From Stenotrophomonas sp. WZN-1 (GTDB lineage: Bacteria; Pseudomonadota; Gammaproteobacteria; Xanthomonadales; Xanthomonadaceae): 64,000 nt of DNA. The stretch covers positions 3,676,001-3,740,000 of the forward strand of contig NZ_CP021768.1 in the NCBI RefSeq assembly GCF_002192255.1, written 5' to 3'. Every line of letters starts with the position of its first letter. Within the stretch, counting starts at the first letter, position 1. Below are positions 1-64,000 of this stretch, in pieces. Under the pieces are notes generated by a model. The model worked only from the letters and a program-made list of their open reading frames with translations. It did no database searches and was not told where the DNA came from. Both the position numbers and the translations under genes were made by a program.

Positions 1-322
1 GGTCGACGTTGATCTGCCCGGTCTGTTGCACCTGGGTATAGCTTCCAGCGAAGGTCCAGATGCAGCTACCCACCACGCCGGTGGTTCGATGCACCGAACA
101 GCGCAGGCGCATGGGCCGGAGGTTGTAGTACTGCCCTTCGCAGAAGGTGTCGCCGCAGATATCGTCGAAGCCGCGCACCAAAAGGCGCTCAGCGGCAAGG
201 AAGCGCTCGCGGCCGGCCGCCGGATCGGGATGGTCACGGGCATCGACATATGGCGGCGCTGCCTGGGCGCCCGCTGCCATCAGCAGCCCACAGGCCAGCC
301 ATCGGGCGAGGAAGATGCGCAT
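1..322 (-). CDS. Small secreted protein, paralogue of the next gene (partial)
   Basis: The gene starts at ATG 322 and runs off the left edge, leaving about 107 residues. The product begins with a hydrophobic stretch (MRIFLARWLACGLLMAAGAQA) that reads as a signal peptide, so it is probably periplasmic or secreted. A core motif FDDICGDTFCEGQYYNLRPM resembles FDRLCGDTWCEGEYSNYRVM in the neighbour, with the cysteines kept, so the two arose by duplication. Its ATG overlaps the stop of the upstream gene in a TGATG junction, which suggests translational coupling in a two-gene operon. I do not recognise the family and assign no function. Confidence 0.7.
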   Translation of the reverse strand, partial: MRIFLARWLACGLLMAAGAQAAPPYVDARDHPDPAAGRERFLAAERLLVRGFDDICGDTFCEGQYYNLRPMRLRCSVHRTTGVVGSCIWTFAGSYTQVQQTGQINVD

Positions 323-813
323 CAGCCCGCCCTCCCGGTCTTCCGGATGCAGTCAGGCAGCGCGTCGAACAGGCCATGGTCGAGGCCTGGCAGAGCGGCG
401 GTCAGACCATCGGGCGCTTCCAGCGAAGCGTGGAAGGCTTCTACAGGCACGCCCGGCTGCAGCTCCACCGGACAGGCCCAACGACCATTGTCGACCTGCA
501 CTTCACCCGTGTCGGCCTGCACGACCAGCTCGCTGGCCGCCACCACCCACACGCATCGCTGCACCGTCCCGCGATGCGCCAGCACCGCGCAGCGGAACTC
601 CATCACCCGGTAGTTGCTGTACTCCCCCTCGCACCAGGTATCGCCGCATAGCCTGTCGAATTCACGCACGAGGGCGGCCTCCAACCCATAGGCGCGTTCC
701 CAGTTGGCCTCGGGCGCGGGGTAATCGATCAGGTCCACGTGCAGGCCGCGGGCGAGGACAGGCAGGGATACCAGCAACAGCACGGCCCCGATGCATCGGG
801 CATACCAGGACAT
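322..813 (-). CDS. Small secreted protein of unknown function
   Basis: 163 residues from ATG 813, which has AAGGAG placed about 7 bases upstream; a longer in-frame start at 870 lacks such a site. The N-terminus (MSWYARCIGAVLLLVSLPVLA) is a plausible signal peptide. The middle holds a Cys-containing motif (CGDTWCEGEY) followed by CAV and CVWV, shared with the partial gene to its left, which hints at disulphide-bonded extracytoplasmic folding. It is the first gene of a tandem duplicate pair joined by TGATG and is divergent from ppa. No known domain recognised. Confidence 0.72.
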   Translation of the reverse strand: MSWYARCIGAVLLLVSLPVLARGLHVDLIDYPAPEANWERAYGLEAALVREFDRLCGDTWCEGEYSNYRVMEFRCAVLAHRGTVQRCVWVVAASELVVQADTGEVQVDNGRWACPVELQPGVPVEAFHASLEAPDGLTAALPGLDHGLFDALPDCIRKTGRAG

Positions 814-997
814 GGCAGGACTCCTTGGGAATGGGCATCCAGCCTGCGCCAGCACGCCCCCCGGCCCCATCAGCCCAGGCCGTAGTGCTCCGTCAGGCCT
901 TGCCGCGCGGGCGGGTCGGCGCCCTCCCCCTGCACAGCGCCCGGCAAAGGCATAAAATGGTGAGCTATCCGTCTATATCCCCCACCTGGAGCACACC

Positions 998-1534
998 ATG
1001 GGCCTGGAACTCGTCTCGCCCGGCAAGAACCCGCCGGAAGAAATCAACGTCATCATCGAGATTCCGAAGGACTCGGAGCCGGTGAAGTACGAAGTGGACA
1101 AGGAAACCGGCGCGATCTTCGTCGACCGCATCCTCTCCACCCCGATGCGCTACCCGTGCAACTACGGCTACGTGCCGAGCACCCTGTGTGGCGACGGCGA
1201 TCCGGCCGACGTTCTGGTAGTGCTGCCGCTGCCGCTGGTGCCGGGCTCGGTCGTGCGCTGCCGTCCGGTCGGCGTGCTGAAGATGAGCGATGAGGCAGGC
1301 AGCGACGAGAAGATCCTGGCCGTGCCGGTCTCGAAGATCTTCAGCGGCTACGCCCACGTCGAAGACATCGCCCAGGTCTCGAGCCACTGGCTGGAGCGCA
1401 TCGGCCACTTCTTCGAGCACTACAAGGACCTGGAGAAGGGCAAGTGGGTCAAGCTGGACGGTTGGGGCGGCGCCGCTGAGGCCAAGCAGATCCTGATCGA
1501 GGCGCACCAGCGCCATCTCGACAGCAAGGCCTGA
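998..1534 (+). CDS. ppa: Inorganic pyrophosphatase (family I)
   Basis: 178 residues, the usual size of bacterial family I enzymes. Soluble cytoplasmic enzyme that hydrolyses pyrophosphate to two phosphates with Mg2+, pulling biosynthetic reactions forward. The family signature with three metal-binding aspartates is present as DGDPAD (D66, D68, D71), preceded by the conserved RYPCNYGYVP. ATG 998 has GGAG about 7 bases upstream. It is transcribed alone: the gene to the left diverges and a stem-loop follows the stop. Confidence 0.97.
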   Translation: MGLELVSPGKNPPEEINVIIEIPKDSEPVKYEVDKETGAIFVDRILSTPMRYPCNYGYVPSTLCGDGDPADVLVVLPLPLVPGSVVRCRPVGVLKMSDEAGSDEKILAVPVSKIFSGYAHVEDIAQVSSHWLERIGHFFEHYKDLEKGKWVKLDGWGGAAEAKQILIEAHQRHLDSKA

Positions 1535-1545
1535 GCCTGAACCGG

Positions 1546-1575
1546 ATCGCTCCGGCGGTACCCTGCCGGAGCGAT
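1546..1575 (+). terminator. Stem-loop after ppa
   Basis: An 11-bp perfect inverted repeat (ATCGCTCCGGC / GCCGGAGCGAT) with an 8-base loop lies just after the ppa stop. There is no long T-run, so termination strength is uncertain. Confidence 0.55.
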
Positions 1576-1686
1576 GCGGGTCACGTTTCATGACGACGGC
1601 ACATCACTCTTGCTGCCGTATTAGGTAAATTGCGTCACTTCACACGTCATCGACATCCATCGTCGAGACAGCCAGGGGAATGTGTC

Positions 1687-2808
1687 GTGCGTATTCTGCT
1701 TGTTGGGGATGCAGCCAGCCTGCCGGCCGAGCTGACCGAATTCATTGCCGATCTTGGGGAAGACTGGCAGCCGTTGACCGCCACCGATGGCCAGGCCGCG
1801 ATGACCGCGGTGGCCACGCAGGGCGTGGACGCGGTGATCGTCTGCCCGCAGTTGCCCGATCTCAATGCCACCACGCTGCTGGGCCAGATCCGGACCCTGC
1901 GCCCGGAGACCATCCGCATCGCGCTGGTCGATGCACAGCATGGCAACCGGCCACCGCCGGCGCGCCTGATCGGCGTCGCCCACCGCTTCCTGCCGCTGCC
2001 ACTGGCGCCGGAAGTGCTGCTGGAGGCGCTGACCAGCCTGGAAGAACTGCGCGAAGTGCTGGACAGCCCGCGCCTGCGCGATGCCATCGGCCGTATCGAG
2101 AAACTGCCCTCGCCGCCGCACCTGTACCTGAGCCTGACCCAGGCCCTGGAACATGACGACGACGCCGACAGTGCCGATGTAGCCAAGCTGGTCGCCGCCG
2201 ATCCGGCGATCGCGGCCAAGGTGCTGCAGCTGTCGAACTCGGCCTTCTTCAGCCAGGGCCGCACCATTGCCGATCTGCGTACCGCGGTAACCCGGCTGGG
2301 CCTGGCCACGCTGCGTGACCTGGTGCTGGCCAGCGAAGTGTTCTCCGCACCGACGCTGTCGGCCGCCGAGCGCAACTCGCTGCAGCAGCGCGCACTGCTC
2401 GCCTCGCGGCTGGCCGCACGCCTGCTGCCCGAATCCAGTGCCGAACTGGGGGCGACCGCTGCGCTGCTGGCCGACATCGGCCTGCTGCTGCCGGGTGTGC
2501 GCAACGAGCGCAGCGAGCCTTCGCTGGCCGGTGACACCCGCCCCGGCCATGCCGAGGCCGGCGCCTACCTGCTGGGGCTGTGGGGCCTGCCGATGCCGAT
2601 CATCGAAGCGGTGGCATTCCACCTGCAGCCACAGCGCGCCAACACCCGCAGCTTCTGGGTGACCGGCGCGGTGCACGTGGCGCTGGCGCTGGTCAATGGC
2701 GATCCGGTGGACGAGGACTACCTGCAGCGTGCAGGCGTGCTGAACAAGCTGCCGCAATGGCGCGAGCACGCCAATGCACTGATGGGTCTGGTGCCCAGCG
2801 ACGCCTGA
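1687..2808 (+). CDS. HDOD-domain protein with degenerate receiver domain
   Basis: 373 residues from GTG 1687, chosen because AGGGGA lies 8 bases upstream; a TTG at 1630 would add an unlikely 19 residues. Residues 1-115 have the layout of a CheY-like receiver (RILLVGD..., DAVIVCPQLPD). The expected phosphoacceptor Asp is Cys53, and the conserved Lys region reads FLPLPLAP, so phosphorylation is unlikely. From about residue 140 an HDOD domain follows (KLPSPPHLYLSLTQAL..., AAKVLQLSNSAFFSQG), the hallmark of this non-hydrolytic signalling family. HDOD proteins act in nucleotide signalling, motility or stress control; the target here is unknown. Confidence 0.85.
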   Translation: MRILLVGDAASLPAELTEFIADLGEDWQPLTATDGQAAMTAVATQGVDAVIVCPQLPDLNATTLLGQIRTLRPETIRIALVDAQHGNRPPPARLIGVAHRFLPLPLAPEVLLEALTSLEELREVLDSPRLRDAIGRIEKLPSPPHLYLSLTQALEHDDDADSADVAKLVAADPAIAAKVLQLSNSAFFSQGRTIADLRTAVTRLGLATLRDLVLASEVFSAPTLSAAERNSLQQRALLASRLAARLLPESSAELGATAALLADIGLLLPGVRNERSEPSLAGDTRPGHAEAGAYLLGLWGLPMPIIEAVAFHLQPQRANTRSFWVTGAVHVALALVNGDPVDEDYLQRAGVLNKLPQWREHANALMGLVPSDA

Positions 2809-2842
2809 GCGACACGCAGGCGACTGTCGTCACCTCGCATGA

Positions 2843-2870
2843 GGGCGCGTCCAACGGACGCGCCCTTTTT
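2843..2870 (+). terminator. Rho-independent terminator after the HDOD gene
   Basis: Perfect 10-bp stem GGGCGCGTCC / GGACGCGCCC with a 3-base loop, followed by five T. It can end the HDOD transcript and lies just beyond the stop of the converging small gene. Confidence 0.88.
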
Positions 2871-2876
2871 CCTCTC

Positions 2877-3086
2877 TCAGCGCTGCGGACAGGCGTCCAG
2901 CACGCACAGACGCCATTGGCGCTCGCACAGGGCCGGGGCGTTGCCCTTGGCCAGGCACTCCAGCCGGAGTTCCTCGCAGTACACACCGCCGCCGCAGACG
3001 ATGATGTTCTGTGCGGACAGCGAGCCCACCAGCGTTGCATAGATCAGGACGGCGGCCGATACCTGGCGGAAAAGCGTGCGCTTCAT
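2877..3086 (-). CDS. Small cysteine-rich exported protein
   Basis: 69 residues from ATG 3086. GGGAG lies about 6 bases upstream of this ATG, while the earlier in-frame ATG at 3092 directly abuts that site. The N-terminus (MKRTLFRQVSAAVLIYATLV) is a signal peptide or membrane anchor. The mature part has six cysteines (VCGGGVYCEE, ECLAKG, LCERQ, LCVLDAC), suggesting a small disulphide-stabilised periplasmic protein. No family recognised. It converges on the HDOD gene. Confidence 0.62.
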   Translation of the reverse strand: MKRTLFRQVSAAVLIYATLVGSLSAQNIIVCGGGVYCEELRLECLAKGNAPALCERQWRLCVLDACPQR

Positions 3087-3197
3087 ATCCATCTCCCAGT
3101 GTCCGGTATTGGACGCACCTACTGTGCTGAATGCGACAAGAGCAGACAGTGACCGCACTCACTTTCCCGACCTGATCAGAATTCCCTTACAGAAATG

Positions 3198-3223
3198 AAA
3201 AGGGCGGACCTTGCGGTCCGCCC
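3198..3223 (-). terminator. Rho-independent terminator of the TonB receptor gene
   Basis: Stem GGGCGGACC / GGTCCGCCC (9 bp, 4-base loop) followed on the minus strand by TTTT, about 30 bases beyond the receptor stop codon. Confidence 0.85.
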
Positions 3224-3252
3224 TCCTCGTTCTGCTACCGCACTTCGATGGA

Positions 3253-6123
3253 TCAGAAGCGCTGGGTGTACTTCATGTACAGGAAGCGACCCACGTCGAA
3301 GCCGCCGTAGTAGGCGAAGTTCGAGTTCGGCTGGGTGAACATGACCGGACCCTTGTGGTCGAACACGTTGTTGGCACCCAGGGCGATCGTGGCATCCCAC
3401 GGCGCCTTCCAGCTGACCTGCAGGTCGTGGAAGGTGTTGGAGCCGGTCTTGCGCAGCGGAGCACCTTCGCCGTTCTGCATGCGGTCCGGCAGGTCGCACG
3501 GACGGTTGGCCACGCAGGCTTCGTTCATGCCCGAGTAGTAACGCGCCGTGTAAGCCACGCCGAAATCGCCCTTCGACCAGGTCAGGCCCAGATTGGAGCG
3601 CACGCGGAACAGGCCCGGTTCACCCACACGACCGATGGTGATGTTGTCACCGTCGGCGTTCTGGCCCTGCTCGTCGTACTTGGCCAGGTAGCTGGTCTGC
3701 CAGTCGACTGCGAACTGGCCGATAGCCAGTTCCGGCAAGCGGTACTTGATACCCAGGTCATAGCCCTGGGTTTCCATCTGGCCGAGATTGGCCAGGCCGT
3801 AGGTCATGCCATTGATGTGGCCGTCGCCTGCACGGGTGTGCGCGGCGCAGCGCGAAGCATCGCCCAGCACGTAGCAGTCACGCAGGATGCGGTCGACGCT
3901 GTCGGCGATGATCATGTCGCTGATTTCGTACTTGTACCAATCCAGCGAAATGTCCAGGCCCTGCACCCAGCGCGGGCTCCAGACCAGGCCCACGGTGGTG
4001 CTCTTGGAGGTTTCCGGCTTCAGGTTCGGGTTGGCACCCGAGATGAACTGGTCCGGCGTCGCACACGGGGTCGAGGTGCACGGAATCAGGCCTTGGCCCA
4101 GCTGGGTGTAACCCACCGGAACGCCCGCAGCCGAGCAGGCCGCATTGCCGTTAACCGAGCCCGGCGCGGTGATGCCGCACGGATCGGTGTACGACTCGAA
4201 GCTGCTGCTCAGGCCACCGTAGAGGTTGTCGATGGTCGGAGCGCGGAAGCCTTCAGCCCAGGTACCACGTACCAGCAGCTCGTCCAGCGGGCGCCAGGTG
4301 AAGCCGAACTTCGAGTTCAGGGTATTGCCGAAGTTGCTGTAATCCGAGTAACGGCTCGCAGCATTCAGGGTCAGTTCCTTCGCGAACGGCATGTCAGCCA
4401 GGACCGGCACGTTCAGCTCGAGGTAGACCTCGTCCAGCGAGTACTGGCCCTGGGTGGTCTGCGCGCCCAGGCCGGTGGACTGGCCCGACTGTGCGAAGGC
4501 GTCCGGCGAGAAGCGACCTTCTTCCTTGCGGTGCTCGACGCCCACGGCGAAGCCCAGGTCACCGGCCGGCAGGGTCACGATCGAACCCGACAGGTTGGCG
4601 GTGAAGCTGGTGGTCTTGGTCAGGCCGGTATCGGTGAAGTACGGGAACAGGAAGTCCTGGGTCGCCTGGTCGGCCAGCGAGCCCGGGCCGCCAACGCCGA
4701 AGGGCAGCAGCGGGTTCCACGGACGGCAGCCGCTGGTGGCCAGCGGATCGGACATGCTGGTGCCGCAGCGGGCAACACCGTCAGCACCGATGAACGAAGC
4801 GCCCAGCGCCTGTTCAGAGGCGATCAGGCTCATGTCGCCGTGACCACGCTTGGTGGACTCGTTGCGGTTCCACAGCGCGCCCACATCCCAGTCGAAGGTC
4901 TTGCCAGCGAACTCGAAGAAGCCGCTGATGCTCGGCGCGAAGCGCAGGGTCTTCAGCTGGCTTTCGGTGGTACGCGGCACTTCCCACAGGCGACGTCGGA
5001 AGGTCAGGTCTTCGCCGGTCGGGTTGAACGCGCTGTCGGCCGACAGCGGAGTGCCGAACGAGGCCGACTGGTAGGGGTAGCCCGCGATCTGCTGGGTCGT
5101 GTTGCGCTCATTGTAGAGCACGTCAGCATTGAACGAAATCGAGTCGGTGAAATCATAGTTGCCGTTGACGTACAGCGACTTACGCTCGATGCCAGTCTGC
5201 ACCATCATCTGCTCGTTGGCATTGACGGCGTCGGCGGAAGTTTCCAGGCGGTAGTCGGCACGGTTGGCCGGGTTGCCGCCGTCGCGCAGGGTGTACCAGC
5301 GCTGGTCGCTCGGGCCGACGTAGCCCGGCTCGCCCTTCTTCAGGTTGGGGGTCACGCAGGGGTCGCAGAAGCCACCCTTCTGGTTGATCGGGCTGGCGCC
5401 GGAACCCGGGTAGTTCGGGCCCGCATTGCCATCACGGCTGAACCAACGGTCCTTGGCCCAGACCGGATCCTGCTTGGAATACTCGGCGGACATCGTGACA
5501 CCGCCACGCTCGCCCACGCTTCCGAGGGTGAACGAATAGGTTTCGGTATCGCCGTCGCCCTTGCCGTACTGGCCGACATAGACGCTGGCTTCAGCGCCGT
5601 CGAAGCGCTTGCGGGTGATCACGTTGACCACGGCCGCGATCGCATCCGAGCCATAGATGGCCGAGGCGCCGTCCTTCAGGATTTCGATGCGCTCGATGGC
5701 CGCCATCGGGATCTGGCTCAGATCCTGGTAGCCGGCCGTGGTCGCGCCCAGGCGCTTGCCGTTCATCAGCACCAGGGTGCGCTGCGCGCCCAGGTTGCGG
5801 ATGTCGACGTAGTAGCCACCCACGTTCTCGCCCGAGGCCAGCGATTCCGAACGCGAGATGGCCGGGGAACCGGCCGAGGTCAGGTTCTGCAGGACATCTG
5901 CAACCGAGGTGTAGCCCTGCTTCTCCAGGTTCTCACGGCTCAGCGTGACGATCGGCTGCTGGGTTTCGACGGCTGCGCCGCGGATGCGCGAACCGGTGAC
6001 CGAAATGCGGTCCAGATCAGTGGTGCCCTTTGCTTCCTGAGCCGAAGCAAAGGCCGGCGCCAGCGCCAGCGCAATGCCGGCCGGCAGCAAGCCGAACCGC
6101 ACTGCGGGATTACGAACGTTCAT
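3253..6123 (-). CDS. TonB-dependent outer-membrane receptor
   Basis: 956 residues. A signal peptide ends near residue 28 (ALAPAFASA^QEA). A plug domain follows with [14 protein letters not shown] as the TonB-box region and the typical [40 protein letters not shown]. The rest is a large beta-barrel ending in aromatic F (YTQRF), the usual outer-membrane signature. Such receptors import large or scarce substrates using TonB-ExbBD energy. The substrate cannot be told from sequence; Cys-bearing extracellular loops ([10 protein letters not shown]) are visible. It lies 49 bases downstream of an AraC regulator in the same direction, so it is probably controlled by it. Confidence 0.95.
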
Positions 6124-6172
6124 CTATCTCTCCAAGGTACGTGTTAGCAGCGTGTTAAAACACCCCAGCACG

Positions 6173-7072
6173 TTACGATTGCGTTGCAGCGCTGTATTTG
6201 CGCGAACCAACCGGAGACTTTGCGGATTGTGGCGGGAGCAAGCCACCGTTCTCCCTGAAGCGCGATGCGGACTGGCCGTAGCGGGCGCGGAACGCACGCG
6301 CGAAGCTGCAGCAGTTGTCGAAGCCACTGGCGGCGGCGACCTCGCCCACCATCATGTCGGTGTCGCGCAGCAGGTCGGCGGCGCGTTCGAGACGCAGTCG
6401 TGCCGAAAGCGACTGCGGGCTTTCCTCGTACAGGCTCTGGAAGGTCTTGGAGAGGTACCAGCTGGAGAAGTTGGTCAGCTCGGCCAGTTCGCCGATGCGC
6501 ACCACCCGGTGGCTGTTGCCTTCCAGATAGAGGCGAGCACGCTGCATGCGGCCGAACACCTGGCGCTTGCGGCTGCGCGAGCGGCCCGGGCAGCGCTGTA
6601 CGTTGTCGGCCAGGCCACGCTGCAGGCCAGCCAGGTGCAGCAGCAGCGGACGCAGGGCCTGGGCCGGCTGGCCGCTGGCCAGCGCATCGCGCCACAGGCG
6701 TAGCGCCACGCGGGCGTCACTGCGGTTCATGCGGCCACGACCGGCGTACAGGCCGCAGTCGGCCATCTCGGTCAGCACGCGAAGCGCTTCGATGTTCAGG
6801 TTCAGGCCAACGCACAGTCCATTGCGACCGGCCTGCACCAGTGGCCGCGATTCCTTCTCGAAGGCGATCCACTCGCCCTGGCGCAGGCGGAAGCGTCCTT
6901 CCTTGGCTTCGACCCAAGAGCTGCCACGCACCTGCATCCAGACGGTGAAGCTGGAGCCGGCGGTCTGCAGGCTGCCCAGCCGGGCCACACCCAGGCAGGT
7001 CGGCGCGACATCGTCGAGCGACCGGTCCAGGGAGACGGTTTGGCCGCGATCGGCCAGCGAGAGTTGACGCAT
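6173..7072 (-). CDS. AraC-family transcriptional regulator
   Basis: 299 residues. The last 100 carry the double helix-turn-helix of AraC proteins (IGELAELTNFSSWYLSKTFQSLY, VGEVAAASGFDNCCSFARAFRARYGQSASRFR). The N-terminal half (about 1-170) is a sensor-type region without a recognised ligand motif. It directly precedes the TonB-dependent receptor gene on the same strand, so regulation of that receptor is the simplest inference. A basic stretch (RCPGRSRSRKRQ) links the two halves. Confidence 0.9.
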   Translation of the reverse strand: MRQLSLADRGQTVSLDRSLDDVAPTCLGVARLGSLQTAGSSFTVWMQVRGSSWVEAKEGRFRLRQGEWIAFEKESRPLVQAGRNGLCVGLNLNIEALRVLTEMADCGLYAGRGRMNRSDARVALRLWRDALASGQPAQALRPLLLHLAGLQRGLADNVQRCPGRSRSRKRQVFGRMQRARLYLEGNSHRVVRIGELAELTNFSSWYLSKTFQSLYEESPQSLSARLRLERAADLLRDTDMMVGEVAAASGFDNCCSFARAFRARYGQSASRFRENGGLLPPQSAKSPVGSRKYSAATQS

Positions 7073-7187
7073 GGGGGCACCACGGATTTGCCTAGTACAG
7101 GACTCCGTTTTGCCTAATCAGGTGGCATCGCGTCAGGAAGGTCCGACGAGATCGCAACGAATTCGCGACGATATCCCGACGAAGAAA

Positions 7188-9512
7188 TTACGAAGGCCCA
7201 TTTCCCTTGAACAACAACAACTTGGAGAACGCCGGGAACAGCGTGGGCGGGCGTTCGGGCAACCGCATCACGCCGATGTCGGCGCCATCGCTGACCGCCA
7301 TCGCCACGAACAGGTCATGCCCGTCAGTGCTGGCGCTGAGCCCGTTGCCGGCACTGAGCCGCTCTGCGTCCAGGCAGCGTTCCGGCTCCTCGCGACCGGG
7401 CTGGATGCGCACGAGGGTGGTGCCACACGTGGTCGAGGTGCCGAGGTAACCGATGCCGCTGTTGCCGGCCACGGTCCAGGCCCGGTATCGCCAGCGGCTG
7501 GGCCGGTCATCGCTGATCTGCTGCACGCTGCCCGACGACAACGCGGCATCGGCCGACCACAGGCCACCGGCGGCCAGGCGGGTGAACAACACGCGGCCAC
7601 TGCTGCGGTCGAAGCGCGCCTGCGACACCCCATCGATGCTGGCCAACCGGCGCCAGGGCTGGGTGCTGCGGTCGAACAGGCTCAACCGGGTGCGCTGGTC
7701 GGCATCGCGCTCGACCACGAACAACTGCTCCGGCGACGCGCCATACAGCGCCTGCAGCGGCTGTTCGGCCGGGATCGGCAAAGGCTGCAGTCGTTCATCG
7801 CGTGGTGCGATCTCGTAGACCACCGTGCGCCCGTGCGCGTCGCGGCCGACCACGAGCAGCTGACGGCTGTCGGCCGACCAGTCCGGTGCCTGCCGCGCTT
7901 CCGGCCGCAGCCCTTCGATGGGGCGCAGCGAATCCGGCCGCTGCATGTCCGCCCACCACAGGGCGAAGCTGCCGGAGCGATCCGAGGTGAAGACCAGTTG
8001 GCGGCCATCGGGTGCTGCCATCGGCTGTCCATCGCGGCCACTGGAGGCAAACAGGCGCTCGGGCGCGCCGCCGCCCTGCATCGGCACCTTGAACACGCCG
8101 AACTGCGCGCGCCGGTGGACGAAGGCCAGCATGCCACCACGTCGCGACACGGCGGGCCACTGCGCATCATCCAGGCCGGCATCGCGCAGCGTGCGCCGCT
8201 CGACGTCCAGGTAATAGAGCCGCGCCTCACTGTCGACGCGGCGGCCGAACACGATGGTGCGGCCATCGTCCAGCCAGGCCCAGCCACGCAGCTCTGCCGC
8301 CTCGTCGGTCAACTGCTCGGGTGTACCGCCCGCGGCCGGCACCCGCCACAGATCACCCAGCTGCGGGTTGCGCACGAACACCAGCCATTGCCCGTCGGGC
8401 GAATAACGCGGTGCGTAGTCGAAGTCATCCTGGTCGACGCTGTAGGCCAGCGCGCGCCACTCGCCGCTGGCCAGGTCCAGCACGCGGATGCCACGGTGGG
8501 CGTAGCGCCCGACCATGCTGCCGAACACCAGGCCGCGACCATCGGGTGTCCAGTCGAAGCTGAGCAGCTCGGTGCCATCGCAGCGCGTGGCCTGGCGCAG
8601 TGCGCCACCGGTAGCGCTGGCGATCAGCACCTGGCAGCCACCGTCGGCGGAAAACCGTGCGAAGGCAATCTCACGACCATCCGGCGACCAGTTCGGGAAT
8701 CGATCGACCGCGCCGGCCGGCGGCACCAGCAACTGGCGTGCCGGCGCGTTGCCGGAGGTCTGCACCTTGATCGCACCACCGCCGTTGCCATCTTCGTTGG
8801 CGCCTTCATAGGCCACCAGCGAACCATCCGGTGACAGCGTGGGATAGGTTTCAAAGCCGCTGGTCGCGGTGATCAACCGATAGGGACGCTGCGGGCTGCC
8901 GATCACCCGCGTACCGTTCTCCACGGCGGCCTCCACCGGTGAACTGCTGGCCGGTGCGCGGCGCAGCAGCAGCGTGGTCATCACCAGCAGCGTGGCCAGC
9001 ATCAATACGCCCAGCGCCAGCAGCACGCGGCGACGGACATGGCGCCAGCGGCGGCGCGATTCCTGCGCGCGCGCGGGCAGCACAGCGGCGCCGGTAGCTG
9101 CCGGCTGCACGTCAACGCCTTCGTCGTCAGGCAAACCCACCGCCGATGGCTCCGCATCGTCCAGCACCTGTACCGGCACCAGAAGCCGATAGCCGGTCTT
9201 GGCAATGGTTTCGATGTAGGCCAGGCCGTTGTCGTCGTCGTTGCTGAACGCCTTGCGCAGCTGGGTGATGGCCTGGGTCAGCACGTCGTTGGTCGGCAGG
9301 GTGTCCGGCCACACCTCGGCGAACAAATCGTCGCGGGTGACAACGCGGCCCGGCTGCCGCAGCAGCACGCGCAGCACGCCCAACGCCTTCGGCGTCAGCC
9401 GGCGCGGGCGACGCGCACCGACGACCTCGACCTCGCGCGAGGACAGAGTGACGATGCACTCTCCTATCCGTATCCGATCGGATACGGGGGGCTGGATTTC
9501 GCTGCTGTTCAT
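7188..9512 (-). CDS. CadC-like membrane regulator with beta-propeller sensor
   Basis: 774 residues. Residues about 15-110 form an OmpR/CadC winged helix (RRLTPKALGVLRVLLRQPGRVVTRDDLFAEVWPDT...LRKAFSN). A basic segment (ESRRRWRHVRRR) and one transmembrane helix (VLLALGVLMLATLLVMTTLLL) follow near residue 165-190. The remaining 570 residues contain repeated TolB/PD40 blades (FPNWSPDGREIAFARF, YAPRYSPDGQWLVFVR, QPMAAPDGRQLVFTSDRSGSF). DNA-binding would be cytoplasmic and the propeller periplasmic. Signal and target genes are unknown; it precedes the AraC/TonB receptor pair. Confidence 0.9.
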   Translation of the reverse strand: MNSSEIQPPVSDRIRIGECIVTLSSREVEVVGARRPRRLTPKALGVLRVLLRQPGRVVTRDDLFAEVWPDTLPTNDVLTQAITQLRKAFSNDDDNGLAYIETIAKTGYRLLVPVQVLDDAEPSAVGLPDDEGVDVQPAATGAAVLPARAQESRRRWRHVRRRVLLALGVLMLATLLVMTTLLLRRAPASSSPVEAAVENGTRVIGSPQRPYRLITATSGFETYPTLSPDGSLVAYEGANEDGNGGGAIKVQTSGNAPARQLLVPPAGAVDRFPNWSPDGREIAFARFSADGGCQVLIASATGGALRQATRCDGTELLSFDWTPDGRGLVFGSMVGRYAHRGIRVLDLASGEWRALAYSVDQDDFDYAPRYSPDGQWLVFVRNPQLGDLWRVPAAGGTPEQLTDEAAELRGWAWLDDGRTIVFGRRVDSEARLYYLDVERRTLRDAGLDDAQWPAVSRRGGMLAFVHRRAQFGVFKVPMQGGGAPERLFASSGRDGQPMAAPDGRQLVFTSDRSGSFALWWADMQRPDSLRPIEGLRPEARQAPDWSADSRQLLVVGRDAHGRTVVYEIAPRDERLQPLPIPAEQPLQALYGASPEQLFVVERDADQRTRLSLFDRSTQPWRRLASIDGVSQARFDRSSGRVLFTRLAAGGLWSADAALSSGSVQQISDDRPSRWRYRAWTVAGNSGIGYLGTSTTCGTTLVRIQPGREEPERCLDAERLSAGNGLSASTDGHDLFVAMAVSDGADIGVMRLPERPPTLFPAFSKLLLFKGNGPS

Positions 9513-9728
9513 TTTCTGCTACACAGTAGAGACAGGTCCCGGGCAGTGTTTGCCTTCGATACCGCCCCGTCCTGGGAACAGCGAAAAGCCAGACTCCGCA
9601 CAAAGCATCGGCGCATACCGCAAAAACAATCGAGCGCGCGAATACTAGCCTATGCAAGTTACCTCGCCTATCGCGTGGTCGACATCAGGCTCTCTCTCGC
9701 CGACGCATTCACATAATTCGCGACACTA

Positions 9729-9755
9729 TTCGCGCCCTGTTGGGCGCGAAATTTT
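9729..9755. terminator. Hairpin between CadC-like gene and ion channel gene
   Basis: Perfect 9-bp stem TTCGCGCCC / GGGCGCGAA with loop TGTT, followed by ATTTTTA on the plus strand. It lies 16 bases beyond the minus-strand ion channel gene. The T-run sits on the wrong strand for that gene, so its direction of action is uncertain. Confidence 0.45.
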
Positions 9756-9771
9756 TATCTGGCGTTCATTT

Positions 9772-10443
9772 TCACATGCGCCGCAACATGGTCAGTCCGA
9801 CCAGCCGCGAAACCACCAAAGCCACGTACATCACGCCGGAAAACTGCTCCAGCATGACCAATGCGCGTGCCTGTGGATGCAAGGGAACGACGTCACTCAA
9901 GCCAACTCCAGACAGCAAGCTGAAGCTGAGATAAAGCAGCTCCATCCAACTGCGCTGCGCACCACCGCCGGTGCCCTGGAAACTGCCCGGGTACCACTGC
10001 TGGCATACCGCGAATGCGAAGGCGAAAGCCCACGCCAGCAGGGTGAAGGTCGCACCTGCGGCGAACAGCTCGTCGCGGGTGACCTTGTGGTCCTGGAGCA
10101 TGTAGGCGATCAGGGCGCCGGCCGTATAGAAGTACAGCAGGCTCTCCAGCAGCTGCGCCGTGGTAAGCAGACCGGTGCGATCCAACAGCGCGCCAGCCAG
10201 CGAGAACACCACCGCGGGAATGGCCAGCAACAGCGCCAGCCAGGTGCCCAGCGGGCTGCGCTGGACTACCCACAGCGCCAGGCCGAGTACCGCCATGCCG
10301 AACATGCCCAGTGCCGCGCGGCCGGCAGCGGTGTCATCCAGCGCGGGATACAGCAGCACCGCCAGCAGTTGCGCGCCCAGCAACCAGGCCGAAGGATGAC
10401 GGCGGGCGATGGCCAGCCAACGCGTGGTCATGGCAACGGGCAT
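9772..10443 (-). CDS. Two-TM-pore ion channel family protein
   Basis: 223 residues from ATG 10443, which has AAAGGA about 5 bases upstream; an in-frame start at 10476 is less likely. There are about six hydrophobic segments. The C-terminal part (WMELLYLSFSLLSGVGLSDVVPLHPQARALVML...) has the layout of the pore-loop domain of small potassium channels: helix, pore segment with a TxG-like filter (here SGVGLSD), then helix. Probably an inner-membrane cation channel; K+ selectivity is not assured because the filter is not a canonical TVGYGD. Confidence 0.75.
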   Translation of the reverse strand: MPVAMTTRWLAIARRHPSAWLLGAQLLAVLLYPALDDTAAGRAALGMFGMAVLGLALWVVQRSPLGTWLALLLAIPAVVFSLAGALLDRTGLLTTAQLLESLLYFYTAGALIAYMLQDHKVTRDELFAAGATFTLLAWAFAFAFAVCQQWYPGSFQGTGGGAQRSWMELLYLSFSLLSGVGLSDVVPLHPQARALVMLEQFSGVMYVALVVSRLVGLTMLRRM

Positions 10444-10503
10444 GGTGTCCTTTCCCCTGGGCGATGGACGGAGCATAGCGGGGTACAGCGTGATGGACGG
10501 TCG

Positions 10504-10522
10504 TGCCGGCCGCTGGCCGGCA
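10504..10522. repeat. REP-like palindrome between thiC and ion channel gene
   Basis: TGCCGGCC GCT GGCCGGCA is a perfect 8-bp hairpin in the 93-base gap. It resembles SMAG elements but has GTCG rather than GTAG at its head. Confidence 0.5.
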
Positions 10523-10536
10523 CCCCCGTTTCCGCA

Positions 10537-12562
<2,026 letters not shown>

Positions 12563-12810
12563 GATGTGCATTAGAGCATAGAAAGCGCTTGGTCCCAGTG
12601 CCGCATATCGCGGCATGGCGTGGATCTGCCGCACTGGCTTTAACGGAACCGTGACATCGCGTTCAGTAACGTGCACGCGCATCGTGTCATTGCGACCGAT
12701 GTATCCGTCGCCGTCTTCGTGGCCCCTGCCCGGTTCGCGCTGCATGCCACCGGCCCTCCGCTGCAAGCTCTGCTCACTCCCCTCAATCCCTTGATCGGAG
12801 AAGCTCCTTC
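12563..12810. other. Divergent promoter region of thiC and BCCT gene
   Basis: About 250 bases between the riboswitch and the BCCT transporter start. Besides a ribosome site (GGAG) before the BCCT ATG I see no convincing small gene or repeat. Promoters for both directions must lie here, but no strong -35/-10 pair was identified. Confidence 0.4.
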
Positions 12811-14388
12811 ATGGTGTTTCGCGTTTCCATCGCACTGGTCCTGCTGCTGGTGCTGCTTGCCGGTATTGCGCCCGGCCCCTTCAATACCGTGGTGCAGAGC
12901 ATCCTCGGTGAACTCATCCGCGGCATCGGCTGGCTGTACCTGCTGGTGGTGTTCCTGACGCTGGTGTTCCTGATGTACCTGGCTTTCGGTCGTTTCGGCA
13001 ACCTGCGCATCGGTGGCGAAGACGCTGAACCCGAATTCTCGCGGGCCAGCTGGATGTCGATGCTGTTCGCCGCCGGCATGGGTATCGGCCTGGTGTTCTG
13101 GGGCGCGGCCGAGCCCATCTCGCACTTCAGCAAGCCACCGGAAGGGCTGGCACCTGAAAGCATGGATGCCGCTCGTGCCGCCATGCGCTACGTGTTCTTC
13201 CATTGGGGCCTGCATCCGTGGGCCATCTATGCACTGATCGGGCTGGCAATGGCCTGGTTCCAGTTCAACCGCAACGGCCGTGGCCAGGTCAGCGACATGC
13301 TGCAGCCGATCATCGGCCGCCACCATCGTGGATGGATCGGGCGCGTGGTCAACATCTCCGCCGTCGTCGCCACCGCGATCGGTGTGGCCACGGCACTGGG
13401 CTTCGGTACGGTGCAGATCGCGGCGGGCGTGGAGCGCGTGTTCGGCGTACAGGCCGGCGTACCGCTGCAGCTGACGATCATTGCGGTGGCCTTCGTGCTG
13501 TACATGGCATCCACGCTCAGCGGCGTCGGCCGCGGCATGAAGTGGCTGTCCAACTTCAACCTCGCGCTGGCCGCACTGCTGCTGGCGCTGGTGCTGGTAC
13601 TCGGCCCCACCGGTGCGATCTTCAACACCTTCACCACGACGCTGGGGTCCTATCTCAACCAGCTGGTCACGATGAGCCTGCGCATGTCGCCGTTCTCGTC
13701 CAGCACCTGGGTCGCCGACTGGACGATCTTCTACTGGGCCTGGTGGATTTCCTGGGCGCCGTTCGTCGGCTCCTTCATTGCACGCATCTCGCGGGGACGC
13801 AGCGTGCGCGAATTCGTGATCGGCGTGGTGATGGCACCGACCCTGCTGGGCTTCTTCTGGTTCTCGGTGTTTGGCGGAACCGCAATCTGGATGCAGATCT
13901 TCGGCCAGGCCGACCTCCTGCAGGCGCTGGGCAACGGCTACGAGACGGTGCTGTTCACCATGTTCGACAGCCTTCCATTGCCTCTTCTTCTGTCGAGCAT
14001 CGCGCTGGTGCTGCTGATGATCTTCTTCGTGACCTCGGCTGATTCTGCGGTTCTGGTGCTGGCCAGCATGTCCACCGATGAAGCTGGCGAGCCGCTGCCG
14101 AAACACAAGGTGGCCTGGGGCGTGGGCATCGCATTGATCGCCGGCGCGTTGCTGTTGGCAGGCGGGCTGGAGGCGCTGCAGGGCATGATCACGATCGCGG
14201 CGTTGCCATTCGCGCTGCTGATGCTGCTGGTGATGGTGTCACTGCACCGGGTACTGGACCAGGAGTACACGCGCGAGCGGCGGCAGGCGCAGCGCCAGCG
14301 GCACATGATCGATGCGTGGATCGCGCGCGAGATGGCAGCGCAGGAAGAGACGCAGGCGGAGGCCGCGCGCGCGCACGATCAGGATTGA
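12811..14388 (+). CDS. BCCT-family transporter (betaine/choline/carnitine type)
   Basis: 525 residues with about twelve hydrophobic segments. Inner-membrane carrier of quaternary ammonium compounds, used for osmoprotection or nutrient uptake. Diagnostic pieces: GMGIGLVFWGAAEPISHF near residue 89-107 and the Trp-rich signature FYWAWWISWAPFVGSFIARISRGRSVREF in two overlapping parts near residue 308. The C-terminus is a short charged tail (RRQAQRQRHMIDAW...EEAARAHDQD-like) that could be regulatory. Substrate not determinable. ATG 12811 is preceded by GGAGAAG. It converges on ggt. Confidence 0.93.
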   Translation: MVFRVSIALVLLLVLLAGIAPGPFNTVVQSILGELIRGIGWLYLLVVFLTLVFLMYLAFGRFGNLRIGGEDAEPEFSRASWMSMLFAAGMGIGLVFWGAAEPISHFSKPPEGLAPESMDAARAAMRYVFFHWGLHPWAIYALIGLAMAWFQFNRNGRGQVSDMLQPIIGRHHRGWIGRVVNISAVVATAIGVATALGFGTVQIAAGVERVFGVQAGVPLQLTIIAVAFVLYMASTLSGVGRGMKWLSNFNLALAALLLALVLVLGPTGAIFNTFTTTLGSYLNQLVTMSLRMSPFSSSTWVADWTIFYWAWWISWAPFVGSFIARISRGRSVREFVIGVVMAPTLLGFFWFSVFGGTAIWMQIFGQADLLQALGNGYETVLFTMFDSLPLPLLLSSIALVLLMIFFVTSADSAVLVLASMSTDEAGEPLPKHKVAWGVGIALIAGALLLAGGLEALQGMITIAALPFALLMLLVMVSLHRVLDQEYTRERRQAQRQRHMIDAWIAREMAAQEETQAEAARAHDQD

Positions 14389-14479
14389 GGGGGTTTTGCA
14401 GCCTGCGGCTGCACTGCTTTTCTCAAACAACAGCAACAGCAACAGCAACTTCAACAGCGGCTCTGGGTTGCTGCTGGTT

Positions 14480-14597
14480 GGGCGGGTCGGTGTGGGCTGG
14501 CAGGACACGCCGTAAACCCGTCCATGGGGGCTCGATGGCGCCATCCATGGCGCCAACGGTCCTGCCAGCCCACACCGGCCCACCCCCGACAGATTCC
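14480..14597 (+). repeat. Long compound hairpin element, copy A
   Basis: Outer stem: 18-bp perfect pairing of 14489-14506 with 14559-14576, extendable to 14480/14586. A linker containing ACGCCGTAAACCCGTCC (14507-14523) follows the left arm. Inner stem: TGGCGCCAT / ATGGCGCCA (14536-14555) with tip CATCCATG. The 3' flank is CCGACAGATTC. It shares linker, tip and flank with copies B and C although the stem sequences differ. Confidence 0.7.
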
Positions 14598-14613
14598 CGG
14601 TGACGGTGGGACC

Positions 14614-14632
14614 ATCCACGCCATGCGTGGAT
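14614..14632. repeat. SMAG-like palindrome lacking the GTAG head
   Basis: ATCCACGCCATGCGTGGAT, identical to the hairpin of the tandem array at 29 kb, but preceded by GGACC instead of GTAG. Confidence 0.65.
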
Positions 14633-14654
14633 GAGGTGTATCGGAAAACACGAA

Positions 14655-14695
14655 GGGGTCGGATCCGTTTTCCTTCGGAAAACGGATCCGACCTC
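14655..14695. repeat. GGGGTCGGATCC palindrome
   Basis: A 17-bp perfect inverted repeat (GGTCGGATCCGTTTTCC at 14657-14673 with GGAAAACGGATCCGACC at 14677-14693) and a 3-base loop. A related, less perfect copy lies at 29855-29895. Confidence 0.75.
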
Positions 14696-14771
14696 AACCC
14701 ACAGCGCGCGGCTGTTGCTGTTGCCTTTGCTCTTGATCTTCCTCTTTCTCTTCCTGCGGTGGCGGCCGCAG

Positions 14772-14890
14772 GAAACTGTCAGGGGCCGGGCGGGTGGGCT
14801 GGGCGGGGGTGTCCGCGGCATGGATGCCGCGGCCAAGTCTCCAGGGACGGATTCACGGCGTCCCCCGACCAGCCCACCCGCCCGGCCCAA
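14772..14890 (-). repeat. Long compound hairpin element, copy B (inverted)
   Basis: Outer stem: 20-bp perfect pairing of 14783-14802 with 14869-14888. Inner stem: CCGCGGCAT / ATGCCGCGG (14813-14832). Read on the minus strand, the linker contains ACGCCGTGAATCCGTCC and the 3' flank is CTGACAGTTTCC, both shared with copy C. On the minus strand it lies shortly after the ggt stop codon. Confidence 0.7.
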
Positions 14891-14954
14891 TCACATGATC
14901 CCGCTTCCACGAACCATCACCGCAGAGGGGGCTCAGCCCGGTGGCCGGAAAACC

Positions 14955-16748
14955 TCAATACCCCGCCGCCTGCCCATCCTTGCGGCTCTCCGAGGCACCG
15001 TAGTAAACCCCGGTCTCGGGATCACGCATGATCGCCTGGTACCCGCCATACGGGCCATCGGCGAACACGATGCGATGCCCCTTGCGCATCAGCGCACGCA
15101 CCGTCTCGTACGGGAACCCGGTTTCCAGATTCACTTCGCCGCCATCGGTCATCGCCGTGGCCTGTCCGGTCGGTTCGGTCGAGCCTTCATGCTGGATGCG
15201 CGGTGCGTCACCGGCTTCCTGCAGGTTCATCCCGAAATCCACCAGGTTCATCACGATCTGCGCGTGGCCCTGAGGCTGCATCGCACCGCCCATCACCCCG
15301 AAGCTGGCATACGGCTTGCCGCCCTTGGTGATGAAGGCCGGAATGATCGTCTGGAACGGCCGCTTGCCCGGTGCATAGCCGTTGGGATGATTCTTCTGCA
15401 GCACGAACATCTCGCCACGGTCCTGCAGGATGAAGCCCAGCCCCGGCGGTGCCATGCCGCTGCCCATGCCGCGGTAGTTGGACTGGATCAGCGACACCAT
15501 CATGCCGTCGGCGTCGGCCACGGTCATGTAGATCGTGTCGCCCTCTTCCAGCTGCTTCGGGGTGCCCGGCTGCGCTTCCTTCAGCGCCTTGTCCATCGAT
15601 ATCAGCGCACGGCGCTGTGCGGCGTATTCCTTGGAGATCAGCTTCTGCACCGGCGCTGGCTGGAACGCCATGTCGGCGTAGAAGCGCGCACGGTCGGCAA
15701 AGGCCAGCTTCTTCGCTTCAACGAACAGGTGCACATGCTCCGGTGAACCAAACAGGATCTTCGAGAAATCGTAGCCTTCCAGCACGTTGAGGATCTGCAG
15801 CGCGGCGATGCCCTGGCTGTTCGGCGGCAGCTCCCACACGTCATAGCCACGGTAATTGCTGCTGACCGGTTCGACCCACTCACCGTGGTGGTCGGCCATG
15901 TCCTGGTAGCTCAGGTAGCCACCATTTGCCTTGAAGTAGTCGCCGATGGTGCGGGCGATGTCTCCCTTGTAGAAGGCGTCGCGTCCGCCGTCGGCGATCT
16001 TCTGCAGCGTGCTGGCCAGATTCGGGTTCTTCCACATCTCGCCCTTGCGCGGGGCGTGGCCGTTGATCGTGAACTGTTCCTTGAAGCCCGGGTACTGCGA
16101 CAGCTTGGGCACCGAGCGGTCCCAGTAGTAGGCGATCACCTCGGCCACCGGATGGCCCTCGCGGGCGTAGCGGATCGCCGGCGCCAGGTTGTCGGCCATC
16201 GGCTTGCGACCGAAGCGGTCGTGCAGCGCGAACCAGCCGTCGACTGCACCGGGCACGGAAACCGGCAGCGGGCCGGTAGCCGGGATGTCCTTCAGGCCAC
16301 GACGCTGGAACTCGGCCAGGGTCAGCGACTTCGGCGAGCGGCCCGAACCGTTGTAGCCATAGAGCTTCTGCGTCTTCGGGTCCCAGACGATGGCGAACAG
16401 GTCGCCGCCGATGCCGTTGCCGGTCGGCTCCATCAGGCCAAGCGCGGCGTTGGCGGCGATCGCCGCGTCCACCGCCGAGCCACCGCCCTTCATCACGTCC
16501 AGCGCGATCTGGGTGGCCAGCGGCTGCGAGGTGGCGGCCATCGCATGCGGGGCGATCACCTCCGAACGGGTGGCGAAGGTGTGGCCGGTAATCCGGTCGG
16601 CGGCGGAAGACAGCGCGGGCACGGAGGCCAGTAGAGCGGCGGCCAGCAGGGAACGGGCAAGGCGTCGGGACACGGTCAGGTTCCGATGGAAGGGTGGTCC
16701 CTCGATCTTCGCCGCTGCGGCCTTCATGCGGTATCGGGCAGAGGTCAT
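14955..16748 (-). CDS. ggt: Gamma-glutamyltransferase
   Basis: Up to 597 residues from ATG 16748. A GTG at 16673 would give 572 residues and put the signal peptide (SRRLARSLLAAALLASVPALSSAAD) at the very N-terminus, so the true start may be there. Periplasmic Ntn-hydrolase that cleaves or transfers the gamma-glutamyl group of glutathione. The precursor self-cleaves before the nucleophile; EEGDTIYMTVADADG places it at Thr405. Other family features are GGGSAVDAAIAANAALGLMEP in part, NGIGGDLFAIVWD and GGAMQPQGHAQIVMNLVDFGM in parts. It converges on the BCCT gene. Confidence 0.95.
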   Translation of the reverse strand: MTSARYRMKAAAAKIEGPPFHRNLTVSRRLARSLLAAALLASVPALSSAADRITGHTFATRSEVIAPHAMAATSQPLATQIALDVMKGGGSAVDAAIAANAALGLMEPTGNGIGGDLFAIVWDPKTQKLYGYNGSGRSPKSLTLAEFQRRGLKDIPATGPLPVSVPGAVDGWFALHDRFGRKPMADNLAPAIRYAREGHPVAEVIAYYWDRSVPKLSQYPGFKEQFTINGHAPRKGEMWKNPNLASTLQKIADGGRDAFYKGDIARTIGDYFKANGGYLSYQDMADHHGEWVEPVSSNYRGYDVWELPPNSQGIAALQILNVLEGYDFSKILFGSPEHVHLFVEAKKLAFADRARFYADMAFQPAPVQKLISKEYAAQRRALISMDKALKEAQPGTPKQLEEGDTIYMTVADADGMMVSLIQSNYRGMGSGMAPPGLGFILQDRGEMFVLQKNHPNGYAPGKRPFQTIIPAFITKGGKPYASFGVMGGAMQPQGHAQIVMNLVDFGMNLQEAGDAPRIQHEGSTEPTGQATAMTDGGEVNLETGFPYETVRALMRKGHRIVFADGPYGGYQAIMRDPETGVYYGASESRKDGQAAGY

Positions 16749-16938
16749 GGACGTTGATCCTGGAGTGGGTGCCGAAGGCCCGCACCCACCAAGGTGAAAA
16801 TCCGCCAGATTCCGCGCAAAAACCGCCCTGAAAGGAGTGAATTCGGGTTCACCGAAACACTTTCAGCGGCAACCATCCTTGTGCCACAAGCGATTGCGCT
16901 GGATGCACTGGAAACCGACAAGAAATCCAACGCCAGGG

Positions 16939-16967
16939 TTGACATCGCCAAAACGGCTGTGTTTCTC
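16939..16967 (+). promoter_or_regulatory. Candidate promoter of the ilv-leu operon
   Basis: A consensus -35 box TTGACA (16939-16944), a 17-base spacer and a weak -10 (TTTCTC, 16962-16967). Transcription would begin within a few bases of the leader peptide ATG at 16976, and no Shine-Dalgarno site precedes that ATG. Confidence 0.5.
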
Positions 16968-16975
16968 TCGATCAC

Positions 16976-17104
16976 ATGTTGCATCACAACACGCCACCGC
17001 GAACCCACATCGAAGCCGCCGACACCGGCGCCGCCTCGCTGCGTTCGATTCTTGTGCTCGTACTTATTACCCAACCAACAGGTGCGGGACGAGCCAGCGT
17101 GTAA
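16976..17104 (+). CDS. ilv operon leader peptide (attenuation)
   Basis: A 42-codon reading frame whose product contains RSILVLVLIT: seven consecutive Ile/Leu/Val codons at 17048-17068. This is the hallmark of a branched-chain amino acid leader peptide: low charged tRNA for any of the three would stall the ribosome there. Immediately after the control codons lies GGTGCGGG (17081-17088), able to pair with the left arm of the terminator at 17129-17160. It precedes ilvC by about 255 bases. Start ATG 16976 has no ribosome site, so it may be translated from a leaderless transcript. Confidence 0.88.
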   Translation: MLHHNTPPRTHIEAADTGAASLRSILVLVLITQPTGAGRASV

Positions 17105-17160
17105 GCAACAAACACACCGGAACTCATCAAAACCCGCACCCGCCCCGGTGCGGGTTTTTT
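17081..17160 (+). promoter_or_regulatory. Terminator/antiterminator of the ilv attenuator
   Basis: Terminator: AAAACCCGCACC (17129-17140), loop CGCCCC, GGTGCGGGTTTT (17147-17158) and further T, a 12-bp perfect stem. Antiterminator: GGTGCGGG at 17081-17088, identical to the right arm, can pair with CCCGCACC (17133-17140) instead. The arrangement next to the ILV codons explains how ribosome stalling would release downstream transcription. Confidence 0.9.
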
Positions 17161-17192
17161 CATTTCAGGACCTGGTTTCAGACGCAACCACC

Positions 17193-17294
17193 ATGAACAA
17201 CGCCAACTTCAAAACCTGGGCCAGCACCACCACGACGCCTCGTGGTCGCTGTGCCTGTGCGACGCATGGCGCCTCCTCCACCGCTTTCCCCTGA
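17193..17294 (+). CDS. Thr-rich small ORF between attenuator and ilvC
   Basis: 33 codons, [18 protein letters not shown] followed by [15 protein letters not shown]. It has seven Thr, four of them in a row, and no Ile, Leu or Val. It ends directly at a second terminator hairpin (17296-17334). The placement is that of a second leader peptide, and Thr is the substrate of IlvA in this operon. However, the only AGGA lies more than 20 bases upstream, so translation is uncertain. Confidence 0.4.
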
Positions 17295-17295
17295 C

Positions 17296-17334
17296 CGGCC
17301 GGCACGTCACCTCGACGACCGGCCGTTCTTTTTT
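17296..17334 (+). terminator. Second terminator upstream of ilvC
   Basis: CGGCCGG (17296-17302) pairs with CCGGCCG (17319-17325), with an inner GTC/GAC pairing, followed by TTCTTTTTT. It lies only about 25 bases before the ilvC start, so transcription of the operon must pass it; a regulated terminator is likely. Confidence 0.75.
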
Positions 17335-17359
17335 CTTCCCACCGCAAGGAACCTCCCCC

Positions 17360-18334
17360 ATGAGCACCAACGACCTGCCCCAGACCAAGATCGCCGTCAT
17401 CGGCTACGGCAGCCAGGGCCGCGCCCACGCACTGAACCTGCGCGAATCCGGCTTCGACGTGGTGGTAGGCCTGCGTCCGGGTGGCCCGACCGAGGTCAAG
17501 GCGCAAGCCGACGGCTTCACCGTGAAAGCACCGGCCGACGCGGTGAAGGATGCCGACCTGGTTGCCGTGCTGACGCCGGACATGGTGCAGAAGAAGCTCT
17601 ACGACGATGTGTTGGCGCCGAACATGAAGCAGGGTGCAGTGCTGTTGTTCGCGCACGGCCTGAACGTGCACTTCGACATGATCAAGCCGCGCGAGGACCT
17701 GGACGTGGTGCTGGTCGCGCCCAAGGGCCCGGGTGCGCTGGTGCGCCGCGAGTACGAGATCGGCCGTGGCGTGCCGTGCATCTGGGCCGTGTACCAGGAC
17801 AAGAGCGGCAAGGCGGCCGAGTACGCCCTGGCCTATGCCGGCGGTCTGGGCGGCGCGCGCGCCAACCTGATCCAGACCACCTTCAAGGAAGAGACCGAGA
17901 CCGATCTGTTCGGCGAACAGGCGGTGCTGTGCGGCGGCGCCTCGGCGCTGGTGCAGGCAGGTTTCGAAACCCTGGTCGAAGCCGGCTACCAGCCGGAGAT
18001 CGCCTACTACGAAGTACTGCACGAACTGAAGCTGATCGTCGACCTGTTCTACGAAGGCGGCATCTCGCGCATGCTGGAGTTCATCTCCGAGACCGCGCAG
18101 TACGGCGACTACGTCAGCGGCCCGCGGGTGATCGACGCCGGCACCAAGGCGCGCATGAAGGAAGTGCTGAAGGACATCCAGGACGGCACGTTCACCAAGA
18201 ACTGGGTGGCCGAGTACGAAGCGGGCCTGCCGAACTACAACAGGTTCAAGCAGGCCGACCTGGAGCACCCGATCGAAAAGGTAGGCAAGGAACTGCGCGC
18301 CAAGATGGTCTGGTTGCAAGGACAGGCCGCGTAA
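17360..18334 (+). CDS. ilvC: Ketol-acid reductoisomerase
   Basis: 324 residues, class I size. Converts acetolactate and acetohydroxybutyrate to the dihydroxy acids of valine/leucine and isoleucine synthesis with NADPH and Mg2+. The nucleotide fold [21 protein letters not shown] is at residues 11-31. Metal-site segments [19 protein letters not shown] in parts and [19 protein letters not shown] follow in the C-terminal knotted domain. ATG 17360 is preceded by AAGGAA. First structural gene of a nine-gene operon under the attenuator. Confidence 0.97.
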
Positions 18335-18373
18335 CCGCGCGGCCCTCCCCCACCCGCTTTGCAAGGTTCCCCC

Positions 18374-20110
18374 ATGAACTCTTCCACACATCGCAGCGCG
18401 GCGCCCAACGGCGCGCGCTGGCTGACCCAGGCGCTGGAGGCCGAGGGCGTCCACACGCTGTTCGGCTATCCCGGCGGCACCATCATGCCGTTCTACGACG
18501 CGCTGGTGGATTCGTCGCTGAAGCACGTCCTGGTCCGCCATGAGCAGGGCGCGGCACTGGCCGCCAATGGCTTTGCCCGCGCCAGCAACCAGGTGGGCGT
18601 CTGCGTGGCCACCTCCGGCCCGGGCGCCTCCAACCTGGTCACCGGCATCGCCGACGCGATGCTGGATTCGGTACCGATGGTCTGCATCACCGGCCAGGTC
18701 GCCACGCCGCTGCTGGGCACTGACGCCTTCCAGGAACTGGATGTGTTCGGCCTGACCATGCCGATCGTCAAGCACAGCTGGCTGGTGCGCAGCGTCGATG
18801 ACCTGCCGGGCGTGGTCGCCGATGCCTTCCGCATCGCCCGCGAGGGCCGGCCCGGCCCGGTGCTGATCGACCTGCCCAAGGACGTGCAGCTGGCCGATGC
18901 CAGTCATCTGCCGGCGCACGTGCCGAGCAGCGTCGAACCGCCACCGGCGCCGGCCGAAGTCGCCATCGCCGAGGCCATCGCGGCACTGGCAGCCGCCGAA
19001 AAGCCGGTGGTCTACGCCGGTGGTGGCATCGCGCTGAGCGACGCGGTACAGGACCTGCGCGACTTCGTCGAGGCCAGTGCCATCCCCACCGTGATGACCC
19101 TGCGTGGGCTGGGCGCGCTGCCGGCCAACCACCCGCAGTCGCTGGGCATGCTGGGCATGCACGGTACCCGCGCGGCCAACATGGCGGTGCAGGAAAGCGA
19201 CCTGCTGCTGGTGTTGGGCGCACGCTTCGACGACCGTGCCACCGGCAAGCTGGCCGAGTTCGCACCGTTCGCCCGTGTCGTCCACATCGATGCCGACGCC
19301 TACGAGATTTCCAAGCTGCGCAGCGCCGATGTCGCCGTGCCCGGCAATGTCGGCCATGCTATCCGCGCCCTGCGTGCGGCCTTCCCCTCCCCCAAGGCCC
19401 ACCAGGACGCATGGCGCAGGCGCTGTGCACAGCATCGTGATCGTTTCGCTGCGCGTTACGACGCCCCCGGCCAGCACATCTACGCCCCGGCGCTGCTGAA
19501 GCGCCTGAGCGAGCTGGCACCGGCCGATGCAGTGATCGCCTGCGATGTCGGCCAGCACCAGATGTGGGTGGCGCAGCACTGCCGCTTCAACCACCCGCGC
19601 AACCACCTGACCAGTGGCGCGTTGGGCACCATGGGCTTCGGCCTGCCGGCAGCGATGGGTGCGCAGTTCGCCTGCCCCGATCGCACCGTGGTGCTGGTGT
19701 CCGGCGACGGCAGCTTCATGATGAACGTGCAGGAGCTGGCGACCATCGCGCGTTGCCGCCTGCCGGTGAAGATCGTGCTGCTGGACAACAGTTCGCTGGG
19801 CATGGTGCGGCAGTGGCAGGAGCTGTTCTTCGCCGAGCGTTACAGCGAGATCGACCTGTCCGACAACCCGGACTTCGTGGCGCTGGCGCAGGTGTTCGGG
19901 ATTGCCGCGACCCGCATCGACGCGCGGGATGACGTCGAAGGTGGGCTGGCCGCGCTGCTGGCCGAGCCCGGCCCGGCGCTGCTGCACGTGGCCATCGATG
20001 CACGCGCCAACGTGTGGCCGCTGGTGCCGCCGAACACCGCCAACAGCACGATGCTGGAAAGCAATCCCGCCCACGCACGCCAGGAGACCCCCAATGCAAT
20101 ACCGGCTTGA
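18374..20110 (+). CDS. ilvG: Acetolactate synthase large subunit
   Basis: 578 residues from ATG 18374. Thiamine-pyrophosphate enzyme that condenses pyruvate with pyruvate or 2-oxobutyrate, the first common step. The catalytic Glu is E57 in VRHEQGAALAANG. Family pieces GVCVATSGPGASNLVTGIADA in part, GHxxMW-like QHQMWVAQH and the TPP motif GDGSFMMNVQELATI are present. The last 17 bases overlap ilvM, indicating coupled synthesis with its regulatory subunit. Named ilvG because of pairing with an ilvM-type small subunit. Confidence 0.95.
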   Translation: MNSSTHRSAAPNGARWLTQALEAEGVHTLFGYPGGTIMPFYDALVDSSLKHVLVRHEQGAALAANGFARASNQVGVCVATSGPGASNLVTGIADAMLDSVPMVCITGQVATPLLGTDAFQELDVFGLTMPIVKHSWLVRSVDDLPGVVADAFRIAREGRPGPVLIDLPKDVQLADASHLPAHVPSSVEPPPAPAEVAIAEAIAALAAAEKPVVYAGGGIALSDAVQDLRDFVEASAIPTVMTLRGLGALPANHPQSLGMLGMHGTRAANMAVQESDLLLVLGARFDDRATGKLAEFAPFARVVHIDADAYEISKLRSADVAVPGNVGHAIRALRAAFPSPKAHQDAWRRRCAQHRDRFAARYDAPGQHIYAPALLKRLSELAPADAVIACDVGQHQMWVAQHCRFNHPRNHLTSGALGTMGFGLPAAMGAQFACPDRTVVLVSGDGSFMMNVQELATIARCRLPVKIVLLDNSSLGMVRQWQELFFAERYSEIDLSDNPDFVALAQVFGIAATRIDARDDVEGGLAALLAEPGPALLHVAIDARANVWPLVPPNTANSTMLESNPAHARQETPNAIPA

Positions 20111-20345
20111 CCTGGTGCTGCACCCGGCCGAAGGCGCGCTGCTGCGCGTGATCGGCATGGCCGAACGCCGTGGCTTCGCGCCGCGTGCGATCAGCGGTGC
20201 GCCGGTGGCCGCCGACGATGGCCGCTGGCACCTGCAGCTGGTGGTGGATGGCCAGCGCCCGGCGGAAACGCTGTGCCGGCAGATCGAGAAGATCTACGAC
20301 TGCGTGTCCGTGCAGGTCACCGCCATGGAAGGAGCATCCGTATGA
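20094..20345 (+). CDS. ilvM: Acetolactate synthase small (regulatory) subunit
   Basis: 83 residues, the size of the short IlvM type. Begins inside the end of ilvG (17-base overlap). The product is a single ACT-like domain (YRLDLVLHPAEGALLRVIGMAERRGF...) that stabilises and modulates the large subunit. Its stop codon overlaps the ATG of a small ORF (ATGA). Confidence 0.88.
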   Translation: MQYRLDLVLHPAEGALLRVIGMAERRGFAPRAISGAPVAADDGRWHLQLVVDGQRPAETLCRQIEKIYDCVSVQVTAMEGASV

Positions 20346-20455
20346 ACACCCGTACCGTAGCGACCACGGTGCCGGTACGGAGGCGTCTTCTTCGCCGCCC
20401 GTGCCCGCATGCGGCGGTCGCCCGCACCCCGCGGGTGGCCCATGCCGGCCGCTGA
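20342..20455 (+). CDS. 37-residue Arg-rich small ORF bridging ilvM and ilvA
   Basis: Starts at ATG 20342, overlapping the ilvM stop (ATGA), with AAGGAG (20329-20334) exactly 7 bases upstream, the best ribosome site in the operon. The product (MNTRTVATTVPVRRRLLRRP...) is very basic. It ends inside the start of ilvA, whose ATG at 20442 has no good ribosome site. A hairpin CCGTACCG / CGGTACGG (20350-20380) lies early in it. It may serve to deliver ribosomes to ilvA by translational coupling; a functional peptide is not shown. Confidence 0.5.
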   Translation: MNTRTVATTVPVRRRLLRRPCPHAAVARTPRVAHAGR

Positions 20456-21529
20456 TGCCAGCCAGGAAAGCGATGTCGGCGACGTAAGCGTCGCCGACGT
20501 ACTGGCGGCGCAGGCCCGGCTGCGCCGCTTCCTGCCGCCTACCCCGCTGCACCATGCCGAGCGCTTCGGCACCTGGCTGAAGCTGGAGAACCTGCAGCGC
20601 ACCGGGTCCTACAAAGTGCGCGGCGCGTTGAACGCGCTGCTGGCCGGCCGCGAGCGCGGCGATACCCGGCCGGTGATCTGCGCCTCGGCCGGCAACCATG
20701 CCCAGGGCGTGGCGTGGGCGGCCTACCGCCTGGATGTGCCGGCGATCACCGTGATGCCGCACGGCGCACCGGCCACCAAGATCGCCGGCGTCGCCCACTG
20801 GGGCGCCACCGTGCGCCAGCACGGCACCAGCTATGACGAGGCCTACGCCTTCGCGGTCGAACTGGCACAACGCCACGGCTACCGCTTCCTGTCCGCGTTC
20901 GACGATGCTGATGTGATCGCCGGGCAGGGCACGGTCGGCATCGAGCTGGCCGCACACGCGCCGGACGTGGTGATCGTTCCGATCGGCGGCGGTGGGCTGG
21001 CCTCCGGCGTTGCATTGGCACTGAAATCACAGGGCGTGCGCGTGGTCGGCGCGCAGGTGGAAGGTGTCGATTCGATGGCGCGTGCGATCCGTGGCGACGT
21101 GCGCGAGATCGCCCCCGTCGCTTCGCTGGCCGATGGCGTCCGGGTGAAGATTCCCGGCTTCCTGACCCGCCGCCTGTGCGCCTCGCTGCTGGACGATGTG
21201 GTGATCGTGCGCGAGGCCGAACTGCGCGAAACCCTGGTCCGGCTGGCGCTGGAGGAACACATCATCGCCGAGGGCGCGGGTGCGTTGGCGCTGGCGGCGG
21301 GCCGCCGTGTCGCCGGCCGCCGCAAGTGCGCGGTGGTCTCCGGCGGCAACATCGATGCCGGCGTACTGGCCGGCCTGCTCACCGACATCCGTCCGCGCCC
21401 GCCACGCAAACCGCGGCGACGGCGCAGTGAAACCCCGCGCTCGCCGACCAAGGCCAGCGCTCCCGCATCCCCCATGCCTTCCCCTTCCCCCCTGCAAGCC
21501 GTCGCACCCGCTGTCGAGGAGATTTCCCT

Positions 21530-21533
<4 letters not shown>
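20442..21533 (+). CDS. ilvA: Threonine dehydratase (catalytic-domain type)
   Basis: 363 residues from ATG 20442. PLP enzyme that deaminates threonine to 2-oxobutyrate, entering isoleucine synthesis. PLP lysine K58 is in TGSYKVRGA; the phosphate-binding glycines are [13 protein letters not shown]. It lacks the C-terminal ACT-like regulatory domain of E. coli IlvA, resembling the shorter TdcB form. Instead it ends in about 47 residues rich in Pro, Arg and Ser ([18 protein letters not shown]...) that looks disordered. Its stop overlaps leuA by GTGA. Feedback control by isoleucine may therefore differ from E. coli. Confidence 0.92.
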
Positions 21534-23116
<1,583 letters not shown>

Positions 23117-23126
23117 GGAACCCGAC

Positions 23127-23900
23127 ATGAGCGCCTTCGACACCACGGCACTGCCCGCAGGGCAGCACTGGAATGCCCAGGACTATGCGATCGACGCCGG
23201 CTTCGTGCCACTGCTCGGCAGCGCGGTATCGCGCCTGCTCGACCCACGCGCCGGTGAACGCATCCTCGACCTGGGCTGTGGCGACGGCGTGCTCAGCACT
23301 GAGTTGGCGCTCAGCGGTGCACGCATCCACGGTGTGGATGCGTCGCCGGAGCTGGTGATCGCTGCGCGTGCGCGCGGCGTCGATGCACAGGTGATGGACG
23401 GCCACGCGCTGTCGTTCGACAGCGAGTTCGATGCGGTGTTCAGCAACGCGGCACTGCATTGGATGGGTAGTCCCGACCACGTGCTGGAAGGCGTGCGCCG
23501 CGCGCTGCGCCCCGGGGGCCGCTTCGTCGCCGAGTTCGGCGGCCATGGCAACGTGGCCACGATCATCGCGGCGGTGCAGGCCGCGCGCGTGGCCCACGGC
23601 CACGGTGCCAGCGCCTTCCAGTGGTACTTCCCCACTGCCGATGCCTACGCCGACCGCCTGCGCCAGCATGGCTTCCAGGTGCAGCTGATCGAGTGCACGC
23701 CGCGCCCGACCGCACTGCCCACCGGCGTAGCCGGCTGGCTGCGGGTGTTCGCCGCACCACTGCTGGACGACCTGCCGGCCGAGGCACGCGCCACCGTGCG
23801 CGAGGCCGCCACCGCGCTGCTGGCCGATCTGCCGCGCAACACCGCCGGCCAGCCGCTGGCCGATTACGTGCGGCTGCGGGTACTTGCCCGTCGCCGCTGA
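23127..23900 (+). CDS. Class I SAM-dependent methyltransferase
   Basis: 257 residues. SAM-binding motif I is ILDLGCGDGVLSTELALSG (about residues 47-65), motif II GVDASPELVIAAR, and later AVFSNAALHWMGSPDHVLEGVRRALRPGGRFVAEFGG in parts. The HW after the FSNAAL motif resembles trans-aconitate methyltransferases (Tam). It lies 10 bases after leuA and 60 before leuC, inside the leucine operon. Methylation of a leucine-pathway carboxylic acid such as isopropylmalate is a reasonable hypothesis, by analogy with yeast Tmt1, but not shown. Confidence 0.88.
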   Translation: MSAFDTTALPAGQHWNAQDYAIDAGFVPLLGSAVSRLLDPRAGERILDLGCGDGVLSTELALSGARIHGVDASPELVIAARARGVDAQVMDGHALSFDSEFDAVFSNAALHWMGSPDHVLEGVRRALRPGGRFVAEFGGHGNVATIIAAVQAARVAHGHGASAFQWYFPTADAYADRLRQHGFQVQLIECTPRPTALPTGVAGWLRVFAAPLLDDLPAEARATVREAATALLADLPRNTAGQPLADYVRLRVLARRR

Positions 23901-23960
23901 CATGATCCATTCGTTATCTTTTCCGATGTCCGCAACTTCGTACTTCTGCCAGGCACACGC

Positions 23961-25379
23961 ATGACTTCCGCACCCCGCACCCTGTACGACAAACTGTGGG
24001 ACGCCCACGTGGTTGTCCCTGAATCCGACAGCGCGCCCGCCGTGCTGTACATCGACCTGCACCTGATCCACGAGGTGACCTCGCCGCAGGCGTTCACCGA
24101 ACTGCGCGAGCGCGGCCTGTCGCCGCGCAGGCCGGACCGGACCAAGGCGACGATGGACCACTCAACGCCGACCCTGCCGGCCGCCGCCGACGGCACGCTG
24201 CCCTACGCCAGCGCCGCTTCCGAGGCGCAGGTCGCCACGCTGGCGCGCAACTGCGCCGAGCACGGCATCGAACTGTTCGACATGGCCTCGGACAACCGTG
24301 GCATCGTCCACGTGATCGCGCCGGAACAGGGCTTTACCCAACCCGGCATGACCATCGTCTGTGGCGACAGCCACACCTCCACCCATGGTGCGTTCGGCTC
24401 GCTGGCGTTCGGCATCGGCACCAGTGAAGTCGGCCACGTGCTGGCCACGCAGTGCCTGCTGCAGCGCAAGGCCAGGACGCTGGCCATCACCGTCGATGGC
24501 CCGCTGGCGCCGGGCGTCGGCGCCAAGGATGTGGTCCTGCACATCATCGGCGTGATCGGCGTCAACGGTGGCACCGGCCACGTGATCGAGTTCCGTGGCA
24601 GCACCATCGAAGCGATGGACATGGAACAGCGCATGACCCTGTGCAACATGTCGATCGAGGCCGGCGCACGCGCCGGCATGGTGGCACCGGACCAGGTCAC
24701 CTTCGACTTCGTCGCCGCGACCCCGCGTGGTCCCAAGGGCGCCGACTTCGACGCCGCCGTGGCGCGCTGGCGGCAACTGCGCAGCGATGACGGCGCGCGC
24801 TTCGACAACGAAGTGCACATCGACGCCGCTGATATCCGCCCGACCCTGACCTGGGGCACCCATCCGGGCACCGCCATCGCAGTGGATGCGCCGATTCCCG
24901 CAGCCAACGATGCCGCCGCACAGAAGGGCCTGGACTACATGCACTTCCAGGCCGGCAAGGCGCTGGCGGGTACGCCGGTGGACGTGGTGTTCGTCGGCTC
25001 GTGCACCAACGGCCGCCTGAGTGACATGCGCGAAGTGGCGCAGGTGTTGCGTGGTCGTCGCGTCGCTGACCGCGTTCGCATGCTGGTGGTGCCGGGCTCG
25101 GAGATCGTCAAGCGCGAGGCCGAGGCCGAAGGCATCCATGAGATCGTGCGCGCGGCCGGTGCCGAATGGCGCGAGCCGGGCTGCTCGATGTGCATCGCCA
25201 TGAATGGCGATCTGGTCGCGCCCGGCCAGCTGGCCGTGAGCACCAGCAACCGCAATTTCGAGGGCCGCCAGGGCCCCGGTTCGCGCACGCTGCTGGCCTC
25301 GCCGATGAGCGCGGCGTGGGCCGCGGTGAAGGGGCACGTTGCCGATACCCGCGAACTGTTCGCACAGGAGGTGGCGTGA
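23961..25379 (+). CDS. leuC: 3-isopropylmalate dehydratase large subunit
   Basis: 472 residues, normal length. Aconitase-family enzyme that isomerises 2- to 3-isopropylmalate with LeuD. Iron-sulphur ligands are in FVGSCTNGR and in [13 protein letters not shown] (C-x2-C). Other family pieces: [35 protein letters not shown] in part. The stop shares one base with the leuD start (TGATG). Confidence 0.97.
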
Positions 25380-25957
25380 TGGCCGGCTTCCGTACTTTGA
25401 CCTCGGCCAGCGTGGTGCTGCGCCAGACCAACATCGACACCGACCAGATCATTCCGGCGCGGTTCCTGTCCACCACCGAGCGCGCCGGCCTGGGCCGCAA
25501 CGCCTTCAATGACTGGCGCTGGCAGGCCGATGGCGCACCAGTGGCCGACTTCGCCTTCAACCAGCCGCACAACGCCGGCCGCAGCATTCTGCTGGCCGGC
25601 CGCAACTTCGGCTGCGGCTCCTCGCGCGAGCATGCGCCGTGGGCGCTCACCGACCTGGGCCTGCGCGCCATCGTCAGCAGCGAGATCGCCGACATCTTCC
25701 GGGGCAACTCGCTGAAGAACGGCCTGCTGCCGATCGTACTGGACGAGGCCGATGTGCAGACGCTGATGCAGCGCCCGGATGATGAGCTGACCATCGACGT
25801 GGCCTCGCGCGAACTGCGCACGCCGGACGGCCGCGTCTATTCCTTCCCGCTGGATGGCTTCTCGCAGACCTGCCTGCTGGAAGGTGTCGACCAGTTGGGG
25901 TATCTGTTGGGCCGTGTCCCTGAAATCGAACGCTACGAGAGTGAGCATGCACGCTGA
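25379..25957 (+). CDS. leuD: 3-isopropylmalate dehydratase small subunit
   Basis: 192 residues from ATG 25379. Swivelling domain partner of LeuC. Family pieces: [35 protein letters not shown] in part, and [19 protein letters not shown]. The end overlaps leuB by 11 bases, so leuC, leuD and leuB are translationally linked. Confidence 0.97.
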
Positions 25958-27011
25958 GATTGTTGTCCTGCCCGGTGATGGCATCGGCCCGGAAGTGGCC
26001 GCCGCCGCGGTTGCCGTCCTGAAGGCCGTCGCCGAACGCTTCAACCACACCTTCACCTTCAGCGAGCACGATATCGGTGGCATCGCCATCGACCGCCACG
26101 GCGAGCCGCTGCCGGCGTCGACCCTGGCGGCCTGCCAGGCCGCGAATGCGGTGCTGCTGGGCGCGGTCGGTGGGCCGAAGTGGTCCGACCCGAACGCCAA
26201 GGTGCGCCCGGAGCAGGGCCTGCTGGCGATCCGCAAGGCGCTGGGCCTGTATGCCAACCTGCGCCCGGTGCGTACCCACGAAGCCGCACTGCACGCCTCG
26301 CCGATCAAGGCCGAGCTGCTGCAGGGGGTGGACTTCGTGGTGGTGCGTGAACTGACCGGCGGCATCTACTTCGGCGACAAGACCCGCGATACCGACAGCG
26401 CCAGCGACCTGTGCCGCTACACCGTGGCCGAGATCGAGCGCGTGCTGCGCAGTGCGTTCCGCCTGGCGCAGCAGCGTCGCGGCAAGGTCACCTCGGTGGA
26501 CAAGGCCAACGTGCTGGAAACCTCGCGCCTGTGGCGTGACGTGGCCGCGCGCATCGGTCGCGAGGAGTTCCCGGACGTGGCGCTGGAGCACCAGCTGGTT
26601 GATTCGATGGCGATGCACCTGCTGGCCAAGCCGCGCGAGTACGACGTGATCGTCACCGAGAACATGTTCGGCGACATCCTCACCGATGAAGCGTCGATGC
26701 TGGCCGGCTCGCTGGGCCTGCTGCCGTCGGCCTCGCTGGGCGAGCCGGGTGCGGTCGGCATCTACGAACCGATCCACGGTTCGGCCCCGGACATCGCCGG
26801 CAAGGGCATTGCCAATCCTTACGCGACGATCTTCAGCGCGGCGATGCTGCTGCGCCATTCGCTGGGCCTGGAAGCGGAAGCCGCTGCGGTTGAAGCCGCC
26901 GTGCACGCCGTGCTGGACGACGGCGTGTTCACCGCCGATCTGGCCGCCAAGGGCCAGGCAGTGAGCACCGCTGCCGCAACGGATGCGGTGCTGGCACGCC
27001 TGAGCGCGTAA
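25947..27011 (+). CDS. leuB: 3-isopropylmalate dehydrogenase
   Basis: 354 residues. NAD-dependent oxidative decarboxylase giving 2-oxoisocaproate. Family pieces: [12 protein letters not shown] at the N-terminus, [25 protein letters not shown], and [19 protein letters not shown]. Last gene of the ilv-leu operon; SMAG repeats follow 10 bases after the stop and may mark its 3' end. Confidence 0.97.
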
Positions 27012-27021
27012 TCGCCGCGCA

Positions 27022-27179
27022 GTAGAGCCACGCCATGCGTGGCTGTTGCCCGGCATTGAACCATGCGCAGCCGCCCGTGGGGTGGCTCTACTGTAGATTC
27101 GCGCCATGCGTGGATGCAGCCTTCCGTGCCAACCAAGGTTGGCACCCACCACCGCAGTAGAGCCACGCCATGCGTGGCT
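27022..27179. repeat. SMAG (GTAG REP) cluster downstream of leuB
   Basis: Three direct GTAG-headed palindromes (27022-27044, 27093-27115 degenerate, 27157-27179) and one inverted copy whose head CTAC is at 27088-27091. The first and inverted copies form a head-out dimer able to fold into a large hairpin. The second copy is followed by GCCAACCAAGGTTGGC, the same companion palindrome as in the array at 29 kb. Confidence 0.88.
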
Positions 27180-27182
27180 GCG

Positions 27183-27956
27183 TTATTTGGTGGTGTAACC
27201 ACCATTGACCAGGATGGTCTGCCCGGTCATCCACCAGCCATCGGTGACCAGGAAGCGGATCCACGGCACGATGTCGGCGATGTCGGTCAGGCCGGTGCGG
27301 GTGAACGCGGACAGCGCCGCCGCAGTCTTGTGATACGCCTGCGCATCGGCACTCTCGGCCGGATAGAAGAACGGCGTGTCCATCGGACCCGGGCCGATCG
27401 CGGTCACCGAGATGCCACGCTCACCGAACTCCTTCGACGCCGCGCGGGTGAAGTGCTCGACCGGTGCCTTGGTGCCGGCATAGCTGGAGTAGAACGGCGT
27501 GAATGCGCCCAGCAGTGAGGTGACCAGGGTGCAGATGCGGCCACCGTCGTTGACGTGGCGGCCGGCCTCCTTCAGGAAGAAGAAGGCAGCCTTGGCGTTG
27601 ACCGCACTCATCTCGTCGTACTCCGCTTCACTGATCTCCAGCAGCGGCTTTTTCAGTACCTTGCCGACCGTGTTGATGGCGATGTCGGGGCGGCCGACCG
27701 TTGCCACGGCATCGGCGAACAGGCGCTCCATCGCGGCCGCCGACGTCAGGTCTCCCTGCAGGGCCACCGCCTTGCTGCCGGCCGCCTGCACGGCGGCAAC
27801 GGTCGCTTCTGCATCGGCCTGGGTGGCGGCGCTGTTGTAGTGGATGACGATGGCTTTGGCGCCCTGGCTGGCGAAGTCGCGGGCGATCAGTCCGCCCAGG
27901 TTCTTGGCGCCACCGGCGATCAGCACGGTCTTGCCCTTGAGGGAATGGTCGGTCAT
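27183..27956 (-). CDS. Short-chain dehydrogenase/reductase
   Basis: 257 residues from ATG 27956. NAD(P)-dependent oxidoreductase of unknown substrate. The nucleotide-binding turn reads LIAGGAKNLGGLIA, a variant of TGxxxGxG. Catalytic YxxxK is YAGTK in YSSYAGTKAPVEHF, preceded by VTSLLG. The C-terminus has FLVTDGWWMTGQTILVNGG, typical of the family. It is divergent from a LysR gene, the usual regulator-target layout. Confidence 0.92.
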   Translation of the reverse strand: MTDHSLKGKTVLIAGGAKNLGGLIARDFASQGAKAIVIHYNSAATQADAEATVAAVQAAGSKAVALQGDLTSAAAMERLFADAVATVGRPDIAINTVGKVLKKPLLEISEAEYDEMSAVNAKAAFFFLKEAGRHVNDGGRICTLVTSLLGAFTPFYSSYAGTKAPVEHFTRAASKEFGERGISVTAIGPGPMDTPFFYPAESADAQAYHKTAAALSAFTRTGLTDIADIVPWIRFLVTDGWWMTGQTILVNGGYTTK

Positions 27957-28006
27957 GGCGTCTGTCTCAGGAGGGGGCTGCCCGGGGTGGCAACCCTGCC
28001 CTGACG

Positions 28007-28016
28007 ACGATATCGT
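28007..28016. promoter_or_regulatory. Palindrome in the SDR/LysR divergent promoter
   Basis: ACGATATCGT is a perfect 10-bp dyad in the 117-base gap between the two divergent genes. It is a candidate binding site for the LysR protein, judged only on symmetry and position. Confidence 0.35.
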
Positions 28017-28073
28017 GCAGAAAATGCGGATAAAGCCCGCCACATTGACTTAACTTTCCAGAGCAAGCGAACA

Positions 28074-28979
28074 ATGGACCGGATCGACCGCTTCCGCATC
28101 TTCACCCGGGTCGTGGAATGCGCCAGCTTCACCCGCGCCGCCGATCAGCTCGGCCTGCCCCGCTCCACCGTTTCGGCAGCCATTGCGGAGCTGGAGCAGC
28201 GGCTCGGCACCCGCCTGCTGCAGCGCTCGACCCGGCGGGTCTCCACCACCCACGATGGCGACGTGTTCCATGCCCGCTGCCTGCGCCTGATCACCGAAGT
28301 TGAAGACGCCGAATCGCTGTTCCGGCAAGACGACGCGCAGCCGGTAGGCCTGCTGAAGATCGATGTGCCCAGCCGCATCGGCCGCCGCATCCTCGCCCCG
28401 GCCCTGCCCGACTTCTTCGCGCGCCATCCACAGGTGGAAGTGGACCTGGGCATGACCGACCGCGCGGTGAACCTGATCGAAGACGGCTGCGATGCGGTGC
28501 TGCGGGTCGGCCAGCTTGGCGACTCCAGCCTGGTGGCCCGCACGCTGGGCCAGCTCGACTTCGTCAACGTTGCCGCGCCGGCCTACCTGCGCGAGCACGG
28601 CGTACCGCAGCATCCTGCCGACCTGCAGCAGCACCGCGCGGTGAACTACGCGTCGCCGACCACGGCGCGGGTGGAATCGTGGGAATGGCAGGACGGTGGC
28701 CAGCTGCGCACACTGCCGATGCCCGGCTGGGTAAGGGTGAACAGCGCCGAGGCTTCGATCGCGTGCTGTGTGGCGGGGCTCGGCCTGCTGCAGATACCAC
28801 GCTACGACGTGCAGGACGAACTGCAATCCGGTGCGCTGGTGGAAGTGATGCCGCAGTATGTGGCGCAATCGTTGCCGGTAACCCTGCTGCAGCCGCATCG
28901 GCAGCATCGTGCGCAACGCGTGCAGGTGTTCATCGAATGGCTGCTGCCAGTGCTACGGACCGGGCTGCAGCTGCAGTAG
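28074..28979 (+). CDS. LysR-family transcriptional regulator
   Basis: 301 residues. N-terminal winged helix (MDRIDRFRIFTRVVECASFTRAADQLGLPRSTVSAAIAELEQRLG in parts) followed by a periplasmic-binding-protein-like effector domain. It probably controls the divergent SDR gene and itself. Its TAG stop codon (28977-28979) is the TAG of the first GTAG head of the tandem SMAG array, so the present C-terminus (...RTGLQLQ) may have been set by repeat insertion. Confidence 0.93.
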   Translation: MDRIDRFRIFTRVVECASFTRAADQLGLPRSTVSAAIAELEQRLGTRLLQRSTRRVSTTHDGDVFHARCLRLITEVEDAESLFRQDDAQPVGLLKIDVPSRIGRRILAPALPDFFARHPQVEVDLGMTDRAVNLIEDGCDAVLRVGQLGDSSLVARTLGQLDFVNVAAPAYLREHGVPQHPADLQQHRAVNYASPTTARVESWEWQDGGQLRTLPMPGWVRVNSAEASIACCVAGLGLLQIPRYDVQDELQSGALVEVMPQYVAQSLPVTLLQPHRQHRAQRVQVFIEWLLPVLRTGLQLQ

Positions 28980-29839
28980 ATCCACGCCATGCGTGGATGC
29001 ATGCATCAGCGCCAACCAAGGTTGGCACCCACCAGGCCCACCGCGGTAGATCCACGCCATGCGTGGATGCATGCATCAGCGCCAACCAAGGTTGGCACCC
29101 ACCAGGACCACCGCGGTAGATCCACGCCATGCGTGGATGCATGCATCAGCGCCAACCAAGGTTGGCACCCACCAGGCCCACCGTAGTAGGTCCACGCCAT
29201 GCGTGGATGCACGCATCAGTGCCAACCAAGGTTGGCACCCACCAGGCCCACCGCAGTAGATCCACGCCATGCGTGGATGCACGCATCAGCGCCAACCAAG
29301 GTTGGCACCTGCCAGGACCACCGCAGTAGGTCCACGCCATGCGTGGATGCATGCATCAGCGCCAACCAAGGTTGGCACCCACCAGGCCCACCGCAGTAGA
29401 TCCACGCCATGCGTGGATGCACGCATCAGTGCCAACCAAGGTTGGCACCCACCAGGCCCACCGCAGTAGATCCACGCCATGCGTGGATGCACGCATCAGT
29501 GCCAACCAAGGTTGGCACCTGCCAGGACCACCGCAGTAGGTCCACGCCATGCGTGGATGCATGCATCAGCGCCAACCAAGGTTGGCACCCACCAGGACCA
29601 CCACAGTAGATCCACGCCATGCGTGGATGCACGCATCAGTGCCAACCAAGGTTGGCACCCACCAGGCCCACCGCAGTAGATCCACGCCATGCGTGGATGC
29701 ATGCATCAGTGCCAACCAAGGTTGGCACCCACCAGGCCCACCGCAGTAGATCCACGCCATGCGTGGATGCACGCATCAGTGCCAACCGAAGGTTGGCACC
29801 CACCAGGCCCACCACAGTAGATCCACGCCATGCGTGGAT
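28976..29839 (+). repeat. Tandem SMAG array, 70-bp period, 13 heads
   Basis: GTAG heads occur at 28976, 29046, 29116, 29186, 29256, 29326, 29396, 29466, 29536, 29606, 29676, 29746 and 29817: exactly 70 bases apart except the last step (71, one inserted base). Each full unit has two palindromes: ATCCACGCCATGCGTGGAT and GCCAACCAAGGTTGGC. Units differ at a few positions; units 5-7 resemble 8-10, suggesting duplication of a 210-bp block. It fills the gap between LysR and smeP. Confidence 0.95.
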
Positions 29840-29854
29840 GTGCACAGCGTGGAT

Positions 29855-29895
29855 GGGGTCAGAGCCCATTCCCAGCGGGAAAGGGATCCGACCCC
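29855..29895. repeat. GGGGTC...GACCCC palindrome after the SMAG array
   Basis: Imperfect inverted repeat, GGGGTCAGAGCCCATTCCC paired with GGGAAAGGGATCCGACCCC around AGC. Related to the perfect copy at 14655-14695. Confidence 0.65.
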
Positions 29896-29906
29896 GGCCG
29901 GAGAAA

Positions 29907-29925
29907 CCGGGGCTTCACGCCCCGG
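29907..29925 (-). terminator. Hairpin overlapping the smeP stop codon
   Basis: CCGGGGC / GCCCCGG with a 5-base loop that contains the smeP TGA, followed on the minus strand by TTTC. A plausible but weak terminator. Confidence 0.5.
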
Positions 29926-32900
29926 ATTCATCCGGCTTGACCCGGAACCACGCCGCGTACAGCGCCGGCAGGAACACCAGGGTCAGCACCGTGCCGACGA
30001 TCAGGCCGCCCATGATCGAGATCGCCATCGAGCCATAGAACGCGCTGCGCGACAGCGGAATCATCGCCAGCACGGCCGCCAGCGCGGTCAGCACGATCGG
30101 GCGGAAACGGCGCACCGTGGCATCGATGATCGAATGCCAGCGGTCATGCCCAGCGTCGATGTCCTGCTGGATCTGGTCGATCAGGATCACCGAGTTGCGC
30201 ATGATCATGCCGGCCAGTGCGATCGTGCCCAGCAACGCCACGAAGCCGAACGGCGCGCGGAACAGCAGCAGGAACAACGTAGCGCCAATGATGCCCAGCG
30301 GCGCGGTCACCAGCACCATCGCTGCACGCGAGAAGCTGCGCAGCTGCAGCATCAGCAGCGTGGCCACCACGATCAGGAACAGCGGCATGCCGGCCTTGAT
30401 CGAGTTCTGGCCACGTGCCGAATCCTCAACCGAGCCACCGGTTTCCAGCAGGTAGCCACTGGGCAGTTCGGCACGGATGCCGTCCAGCGTCGGCACGATC
30501 TGCTGCACCACGTCCAGCGCCTGCATGCCATCGCTGATGTCGGCACGCACGGTCACCGTCGGCAGGCGGTTGCGATGCCAGATGATGCCGTCCTCGAACG
30601 CGTATTCCAGCCGCGCGACCTGCGACAGCGTCACCGCCGTGCCGCTGCTGGTGGGCATCGCCAGGCTGCCGATCAGGTCCAGCTGCGCGCGCTCGTTGTC
30701 CGGGCCACGCAGCAGCATCTCGATCTGGCGGTTGCCTTCGCGGTAGGTGCTGACGCTCATGCCCGACAGCGAACTGCTGAGGAACTGGCTGACCTGCGCG
30801 CTGCTGACGCCCAGCGCGCGCGCACGGTCCTGGTCGATCACCAGCCGCACCACCTTGCTCGGCTCGCTCCAGTCCAGATTGACGTTCATGACGTGCGGGT
30901 TCTCCCTCACCTTGGCCTCGACCTGGCGCGCGATCGCCTGCACCTGCGCAATGTGCTCGCCGGATACGCGCATCTGTACCGGGTAGCCAACCGGCGGGCC
31001 GTTCTCAAGCCGGGTCACGCGCATCTGCACGTCCGGGAACTGCTTGATCACGTCCTTCAGCATCCAGTCGCGGGTCGCTTCGCGGGCCTTGGCGTCTTCG
31101 GTAAGCACCACGAACTGGGCGAAGTTGGTCGCCGGCAGCTGCTGGTCCAGCGGCAGGTAGAAGCGCGGCGAACCGGTGCCGACGTAGGCCACGTAGTTGC
31201 TGATGCCCTCGCGCTGCTTCAGCAGCTTTTCCAGCTTGCTGGCCTGCGCCTGGGTGGCGGCCAGCGAAGCGCCTTCGGCCAGTTCGATGTCCACCATCAG
31301 CTCGGGCCGGGTGGAATCGGGGAAGAACTGCTGCGGAACGAAGCGGAACAGCATCAGCGAGCCGATGAACAGCGCGATGGTCGCACCGATCACCCACCAG
31401 CGATGGCGCAGGCAGGTATCCAGGAAACCACGGAAGCGGGTGTAGAACGGCCGCTGGTACGGGTCATGGTCGTGCGCATGCTCCTTCGGCGCGATCCAGC
31501 GCGCGAGCGCAGGATGGCGGTCGGCCCACTGCAAACGCCTAGCACGCCAGCGACCGGCCAGGCTGTCAGGCTTTGGCAGCTGCGGGTTGAACAGGTCCGG
31601 CAGCATCTTGTCGCCCAGGTACGGGATGAACAGCACCGCTGCGATCCAGGACACCACCAGGGCGATGGTCACCACCTGGAACAGCGAACGGGTGTACTCG
31701 CCGGTGCTCGAAGCCGCCGTTGCGATGGGCAGGAAGCCGGCCGCGGTGATCAGCGTGCCGGTCAGCATCGGGAACGCGGTCGATTCCCAGGCGAAACTGG
31801 CCGCACGCAGGCGGTCGTAGCCCTGCTCCATCTTGGTGGCCATCATTTCCACCGCGATGATCGCATCGTCCACCAGCAGGCCCAGTGCCAGCACCAGCGC
31901 GCCCAGCGAGATCTTGTGCAGGCCGATGTCGAAGTAATGCATGACGAAGAAGGTCATCGCCAGCACCAGCGGAATGGTCACGCCCACCACCAGGCCGGTG
32001 CGCAGGCCCAACGAGAAGAAGCTGACCAGCAGCACGATCACCACCGCTTCGGTCAGCACCTGCACGAACTCGCCAACCGACTCTTCCACCGCGTGCGGCT
32101 GGTCGGACACCTTGCGCAGTTGCATGCCGGCCGGCAGGGTCTTCTGCAGGCGCTCGAACTCGGCATCCAGGGTGGCACCGAGTTTCAGGATGTCGCCGCC
32201 ATCCTTCATGGCCACCGCCAGGCCGATCGCATCCTGGCCCATGAAGCGCATCTTCGGCGATGCCGGATCGGCAAAGCCACGCTTCACCTCGGCGATGTCG
32301 CCCAGGTGCAGGGTCCGCTCGCCGGCCTGGATCGGGAATTTGCGGATGTCCTCGATCGAATCGAACTGGCCGGTCACGCGCAGCTGCACGCGGTCGGTCG
32401 GGGTTTCGAAGAAGCTGGTGGCGGTCACCGCGTTCTGGTCGGCCAACGCCTGCTGTACCTGCTGCAGCGACACGCCCAGCGTGGCCAGCTTGGTGTTGGA
32501 CAGTTCGATCCAGACCTTCTCGTCCTGCAGGCCGACCAGGTCGATCTTGCCGACGTCAGGCACGCGCTGCAGTTCCAGCTGGATGCGGTCTGCATAATCG
32601 CGCATCACCGCGTAATCGAAGCCTTCGCCGGTCAGTGCATAGATGTTGCCGAAGGTATCGCCGAACTCATCGTTGTAGAACGGCCCGACGATCTCGCGCG
32701 GCAGCGTCGCCTTGATGTCACCCACGCGCTTGCGCACCTGGTACCAGAGGTCGGGAATCTGCTTGGAGCGCAGGCTGTCGCGGGCCATGAAGATCACCTG
32801 CGATTCGCCCGGGCGGGAGTACGAGCGGATGAACTCGTACTCGCCGGTGTTCATCAGCGCCTTCTCGATCGGCTCGGTCACCTGCCGCGAGACCTGCTCG

Positions 32901-33076
32901 GCGGTGGCGCCAGGCCACATCGTGCGCACCACCATCGCCTTGAAGGTGAACGGAGGATCTTCAGACTGGCCCAGGTGCTTGTAGGACCAGGCGCCGATGA
33001 CCGCGAAGGCCAGCATCGCAAACAGCACCAGCGGGCGATTGCCCAACGCCCATTCGGAGAGATTGAAGCGGCGCAC
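29915..33076 (-). CDS. smeP: RND efflux pump inner-membrane transporter SmeP
   Basis: 1053 residues, normal RND length. Proton-driven exporter with two six-helix repeats and two large periplasmic loops. Visible: N-terminal FNLSEWALGNRPLVLFAMLAFAVIGAW in part, first loop from about residue 35, and the central membrane block with GALVLALGLLVDDAIIAVEMM, which carries the paired Asp of proton translocation. The order smeP-smeO, divergent from smeRo-pcm-tolC, matches the published SmeOP-TolCSm multidrug pump. Starts 3 bases after the smeO stop, so co-translated. Confidence 0.93.
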   Translation of the reverse strand: MRRFNLSEWALGNRPLVLFAMLAFAVIGAWSYKHLGQSEDPPFTFKAMVVRTMWPGATAEQVSRQVTEPIEKALMNTGEYEFIRSYSRPGESQVIFMARDSLRSKQIPDLWYQVRKRVGDIKATLPREIVGPFYNDEFGDTFGNIYALTGEGFDYAVMRDYADRIQLELQRVPDVGKIDLVGLQDEKVWIELSNTKLATLGVSLQQVQQALADQNAVTATSFFETPTDRVQLRVTGQFDSIEDIRKFPIQAGERTLHLGDIAEVKRGFADPASPKMRFMGQDAIGLAVAMKDGGDILKLGATLDAEFERLQKTLPAGMQLRKVSDQPHAVEESVGEFVQVLTEAVVIVLLVSFFSLGLRTGLVVGVTIPLVLAMTFFVMHYFDIGLHKISLGALVLALGLLVDDAIIAVEMMATKMEQGYDRLRAASFAWESTAFPMLTGTLITAAGFLPIATAASSTGEYTRSLFQVVTIALVVSWIAAVLFIPYLGDKMLPDLFNPQLPKPDSLAGRWRARRLQWADRHPALARWIAPKEHAHDHDPYQRPFYTRFRGFLDTCLRHRWWVIGATIALFIGSLMLFRFVPQQFFPDSTRPELMVDIELAEGASLAATQAQASKLEKLLKQREGISNYVAYVGTGSPRFYLPLDQQLPATNFAQFVVLTEDAKAREATRDWMLKDVIKQFPDVQMRVTRLENGPPVGYPVQMRVSGEHIAQVQAIARQVEAKVRENPHVMNVNLDWSEPSKVVRLVIDQDRARALGVSSAQVSQFLSSSLSGMSVSTYREGNRQIEMLLRGPDNERAQLDLIGSLAMPTSSGTAVTLSQVARLEYAFEDGIIWHRNRLPTVTVRADISDGMQALDVVQQIVPTLDGIRAELPSGYLLETGGSVEDSARGQNSIKAGMPLFLIVVATLLMLQLRSFSRAAMVLVTAPLGIIGATLFLLLFRAPFGFVALLGTIALAGMIMRNSVILIDQIQQDIDAGHDRWHSIIDATVRRFRPIVLTALAAVLAMIPLSRSAFYGSMAISIMGGLIVGTVLTLVFLPALYAAWFRVKPDESGA

Positions 33077-33079
33077 GGA

Positions 33080-34219
33080 TCAGTGCCCCTTGCCTGCGGC
33101 CGGCGCATCGGCCGGCGTAGCCGCCGGTGCCAGCACTGGACGATTCTGGCGGTCGACCGGCGTCACCACCTGGCCTTCGCGCAGAAGATGGCCACCGGCA
33201 GCCACCACCCAGTCACCCGCGGCCACGCCGGACAGCACCGGCACCGCCTGCGCACCATAGGCGCCGATCGTCACCGGGGTGGCCTTCAACGCACCATTGG
33301 ACGGATTGACCACCCACACACTGGCCTTGCCATCACTCCCGCGCAGCACCGAGCCGAGCGGCAGCTGCAGGGTGCCACGGCGGCCAGCGGCGGCGAACAC
33401 CCGCGCGCTCTGGCCCAGCTCCACTTCGCTCAAGGCTTCCGGGGCCAGGCTGACCCGCGTGGCATAGGTGCGTGCCTGCGCATCGGCGGCCGGTGCGATC
33501 TCGCGCAGGGTACCCGGCAGCAGCTGGCCCGGGCGGTTCCACAGTTCCACCTGCACCGGCTGCCCGACCTTGTAATCACGGATGTTGCTTTCCGGCAGCG
33601 CGATCAGCACTTCGCGGCCACCATCTGCGGCCAGGGTGAACACCGTCTGCCCGGCACTGACCACCTGCCCGGCTTCGGCCTGGCGGCTGGCGATCACGCC
33701 GTCGGCCGGCGCGCGCAGCTGCGCGTACTCGGCCTGGTTGCGAGCCACCGCCAGGTTGGCGCGGGCGGCATTGGCCTGGCCCTGCGCGGCCTTGAACGCG
33801 GCGGTCTGCTGGTCCAGCGCCGAGCGGCTGACCAGTTGGTCTTCGGCCAGCTTGGCATAGCGCTTCTGGTCATCGCGGGCGCGCACCAGGTCGGCTTCGG
33901 CCGCCGCCAGCTGCGCCTGCGAGGCGGCCGCCTGCGAGGCGTAGTCGGCCACGTCCAGCTCGGCCAGCAGCTGGCCCTTCTTCACGCGTTGCCCGGCGTC
34001 GACATGACGCTTGACCAGGTTGCCGCCGACCCGGAACGACAGCGGGCTCTCCTGGCGGGCACGTACCTCGCCGGGGTAGGCCGCCGGCGCCTGTCCGTCC
34101 TGCGTGGTGGGATGCACCACCAGCACCGGAATGGCCGCCACCGGTTCGGCGGCCTGCCTGCCACAGGCTGCCACCACCACCGCCAGTACGCCAACACCCA
34201 ACCAACGCATGTTCTTCAT
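33080..34219 (-). CDS. smeO: RND periplasmic adaptor (membrane fusion) lipoprotein SmeO
   Basis: 379 residues from ATG 34219. Bridges SmeP and TolC. The N-terminus (MKNMRWLGVGVLAVVVAACGRQ) ends in a lipobox with Cys near residue 19, so it is a probable lipoprotein. A biotinyl-lipoyl-like region (VDAGQRVKKGQLLAELD), a long Ala/Gln-rich coiled coil (SQAAASQAQLAAAEADLVRARDD in parts) and the second lipoyl half (QLRAPADGVIASRQAEAGQVV) follow. The gene is divergent from the TetR regulator, across a likely operator. Confidence 0.93.
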   Translation of the reverse strand: MKNMRWLGVGVLAVVVAACGRQAAEPVAAIPVLVVHPTTQDGQAPAAYPGEVRARQESPLSFRVGGNLVKRHVDAGQRVKKGQLLAELDVADYASQAAASQAQLAAAEADLVRARDDQKRYAKLAEDQLVSRSALDQQTAAFKAAQGQANAARANLAVARNQAEYAQLRAPADGVIASRQAEAGQVVSAGQTVFTLAADGGREVLIALPESNIRDYKVGQPVQVELWNRPGQLLPGTLREIAPAADAQARTYATRVSLAPEALSEVELGQSARVFAAAGRRGTLQLPLGSVLRGSDGKASVWVVNPSNGALKATPVTIGAYGAQAVPVLSGVAAGDWVVAAGGHLLREGQVVTPVDRQNRPVLAPAATPADAPAAGKGH

Positions 34220-34292
34220 GAGGTACAAGACCTGAAAAGGGGATCCGGGGGAACGCGCCGGCAACATACTGTTGCGACACGGACATTAGTGA

Positions 34293-34328
34293 ACCAGCCG
34301 GTATAGTATAAATATCGAACCGCTTGGT
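34293..34328. promoter_or_regulatory. Candidate SmeRo operator in the divergent promoter
   Basis: ACCAGCCGGT (34293-34302) and ACCGCTTGGT (34319-34328) form an imperfect inverted repeat with a 16-base spacer containing TATAGTATAAATA, an AT-rich -10-like region. TetR proteins bind such dyads over the promoter. Inferred from symmetry and position. Confidence 0.5.
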
Positions 34329-34342
34329 CTAGTATTGCCGTG

Positions 34343-35023
34343 ATGAGTTCTCACACTTCCCGCAAGCCGTCGGCCAAGCCCGCTGCCAAGGCCGCCGGAC
34401 CCGGGCGCCCCAAGGACCTCGGCAAGCGCGCGGCGATCCTTGAAGCAGCCAAGGCACTGTTCATCGAACAGGGCTATACCGGCGTGAGCATGGACACCAT
34501 CGCCGCTCAGGCCGGCGTCTCGAAGCTGACTGTGTACAGCCACTTCGGCGACAAGGAGACACTGTTCTCCGAGGCCGTGCAGTCAAAGTGCATCGAAATG
34601 CTGCCCGACGCGCTGTTCGTGGCCGACGCGGACGGTCCGCTGCGCGACCAGCTGATCGGCATCGGCCTGGCCTTCTTCGAGCTGATCACCTCCGACGCAG
34701 CGATCTCGATCCAGCGCATGATGATGGCGCCGGAGACCGACGAGCGCCTGCGCGAGCTGTTCTGGCAGGCCGGCCCGGAACGTACCTGCGAGGCCCTGGC
34801 CGACTTCCTGCGCGCCCGCGGCGAACGCGGCGAGCTGGAGATCCCTGACTATTACCTGGCTGGCCAGCAGTTCCTGACCCTGGTCAAGGGCGAAGTGCAC
34901 ATGCATATGATGTGCGGCATGCCGCTGTCACCGGTGGAGTGCGACCCTCTCACCCACGTGACCGCCAGCATCGACTTCTTCCTGCGCGCCTATGCGCCGC
35001 GAGGGGCCGGGACGGCTGAATAA
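34343..35023 (+). CDS. smeRo: TetR-family regulator SmeRo
   Basis: 226 residues from ATG 34343. After a basic, Lys/Ala-rich N-terminal 30 residues comes the TetR helix-turn-helix (KRAAILEAAKALFIEQGYTGVSMDTIAAQAGVSKLTVYSHFGDKETLF in parts). The C-terminal half (about 90-226) is the ligand and dimerisation domain (TetR_C). Divergent from smeO and first gene of a cluster with pcm and tolC, as in the published tolC-pcm-smeRo arrangement. Probably a local repressor of the pump. Confidence 0.9.
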   Translation: MSSHTSRKPSAKPAAKAAGPGRPKDLGKRAAILEAAKALFIEQGYTGVSMDTIAAQAGVSKLTVYSHFGDKETLFSEAVQSKCIEMLPDALFVADADGPLRDQLIGIGLAFFELITSDAAISIQRMMMAPETDERLRELFWQAGPERTCEALADFLRARGERGELEIPDYYLAGQQFLTLVKGEVHMHMMCGMPLSPVECDPLTHVTASIDFFLRAYAPRGAGTAE

Positions 35024-35159
35024 CCAAAACTGAACGAACCGGAGGTCGCGATGACTTCCGGCACTGCGACCCCGGCCACCCGGCAGCTGATGCTCTGGGC
35101 GCGCCGCCGGCCTCCGGCACCGGTAAAATGGCCGGCCCACTGCGCTGGATTTGAACCTC

Positions 35160-35807
35160 ATGACGATTGATTACGCCCACGCCCGCGAACTGATGGTGGA
35201 ACAGCAGATCCGTCCCTGGGACGTGCTGGACATCAAGGTGCTCGACGTCCTGGCCCGCCTGCCGCGCGAGGCCTTTGTCGCCGATGCACACCGGGCACTG
35301 GCCTACGCCGATGTCGAACTGCCGATCGGCCATGGCCAGAAGATGATGAAGCCGGTCATCGAGGGCCGTACCCTGCAGGCGCTGGACCTGCAGCCGGGTG
35401 ACGAAGTGCTGGAAATCGGCACCGGCAGCGGCTTCCTGTCGGCCTGCATCGGCGCGCTGGCGCGCGACGTGCTGAGCCTGGAAATCGACCCCGAGCTGGC
35501 CGCCGCCGCGCGCGCCCGCCTGGATGCTTCCGGCCTGGGCACCAATGTCCGCGTGGAAGTGGCCGACGCCCTGTCCTGGCAGACCGAACGCCGCTTTGAC
35601 GTGATCTGTGTCACTGGTGCGGTCGACGTCGTGCCGTCACAGTTCGCTTCGTGGCTGCGTCCGGGTGGTCGCCTGTTCGTGATCCACGGCCGCTCGCCGG
35701 CGATGGAGGCCCTGCTGGTCAAGGCCGACGGCAGCAGCGAGTCCCTGTTCGAGACCGATATCGATTACCTGCGTGGTGCCGCCCCGGCCCCCCAGTTCCA
35801 CCTCTGA
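35160..35807 (+). CDS. pcm: Protein-L-isoaspartate O-methyltransferase
   Basis: 215 residues from ATG 35160 (a TTG at 35151 is an alternative). Uses SAM to methylate isoaspartyl residues in aged proteins for repair. Family pieces: DVLARLPREAFV, DVELPIGHGQKMMKP, and SAM motif VLEIGTGSGFLSACIGALA. It lies between the TetR gene and tolC, 16 bases before tolC. Its role in the efflux cluster is not obvious and may be incidental co-transcription. Confidence 0.93.
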   Translation: MTIDYAHARELMVEQQIRPWDVLDIKVLDVLARLPREAFVADAHRALAYADVELPIGHGQKMMKPVIEGRTLQALDLQPGDEVLEIGTGSGFLSACIGALARDVLSLEIDPELAAAARARLDASGLGTNVRVEVADALSWQTERRFDVICVTGAVDVVPSQFASWLRPGGRLFVIHGRSPAMEALLVKADGSSESLFETDIDYLRGAAPAPQFHL

Positions 35808-35823
35808 GTCCAAGGAAGCCGCA

Positions 35824-37182
35824 ATGATCCGCCGATCCCTCGCTGTTGCGCTGGCCACTGCCCTGCTGCCGTTGTCCGCCCATGCCGCCGACCTGCTGCA
35901 GGTCTACGAAATGGCGCGCAATGGCGATCCGCAGCTGTCCGCCGCCGAATCGACCCGGCTGTACGACAAGGAAGGCGCCGTGCAGGCCCGCGCTGCCCTG
36001 CTGCCGCAGATCAACGGCCAGGCCCAGCTGAACCGCACGCGCAGCGAGCCCAATGCCGACGCCAACTCCGGCTCGTTCACCAGCAAGCGCCGCACTTACA
36101 CGATCGACGGCAGCCAGACGCTGTTCAACTGGACCCAGATCAACAATCTGCGCTCGCAGCGTGAACTGAGCAAGGCGGCGGACTTCACCCTCGATTCGGC
36201 CAACGACAGCCTGATCGTGCGCACCTCGGCGGCCTACTTCAACGTGCTGGTGGCGATCGAATCGCTGAACGCTGCACAGACCAATGAAGCAGCCGCGAAG
36301 AAGCAGTTCGACTTCGCCGACAAGCGCCTGGAAGTGGGCCTGGCGCCGATCACCGACGTGCACGAAGCACGCGCCCAGTACGACCAGGCGCGTGCCAACA
36401 CCATCGTTGCGCAGAACACCCTGGCCGATAACTACCAGGCCCTGACCGAACTGACCGGCCAGCCGGTGGTCAACCTGCGCGGCCTGCCGGCCGACTTCCG
36501 TCCGGAAGTACCGGCCAACCGCGGCAACATCGATGAGCTGGTGCACCAGGCCACCAACCAGAATCCGGCGCTGAAGGCCCAGGAACTGAAGGTCAGCGCC
36601 GCCGAAGCCGGCGTGCAGGCTGCCCGCGGTGGCCATTACCCGACCCTGTCGCTGGGCGGCAGCTGGGGCAAGAGCGCAACCTGGGGTGACAGCACCGGTT
36701 CCGGTTCGCTGTCGCCGGACGCCCGCACCAACAGCATCGGCCTGACCCTGAGCGTGCCGATCTTCTCCGGTGGTGCCACCCAGTCGGGCGTGCGCCAGGC
36801 GCTGGCCCAGCGTGACATCGCCCAGGACGGCTACGAGCAGCAGAAGCGCGCCCTGGACCGCAACACCCGCAATGCCTACCAGACCCTGGTTCAGGGCATC
36901 AGCGAAGTGGAAGCACGCCGCCTGGCGGTGGTCTCGGCGCAGAGCGCGTACGACGCCTCGCAGGTCGGCCTGGAAGTCGGTACCCGTACCGTGCTGGACG
37001 TGATCCAGAACCAGCGCATCCTGTTCTCGGCGCAGCTGGATTACGCCCAGGCCCGCTACACCTTCCTGCAGAACCGCCTGCTGCTGAGCCAGTCGCTGGG
37101 TGCGCTGGACGTGGCCGAGCTGCAGGACGTCAACCGCCTGCTGACCCAGGACGCGGGCAACCCGGCAACGACCACACACTGA
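35824..37182 (+). CDS. tolC: TolC-family outer-membrane efflux channel
   Basis: 452 residues from ATG 35824 with AAGGAAG upstream. Signal peptide ends at AHA^A (MIRRSLAVALATALLPLSAHA). Two repeats of coiled-coil/barrel segments typical of TolC: first LLQVYEMARNGDPQLSAAES, second HQATNQNPALKAQELKVSAAEAG in part. Trimeric duct that would complete SmeO-SmeP and probably serve other exporters, including type I secretion. Confidence 0.95.
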   Translation: MIRRSLAVALATALLPLSAHAADLLQVYEMARNGDPQLSAAESTRLYDKEGAVQARAALLPQINGQAQLNRTRSEPNADANSGSFTSKRRTYTIDGSQTLFNWTQINNLRSQRELSKAADFTLDSANDSLIVRTSAAYFNVLVAIESLNAAQTNEAAAKKQFDFADKRLEVGLAPITDVHEARAQYDQARANTIVAQNTLADNYQALTELTGQPVVNLRGLPADFRPEVPANRGNIDELVHQATNQNPALKAQELKVSAAEAGVQAARGGHYPTLSLGGSWGKSATWGDSTGSGSLSPDARTNSIGLTLSVPIFSGGATQSGVRQALAQRDIAQDGYEQQKRALDRNTRNAYQTLVQGISEVEARRLAVVSAQSAYDASQVGLEVGTRTVLDVIQNQRILFSAQLDYAQARYTFLQNRLLLSQSLGALDVAELQDVNRLLTQDAGNPATTTH

Positions 37183-37206
37183 TCCGTCGCCCTGCCGGCA
37201 ACGAAG

Positions 37207-37232
37207 AAGCCACCCGCAAGGGTGGCTTTTTT
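37207..37232 (+). terminator. Rho-independent terminator of tolC
   Basis: AAGCCACCC, loop GCAA, GGGTGGCTT then a T-run: a 9-bp stem 25 bases after the tolC stop. Confidence 0.92.
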
Positions 37233-37282
37233 GCAGACGGTGCATCCACACGCACCCTCCTGTTGCGTGGTCCCGCGGATCC

Positions 37283-38530
37283 TCAGCCTGGCCATGCCCA
37301 CAGGCGCTCCAGCGCCGCAAGCAGGCACAGGGCCGCCGCCAAGGGGGCCAGCATCGGCAGCATCAGCTCGCGGCCGGTTGCGCCCTGCCGCGTGTCTTTC
37401 CATCGACGCAGCACCGCCAGGCACAGCGCCGCCATCACCAGCAGGGTTGCCGGACCCGGCAGCGTCGGCAGGGTGCCCAGCGGCAGCCACAACTCCAGCA
37501 TCACCGCTGGCAGCCCGACCACCGCCACGGTCAGGCCGGCGCGGGATCGTCCCACCGCATCACCCCTCCCCGGCCATAGCGACGTTGCCAGCCGCACGGC
37601 CAGCATCAGCAGCACCAGCTGCAGCGCGGCCAGGCCCGCTGCCCCCGCCAGGGGCAACAACGGCAGCATCCACTGCAGTTGCGGATGCATCTGCAGCGCC
37701 ACCGACAGCGGCCGGGTACTGGCCAGCGCGGAAAACTCGACCAGCCCGGCCTGCAATGCTGCCAGCACGATCAGCAGCAACATCGCCAGCAACGAGACCA
37801 GCGCCAGCACGGCCGGCTGCCACATCGCACCCTGGCGGCGCAGCGCAGGAAAGCCCAGTGCCAGGCCGACGCTGGCAAATACCCCCAGCAGCGGCACCGC
37901 AGCCGCCAGCACACCGCCCAGCCCAAAGCGATAGGGCGCGGTCGCGGGTGGAAGCCAGGGAATCCAGTGGGCGTAGTGCACGTAACGTGCCGCGAGCGCC
38001 AGCAGCAACACCCCCGCACCGACCTTCACCGTCAGCAGGGCACAGGCCACCAGCACCGCACGCCGAGGCGGCAGCAACGCCAGCGCGCCCAGCATCAGCA
38101 GACCCATCGCCGCCGTCACCTGTTCCGGTAGCCAGTCGCTGGCCTGGAGGCCTTCCGCAGCCAGCACCGCGTATACATGGTGTGCCATGGACTGCGCCAC
38201 GCCCGCCGTGGTCGCCACCAGCTCCAGCAGCAGGGCCACGCCCAGCACGCCAGCCACCCGCGGCCCCCAGCTGGCAGCCAGCAGCCCGTGCAGGCCCTCT
38301 GCCGCCGGCAGCCGCAGCACCATATCCTGCAGGCAGCACAGCACCAGGCCGGCCCCCAGTGCGGCCAGCAACAGGCTCAGCACGATGGCCGGGCCGGCCT
38401 GCGCCGCCGTGTGCTGGCCCACCAGCGCGATCACGCTGCCGCCCACCAGAAGCGTCAGCGCCACCACTGCCAGGTGGTCCATGCCCAGCCGGGCCCCACC
38501 GGTGCCGTCCCTGCCCCTGTCGCCGTCCAT
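37283..38530 (-). CDS. APC-type amino acid permease-like membrane protein
   Basis: 415 residues, almost entirely hydrophobic with about twelve helices. The segment WIPWLPPATAPYRFGLGGVLAAAVPLLGVFASVGLALGFP in parts resembles the FxPFG...GVLxG region of CAT-like amino acid permeases. It is shorter than most and has no clear substrate motif; the N-terminus starts with a Gly/Asp-rich stretch, so a start at a later Met (residue 17) is possible. Substrate unknown. It converges on tolC. Confidence 0.65.
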   Translation of the reverse strand: MDGDRGRDGTGGARLGMDHLAVVALTLLVGGSVIALVGQHTAAQAGPAIVLSLLLAALGAGLVLCCLQDMVLRLPAAEGLHGLLAASWGPRVAGVLGVALLLELVATTAGVAQSMAHHVYAVLAAEGLQASDWLPEQVTAAMGLLMLGALALLPPRRAVLVACALLTVKVGAGVLLLALAARYVHYAHWIPWLPPATAPYRFGLGGVLAAAVPLLGVFASVGLALGFPALRRQGAMWQPAVLALVSLLAMLLLIVLAALQAGLVEFSALASTRPLSVALQMHPQLQWMLPLLPLAGAAGLAALQLVLLMLAVRLATSLWPGRGDAVGRSRAGLTVAVVGLPAVMLELWLPLGTLPTLPGPATLLVMAALCLAVLRRWKDTRQGATGRELMLPMLAPLAAALCLLAALERLWAWPG

Positions 38531-38753
38531 CGCAAGTTCCCTTGATATCCGCCCAAGCGCGGTCGACAGCAGGCTGGCAGCCTGCGTCGCCCTGCGGAAT
38601 CAGAATCGGTGCCGTGTGCGCCACGATGTGATGGCAGGCACGCTGCCATTGGCAGGGTCGGTCCAGCAACGACAGAAAAATCGTCGCTAAGCAGAATTGA
38701 TGAAGTTGATCACGACAATGCTCGACAGCGTCGCTGACGCCGCGCTGCCGGGA

Positions 38754-40052
38754 TCACTCGCGCGGCGGGGGCAGGTGCGGCGCGACCAGGGCAAGCGTGC
38801 GCTGCAGCGCGCCGCGGCCGTTGCTGACCAGCGTGCAACCGGCGCGTGCCATGTCCTCGCGGGCCTGGGCATCTTCGAGCAGGTGCTGCAGCAGATCGCC
38901 CACCGCCTGCGCATCCTCGCCGATCAGCAGCGCACCAGCCTCGCGCATGCGCCGGGAAATTTCCGCGAAATTGTGCAGGTGCGGACCAGTCACCGCCGCC
39001 GTTCCCATCGCGGCCGGCTCCAGCAGGTTGTGGCCGCCGATGGCCTGCAGGCTGCCGCCGACGAAGGCGACCTGGGCGCAGGCATAGAACGGCATCAGCT
39101 CGCCAAGAGTATCGATGACGAACACGTCGGTGGCCGCGTGCGGCCACTGGTCCACGCGGCGGGTCGCCACGCTCCAGCCCTGTTCGCGCGCCAGCGCTTC
39201 CACCTTCGGGAAGCGCTCGGGATGGCGCGGTGCCCACAGCAGCAGCAGGTCCGGATGCTGCTGGCGCAGGCGCCGGTGCAGGTCGATCACCGCCTGCTCC
39301 TCGCCATCATGGGTACTGGCGGCGATCCATACCGGGCGAGCGGCCGGTACCCGCGCATGGAACTGGTCGACGAAGCCTTGGACATCCGGCGTTGCGATGT
39401 CGAACTTCAGGTTGCCCAGCGCCTGCACCTGGCCGGGCTCCGCCCCCAGCTGCACGAAGCGCTCGGCATCATCCTGCGACTGCGCGGCCACGCAGGTGAC
39501 GGTGCGCAGCGCGCGGCGGATCAGTGCGGCAAGCAGCCGGTAGCCGCGCAGCGAACGCGCCGACAACCGGGCATTGAGGATGTACACCGGAATACCGCGG
39601 TCACGGCAGCCGAACAGCATGTTCGGCCACAGCTCGGTTTCCAGGATCAGCGCCAGGCTGGGCTGGAAATGGCCGAGGAAACGGTTGACGCTGCCCGGCA
39701 CGTCGTACGGCAGGTAGACGTGGTCCAGGGCGTCGCCCCACAGCGCGCGTACGCGCTCGGAGCCGGTCGGGGTGATGGTGGTGATCACCCAGCGGATATC
39801 CGGGCGCTGCTGGCGCAGGGCATTGACCAGCGGCGCGGCGGCATTGACCTCGCCTACAGAGACCGCGTGCAGCCAGACCCGCGGCTGGCCGGTCGGCTGC
39901 GGATAGGAGGCGTAGCGTTCATCCCAGCGCCGGAAGTATTCACGGACCCGGAAGCCGCGCCAGACCAGGTGGTACACGGTGATCGGCAGCAGGATGTAGA
40001 GCACGACCGAATACAGGCCGCGCAGGATCCATTCGACAGGGTCTTTACGCAT
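38754..40052 (-). CDS. waaA: 3-deoxy-D-manno-octulosonic acid transferase
   Basis: 432 residues. Inner-membrane-anchored glycosyltransferase that adds Kdo from CMP-Kdo to lipid A precursor. An N-terminal membrane helix (GLYSVVLYILLPITVYHLVW) is followed by WLHAVSVGEVNAAAPLV, ITTITPTGSERV, LILETELWPNM, and VFIDTLGELMPFYACAQVAFVGGSL in part, all typical. Divergent from an LpxL-family acyltransferase with a 60-base promoter gap. Confidence 0.96.
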   Translation of the reverse strand: MRKDPVEWILRGLYSVVLYILLPITVYHLVWRGFRVREYFRRWDERYASYPQPTGQPRVWLHAVSVGEVNAAAPLVNALRQQRPDIRWVITTITPTGSERVRALWGDALDHVYLPYDVPGSVNRFLGHFQPSLALILETELWPNMLFGCRDRGIPVYILNARLSARSLRGYRLLAALIRRALRTVTCVAAQSQDDAERFVQLGAEPGQVQALGNLKFDIATPDVQGFVDQFHARVPAARPVWIAASTHDGEEQAVIDLHRRLRQQHPDLLLLWAPRHPERFPKVEALAREQGWSVATRRVDQWPHAATDVFVIDTLGELMPFYACAQVAFVGGSLQAIGGHNLLEPAAMGTAAVTGPHLHNFAEISRRMREAGALLIGEDAQAVGDLLQHLLEDAQAREDMARAGCTLVSNGRGALQRTLALVAPHLPPPRE

Positions 40053-40112
40053 GCGGCAAGGATACGGGAGCCCCCGGGGAAAGACACGCGGCCGCCTTGG
40101 TAGAATGGCCCC

Positions 40113-41030
40113 ATGTCAGATGCCTCCACCGCCGTCCGCCCATCGCTGCGCGATCCGCGCAACTGGCCGATGTTCGCCGCCATGTTCGGCGCCTTCGCCA
40201 TCGCCCGCCTGCCGTGGATGCTGCAGCGCGCGCTGGGCCGGGGCGTCGGCTGGATCACCTGGCGCCTGCTCGGCAGCCGCCGCCGCGCCGCCGAGGTCAA
40301 CCTGCAGCTGTGCTTCCCCGAGAAGGACGAAGCCTGGCGCCAGCGCCTGGTGCGCGACAGTTTCGATGCGCTTGGCGTGGGCGTATTCGAGTGCATCCGT
40401 GCCTGGTGGGGCAGCATCGACCGCATCCGCCCGCACGTGCGGATCGAAGGCCTGGAACACCTGCGGCAGATGCAGGCTGAAGGCCGCGGCGTGCTGCTGG
40501 TCTCCGGCCACTTCATGACCCTGGAAATGTGCGGACGCCTGCTGTGCGACTACGTTGACCTGTCCGGCATGTACCGCAAGCACAAGAACCCGGTGTACGA
40601 GTGGGCGGTGAAGTTCGGCCGGCTGCGCTATGCCAAGGCGATGTTCGCCAACGAGGACATCCGCGCGACCGTGCGCCATCTGAAGAAGGGCGGTTTCCTC
40701 TGGTACGCGCCGGACCAGGACATGCGTGGCAAGGACACCGTGTTCGTGCCGTTCTTCGGCCATACCGCGTCGACCATCACCGCGACCCACCAGCTGGCGC
40801 GGATGACCGGTTGCGCGGTGATCCCGTACTTCCACCGCCGCGAAGGCGGGAAGTACGTGCTGAAGATCGGCGCCCCGCTGGAGAACTTCCCCAGCGAAGA
40901 CGTGGAAGCCGATACCACGCGGGTCAATCAGGCCATCGAGGAAATGGTGCGCGAGGCCCCCGACCAGTACCTGTGGATCCACCGCCGCTTCAAGCGCCAG
41001 CCAGGTGGCCGGAGCGATTTCTACAAATAA
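40113..41030 (+). CDS. Lipid A biosynthesis acyltransferase (LpxL/HtrB family)
   Basis: 305 residues. Inner-membrane enzyme that transfers a secondary acyl chain from acyl-ACP to Kdo-lipid A. N-terminal hydrophobic segment, then the catalytic H-x4-E motif in LLVSGHFMTLEMCG and the later motif WYAPDQDMRGKDTVFVPFFG. It neighbours waaA, whose product makes the Kdo-lipid A acceptor. LpxL or a P-type paralogue cannot be told apart here. Confidence 0.93.
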   Translation: MSDASTAVRPSLRDPRNWPMFAAMFGAFAIARLPWMLQRALGRGVGWITWRLLGSRRRAAEVNLQLCFPEKDEAWRQRLVRDSFDALGVGVFECIRAWWGSIDRIRPHVRIEGLEHLRQMQAEGRGVLLVSGHFMTLEMCGRLLCDYVDLSGMYRKHKNPVYEWAVKFGRLRYAKAMFANEDIRATVRHLKKGGFLWYAPDQDMRGKDTVFVPFFGHTASTITATHQLARMTGCAVIPYFHRREGGKYVLKIGAPLENFPSEDVEADTTRVNQAIEEMVREAPDQYLWIHRRFKRQPGGRSDFYK

Positions 41031-41050
41031 CGGTGGGGCGGGATGGTTTC

Positions 41051-41115
41051 ATCCACGCATGGCGTGGATTTGTTGAAGCGGAGCATTCTGAAGTAGATCC
41101 ACGCCATGCGTGGAT
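41051..41115. repeat. Inverted SMAG pair 3' of the RAYT gene
   Basis: ATCCACGCATGGCGTGGAT (41051-41069, inverted, head degenerate) and GTAGATCCACGCCATGCGTGGAT (41093-41115). It lies between the acyltransferase gene and the RAYT stop codon. Confidence 0.85.
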
Positions 41116-41138
41116 GCTCTCCGTTCCGATGCCGGCAA

Positions 41139-41588
41139 CTACAACGGCCAACGGCACCATGCGTGCGGGTACTCACCCAATGCGCTGGCCAGGCCCGCAC
41201 GGACCGGATTGGCCAGGATGTACATCGCCTTCTCATGAAGGGATTCATCACTGCGTACGGCGTGATCGTGGTACCCGTGCTGCCACAGCACCCCTCGCCG
41301 CTCCAATCGCCGGTTCAGCAGCCGACTGCTGCGCGACTTCAGCAGGGCCATGCACTCGGCCAAGGTTTCGCTGCGCAGCTCCATCAGCCAGTGCAGATGG
41401 TCGGGCATGACCACCCAGGCGAGGCTGTGGCTGAAGCCCTTCCGCTCTACGAAGCGCAGGGTTTCGATAAGGATCGCCACGTTTGCCGCATCAGCGAACA
41501 ACGGTTCGCGGTCGAGGGGTGCTGTGGTCAATGAGTACACGTTGCCAGAACGGGAGTACCGACCGTAGCGAAGTCTGGGGCTGGCCAT
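41139..41588 (-). CDS. REP-associated tyrosine transposase (RAYT)
   Basis: 149 residues from ATG 41588 (an in-frame ATG at 41669 lies within a SMAG palindrome). HUH-type single-strand transposase related to the IS200/IS605 TnpA. The metal-binding HUH pair is H64/H66 in VVMPDHLHWLMEL and the nucleophilic Tyr is probably Y123 in AMYILANPVRAGLA. The basic start RYGRYSRSGNVYSLT is also family-typical. These proteins are vertically kept and thought to mobilise REPs. SMAG palindromes lie on both sides, forming a compact REP-RAYT unit. Confidence 0.92.
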   Translation of the reverse strand: MASPRLRYGRYSRSGNVYSLTTAPLDREPLFADAANVAILIETLRFVERKGFSHSLAWVVMPDHLHWLMELRSETLAECMALLKSRSSRLLNRRLERRGVLWQHGYHDHAVRSDESLHEKAMYILANPVRAGLASALGEYPHAWCRWPL

Positions 41589-41659
41589 GCCTCCAGCGTG
41601 CGCGAACTGCCGGGGCACCGATATTGGAGATGTTGCCGTGTTCAGGTCGGGGAAGCCCC

Positions 41660-41719
41660 ATCCACGCATGGCGTGGATCTACTGATCGGCTCCATGGTTG
41701 ATCCCTGCCATGCGCGGAT
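41660..41719. repeat. SMAG palindromes 5' of the RAYT gene
   Basis: Inverted copy 41660-41682 (palindrome then CTAC) and a degenerate copy 41701-41719 (ATCCCTGCCATGCGCGGAT). With 41051-41115 they bracket the RAYT gene. Confidence 0.8.
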
Positions 41720-41725
41720 GTGCGG

Positions 41726-43057
41726 TCACTGCATCGGCGGGGAATCATCTGCGTCGCGGGCCAGCAGGCTGCCGGCGAACAGGGCCGCCAGCAGCACGGT
41801 CAGGCCACCCCAGAACGCGGAATAGAACGCCAGGTGCGTATTGAGCGGGAACACGGTAACCGCCAGCGCCAGCATCGCCGGGCGGGCGCGATCACGCGCG
41901 GCCGGCGGTGCATAGCGCCAGGCCCGCCAGGCCTGCGCCACCGCCGCCAGCCACAACAGCAGGCCGAGCACGCCAGTCTCTGCAAGGATTTCCAGCACGA
42001 TCTGGTGGGCGTGCAATGCCGGTTGATTGCCCCACACGGCGGGGCCCTCGTCAGCCACGCAGGCGGGATACGCATCGCGGAAACCACGCGCACCGACACC
42101 GTTGACCGGATGTTCCTCGATCATGCACACGGCCGCGGCCCAGATGCGCGCGCGCCCCGACAGTGCCTCGTCAACGCCCTGCCCGTCTTCGTTCCATGCC
42201 TGCGCCGTGCGCGCAACACGCTCGCGCAGCTGTGGCACGCCCGCTGCCAGTGCGGCCGTGCCCATCGCCGCCACCAGGGCAATCAGGAGCAGCCGCGTCC
42301 AGCCGAACTGGCGCACGCCGCTGTAGGCCAGCACCAGTGCAAAGGTGATCCACGAGGCGCGCGAACCGGCCAGCAGCAGCACGCATCCCAGTGCGGCGGC
42401 GGCCAGCAGCCACCCCGCACTGCCGAACCGCCGCGCCATCGGCAGCAGCAGGAACGGTGACAGGCTGGCCAGCACCTGGCCGAACTTCAGGTTGCACGGC
42501 CCGAGCGCGCCACTGAGGCGGTCGGCCAGCGCGGCTTCGTCGGCCGGGCACAGCGCGTGGCCACTCACGGCCAGCTTCAGGTGCTGCAGCGACCAGAACC
42601 ATGGGCTGGTGCCAGCCAGCGCCTGCACCAGTGCGTCCAGCGTCCACGCGCCGGTGATCAGTGCGAGGCCGCCGAAGGTCAGCCGCCGCCGTTCCGGCGT
42701 GGCCACCGCGATCGCCACCAGCCACATGAAGGGCAGGTAGCGCAGGCCGGCGGCCGCCTTCGTCCACGACGCTGCCGGATCGATCGCATCAAACGCCGAG
42801 AACGCCTGCGGCAGCCAGTAGCCGAGGAACAGGATCGAGGTCAGCGCCCAGGCGGCCGTGCTCAACAGGTGCGGGCGGCGCTGCAGCCGGCGCATGACCA
42901 TGTGCGCGGCAGCATAGAGCGCGCCAAGGCCCAGCACGGTTTCGGCGATGCCCGGCAACGGCCACATCGCCACGTACGCCAGCACCCACCAGGGCGCCCA
43001 GCGCCCGGCGCGGTCGTCGCGCACGATGGCAGAGGGGTCAGCCGGCGAGATCGGCAT
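41726..43057 (-). CDS. O-antigen ligase family protein
   Basis: 443 residues from ATG 43057, which overlaps the upstream glycosyltransferase end by 20 bases. About ten to twelve membrane helices and a large periplasmic loop. The Wzy_C region is visible in GSRASWITFALVLAYSG and later EEHPVNGVGARGFRDAYPAC and HAHQIVLEILAETGVLGLLLWL in parts, including the family's conserved His in LHAHQ. Likely joins O-antigen to lipid A-core, or polymerises a surface glycan; the family cannot separate these. Confidence 0.88.
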   Translation of the reverse strand: MPISPADPSAIVRDDRAGRWAPWWVLAYVAMWPLPGIAETVLGLGALYAAAHMVMRRLQRRPHLLSTAAWALTSILFLGYWLPQAFSAFDAIDPAASWTKAAAGLRYLPFMWLVAIAVATPERRRLTFGGLALITGAWTLDALVQALAGTSPWFWSLQHLKLAVSGHALCPADEAALADRLSGALGPCNLKFGQVLASLSPFLLLPMARRFGSAGWLLAAAALGCVLLLAGSRASWITFALVLAYSGVRQFGWTRLLLIALVAAMGTAALAAGVPQLRERVARTAQAWNEDGQGVDEALSGRARIWAAAVCMIEEHPVNGVGARGFRDAYPACVADEGPAVWGNQPALHAHQIVLEILAETGVLGLLLWLAAVAQAWRAWRYAPPAARDRARPAMLALAVTVFPLNTHLAFYSAFWGGLTVLLAALFAGSLLARDADDSPPMQ

Positions 43058-44162
43058 AGAGGCGGAGGGTATCGCGCTGCATGGCCTGCAGGGTAAACGG
43101 GATGCGGGTCGGCAAGGACGGCGGCTGCGCCAGCAGGGCCAGCAGGGCCAGCGCACGTTCACCCAGCGCGCGTGCATCACCGAGCGGCACCGCGCCGCTG
43201 GGCTGCAGCTGCTGCAGCAGTTCGCCGACGCCACCGTGGTCCCAGCCCAGCACCGGGCGGCCGACCGACAGCGCCTCGACCACGGTGCGGCCGAAGGCTT
43301 CCGGCTTGTCCGACAGCTGCAGCACCAGATCGCTGGCGGCGTACGCCTGGGCGATGCGTGCGGTCGGCGCGGAGATCTGCACGGCCCCGGCCACGCCCAA
43401 TGCCGCAGCCTGGCGGCGCAGATCAGCCACGTAGGCTTCGCGCCCGGGTTCGTCGGTGCCCAGCATCCACAGCTGGGCAGGCACGCCGGCGGCACGCACG
43501 TCGGCCAGCAGTTGCAGCGCGTGGGCGTGCCCCTTCAGCCGGGTGCCCCGCCCCGGCAGCAGCAGCAACGGGCCTTCCACCTGGGCAAGCCAGGGGTAAT
43601 CGGCCGCCAGGGCCAGCCGCGGGCGACGGTCGGCGCGGGCAACGCGCGGAAACTGGCCGACATCGACGCCGCGCGGAATCACCTGCAGTTTTTCTTCCGG
43701 CACCGTCGGGTAGTGGCGTTGCACGTAGGCACGCACGGTATTGGACACGCAGATCACGCGTACGCCGCTGGTCATCACCGCGCTGTAGCGGCTGGGCGAA
43801 TTCAACCCGTGCACGGTGGTCACCCAATGCGGGCGCTGCGAGGCGGGCATGGCGCGGATCGCGTACAGGCCCAGCCAGGCCGGCAGCCGCGAACGGGCAT
43901 GCACGATGTCCGCGCCAACCTCGGCAAACAGCCGGCGCAGGGTCGGCAGGTGGCGCAGGGTCAGCAGCGACTTGCGGCCGATGTCCAGCGTGAGGTGCTC
44001 GGCACCGCTGTCCAGCAGCGGCTGCACCAGGCGGCCACCGGCGGACACCACCAGCGCGCGATGGCCGGCAGCGACCAGGGCCGCAGCGATTTCCAAGGTC
44101 GAGCGCTCGACACCGCCGGAGTGCAGCGCCGGCAGCAACTGCACCACGGTCAATCGGCGCAT
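43038..44162 (-). CDS. Glycosyltransferase family 4
   Basis: 374 residues, GT-B fold. N-terminal acceptor half with LLPALHSGGVERSTLEIA, and C-terminal nucleotide-sugar half with LLLPGRGTRLKGHAHALQLL and the E-x7-E motif in PEAFGRTVVEALSVGRPVLG. Located between a zinc-finger protein and the O-antigen ligase, so it probably adds a sugar in LPS core or O-chain synthesis. Donor and acceptor unknown. Confidence 0.92.
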   Translation of the reverse strand: MRRLTVVQLLPALHSGGVERSTLEIAAALVAAGHRALVVSAGGRLVQPLLDSGAEHLTLDIGRKSLLTLRHLPTLRRLFAEVGADIVHARSRLPAWLGLYAIRAMPASQRPHWVTTVHGLNSPSRYSAVMTSGVRVICVSNTVRAYVQRHYPTVPEEKLQVIPRGVDVGQFPRVARADRRPRLALAADYPWLAQVEGPLLLLPGRGTRLKGHAHALQLLADVRAAGVPAQLWMLGTDEPGREAYVADLRRQAAALGVAGAVQISAPTARIAQAYAASDLVLQLSDKPEAFGRTVVEALSVGRPVLGWDHGGVGELLQQLQPSGAVPLGDARALGERALALLALLAQPPSLPTRIPFTLQAMQRDTLRLYADLAG

Positions 44163-44177
44163 CGAAGGGGCCGCCGT

Positions 44178-44375
44178 TTAGTCGGCCAGCACGAACACGG
44201 AACCGCAGTACGGGCACTGTGCTTCGCCGTTGGGCTCGTCTTCGATCGGCAGGTACACGCGCGGATGCGAGTTCCACAGCGCCATTTCCGGGGTCGGGCA
44301 GCTCAGCGGCAGATCGCTGCGGTGCACGGTGTAGCGCTTCTCGGCGTTGGCGGGCGCGGTGGCGGTATGGCTCAT
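44178..44375 (-). CDS. zf-CHCC-type zinc-finger protein
   Basis: 65 residues. Metal ligands are spaced C26...H37...C54-x2-C57 (LPLSCPTPEMALWNSHPRVYLPI, CPYCGSVF in parts), the pattern of the CHCC zinc-finger family related to mitochondrial NDUFS6. It ends 15 bases before the glycosyltransferase start and is probably co-transcribed. Role unknown; no clear link to sugar transfer. Confidence 0.88.
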   Translation of the reverse strand: MSHTATAPANAEKRYTVHRSDLPLSCPTPEMALWNSHPRVYLPIEDEPNGEAQCPYCGSVFVLAD

Positions 44376-44773
44376 GGCGGATGTCGGTGAACGGGTTGCG
44401 AGGCCTGCGATTCTAGCATCTGGGCCGCACCGACATTACGCCATAACGGGCCGTTGCACGCGCCCGCCGACGCCTGGCGGCGGCAGTGCCGGGGATTTCG
44501 CGGTCGTTCCGGCAGGTTCGCTCGCCGGAATCGACTCCAGCGATATTTCTCGCATTTGGATCGAACTAAATGGCACTTGCCAGCACGCAGCGGCTGTTGC
44601 AGGATCGGGCCAGGTCGCACTCCGACCCGCCCAATCCAACCCGATCGCATGGCCCGCCCCCACCGGACCGGCATCGCCTCTTCCACTGCCAGCCCGGCGG
44701 GCGGAGCGATGCTGTCCGTGGTGTCCGCCGATGCGGGTTCTGCCCGCCGCCAGCCCTTCCGGGAGACCCTTGC
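44376..44773. other. Gene-free region between zinc-finger gene and GH92 gene
   Basis: 398 bases separating divergent genes. I see no repeat, RNA or convincing small ORF. An in-frame extension of the GH92 ORF runs through part of it but lacks coding character before the signal peptide at 44774. Promoters for both sides must be here. Confidence 0.4.
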
Positions 44774-47700
44774 ATGACCCTGTCCGATCCGCACCGCGCC
44801 CTGCTTCCGCTCTCCCTGGCCCTGGCCTGTGCGACCTCTGCGATGCCGGTGCTGGCGCAGGGGCTGCAGACCTCGTTCGAACCGGGCGAACCTGCCCCGA
44901 CGCAGGCGGCGGGTGGACTGCGGGTCACGATCGGCAATGGGCCGGCCGCGCCCTACACCGCCAAGCGCAACGCCGGCTACAGCGGCCTGCATGCACTGCG
45001 CTACAGCAGCGAGGGCGGCAGCGCGCGGCGCGAACTGTTCAAGGCCGACCTGCCCATCCAGGCCGATACCACGCTGTCGTGGCTGGTGCTGCCGGAGATC
45101 GTCGGCAAGGACACCGTCGCCTCCACCTATGTATCGCTGGACCTGCTGCTGGACGATGGCAGCCGCGTTTCGGCCGGTGCGGCGCGCGACCAGCATGGGG
45201 TGGCGATCGGCGCACGCGCGCAGGGCGAGTCGAAGACGCTGTACCCGCAGCAGTGGGCGCGCAAGGCAGTGCGGCTGGGCGACGTGCCGGCGCTGAAGGG
45301 GCGCCGCGTGGTGGCGATCGAGCTGGAGGTGGCCAGCGCCGAGGGCGCGCCGGTCTCCGGCTGGATCGATGACGTGCGCCTGGACACGGTGCCAAGGCAG
45401 CAGCCGCAGCGCGTCTCGGACTGGGTGCTGACCACCCGCGGCACCCAGGCCAACGGCACCTTCTCGCGCGGCAACAATTTCCCGGCCACGGCGGTGCCGC
45501 ACGGGTTCAACTTCTGGACTCCGGTCACCGATGCCGGCGCCCTGAACTGGCTGTACCGCTGGAACGAGCAGAACGATGCGCGGAACCGCCCGCAGCTGCA
45601 GGCGCTTGCGCTGAGCCACCAGCCCAGCCCGTGGATGGGCGACCGCCAGACCTTCCAGGTGATGCCCTCGTCCAGCCGTGGCGCGCCGGAGGCCGACCGC
45701 CGCAAGCGCGCGCTGTCGTTCGACCGCAGCCATGAAAGCGCACGCCCGTATCGCTACGACGTGCGCTTCGACAACGGCATCGCTGCCGCAATCGCGCCGA
45801 CCGACCATGCCGCGTTGTTCCGCTTCGACTTCCCCGAAGGCGGTGACGCCAACCTGCTGTTCGACAACGTCGATGCGCGTGGTGGCCTGACCCTGGACGC
45901 CGCCACGCAGACGCTGTCCGGCTACACCGATACGCGCAGCGGCCTGTCCAACGGCGCCAGCCGCATGTACGTGGTCGCCAGCTTCGACAAGCCCTGGCGC
46001 AGCAACGGCCGCCTCGACACCGGTCGCCCGACCGGCTACATCAAGTTCGACGCCGGCAGCGACCGGCGGGTGACGATGCGCATCGCCACCTCGCTGATCT
46101 CAGTCGAGCAGGCGCGGCACAACCTGGCACTGGAGATCGCCGCCACCGATACGCTGGAGAGCGTGGCCGGCCGCGCGCAGGATGCATGGGACGCGCGCCT
46201 GGCCCGCTTCGACATCGGCGATGCCAGCGACGACCAGAAGACCACGCTGTACTCCAGCCTGTACCGGCTGTACCTGTATCCCAATTCCGGCCACGAGAAT
46301 GCCGGCAGCGCGGCGATGCCGGACTGGCGCTACGCCAACCAGGCCAGCGCCAGCGATGACAACACAGAGGGCAGCGCGAACCGCAGCTTCACCGGCGTAC
46401 GCGATGGCAAGGTGTTCGTCAACAACGGCTTCTGGGACACCTTCCGCACCACTTGGCCGGCCTACGCACTGTTCACGCCCGACGATGCCGGGCAGATGGT
46501 GCAGGGCTTCATCGAGCAGTACCGCGCCGGTGGCTGGATCGCACGCTGGTCGTCGCCGGGTTACGCCGACCTGATGGTCGGCACCAGCTCGGACGTGGCC
46601 TTCGCCGATGCATGGCTGAAGGGCATCGGCGGTTTCGATCCGGCCGAGGCCTATGCCGCCGCGCTGAAGAACGCGACCGTGGTCCCCCCCGACCGCCATG
46701 TCGGCCGCAAGGGCATGGACCGTTCAACCTTCCGTGGCTACGCCAGCGCAGACGTGCACGAAGGCATGTCGTGGACGATGGAAGGCGCACTCAATGATTT
46801 CGGCATCGCCAACATGGCCGATGCGCTGGCCAAGCGCGCGACCACGCCGGCAGCACGCGAGCGCTACAGCACCGAGGCCGAGTACTTCCGCTATCGCGCC
46901 GCCAGCTACACGACGATGTTCGATCCGGCCGCCGGATTCTTCCAGGGCCGCACTGCCGATGGCCGCTGGCGCGTGGATGCGAAGGACTACGACCCGCGCG
47001 TGTGGGGCCACGACTACACCGAATCCAATGGCTGGACCTTCGCCTTCACCGCCGCCCACGATGGCGAAGGCCTGGCCGCGCTGTACGGTGGCCGCGGCAA
47101 GCTGGCGGCGAAGCTGGATGCCTTCTTCGCCACGCCGGAAACCGCGGACCCGGCACTGGCCGGCTCCTACGGCAGCACCATCCACGAGATGACCGAAGCG
47201 CGCGACGTGCGCATGGGCATGTACGCGCACAGCAACCAGCCGGCGCACCACATCCCGTGGATGTACCTGTACGCCGGGCAGCCGTGGAAGACCCAGCAGC
47301 ACGTGCGCGAGATCCTGTCGCGGCTGTACGTCGGCAGCGAGATCGGCCAGGGTTATCCAGGCGACGAGGACAATGGCGAGACCTCGGCGTGGTACGTGCT
47401 GGCCTCGCTGGGCCTGTACCCGCTGCGCATGGGCGCCCCGGAGTACGTGATCGGTTCGCCGGCCTTCCAGCACGCACGGGTGGAACTGCAGGGCGGCGCG
47501 GTGCTGACCGTCAACGCGGCCAACAACTCACGCGAGAACGTCTACGTGCAGTCGCTGAAGATCAACGGCACGCCATGGACCAAGACCTGGGTTCCGCACG
47601 ACCTGATTGCCAAGGGTGCGACGCTGGACTTCGTGATGGGGCCGCAGCCGTCGCGTTGGGGCAGCGGTGTGGATGACGTGCCGCGTTCGTTGACCGCGCG

Positions 47701-48118
47701 CGGCCAGCGCCCGCAGCTGCTGCATGACCTGCTCGGCAGCGGCGCGAAGGCGACGCTGGCCGATGGCCGCGCCCTGCCCGCGCTGGTCGATGACGATGCG
47801 GCCACCACTGTCGGCCTGGGCGGCGGCGCAACCATCGCGCTGACCGACGTGGCCGAAGGCAGCCCAACGATGTACACGCTGACCAGCGGTGATGGCCGCG
47901 TCCAGGGAGGCGAATGGTCGTTGGAGGCACGCAACGGCAATGGCCGCTGGATCGTACTCGACCAGCGCAGCGGCGAAGCTTTCGAATCCGCCCGCCAGAC
48001 CCGTCCTTTCCGCATCGCCAAACCCGGTCGTTACAGCGAGTACCGGCTGCGCCTGGCCGCACCGGGCCGGCTGCCGCTGGCGGAGATCGAACTGTTGGCG
48101 CCCAGCGCCGTACAATGA
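44774..48118 (+). CDS. GH92 family alpha-mannosidase, secreted
   Basis: 1114 residues from ATG 44774, the Met at the start of the signal peptide (LSLALACATSAMPVLAQG). Exported Ca-dependent exo-alpha-mannosidase family that trims mannose from N-glycans. An extra N-terminal beta-sandwich (about 35-220) precedes the GH92 core: VPHGFNFWTPVTDAG, FVNNGFWDTFRTTWPAYALF, MTEARDVRMGMYAHSNQPAH, and the catalytic-site segment GYPGDEDNGETSAWYVLASLGLYPL in parts. A C-terminal region (about 960-1114) looks like a discoidin-type carbohydrate-binding domain. Suggests use of fungal, plant or host glycans. Confidence 0.95.
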   Translation: MTLSDPHRALLPLSLALACATSAMPVLAQGLQTSFEPGEPAPTQAAGGLRVTIGNGPAAPYTAKRNAGYSGLHALRYSSEGGSARRELFKADLPIQADTTLSWLVLPEIVGKDTVASTYVSLDLLLDDGSRVSAGAARDQHGVAIGARAQGESKTLYPQQWARKAVRLGDVPALKGRRVVAIELEVASAEGAPVSGWIDDVRLDTVPRQQPQRVSDWVLTTRGTQANGTFSRGNNFPATAVPHGFNFWTPVTDAGALNWLYRWNEQNDARNRPQLQALALSHQPSPWMGDRQTFQVMPSSSRGAPEADRRKRALSFDRSHESARPYRYDVRFDNGIAAAIAPTDHAALFRFDFPEGGDANLLFDNVDARGGLTLDAATQTLSGYTDTRSGLSNGASRMYVVASFDKPWRSNGRLDTGRPTGYIKFDAGSDRRVTMRIATSLISVEQARHNLALEIAATDTLESVAGRAQDAWDARLARFDIGDASDDQKTTLYSSLYRLYLYPNSGHENAGSAAMPDWRYANQASASDDNTEGSANRSFTGVRDGKVFVNNGFWDTFRTTWPAYALFTPDDAGQMVQGFIEQYRAGGWIARWSSPGYADLMVGTSSDVAFADAWLKGIGGFDPAEAYAAALKNATVVPPDRHVGRKGMDRSTFRGYASADVHEGMSWTMEGALNDFGIANMADALAKRATTPAARERYSTEAEYFRYRAASYTTMFDPAAGFFQGRTADGRWRVDAKDYDPRVWGHDYTESNGWTFAFTAAHDGEGLAALYGGRGKLAAKLDAFFATPETADPALAGSYGSTIHEMTEARDVRMGMYAHSNQPAHHIPWMYLYAGQPWKTQQHVREILSRLYVGSEIGQGYPGDEDNGETSAWYVLASLGLYPLRMGAPEYVIGSPAFQHARVELQGGAVLTVNAANNSRENVYVQSLKINGTPWTKTWVPHDLIAKGATLDFVMGPQPSRWGSGVDDVPRSLTARGQRPQLLHDLLGSGAKATLADGRALPALVDDDAATTVGLGGGATIALTDVAEGSPTMYTLTSGDGRVQGGEWSLEARNGNGRWIVLDQRSGEAFESARQTRPFRIAKPGRYSEYRLRLAAPGRLPLAEIELLAPSAVQ

Positions 48119-48858
48119 GCCCTATGCGCTACCGTCTGTTGCCTCTGGCCCTTGTTGCCCTTTCCTTCTCCAGCTTCGGCCAGACCCAAGCCTTTGATGC
48201 GCAGCTGACCCGCGACGGCGTGACGCTGAACTACCAGGACGCCCGTGGCGCCCTGGCCGCGCCGCAGCGCAAGCGGGTGATCGATACGTTCTACTTCGCC
48301 TACCTGCGCGAACGTGCGGACTTCCACCCGGCCGCGCCGTCGATGGTGCGCATCGTGATCGATCCGGCCTACACCGGGATCGCCTTCGTCGGTGACAAGG
48401 ACCAGGCGGCGACGATCACCATCAACCCGGGTTGGCTGGCGCAGCACCCGAATGACATCGACCTGGTCACCCATGAGGCCATGCACATCGTGCAGGGCTA
48501 TCCGGGCTATGGCGACGCACGGGTGCCGGGATGGCTGGTGGAAGGCATCGCCGACTACGCACGCGACCGCTACGGCATGGACAATGCCGCGGCCGGTTGG
48601 GCACTGCCGGGCAAGGTCGAGAAGGGCCAGAACTTCGACAGCGGCTACCGGGTCACCGGCGCGTTCCTGAAATGGGCCGACGCCGAACACCCAGGCCTGG
48701 TGCTGGCTCTGGACAAGGCCCTGCGCGATGGCCGCTATGCACCGGCGCTGTGGCAGAAGCACACCGGCAAGGCACTGCCGGCGCTGTGGGCGCAGTACGC
48801 CAAGCCGCGTTCCGACGCACCGCCGCCGGCCCCGGCACGCCGCGGCAAGCGGCACTGA
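48115..48858 (+). CDS. Basic secretory protein family peptidase-like protein
   Basis: 247 residues from ATG 48115 overlapping the GH92 stop (ATGA); ATG 48124 is an alternative. Signal peptide MRYRLLPLALVALSFSSFGQTQA in part. The metal-binding motif HEAMH (DLVTHEAMHIVQGY) plus WLVEGIADYARDRYG match the basic secretory protein (BSP) family of putative secreted metalloproteases. The C-terminus is Pro/Arg-rich. Coupled to the mannosidase, so both may act on host or fungal glycoproteins. Confidence 0.88.
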   Translation: MSPMRYRLLPLALVALSFSSFGQTQAFDAQLTRDGVTLNYQDARGALAAPQRKRVIDTFYFAYLRERADFHPAAPSMVRIVIDPAYTGIAFVGDKDQAATITINPGWLAQHPNDIDLVTHEAMHIVQGYPGYGDARVPGWLVEGIADYARDRYGMDNAAAGWALPGKVEKGQNFDSGYRVTGAFLKWADAEHPGLVLALDKALRDGRYAPALWQKHTGKALPALWAQYAKPRSDAPPPAPARRGKRH

Positions 48859-48877
48859 CACCCACGCATTGCACGTT

Positions 48878-48900
48878 CGCCGGGTATTGCCCGGCGCTAC
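48878..48900 (-). repeat. SMAG element, CGCCGGGC subtype
   Basis: On the minus strand GTAG followed by CGCCGGGCAATACCCGGCG, a single GTAG-headed palindrome 19 bases after the BSP gene. Confidence 0.82.
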
Positions 48901-49145
48901 CGCATCGCTGCGTCAGCGCGACTGCACGAAACCTGCGTACAGCGCGAACAGCTGCTGGAAATACCGCCGGGTCACTCGATTGCGCATGACACTTTCGCCG
49001 ATGGGGAGGTGGTCGGGCCCAGGGTGGGAAGGCCGGTCCGGTCCCTTCCCACGGCCGGGCCGCGTGGGCGTATTGGGCCGCAATGGCGTTGCAGGCACAT
49101 GACCGGGCTGCGTAGCGCGTGTGGCAGGTTCGGCGGCCGTTGCGA

Positions 49146-49184
49146 CAAATGAAAACACCGGGCAGTGCCCGGTGTTTTCATTTG
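49146..49184. terminator. Bidirectional terminator hairpin
   Basis: 18-bp perfect stem, CAAATGAAAACACCGGGC (49146-49163) with GCCCGGTGTTTTCATTTG (49167-49184), loop AGT. A-rich on one side and T-rich on the other, so it can stop both the BSP and maeB transcripts. Confidence 0.85.
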
Positions 49185-49307
49185 CGCCGACATCCAACCG
49201 CGCCAGCGCCATCATTCTTCCGGCCAGGAGCCCCTTCTTGTTGAAGGGGCGCGCCGAAGGCGGGGGTAGAGGAAGAATGCGTGGGCAGCGGAAGTGGGAA
49301 AGAAGGT

Positions 49308-51599
49308 TTACGCCTTCTTTTCCGCTTCCAGCTGCTTCCTGATCTGCGCATCGACCGCGGCGATCGCGGTCATGTTCAGGATCCGGCGCGAGGTCGCGCT
49401 GGTGGTCAGGATGTGCACCGGCTTGTTCACGCCCATCAGGATCGGACCGATCGCCACGCCGTCGGTGAACACGCGCACCAGGTTGTAGGCGATGTTGGCC
49501 GCTTCCAGGTTCGGCAGCACGAACAGGTTGGCGCGGCCCTGCAGGGTCGAGCCCGGCAGCAGCTTCTGGCGCAGCGCTTCATCCCACGCGGTGTCACCCT
49601 GCATTTCGCCATCCACGTTCAGACGCGGGTTGCGCTTGAGCAGCAGCTCGCGCACCTGGCGCATCTTCAGCGCGTCCTTCGAATCATGGCTGCCGAAGTT
49701 GGAGTGCGACAGCAGCGCGACCTTCGGCTCGATGCCGAACAGCTTCATGCGGTAGGCCGCCTGCAGGGTCGCTTCGCACAGCTGCTCGGCGGTCGGGTCT
49801 TCCTGCACGTGGGTATCGACGAAGAAGAACACGCCCTGCTGGTTGATCACGCCGGTCATCGCCGAGGTCGAGGTGACCTTCGGTTCCAGCGGCAGCACGC
49901 TGCGCACGTAGCCCAGCTTCTTGTGGAAGCGGCCGACGATGCCGGTCAGCATCGCATCGGCTTCGCCACGCGCCACCATCACTGCGGCGATCAGGGTCGG
50001 GCGCGAACGCATCAGGTTCTTCGCCGCGGCCACGGTCACGCCACGACGGCCGGTCAGGCCGTGGTAGTACTGCCAGTATTCGTTGAAGCGCGGATCGTCG
50101 TTGATGTTAGTGACTTCAACGTTCTCGCCGATCTTCAGGCGCAGGCCGAGGCGCTCGATGCGCGACTCGATCACTTCCGGGCGGCCGATCAGGATCGGGT
50201 GCGCCAGGCCGTCATCGACCACGTTCTGCACCGCCTGCAGCACCACTTCCTCTTCGCCTTCGGCGTACACCACACGCTGCTTGTCGCTGCGCGCGCGGTC
50301 GTAGACCGGCTTCATCATCAGGCTGGTGCGGTAGACGAACTGGGCCAGCTTGTCGCGGTAGGCGCCCATGTCCTCGATCGGGCGCGAGGCCACGCCCGAG
50401 TCCATCGCGGCCTGGGCCACGGCGGCCGACAGCTCCACCAGCAGGCGGCGGTCGAACGGACGCGGGATCAGGTATTCACGGCCGAAGCTCGGGGTGTCGC
50501 CGCCGTAGGCCGAGCCCATGTCGGTGGCGGCGCGGCGGGCCAGTGCAGCGATGGCACGCACGCAGGCGATCTTCATTTCCTCGTTGATCGCGGTGGCGCC
50601 CACGTCCAGCGCACCACGGAACAGGTACGGGAAGCACAGCACGTTGTTGACCTGGTTCGGGTAGTCCGAACGGCCGGTGCCGATGATCGCGTCCGGACGC
50701 GCGGCGCGCGCCAGTTCCGGCATGATTTCCGGGGTCGGGTTGGCCAGCGCGAAGATCACCGGATCCGGCGCCATGGTCTTGACCATGTCGGCAGTCAGGA
50801 TGCCCGGCGCCGACAGGCCCAGGAAGATATCCGCGCCGTCGACGATCTCGGCCAGGGTGCGCTTGTCGGTGTCGCGCGCATAGCGCTGCTTTTCCGGGTC
50901 CAGGTCGGTACGGCCGGTGTGGATCACGCCTTCGCGGTCGAAGGCCAGGATGTTCTCCGGCTTCAGGCCCAGTTGCACCAGCATGTTCACGCAGGAAATG
51001 CCGGCCGCGCCCATGCCCGTGGTCGCCAGCTTCACTTCCTCGATCTTCTTGCCGGTGATCGCCATGGCGTTGAGCACCGCCGCGCCGACGATGATCGCCG
51101 TGCCGTGCTGGTCGTCATGGAACACCGGGATCTTCATGCGCTCGCGCAGCTTGCGCTCGACCACGAAGCATTCCGGTGCCTTGATGTCTTCCAGGTTGAT
51201 GCCGCCGAAGGTCGGCTCCAGCGAGGCGATGATGTCGACCAGCTTGTCCGGGTCGGTCTCATCGACTTCGATGTCGAACACATCGATGCCGGCGAACTTC
51301 TGGAACAGCACGCCCTTGCCTTCCATCACCGGCTTGCCGGCCAGCGCACCGATGTTGCCCAGGCCCAGCACCGCGGTGCCGTTGGAGATCACCGCCACCA
51401 GGTTGCCGCGGGCGGTCAGCTCGCTGGCCTGCTGCGGGTCGGCCTTGATCGCTTCACAGGCGTACGCCACACCCGGCGAATACGCCAGCGACAGGTCGCG
51501 CTGGGTCAGCATGGGCTTGGTAGCGGAAACCTTGATCTTTCCCGGCGGGGACATCCGGTGGTAATCGAGGGCGGCCTGTTTGAAATCTTCGTTGGACAT
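49308..51599 (-). CDS. maeB: NADP-dependent malic enzyme with phosphotransacetylase-like domain
   Basis: 763 residues, the MaeB fusion size. Residues 1-430 are malic enzyme: [41 protein letters not shown] in parts, [23 protein letters not shown](P) fold [15 protein letters not shown]. Residues about 440-763 are a PTA-like domain ([13 protein letters not shown]..., [19 protein letters not shown]) that is regulatory in homologues. Decarboxylates malate to pyruvate making NADPH, needed for growth on C4 acids; dctA lies next door. Confidence 0.97.
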
Positions 51600-51777
51600 C
51601 GATGTGGGTTACATGAATGGGCAGAAGGGACAGGGGATGATACCCCCGTTGGAGCGTCTGGACCTGTCGCTATCCTGTCGCAGGCATGCTGCGACCGCAC
51701 AATTCCGTGCCGTATGCGACGGTACCGCGACACCAGCTTCGGCGCTGCCCATGACAGCCATGGGACGCCCTGAAACG

Positions 51778-51814
51778 CCGCGGGGCCGTACCACTGTCGT
51801 GACCGGCCCCGCGG
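51778..51814 (-). terminator. Hairpin downstream of dctA
   Basis: 11-bp perfect stem CCGCGGGGCCG / CGGCCCCGCGG with a 15-base loop, 16 bases beyond the dctA stop. Only a short T stretch follows (CGTTTC on the minus strand). Confidence 0.6.
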
Positions 51815-51829
51815 TACCACACACCTGGA

Positions 51830-53173
51830 TCAGCCCTTGGCCGGCAGTGCCTCGGGCAGCGCATCGACCGGCGGCGGCAGTTCGCTTTCGCGGCCATCCA
51901 GCGCCAGTGTCAGGCGGTTGCGGTCCAGCGCGCCTTCCCAGCGCGAGACCACCACGGTGGCCACCGCATTGCCGATGAAGTTGGTCAGCGAGCGGCACTC
52001 GCTCATGAAACGGTCCACGCCCAGGATCAGCGCCATGCCGGCCACCGGCACTTCCGGCACCACGGCCAGTGTGGCGGCCAGGGTGATGAAGCCGGCACCG
52101 GTGACGCCGGCCGCGCCCTTGGAGCTGAGCATGGCGACCAGCAGCAGGGCGATCTGGTGGCCCAGGGTCAGTTCGGTATTGGTGGCCTGGGCAATGAACA
52201 GCGCGGCCAGGGTCATGTAGATGTTGGTGCCGTCCAGGTTGAACGAGTAGCCGGTCGGGACCACCAGGCCCACCACCGACTTGCTGCAACCGGCACGTTC
52301 CATCTTCTCCATCAGCGACGGCAGCGCCGACTCCGACGAAGAGGTGCCAAGCACCAGCAGCAGTTCGGCCTTCAGGTAGCGCGCCAGCTTGAACACCGAG
52401 AAGCCACACAGGCGACAGACCAGGCCGAGGATCACCGCCACGAACAGGAAGGCGGTGAGGTAGAACGAGCCCACCAGCCAGGCCAGGTTGATCAGCGAAC
52501 CGACGCCGTACTTGCCAATGGTGAAGGCGATCGCACCGAAGGCGCCGATCGGGGCGGCCTTCATCAGGATGTGCACCAGCTTGAACACCGGGGCGACCAG
52601 CGCCTCCAGGAAATTCACGATCGGCTTGCCCTTCTCGCCCACCGATGCCAGCGCGATGCCGAACAGCACGGCCACGAACAGCACCTGCAGGATGTTGCCA
52701 TCGACGAAGGCGCTGAGCAGCGTCTTCGGGATGATGTCCATCAGGAAGCCGACCAGGGTCAGGTCATGCGATTTCTTGACGTAGTTGTTGACGTCGGTCT
52801 GGTCCAGGTCGAGCGGATTGATGTTCATGCCCGCGCCGGGCTGCACCACGTGCGCCACGATCATGCCGACGACCAGCGCCAGCGTGGAGAAGAACAGGAA
52901 ATACACCATCGCCTTGATGAACACACGGCCCACGGTGCGCAGGTGGGTCATTCCCGCGATGCCGGTGACGATGGTCAGGAAGATCACCGGCGCGATGATC
53001 ATCTTCACCAGGTTGATGAAGGCATCGCCGAGCGGCTTCATCTTCTCGCCGACCAGCGGTTCGTAGTGGCCGAGGATGGCGCCCAGGACGATCGCCACGA
53101 TCACCTGGAAGTACAGCTGGCGATAGATCGGCAACGGCTTTGCAGGCACCGGTGCTGCGGTCGGGATGTGCAT
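51830..53173 (-). CDS. dctA: C4-dicarboxylate:cation symporter DctA
   Basis: 447 residues from ATG 53173. Inner-membrane carrier for succinate, fumarate and malate. Family pieces: [20 protein letters not shown], the re-entrant serine-rich loop [17 protein letters not shown], and [21 protein letters not shown] in part, whose S-x-N-x-DGT is typical of DctA. It is divergent from an outer-membrane porin and near a DctB-like sensor kinase, making a C4-acid uptake locus. Confidence 0.95.
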
Positions 53174-53505
53174 GGCGGACTCCGGAAGGGGCGTTTTCAG
53201 GCACGTACGGCCCCGGGACTGCACGGGAACCGTTACCGTGGAAACTGATCGCAGGCCCTGTGCTGCACGCGCAGGGGGTGCGACCAATGGACGCCTTTGT
53301 ACGCGGCAGGCACGCCGGCGCAGATAACCTATTGGTACTAGCCCCCCGGTTCAGGTGGCCGCGATGCCTACACTGGCGCCGCACCGCCCGATCACGGGGA
53401 GGCCGGTGGCCCGAGCTGAACGGCTGGGTGAGTCTTTGCGAAAGTTCCGGCCCTCGCGGCCGTTGATGTCCTGTCCACACGCAATCTGAGAGAGCCGCAC
53501 CCAAC
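53174..53505. other. Divergent regulatory region dctA / porin
   Basis: 332 bases. A short dyad CACGG...CCGTG is at 53222-53240 and an AT-richer stretch (ATAACCTATTGGTACTAG) at 53325-53343 could hold a promoter. No gene or SMAG repeat seen. A sigma-54 promoter, known for dctA elsewhere, was looked for by eye and not found. Confidence 0.4.
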
Positions 53506-54675
53506 ATGCGCCCGAATCCCACCTTGCTGGCCCTGTCGCTGGCCGCCCTTCCCGCCTTCGCCTCGGCTGCCGATTTCGACAACTGGCCGACCAAGTACAC
53601 CTTCGGTGATGGCACCGAGCTGGCGGCCACCGCCAACATCGCCTACGACTACAACGACTTCTCCTCGGCCAGTGGCCTCGAGGACGACGATGCCGTGCGC
53701 CGCAAGGAATTCGGCGCGACGCTGAAAAAGAAGGGCGTCTACGATGCGATGGTCTACTACGACTTCCAGTCCGATACCTGGCTGGACGTGTTCGTGCGCT
53801 TCGAGAGCAAGGCCTTCTTCGGCCGTGACGTCGGCCGCTTCCGCTTCGGCTACATGAAGACTCCGGTCGGCCTGGACGCGAACACATCCTCGCGCGCCGG
53901 CACGTTCCTGGAAACCGCGCTGCCCGTGCAGGCCTTCTACGCCGGCCGCCGTACCGGCGTGGAATGGGTGCTGGAGCGCCCGCAGTACCTGCTGCAGGCC
54001 GGCGCCTATGGCGGCAAGGACCTGCAGGGCGACAACCCCGGCACCACCCAGGCCGTGCGTGCGGTGTGGACGCCGGTGAAGGCACCGGGTGATGTGATCC
54101 ACCTGGGCCTGGCCTACTCGCAGGAGAATCCGCGTGGCTACAGCGATGGCCGCGACGTGCACCACGAAGCCAGCGCCCGCCTGCGCGCGCGCCCGGAAGC
54201 CGGCCTGACCGACATCCGCTACGTCGATTCCGGTGCGCTGGTTACCGCCGACCAGATCCGCCGCACCGGCCTGGAAGGCATCTGGATCCGCGGCCCGTTC
54301 TCGCTGCAGGCCGAAGCCCTGCGCGCCACGGTCACCCGCCATGACGGCAAGCCCGACTACACCGGCAGCGGCCAGTACGCGATGGCCAGCTGGGTGCTGA
54401 CCGGTGAGTCGCGCCCGTACAACGCCGGCGCGGTGGCCAACATCAAGCCGGCGCACAACTACGGTGCGGTCGAACTGGTGGCGCGCTACAGCCGCCTGGA
54501 TCTCGATGACGGCGACATCCTCGGTGGCCGCCAGCACGACCTCACCCTGGGTGCGAACTGGTACCTGACCAGCCACTTCAAGTTCCAGGCCAACTACGTG
54601 AAGGTCGATGCCAGCCGTCGTGGCGTGCACAGCACGCCGGAGATCTTCGAACTGCGCGCGCAGATGCACTTCTGA
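53506..54675 (+). CDS. Outer-membrane porin, OprO/OprP family
   Basis: 389 residues. Signal peptide to ASA^A (TLLALSLAALPAFASA). The body is a beta-barrel with family-typical RFGYMKTPVGLDANTSSRAGTFLE in parts, SWVLTGESRPYNAG, and the C-terminal LTLGANWYLTSHFKFQANYVKV ending in F (RAQMHF). The family is named for phosphate channels, but beside dctA and a dicarboxylate-type sensor a role in organic acid entry is more likely. A second member lies at 61888-63063. Confidence 0.9.
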   Translation: MRPNPTLLALSLAALPAFASAADFDNWPTKYTFGDGTELAATANIAYDYNDFSSASGLEDDDAVRRKEFGATLKKKGVYDAMVYYDFQSDTWLDVFVRFESKAFFGRDVGRFRFGYMKTPVGLDANTSSRAGTFLETALPVQAFYAGRRTGVEWVLERPQYLLQAGAYGGKDLQGDNPGTTQAVRAVWTPVKAPGDVIHLGLAYSQENPRGYSDGRDVHHEASARLRARPEAGLTDIRYVDSGALVTADQIRRTGLEGIWIRGPFSLQAEALRATVTRHDGKPDYTGSGQYAMASWVLTGESRPYNAGAVANIKPAHNYGAVELVARYSRLDLDDGDILGGRQHDLTLGANWYLTSHFKFQANYVKVDASRRGVHSTPEIFELRAQMHF

Positions 54676-54693
54676 CCCCTTCCACGTCAGACC

Positions 54694-54722
54694 CCGGCGG
54701 GCGTGCACGCCACGCCCGCCGG
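54694..54722 (+). terminator. Hairpin between porin and hybrid kinase gene
   Basis: 12-bp stem CCGGCGGGCGTG / CACGCCCGCCGG with a 5-base loop, no T-run. Could attenuate or end the porin transcript before the kinase gene. Confidence 0.5.
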
Positions 54723-54741
54723 CCCTGCGTAGACTGCCGCC

Positions 54742-57384
54742 ATGTACTGGCTCAGCCGCCACCGGATGCTGTTGCTGACGATCCTGGTGATGGTCGGTGG
54801 CACCGTGCTGTGCGCGGTCGCCGCTGGTCACTACGCCTGGCGGCGCGCGCTCGGCGACGAAAGCAGCCAGGTGCAGCGACAGCTGCAGCTGCATGGCCAG
54901 GGCCTGCAGCAGCGCATCGACCGCTTCGGCACCTTGCCGCAGGTGCTGGCGCTGGATCCGGATCTGCTGCACGCGCTGCGCGTGCCGCCCTCGCCCACTG
55001 AACGGCAGCGGCTGAACCTCAAGCTGCAACGTGCCAACGAAGTCACCCGTGCTTCGACCCTGACCCTGGTCGGCCACGACGGCGTGGCGGTGGCGGCCAG
55101 CAACTGGGACCAGCCGACCACCAATGTCGGCGAGAACTACAGCTACCGCCCCTACTACCGCCAGGCACTGGCGCAGGGCCGTGGCCGCTTCTATGGCATC
55201 GGCATGACCACCGGCGTTCCCGGTTACTACCTCTCCCAGGCGATCGAGGAAGACGGCAAGCGGCTGGGCGTGGTGGTGATCAAGGTCGAGCTGTCCGCGC
55301 TGGAACAGGAATGGTTGAGCAGCCCGGATGTGGTGCTGGCCAGCGACGACCACGACGTGGTGTTCCTGGCCAACCGTGACAGCTGGCGCTACCGGCTGCT
55401 GCGCCCGCTGGGCGCCGATGAGCGCCGCGAGATGCTGGACGCCCGCCAGTACGCCGACCGCGCATTGCAGCCGCTGCGCGCACGGACCCAGGATGTGCTG
55501 GCCGACGGCGGCCGCATGGTGCGCCTGCTGGACCCTGCGCTGCCGCAGCCAATGCTGTGGCAAAGCCTGCCGCTGCCCGCCGAAGGCTGGAACCTGCACC
55601 TGCTGCACGACGCCAGTGCCGCCACCGCTGCCGGCCGTGCTGCGGCACTCACCGGTGGCGCCGCATGGCTGGCGTTGGGCTTCCTGGTGCTGTTCGTGCA
55701 GCAGCGCCGGCGCCTGGCCAAGCATCGCCTGCGCAGCCGCCGCGAACTGGAAACCCTGCTCAAGCAGCACGCACAGGAACTGCGCACCGCGCAGGATGGC
55801 CTGCTGCAGGCCGCCACCGATGCCGACAGCGGCCTCAGCCGCAGCCTCGAACACCTGCCCCAGGGCGTGGTGGTGATCGACCGGGACCTGCGCCTGGTCG
55901 CGTGGAATTCGCGCTATCTGGAATTGTTCCGCTTCCCGCTGGACCTGGTGCGCGTGGGCCGGCCGATCGAAGACCTGTTCCGCTTCAATGCACGCCGTGG
56001 CCTGCTCGGTCCCGGCCCGGTGGACGAGGCCATCGAGCGCCGCCTGAACCACCTGCGCAGCGGCCGCCCGCACATGCGCGAGAGCGAGAAGGACGACGGC
56101 ACGGTGCTCGAGATCCGTGGCAATCCCCTGCCCGATGGCGGCTTCGTCACCAGCTACGCCGACATCACCAGCTACAAGAACGCTGCGCGCGAACTGCGCT
56201 CGCTGGCCGATGCGCTGGAGCACCGCATCGCCGAGCGTACCCACGATCTGGACGAAGCACGCCGCGAAGCCGAACAGGCCAACCGCTACAAGACCCGCTT
56301 CGTGGCCTCGGCCGTGCACGACCTGCTGCAACCGCTCAATGCGGCGCGCATGTTCGTCTCGGTGCTGCGCGGCAAGCTGAGCGACCCGGCGCAGCAGCAG
56401 ACCAGCGATCACATCGACGCTGCATTGGCCGCGCAGGATGCGATTCTCAACAGCCTGCTTGACATTGCGCGGCTGGAATCGGGCAGCCTTCCCACCCGCG
56501 TGCAGGCGTTCCGGCTGGGCCCGCTGCTGCAGACGCTGGCGCGCGAGTTCGGTATCGCCGCGCAGTCACGCGGCCTGGTGGTCGACTGGGTTGATACCAA
56601 TGCTGTGGTGGTCAGCGATGAAGCGCTGCTGCGGCGCATCCTGCAGAATTTCCTTTCCAACGCACTGCGCTACAGCGAACGCGGCCGTGTGCTGCTCGGC
56701 TGCCGTCGCCGCGAAGGCCTGCTGTGGATCGAAGTGCACGATCAGGGGCCCGGCATTCCCGACGCGTTGCAGTGCGAGATCTTCGAGGAGTTCCGCCGCC
56801 TGCACGACGGCCAGCAGCGCGGTGCCGGCCTTGGCCTGGCCATCGTCGACCGCATCGGCCGCCTGCTCGGACATCCGATCCGGCTGCGCTCGCAGCTGGG
56901 CCAGGGCAGCGTGTTCGCCGTGGGCGTGCCGTTCGGCGAGGCCAGCGCGATTCCCGCCACGGCACCACCACCGGTGCTGGTGCAGGAGCCTGCTGCAGAC
57001 AATCCGCTGCGCGGGCGCCGGGTGTGGGTGATCGACGACGACCCGCACGTGTGCGCCGCCAGCCGCGCGCTGCTGGAGCGCTGGGGCTGCGAGGTGCTTC
57101 TGGCCGATGGCCCGCAGGCGGCGCTGCAGCTGGCAGCAACAGGCGCGGTACCGGAGCTGGTGCTGCTGGATGTGCGCATGGGTGACCACCACGGCCCGGT
57201 GCTGTACGAGACATTGGCCGAACTGTGGCAGGCCCGCCCGCCGGTGGTGCTGGTCACTGCCGAGCGCGATGCGGGATTGCGTGAGATAGCCGCCGAGCGT
57301 GGCTGGGGAATGATGGCCAAGCCGGTGAAGCCGCCGGCGCTGCGGGCGCTGATGAGTCAGCTGTTGATCCGGCATCGCGGGTAG
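54742..57384 (+). CDS. Hybrid sensor histidine kinase with DctB-like sensor
   Basis: 880 residues. Membrane helix near 10-30, a periplasmic dCache-type domain (about 30-300) with NVGENYSYRPYYRQAL and GVPGYYLSQAIEEDGKRLGVVVIKV in parts, resembling the dicarboxylate sensor DctB, and a second helix near 305. Then a PAS domain (GVVVIDRDLRLVAWNSRYLELF), HisKA with His526 in SAVHDLLQPLNAARMF, HATPase (GPGIPDAL, GAGLGLAIVDRIG) and a receiver with Asp810 in LVLLDVRMG. Probably senses C4 acids and signals to the convergent NarL-type regulator. Its TAG stop is the first part of a 37-bp inverted repeat. Confidence 0.92.
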   Translation: MYWLSRHRMLLLTILVMVGGTVLCAVAAGHYAWRRALGDESSQVQRQLQLHGQGLQQRIDRFGTLPQVLALDPDLLHALRVPPSPTERQRLNLKLQRANEVTRASTLTLVGHDGVAVAASNWDQPTTNVGENYSYRPYYRQALAQGRGRFYGIGMTTGVPGYYLSQAIEEDGKRLGVVVIKVELSALEQEWLSSPDVVLASDDHDVVFLANRDSWRYRLLRPLGADERREMLDARQYADRALQPLRARTQDVLADGGRMVRLLDPALPQPMLWQSLPLPAEGWNLHLLHDASAATAAGRAAALTGGAAWLALGFLVLFVQQRRRLAKHRLRSRRELETLLKQHAQELRTAQDGLLQAATDADSGLSRSLEHLPQGVVVIDRDLRLVAWNSRYLELFRFPLDLVRVGRPIEDLFRFNARRGLLGPGPVDEAIERRLNHLRSGRPHMRESEKDDGTVLEIRGNPLPDGGFVTSYADITSYKNAARELRSLADALEHRIAERTHDLDEARREAEQANRYKTRFVASAVHDLLQPLNAARMFVSVLRGKLSDPAQQQTSDHIDAALAAQDAILNSLLDIARLESGSLPTRVQAFRLGPLLQTLAREFGIAAQSRGLVVDWVDTNAVVVSDEALLRRILQNFLSNALRYSERGRVLLGCRRREGLLWIEVHDQGPGIPDALQCEIFEEFRRLHDGQQRGAGLGLAIVDRIGRLLGHPIRLRSQLGQGSVFAVGVPFGEASAIPATAPPPVLVQEPAADNPLRGRRVWVIDDDPHVCAASRALLERWGCEVLLADGPQAALQLAATGAVPELVLLDVRMGDHHGPVLYETLAELWQARPPVVLVTAERDAGLREIAAERGWGMMAKPVKPPALRALMSQLLIRHRG

Positions 57385-57454
57385 TTTCCAGCCAACGGCG
57401 CAGCCCCTCGTGGGTGGTGCCTGGTTTGTCGTGGAAAGCAGAAGCCGTGGGTGG

Positions 57455-57570
57455 GCCGGTCGGGATGGGTTCGCGGGGGACGCCGTGAATCCGTCCTTGG
57501 AGGCTTGGCAGCCGCATCCATGCGGCTGACACCCCCGCGAACCCAACCCGACCGACCTCTGACAGATTTC
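57455..57570 (+). repeat. Long compound hairpin element, copy C
   Basis: Outer stem: 57458-57479 pairs with 57532-57553, 22 positions with one mismatch. Linker ACGCCGTGAATCCGTCC (57480-57496). Inner stem: CAGCCGCAT / ATGCGGCTG (57509-57528) with tip CATCCATG. 3' flank CTGACAGATTTC. Same orientation relative to the preceding stop codon as copies A and B. Confidence 0.72.
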
Positions 57571-57636
57571 GGTGGCCTGCCACCCACGGAGAAGAAAAAG
57601 AAGAACAAAAGCCGGTCGCGCGCTGCGCTTGCTCGT

Positions 57637-57704
57637 GTAGAGCCGAGCCCATGCTCGGCATCGCGGACTGACCGCAAAGCAGCCGAGCGTGGGCTCGGCT
57701 CTAC
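57637..57704. repeat. SMAG dimer, GCCGAGC subtype
   Basis: GTAGAGCCGAGCCCATGCTCGGC (57637-57659) and its inverted partner ending GGCTCTAC (57681-57704), heads pointing outward, able to form one large hairpin. Confidence 0.88.
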
Positions 57705-57842
57705 AAAAGGCGGCCTGCCAGGCTGCCTTTGCTTTTGATCTTCTTTTCTCTTCCGTGGATGGATGCGCACGGAACCTGCCCGGCCTCACCCATGAACTGC
57801 TCTACGTGTCCACCCACGAGGGGCTGCGCCGTTGGCTGGAAA

Positions 57843-58493
57843 CTACAACCCGATGCCCGCGTCGCCTTCCGGCTCCAGCGCCTTCACCAGCACCGCTGCC
57901 TGCGTTCGGCTATGGCACTCGAGCTTCTTCAGGATCGCGGTGACGTGCACCTTCACCGTGTTCTCGGCCAGCCCCAGCGTGTAGGCGATCTGCTTGTTGA
58001 GCAGGCCATCGGCCAGGCACAGCAGCACGCGGAACTGCTGCGGGGTCAGCTGCGCCAGGCGGCTGGCCAGCAGTGCGTCGGCCTCCGAGCGTTCGGCGGC
58101 CATCGCCGGGAACCACAGGCCACCATCAAGTACCGCCTGCACCGCCTCGCCGATGGTCTCGGCCGGGGCCGACTTCGGAATGAAACCGGCCGCACCGAAC
58201 TGCTGGGCACGGCGGATCACCCGCGGATGATCGTTGGACGAGAGGATCACCACCGGGATGTCCGGATGCGAGCCGCGCACGTGCAGCAGCGCGGAAAAAC
58301 CGTGTGCGCCGGGCATGGTCAGGTCCAGCAGCACCAGGTCCACGTCCGGGTGCGCGTCGAGTGCTTCGGCCAATGCCTCGGCGCTGGCGACCTCGCGCAC
58401 CTGCGCCAGCGGCAGGCTCTGCCGCAATGACTGCACCACCGCCGAACGCAGCAGCGGGTGGTCATCGGCGATCAGGATGGTGTATTCGCTCAT
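57843..58493 (-). CDS. NarL/FixJ-type response regulator
   Basis: 216 residues from ATG 58493. Receiver with phosphoacceptor D57 (DLVLLDLTMPG) and acidic pair D10-D11; C-terminal LuxR helix-turn-helix (LTPQQFRVLLCLADGLLNKQIAYTLGLAENTVKVHVTAILKKL in parts). Converges on the hybrid kinase gene, so it is the likely partner regulator. Its TAG stop lies in the same inverted repeat that ends the kinase gene. Confidence 0.93.
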   Translation of the reverse strand: MSEYTILIADDHPLLRSAVVQSLRQSLPLAQVREVASAEALAEALDAHPDVDLVLLDLTMPGAHGFSALLHVRGSHPDIPVVILSSNDHPRVIRRAQQFGAAGFIPKSAPAETIGEAVQAVLDGGLWFPAMAAERSEADALLASRLAQLTPQQFRVLLCLADGLLNKQIAYTLGLAENTVKVHVTAILKKLECHSRTQAAVLVKALEPEGDAGIGL

Positions 58494-58521
58494 GCCACCA
58501 TTGTACGGGCAGGCCGCCGCG

Positions 58522-59577
58522 TCAGCGCCCCGCCGGCTCCACGCTGCTGCGCCAGGCATCGAGGAACTGGCGGCGCTTGAGCGCATCCAGGTACACCAGC
58601 AGGCCCGGGCCGAGCTGGATCGGACGGCGGCTGCGGCCGGGCGCATCGTCGCCACGTGCGTTGCCGGTCACGATCGGCATCAGCCGTGCCTCGCGTGACA
58701 GCACCTGCTGGCCGCGTGGCGACAGCAGGTAATCGAGGAAGCGCCGGGCTTCTTCCGGGTGTGGGCCGGTACGCGGAATCACCGCAGTCCGCAGCACCAC
58801 CAGCGTGTAGTCCTCGGGCTCGACGATGGCCAGCGGCGCGCCGGCATCGACGCGTGCCTGCGCATAGGAGCCGAGCACGTTGTAGACCAGCGACAGCTGG
58901 CCGCTGGCCACCTTGTCCAGCAGTACGCCGGTGCGCTCCTCGCGGACCACGTCGTTGTCGCCGAGCGCACCCAGCAACGCGCCGGCGATGCTGCCACGCT
59001 GCGCATCCTGGGTTGCCAGCAGGTAGCCGACACTGCTGCGCTCGATGTCATAGGTGCCGACCTTTCCGCGCAGCGGTGCGCCCTCGGCGCGCAGCCGTTC
59101 CAGCAGCTGGCGGCGCGTGTGCGGCACCTTCGCCGACGGCAGTACACGGGTGTTGTAGACCATCACCACCGGCTCATAGCTGATGCCGAACGCCTCGTTG
59201 CGCCACTGTGCCCAGGCCGGCAGCGCAGCGGTCTGCGCCGAGCGATGTGGCAGCGCATGGCCATCGTTGACCAGCTTGGTCTGCAGGTCCATGCCGCTGG
59301 AGATCAGCAGGTCCGGCGATGCCGGTCCGACACGGTCATGCAGGTATCGCGCGTACAGGTCCTGGGTGATGATGTCCTCGTACACCACCTCGGTGCCCGG
59401 GTGCAGGCGCTGGTAGTCGGCGATGACCACCGCGAACACTTCGATGTCGGTGGTGCCGTGGATGCGCAGCTGCGCGGTCGCGGCTCCCTGCGCGGGAAAA
59501 CGGCGCACATCGCCCGGCGCGGCCAGCACCGGCAGGGCCAGCAGCAGGGCAACGGCCGTGGCGAACAGGCGGATCAT
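58522..59577 (-). CDS. Periplasmic substrate-binding protein linked to a TctDE-like system
   Basis: 351 residues with signal peptide MIRLFATAVALLLALPVLA^A. Resembles iron-type ABC binding proteins (LRIHGTTDIEVFAVVIADYQRLHPGTEV in parts, PDLLISSGMDLQTKLV, FLDYLLSPRGQQVLS). No ABC permease or ATPase gene is adjacent. Instead its ATG overlaps the sensor kinase stop (ATGA), so it is made with the kinase and may present ligand to it, as proposed for PgtC and similar sensors. Tri- or dicarboxylates are plausible ligands. Confidence 0.85.
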   Translation of the reverse strand: MIRLFATAVALLLALPVLAAPGDVRRFPAQGAATAQLRIHGTTDIEVFAVVIADYQRLHPGTEVVYEDIITQDLYARYLHDRVGPASPDLLISSGMDLQTKLVNDGHALPHRSAQTAALPAWAQWRNEAFGISYEPVVMVYNTRVLPSAKVPHTRRQLLERLRAEGAPLRGKVGTYDIERSSVGYLLATQDAQRGSIAGALLGALGDNDVVREERTGVLLDKVASGQLSLVYNVLGSYAQARVDAGAPLAIVEPEDYTLVVLRTAVIPRTGPHPEEARRFLDYLLSPRGQQVLSREARLMPIVTGNARGDDAPGRSRRPIQLGPGLLVYLDALKRRQFLDAWRSSVEPAGR

Positions 59578-60983
59578 GAACTGCTCCGGGGCAGGCGGAT
59601 GGTGGCGATCAGCCCGCCCTGCGGGCGGTTGCTGAGGTCGATGCGGCCGCCATGGCTGTCGACCACGCGCTTGACGATGGCCAGGCCGAGCCCGGCACCG
59701 CCGGAGGGTGCGCCTTCGCCACGGGCGAAGCGTTCGAACACGCGCTCGGCATCGGCGGCCGCGATGCCTGCGCCATGGTCGGCGATGGTCAGCACGGCCT
59801 GCTCGCTTTCCACGGTCAGGGCGATCTGCAACGGGCCGTCGCCGCCGTACTTCAATGCGTTGTCGACCAGGTTCTTGATCGCCTCGCGCAGCAGCAGCGC
59901 ATCGCCATGCACCTGTACAGGCTCAGCGGTCATCGCCAACTGCACGCGCGGCGCAGGGCCAGCCTGCGGCAGCGCTTCATGCAGGGCCTGGTGCACGGTC
60001 TCGGCCAGATCCACTGCAGCAAAGCGCTGCAGGTGCGAACGATGGATCACGCTGGCATCGCTGAGCAGCTGGTTGAGCAGCCGGCTCATGTGGGTGGCGT
60101 TGCGCTCGATCGCCTGCAGGCTGCGCCGCATGTCCTCCGGATCGTCGTCGTCCAGCGCCAGCTGTGCCTGCGCACGCAATGCCGCCAACGGCGTGCGCAT
60201 CTGGTGTGCGGCCTCGGCCATGAACGCGCGCAGCGTCTCGTTGCTGCTGGACAGGCGATCCATGAAGCGGTTCAACGCGGCCACCATCTGATCCATCTCA
60301 CGCGGCACGCGGGCATCGAGCGGCTTCAGGTCGGACGGTTCCCGTCGCGACAGCTCGCGCTCCACCCGAACCAGCGGCCGGAATGCGCGATGCACGCCGA
60401 AGGCCACCAGCGCCAGCAGCAGGCCAGACAACACACCGATCGCCAGCAGTGCGCGATTGACCATGTCCTGCGCGACGGCTTCCCGCGCACGCCGGGTCTG
60501 GCCGACCTGCACCTGCACCTCGCCCTGCGCCGAGGCAGCGGCGAAGCTGCGGCCGACCACCACGAAGCGCACGGTCTCGCCGCTGTAGGGGGCATCGAAC
60601 AGCTGCGGTTGCGTGCCGGGCCTGCGCGGCGGTGCCGGCAGGTCACCGTAGCCGGTGATCAGCGTGCCGCGGCTGTCGGCCACCCGGTAGAACACGCGGT
60701 CTTCCGGCGCCATCGCCAGCAGGTCCAGCGCCGCATACGGCAGATCGACCTGCCACTGGCCATCGACCAGGGCCACCGAATCGGCAATGGACAGCGCCGA
60801 GGACACCAGCAGGTGATCGTAGGATCGGTTTGCGGCGCGCTGGCCGTAATCGCGCGCGGCGAACAGCAGGGCCACCGCGAACACCGCCAGCAGCACGCCG
60901 AGGTAGAGCAGCAGCGTGCGCCGCAGCGAGCCCGGTGCGGCGTTCGCAACGCGGGCGTCAGCCATCGGCGTCGGTGCTGCCAT
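59574..60983 (-). CDS. Sensor histidine kinase, TctE-like
   Basis: 469 residues from ATG 60983, chosen for GGAAG 6 bases upstream; 60965 and 61013 are alternatives. Two membrane helices (TLLLYLGVLLAVFAVALLFAA, LLAIGVLSGLLLALVAFGV) flank a periplasmic domain of about 130 residues. Then HAMP-like linker, HisKA (AEAAHQMRTPLAALRAQ, His of the H-box), and HATPase (NLVDNALKYGG, GAGIAAADA, GGAGLGLAIVKRV). Overlaps the regulator gene upstream and the binding-protein gene downstream, forming a three-gene signalling operon. Confidence 0.93.
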   Translation of the reverse strand: MAAPTPMADARVANAAPGSLRRTLLLYLGVLLAVFAVALLFAARDYGQRAANRSYDHLLVSSALSIADSVALVDGQWQVDLPYAALDLLAMAPEDRVFYRVADSRGTLITGYGDLPAPPRRPGTQPQLFDAPYSGETVRFVVVGRSFAAASAQGEVQVQVGQTRRAREAVAQDMVNRALLAIGVLSGLLLALVAFGVHRAFRPLVRVERELSRREPSDLKPLDARVPREMDQMVAALNRFMDRLSSSNETLRAFMAEAAHQMRTPLAALRAQAQLALDDDDPEDMRRSLQAIERNATHMSRLLNQLLSDASVIHRSHLQRFAAVDLAETVHQALHEALPQAGPAPRVQLAMTAEPVQVHGDALLLREAIKNLVDNALKYGGDGPLQIALTVESEQAVLTIADHGAGIAAADAERVFERFARGEGAPSGGAGLGLAIVKRVVDSHGGRIDLSNRPQGGLIATIRLPRSSS

Positions 60984-61647
60984 CACTGGCTTCCAGCAGA
61001 TAGCCCACGCCACGCACCGTGGTGATGCGCAGCGGCGCGGCGGCCAGCTTCTTTCTCAGGCGGCCGACATACAGCTCGATGGCATTCGGGCCCGCTTCGT
61101 CATCGAAGCCGAACAGGCCGTTGCCGATCTCGTCCTTTCCGACCACCTGGCCAAGGCGGCCGACCAGGATCTCCAGCAGGCGGTATTCGCGGTTGGGCAG
61201 TTCGATCGGCTCCCCGTCGAGGCTGACCCGGTGTGCAGCATTGTCGAACTGGAAGCCGCCGATCTGCACCACTTCGCTGGCCTGGCCGCGCGCACGCCGC
61301 AGCAGCACGCGGCAGCGCGCTTCGAACTCCCGGAAATCGAACGGCTTGCCCAGGTAGTCGTCGGCGCCGACGTCCAGCGCCTGCACGCGATCTTCGATGC
61401 CATCGCGCGCGGTCAGCATCAGCACCGGCGTGCTGTCGCCGCGCTCGCGCATGCCGGCCAGCACACGCAGGCCATCGAGCTTGGGCAGGCCGATATCCAG
61501 CACCACCAGGTCGAAGCTCTGGTAGCGCAGCACGCTGGCGGCGGCCAGGCCGTCGGCCTGCCAGTCCACGGCGTGCCCGCTGCGGCGCATCCGGCGGATG
61601 ATCGCATCGGCCAGATCCGGGTTGTCTTCGACCAGCAGCAGGCGCAT
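60958..61647 (-). CDS. OmpR-family response regulator, TctD-like
   Basis: 229 residues from ATG 61647. Receiver with D51 (DLVVLDIGLPKLDG) and E7-D8, Lys in YLGKPFDFREFEAR; C-terminal winged helix (LPNREYRLLEILVGRLGQVVGKDEI, IELYVGRLRKKL, TTVRGVGYLLE). Faces a porin and a CitMHS carrier across a 240-base gap; TctD homologues activate tricarboxylate porin and carrier genes, so those are the likely targets. Confidence 0.93.
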   Translation of the reverse strand: MRLLLVEDNPDLADAIIRRMRRSGHAVDWQADGLAAASVLRYQSFDLVVLDIGLPKLDGLRVLAGMRERGDSTPVLMLTARDGIEDRVQALDVGADDYLGKPFDFREFEARCRVLLRRARGQASEVVQIGGFQFDNAAHRVSLDGEPIELPNREYRLLEILVGRLGQVVGKDEIGNGLFGFDDEAGPNAIELYVGRLRKKLAAAPLRITTVRGVGYLLEASDGSTDADG

Positions 61648-61700
61648 GGGCACATGGGTGGGAGGGGAAACGAATGCTACCGCATGACGCCGGGGCCGCC

Positions 61701-61763
61701 CGCCGGTCATGGACCGGCGCTACCGGGATACACCGCCTGGGTAGCGCCGGGCCGTGGCCGGCG
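61701..61763. repeat. Inverted SMAG pair in the TctD / porin gap
   Basis: CGCCGGTCATGGACCGGCG then CTAC (61701-61723, inverted) and GTAG then CGCCGGGCCGTGGCCGGCG (61741-61763). Heads face each other 17 bases apart, in a divergent promoter region rather than at a gene end, which is less usual for REPs. Confidence 0.85.
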
Positions 61764-61887
61764 GTCTTTTACGCTGCACCGCACAATCCGTTGACAGGAC
61801 GATGACAGCTTGCCCGACCCAGACTGCGGCCGCGCACCGTCCGGTGCCCACGATTGCCGCGCGCCTGGCGTGCACCTGGGAGGGTTT

Positions 61888-63063
61888 GTGGAATTCACGT
61901 TTGCCTGGCGGCGTCCTGCCGCCATGATGGCGCTGGCTGCCCTGTCGGCGCCGGCCTTCGCCGCCGAAGACGACCGTCCGGTCACTGCCACCCTCGGTGG
62001 CCGCCTGCACCTGGACTTCGCCACCTTCGACAACGACAACCGCGGCACGCCGAACAAGGACGACACCGAGATCCGCCGTGCCTGGGTCGATGTGTCCGGC
62101 AAGTTCTTCGTGGTCGACTACAAGCTGGAAACCGACTTCTCCGGCGACCGCGTCGAGGCCAAGGACGTGTACCTGGCACGCAGCTTCGGCAAGGCCGGCA
62201 AGCTGACCGTCGGCCAGTTCAAGCAGTACTTCTCGCTGGATGACCGCACCAGTTCCAACTACGGCAGCTTCCTGGAGCGCGGCAACGCCGGCACCACGCT
62301 GGCGCCGCTGTACCGCCTGGGTGCGTCGTGGCAGGCCAACCCGGGGGACTTCACCTGGGCCGCCAGCATCTACAGCCTGGAGAGCATCGACGCCTGGCAG
62401 GTGAAGGGCCGCGCCGCGGGTGGCCGCGTCACCTGGGCACCTTCACCCAGCGACGGCGACGTGCTGCACCTGGGCCTGTCGCTGGCCCGCGAGGCCTATG
62501 ACAACCCGGGCGCGAATGGCGTTCCGGGCCTGAAGATCCGCCCGCGCCCGGCCGGCCACCTGTCCGACGAGAGCCGCCTGACCCTGGTCGACTTCTCCGC
62601 TGGCCGCGATACCGACGTCAACAAGTGGTCGCTGGAATATGCGCAGGTGCGCGGCCCGCTGTCGTGGCAGGGCGAATTCAGTGGCGCCACCTTCGATGAC
62701 GGCGCCCAGCGTGGCGACGTGATGGCGGCCTACGGCATGCTCAGCTGGTTCGTCACCGGCGAAAGCCGCGCCTACGACCGCAAGACCGGCCGCTTCGCGC
62801 GGATCAAGGACATCCGCCACAAGGCCGGTGCCTTCGAAGTGGCGCTGCGCTACGACCAGATGTGGGGCGCGCAGCACCTCGACGGTGCACCCGACCTGCG
62901 CCGTGGCAGCACCGAAGCGTGGACGCTGGGCGGCAACTGGTACCTGCGCGACAACCTGCGCTTCATGCTCAACGTGATCGAAAGCCGCAACCGCGACCGC
63001 CTGGCCGGAGTCACGGTGGACCGCACGCGCGCGGTCACCGGCCGCCTGCAGTACGACTTCTAA
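61888..63063 (+). CDS. Outer-membrane porin, OprO/OprP family
   Basis: 391 residues from GTG 61888, which follows GGGAGGG and starts the signal peptide (RRPAAMMALAALSAPAFA^AED); an earlier in-frame ATG 61810 lacks such support. Typical barrel pieces: IRRAWVDVSGKFFVVDYKLETDF in part, LTVGQFKQYFSLDD, SWFVTGESRAYDRKTGRFARI, terminal aromatic F (LQYDF). Followed 72 bases later by the citrate carrier gene and divergent from the TctD-like regulator, so it probably admits citrate or related acids. Confidence 0.9.
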   Translation: MEFTFAWRRPAAMMALAALSAPAFAAEDDRPVTATLGGRLHLDFATFDNDNRGTPNKDDTEIRRAWVDVSGKFFVVDYKLETDFSGDRVEAKDVYLARSFGKAGKLTVGQFKQYFSLDDRTSSNYGSFLERGNAGTTLAPLYRLGASWQANPGDFTWAASIYSLESIDAWQVKGRAAGGRVTWAPSPSDGDVLHLGLSLAREAYDNPGANGVPGLKIRPRPAGHLSDESRLTLVDFSAGRDTDVNKWSLEYAQVRGPLSWQGEFSGATFDDGAQRGDVMAAYGMLSWFVTGESRAYDRKTGRFARIKDIRHKAGAFEVALRYDQMWGAQHLDGAPDLRRGSTEAWTLGGNWYLRDNLRFMLNVIESRNRDRLAGVTVDRTRAVTGRLQYDF

Positions 63064-63135
63064 GCCCGGCATCCCGGGCACGCCGCCCGGGCCCCTTCCA
63101 CTCCCCCACGTCCTGTTTTCGCAAGGAGTCCGCAG

Positions 63136-64000
63136 ATGATGCTGAGCATCCTCGGCTTTGGCATGGTCATTACGTTCATGTACTTGATCATGAGCAAGCG
63201 CCTGTCGCCGCTCGTCGCCCTGATCACCATCCCCATCCTGTTCGCGCTGATCGGCGGCTTCGGCGCCGGCCTCGACGAGATGATGCTGGAGGGCATCAAG
63301 AAGATCGCGCCGACCGGCGTGATGCTGATGTTCGCCATCCTCTACTTCGGCGTGATGATCGATGCGGGTCTGTTCGATCCGCTGGTGCGGGTGATCCTGC
63401 GCTTCGTCAAGGGCGATCCGATGAAAATCGTGCTCGGCACCGCGGTGCTGGCGATGCTGATCTCGCTCGACGGTGATGGCTCGACCACCTACATGATCAC
63501 CGTCTCGGCGATGCTGCCGCTGTACCAGCGGCTGGGCATGAACGCGCTGAACATGACCTGCGTGACCATCCTCGCCGGCGGCGTGATGAACCTGACCCCG
63601 TGGGGCGGCCCGACCGCACGCGCGGCCACCGCGCTGCACGTGGACCCGGCCGATGTGTTCGTGCCGCTGATCCCGTCGATGGTGATCGCCTGTGCCGGCG
63701 TGCTGCTGCTGGCCTGGTACCTGGGCCTGAAGGAACGCCGCCGCCTCGGCGTGGTGACCCTGCCCAAGGGCGGCAGCTGGATGGACAACAGCGTGTCCGA
63801 CGACAGCAATGCGTTGCCGACGGTGGAAGACGCCGAAGACATCAAGCGTCCGAAGCTGCTGTGGGTGAACCTGGCCCTGACCGTGGCGCTGATGACCGCG
63901 CTGATCATCGGCGTGCTGCCGATGCCGGTGCTGTTCATGGTCGGCTTCGCCATCGCCCTGGTGATCAACTACCCGAACCTGGCCGAGCAGCGCCGCCGCG
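63136..64000 (+). CDS. CitMHS-family citrate-metal symporter (partial)
   Basis: At least 288 residues; the gene continues past the right edge. ATG 63136 follows AAGGAG. Hydrophobic carrier with MLSILGFGMVITFMYLIMSKRLSPL, APTGVMLMFAILYFGVMIDAGLFDPL in parts, and SLDGDGSTTYMITVSAMLPLY, NLTPWGGPTARAATAL, which are typical of Mg2+/Ca2+-citrate:H+ symporters of the CitMHS family. Partner of the preceding porin in tricarboxylate uptake under TctDE-like control. Confidence 0.92.
   Translation, partial: MMLSILGFGMVITFMYLIMSKRLSPLVALITIPILFALIGGFGAGLDEMMLEGIKKIAPTGVMLMFAILYFGVMIDAGLFDPLVRVILRFVKGDPMKIVLGTAVLAMLISLDGDGSTTYMITVSAMLPLYQRLGMNALNMTCVTILAGGVMNLTPWGGPTARAATALHVDPADVFVPLIPSMVIACAGVLLLAWYLGLKERRRLGVVTLPKGGSWMDNSVSDDSNALPTVEDAEDIKRPKLLWVNLALTVALMTALIIGVLPMPVLFMVGFAIALVINYPNLAEQRRR

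Follow-up and report, generated by a model that had tools for sequence, protein, structure and literature searches.

A YPAL-like dispersed repeat of Stenotrophomonas and other Gammaproteobacteria with a putative pair of CsrA/RsmA-type hairpins

The closest described relative of the repeat studied here is the YPAL/RU-2 family of Yersinia (Rfam RF02770, Ysr224). In the accessible part of its description, YPAL/RU-2 is intergenic, mobile and present in many copies of ~168 bp with target duplications of 3–26 bp, and it is co-transcribed with upstream genes, perhaps affecting transcript stability (PMC2229807). As far as the available portions of other reports state, Yersinia genomes hold 2 to 144 copies and E. 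coli 3 (PMC2847712), Ysr224 ranks with the commonest annotated small RNAs and responds to temperature (PMC9029176), and copies have been reported as transcripts in Y. ruckeri (PMC12112432). The RU-2 core, according to Table 1b in the accessible part of PMC2759123, consists of a hairpin (P2) with a GTAAA bulge and tip ATCCAT, a second hairpin (P3) with tip ATCCTT, and an outer stem.

The window analysed here, a whole stretch of 64,000 nucleotides from Stenotrophomonas sp. WZN-1, holds a repeat that shares this core and twin-hairpin plan, RU-2 being in reverse complement. An earlier note on the sequence knew of no named family with such a layout, a claim that the common core with Ysr224 contradicts. 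Aligned over the core by cmscan, the Ysr224 model scored 36.7 and 31.0 bits in the window, which is below the Rfam cut-off of 70. Rfam matches to C4 and microRNA models were far under their cut-offs and were set aside.

Anatomy and paired change of the repeat

All three copies that the earlier note had located in the window were confirmed in place from the sequence. In each, the outer arms enclose 52 bases made up of A-C, P2, T, and P3. P2 is laid out as GCC, a GTRAA bulge, three pairs, a six-base tip, three pairs, and GGC; P3 has about ten pairs, often with one mismatch, and a six-base tip. The two tips are alike and read NTCCNT. The parts are as follows.

14480..14506, plus strand: copy 1, 5' arm of the outer stem (27 bp, 93% complementary to 14559-14585)
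14509..14531, plus strand: copy 1, hairpin P2, the linker of the earlier note, tip GTCCAT at 14520-14525 (from sequence and fold)
14533..14558, plus strand: copy 1, hairpin P3, tip ATCCAT at 14543-14548 (from sequence and fold)
14559..14585, plus strand: copy 1, 3' arm of the outer stem (from arm complementarity)
14586..14782, no strand: spacer between the convergent copies 1 and 2, holding other short palindromes
14783..14809, minus strand: copy 2, 3' arm of the outer stem (from arm complementarity)
14810..14861, minus strand: copy 2, core with P2 and P3 (from sequence); tips, as plus strand, ATGGAT at 14820-14825 (P3) and AGGGAC at 14843-14848 (P2)
14862..14888, minus strand: copy 2, 5' arm of the outer stem (27 bp, 96% complementary to 14783-14809)
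57456..57479, plus strand: copy 3, 5' arm of the outer stem (outer limit approximate; from sequence and fold)
57480..57531, plus strand: copy 3, core, tips GTCCTT at 57493-57498 (P2) and ATCCAT at 57516-57521 (P3)
57532..57555, plus strand: copy 3, 3' arm of the outer stem (outer limit approximate; from sequence and fold)

The outer stem had been put at 18-22 bp; the stem is present, but the arms of copies 1 and 2 measure 27 bp, and their palindromes about 106-112 bp. The linker proved nearly fixed, as claimed, with its 17-base motif exact in two of the three copies and carrying 2 mismatches in copy 1, but it is not single-stranded: it forms hairpin P2 (3 bp, 5-base bulge, 3 bp). Allowing up to 3 mismatches, the motif matched 4 times in the window against a shuffled mean of 0.29, and the fourth match, at 27494, is a match to the motif and not a copy. 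Folding of the three copies on both strands gave z-scores from -6.3 to -8.0 in the six readings, with 0/200 shuffles folding as well. Within the spacer between copies 1 and 2, a perfect 17-bp palindrome with a 3-base tip lies at 14657-14693, and similar GGTCRGATCCGTTTTCC hairpins recur in other spacers of the genome. The window also holds a TPP riboswitch (12464-12565, minus strand; 63.6 bits, with an Rfam gathering cut-off of 54.3).

Beyond the window, arm length in 51 copies of other genomes was 19-40 bp (median 30), and the inner three pairs of P2 in 270 copies were mostly TAC/GTA (108), TCC/GGA (87), or CCC/GGG (66). Outer arms are unrelated in sequence between copies of a single genome. 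Alignment A2 started from 116 copies whose P3 had a TCC tip and whose outer stem was paired, counting GT, at 13 or more of 16 positions; these were reduced to 32 by similarity and, after removal of 11 with MAFFT gaps or shifts, to 21 rows. In A2, 94.5% of cells were paired, and double-sided change occurred in 28 of the 34 pairs. Double-sided cells numbered 204, compared with a shuffled mean of 59.2 and with 38-46 when partners were slid, and only 2 cells were one-sided. The earlier observation that stems differ between copies and stay paired is thus borne out well beyond the window, and paired change of this strength indicates that the folded form is kept.

The 3' flank, which had been described as almost fixed, recurs as a CTGACAG-like sequence in Stenotrophomonas copies, but it is not found in rows of other genera among the matches listed (e.g., L050, L053, L133). 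Several Stenotrophomonas copies (L267, L275, L277, L002, L016, L064, L139) carry a palindromic insert of ~90-100 bases within P3, similar in sequence every time, which looks like a second small element targeting hairpin tips. Another, different insert sits in the P2 tip of L265 and L279.

Copy number, range and mobility

Searching the whole 4.5-Mb genome for the motif with up to 2 mismatches returned 68 matches (35 forward, 33 reverse), and the reversed-motif control returned 0. A covariance-model search, as the earlier note had proposed, found at least 129 copies at E ≤ 0.001, a lower bound because only 150 of 4222 first-look candidates were scored. A one-model search of 369 gammaproteobacterial genomes, in which 12 candidates were scored in each, matched 70 of them; in a sample of the phylum, 19 of 249 genomes were matched, all 19 from the same class or closer. 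Besides those of the own genome, the rows of A2 come, among the matches listed, from Xanthomonas, Lysobacteraceae, Haliea, Ectothiorhodospira, Porticoccus, Halochromatium, Thiohalocapsa, Pantoea, Marinobacter, and bins. In the collection scan with a 16-base pattern, some rows among the matches listed (e.g., L044, L046, L058) hold the 16-mer without the fold. Of 5426 E. coli genomes, 5 had relatives of RU-2, four of them plasmid-borne and one chromosomal; the two inspected (L321 and L322, both 3001-3164) adjoin insertion sequences.

A divergent, Pseudomonadaceae-type variant (model R2) was detected in 70 of 119 genomes of one family (that of G477), across 14 of 19 genera. Its P2 is longer and without the GTRAA bulge, and both tips are the same as in the main family. 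The variant had no match in the plasmids or phages searched, and the Stenotrophomonas copy had none in the plasmids, where alone it was searched.

Copies are often arranged in convergent pairs. In the own genome, 43 of 44 neighbours less than 2 kb apart are ordered plus then minus, one is minus then plus, and none share a direction; 41 of 88 sites are plus-then-minus pairs. Convergent genes do not explain this order, as 14 of the 25 pairs that could be placed between predicted genes lie outside convergent gene gaps (10 lie within them and 1 is undecided). At 11 of 19 loci of the variant there is a second copy, every time in plus-then-minus order, and G239 holds three such pairs. Elsewhere the arrangement is mixed, with same-direction neighbours in four genomes (G083, G089, G548, G624), minus-then-plus neighbours in G548, and a direct tandem array of six copies in G602 (L306, 4427-5647), spaced at 227-230 bp, each copy followed by a GTAGGAGCG-type repeat. 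Relative to genes, placed copies of the own genome tend to follow a gene on the strand that reads TCC in the tips, the gene mostly ending 46-142 bp upstream. Such a preference was absent from other genomes (12 of 24 placed copies), where 24 of 57 copies could be placed using gene calls made in this analysis.

Mobility was shown for the variant, at one intergenic site of the genus g275, which we guess to be Pseudomonas from its GTAGGAGCG-type repeats. The site is filled by a variant unit in G477, G677, G473, G673, and G674, holds the unit reversed in G669, and is without it in G671, G662, G556, G675, G676, G670, G663, G667, and G678, among others. The reversal in G669 may reflect a second insertion or an inversion. 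For the site in the window, we compared 41 Stenotrophomonas intergenic stretches from 50 loci (9 were not delimitable). The left copy paired above threshold in 21 stretches and the right copy in 17; inserts interrupt others. Depending on the species, the left copy is one or the other of two unrelated versions (e.g., L250, L251, L253 versus L252, L256, L262), single hairpins are swapped, and the stretch amounts to just 21, 30, and 44 bases in L280, L285, and L296, respectively. None of these stretches gave a clean filled/empty pair whose ends could be resolved. We had considered that the unrelated arms derive from insertion of the core into an existing terminator, or from an inverted target duplication, and found neither supported, since arms at the orthologous site change in pairs.

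Strand of the fold and its twin tips

The earlier note inferred selection on the folded form, which the paired change supports; mismatches in the outer stem point to the complement of the strand that it used. Wobble pairs should survive only on the strand that is used, and an A.C mismatch on the strand as read is G.T or G.U on its complement. We placed outer arms by Watson-Crick pairs alone and counted events over 72 arm clusters of 270 copies, which yielded 89 A.C, 28 G.T, and 134 other events (A.C versus G.T, p = 1.4e-8, by clusters and not by phylogeny; raw counts 224, 32, and 194). Counts over the whole structure also favoured A.C over G.T: 28 to 13 in a model-found set of 31 genomes (74 rows), 21 to 9 in another of eight genomes (29 rows), and 56 to 4 among the 30 rows of the R2 variant. 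One base pair at the orthologous window site appears as C-G in L250, as C.A in L251, and as T-A in L253. Copies lie on both strands of the chromosome, so replication bias should average out. We therefore regard a strand preference for the complement as well supported in the outer stem; this asymmetry overturned our first model, in which the TCC strand was the functional RNA. In P3 alone A.C is not in excess, with 7 A.C to 5 G.T events, 1 to 1 within the own genome and 3 to 6 in the other-genera set, which counts against the complement-strand reading.

On the complement, each tip is an ANGGAN loop with a closing C-G pair. Across three alignments of model-found copies (133 rows), P2 has the NTCCNT tip in 132 rows and P3 in 126, and the closing C-G pair is present in 132 rows for each hairpin, although these fractions are upper bounds and the conservation is partly built in, as models and patterns were made from copies with TCC tips. 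As aligned, the seven P3 exceptions have five-, seven-, or eight-base loops, and three of them are NTCCNT with an open C-G pair. The accessible part of PMC6692469 gives the RsmE consensus as (A/U)CANGGANG(U/A) and the CsrA SELEX consensus as RUACARGGAUGU. The free tip positions coincide with the N of the former, both tips form the hairpin A(N)GGA loop, and P2 of the TAC/GTA type comes close to the latter.

A csrA gene was found in 313 of the 369 genomes of the class. Contingency tables, read by hand from the class-search and csrA results, linked the repeat with csrA in genomes of at least 90% completeness (csrA in 59 of 60 carriers versus 221 of 254 non-carriers, p = 0.009) and among all genomes (65 of 70 versus 248 of 299, p = 0.04), both uncorrected for kinship, which alone could account for the association. 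Five carriers were without a csrA match over the cut-off: G008, G069, G100, and G343 (67-88% complete) and G196, which is 98% complete, holds at least 9 copies, and thereby counts against the CsrA/RsmA reading. In the genome of P. wadenswilerensis (source of L112), a member of the P. putida group, R2 had 0 matches at E ≤ 0.1. For this reason a P. putida pull-down of RsmA, RsmE, and RsmI, whose shared targets include ISPpu8-adjacent intergenic regions and a long palindromic region in the available part of the report (PMC7937890), stays a lead.

The best explanation, to which we give tentative and slightly less than even credence, is a YPAL-like mobile, intergenic, non-coding element whose complementary-strand RNA would carry two CsrA/RsmA-type hairpins. 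Support is good for the family as such, for its fold, and for its kinship with YPAL. Binding of CsrA/RsmA is the most likely mechanism, judged from the motif and its conservation; we infer that the GGA strand is transcribed in the own genome, that CsrA binds it, and that this has an effect. The functional product would be RNA of the strand complementary to the one first read, folded into a long, protective outer stem and two hairpins with ANGGAN hexaloops closed by C-G, the two sites probably being near enough for one CsrA dimer to occupy both. This RNA may arise inside a neighbouring mRNA or as a small RNA and, on binding CsrA/RsmA, would act as a decoy or place CsrA on that transcript. Retention of both tips in the R2 variant supports the CsrA/RsmA reading, and the reports of Ysr224 transcription support an RNA. 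The Rfam model of Ysr224 has the TCC orientation, which counts against reading the GGA strand, and where own-genome copies follow genes on the TCC strand the GGA strand would be antisense.

A single plan joins the Yersinia repeat, the copies of Stenotrophomonas and Xanthomonas, and the Pseudomonadaceae-type variant, one model alone matching roughly one in five of the sampled gammaproteobacterial genomes. It is possible, if rather speculative, that this mobile family spreads paired CsrA/RsmA platforms throughout the Gammaproteobacteria, either as a distributed decoy of dozens to over a hundred intergenic copies or as a transposable module that rewires the CsrA network. If true, mobile DNA would set part of the binding capacity of a global regulator.

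Alternative explanations and comparison with known systems

A different and, we think, somewhat unlikely account is that the fold acts as single-stranded DNA, served in trans by an HUH/Y1-type or other transposase, with the convergent pair as the ends of a non-autonomous REPIN-like unit. A strand-specific fold would be expected here too, and such a unit would suit both the g275 site that is filled, empty, or reversed in relatives and the plus-then-minus order (43 of 44 in the own genome, 11 of 11 second copies of the variant). However, outer arms unrelated within one genome are a poor fit to a unit that moves whole, pairing is not strict in other genomes, and it is a CsrA site, not any known transposase site, that the tips match. 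The earlier note had allowed for either RNA or single-stranded DNA; given the twin ANGGAN tips, we favour an RNA that would be bound by CsrA/RsmA over a Y1 transposase substrate.

We consider it improbable that the repeat is a 3'-end element in the TCC orientation, that is, a terminator or mRNA stabiliser with a long GC-rich stem whose tips bind something else. The same-strand genes ending mostly 46-142 bp before own-genome copies would agree with such a role, as would the co-transcription of YPAL with upstream genes and its possible effect on transcript stability in the accessible part of PMC2229807, but the mismatch asymmetry indicates the other strand, the 24 placed copies of other genomes have no orientation preference, and two identical tips are needless in a plain terminator. 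Slightly less probable still is that arm pairing is mainly mutational, through template switching that copies arm to arm at long palindromes or through exchange of whole stems between copies: this would accommodate the 2 one-sided against 204 double-sided cells in A2, the alternating left-copy versions, and the swapped hairpins, but the A.C intermediate between C-G and T-A at one site (L250, L251, L253), an A.C excess whose strand specificity symmetric correction would not yield, and a fixed core and tips that require another cause all speak against it.

With the preferred reading of a complementary-strand RNA, the plan now has a fold, a strand, and a concrete prediction of CsrA/RsmA binding. 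Integron attC sites have conserved simple-site boxes at the stem base; they were rejected as relatives of the repeat, whose arms are unrelated between copies of one genome. REP, BIME, and REPIN sequences, including the GTAG-tagged repeats of Stenotrophomonas and Pseudomonas, are likewise short, intergenic, palindromic, and numerous, with inverted pairs in REPINs, but they consist of one short palindrome with a GTAG or CGTC foot, whereas the window copies have neither tag and bear two hairpins on a long stem. GTAG-type repeats lie beside or between copies. Pae-1 of Pseudomonas aeruginosa, compared with our repeat by description only, is 84 bp long with 133 sequences and a predicted adjacent pair of stem-loops in the available part of PMC2267715. 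CsrB/C, RsmX/Y/Z, and the Xanthomonas RsmU, small RNAs that sequester CsrA/RsmA, also have hairpins with GGA tips; they are one or few, dedicated or 3'UTR-derived, in contrast with a dispersed, mobile repeat whose binding is predicted. RsmU is described as limited to Xanthomonas, and nothing in the accessible part of its report (PMC7694677) points to kinship, so we do not count it as a relative.

YPAL/RU-2 itself, at 168 bp, has weaker outer arms and TGACA-type ends, whereas the window copies are shorter than its 167-168 bp, have near-perfect arms, and often form convergent pairs. Filled and empty sites like those of YPAL were seen for the variant in g275 only. The literature searched, which covered few subscription papers, yielded neither a link of a YPAL-type repeat to CsrA nor its wide range. 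What was known is thus the YPAL/RU-2 core, and what appears to be new is the strand asymmetry of the outer stem together with twin ANGGAN tips that, by their sequence, match the published CsrA/RsmA site.
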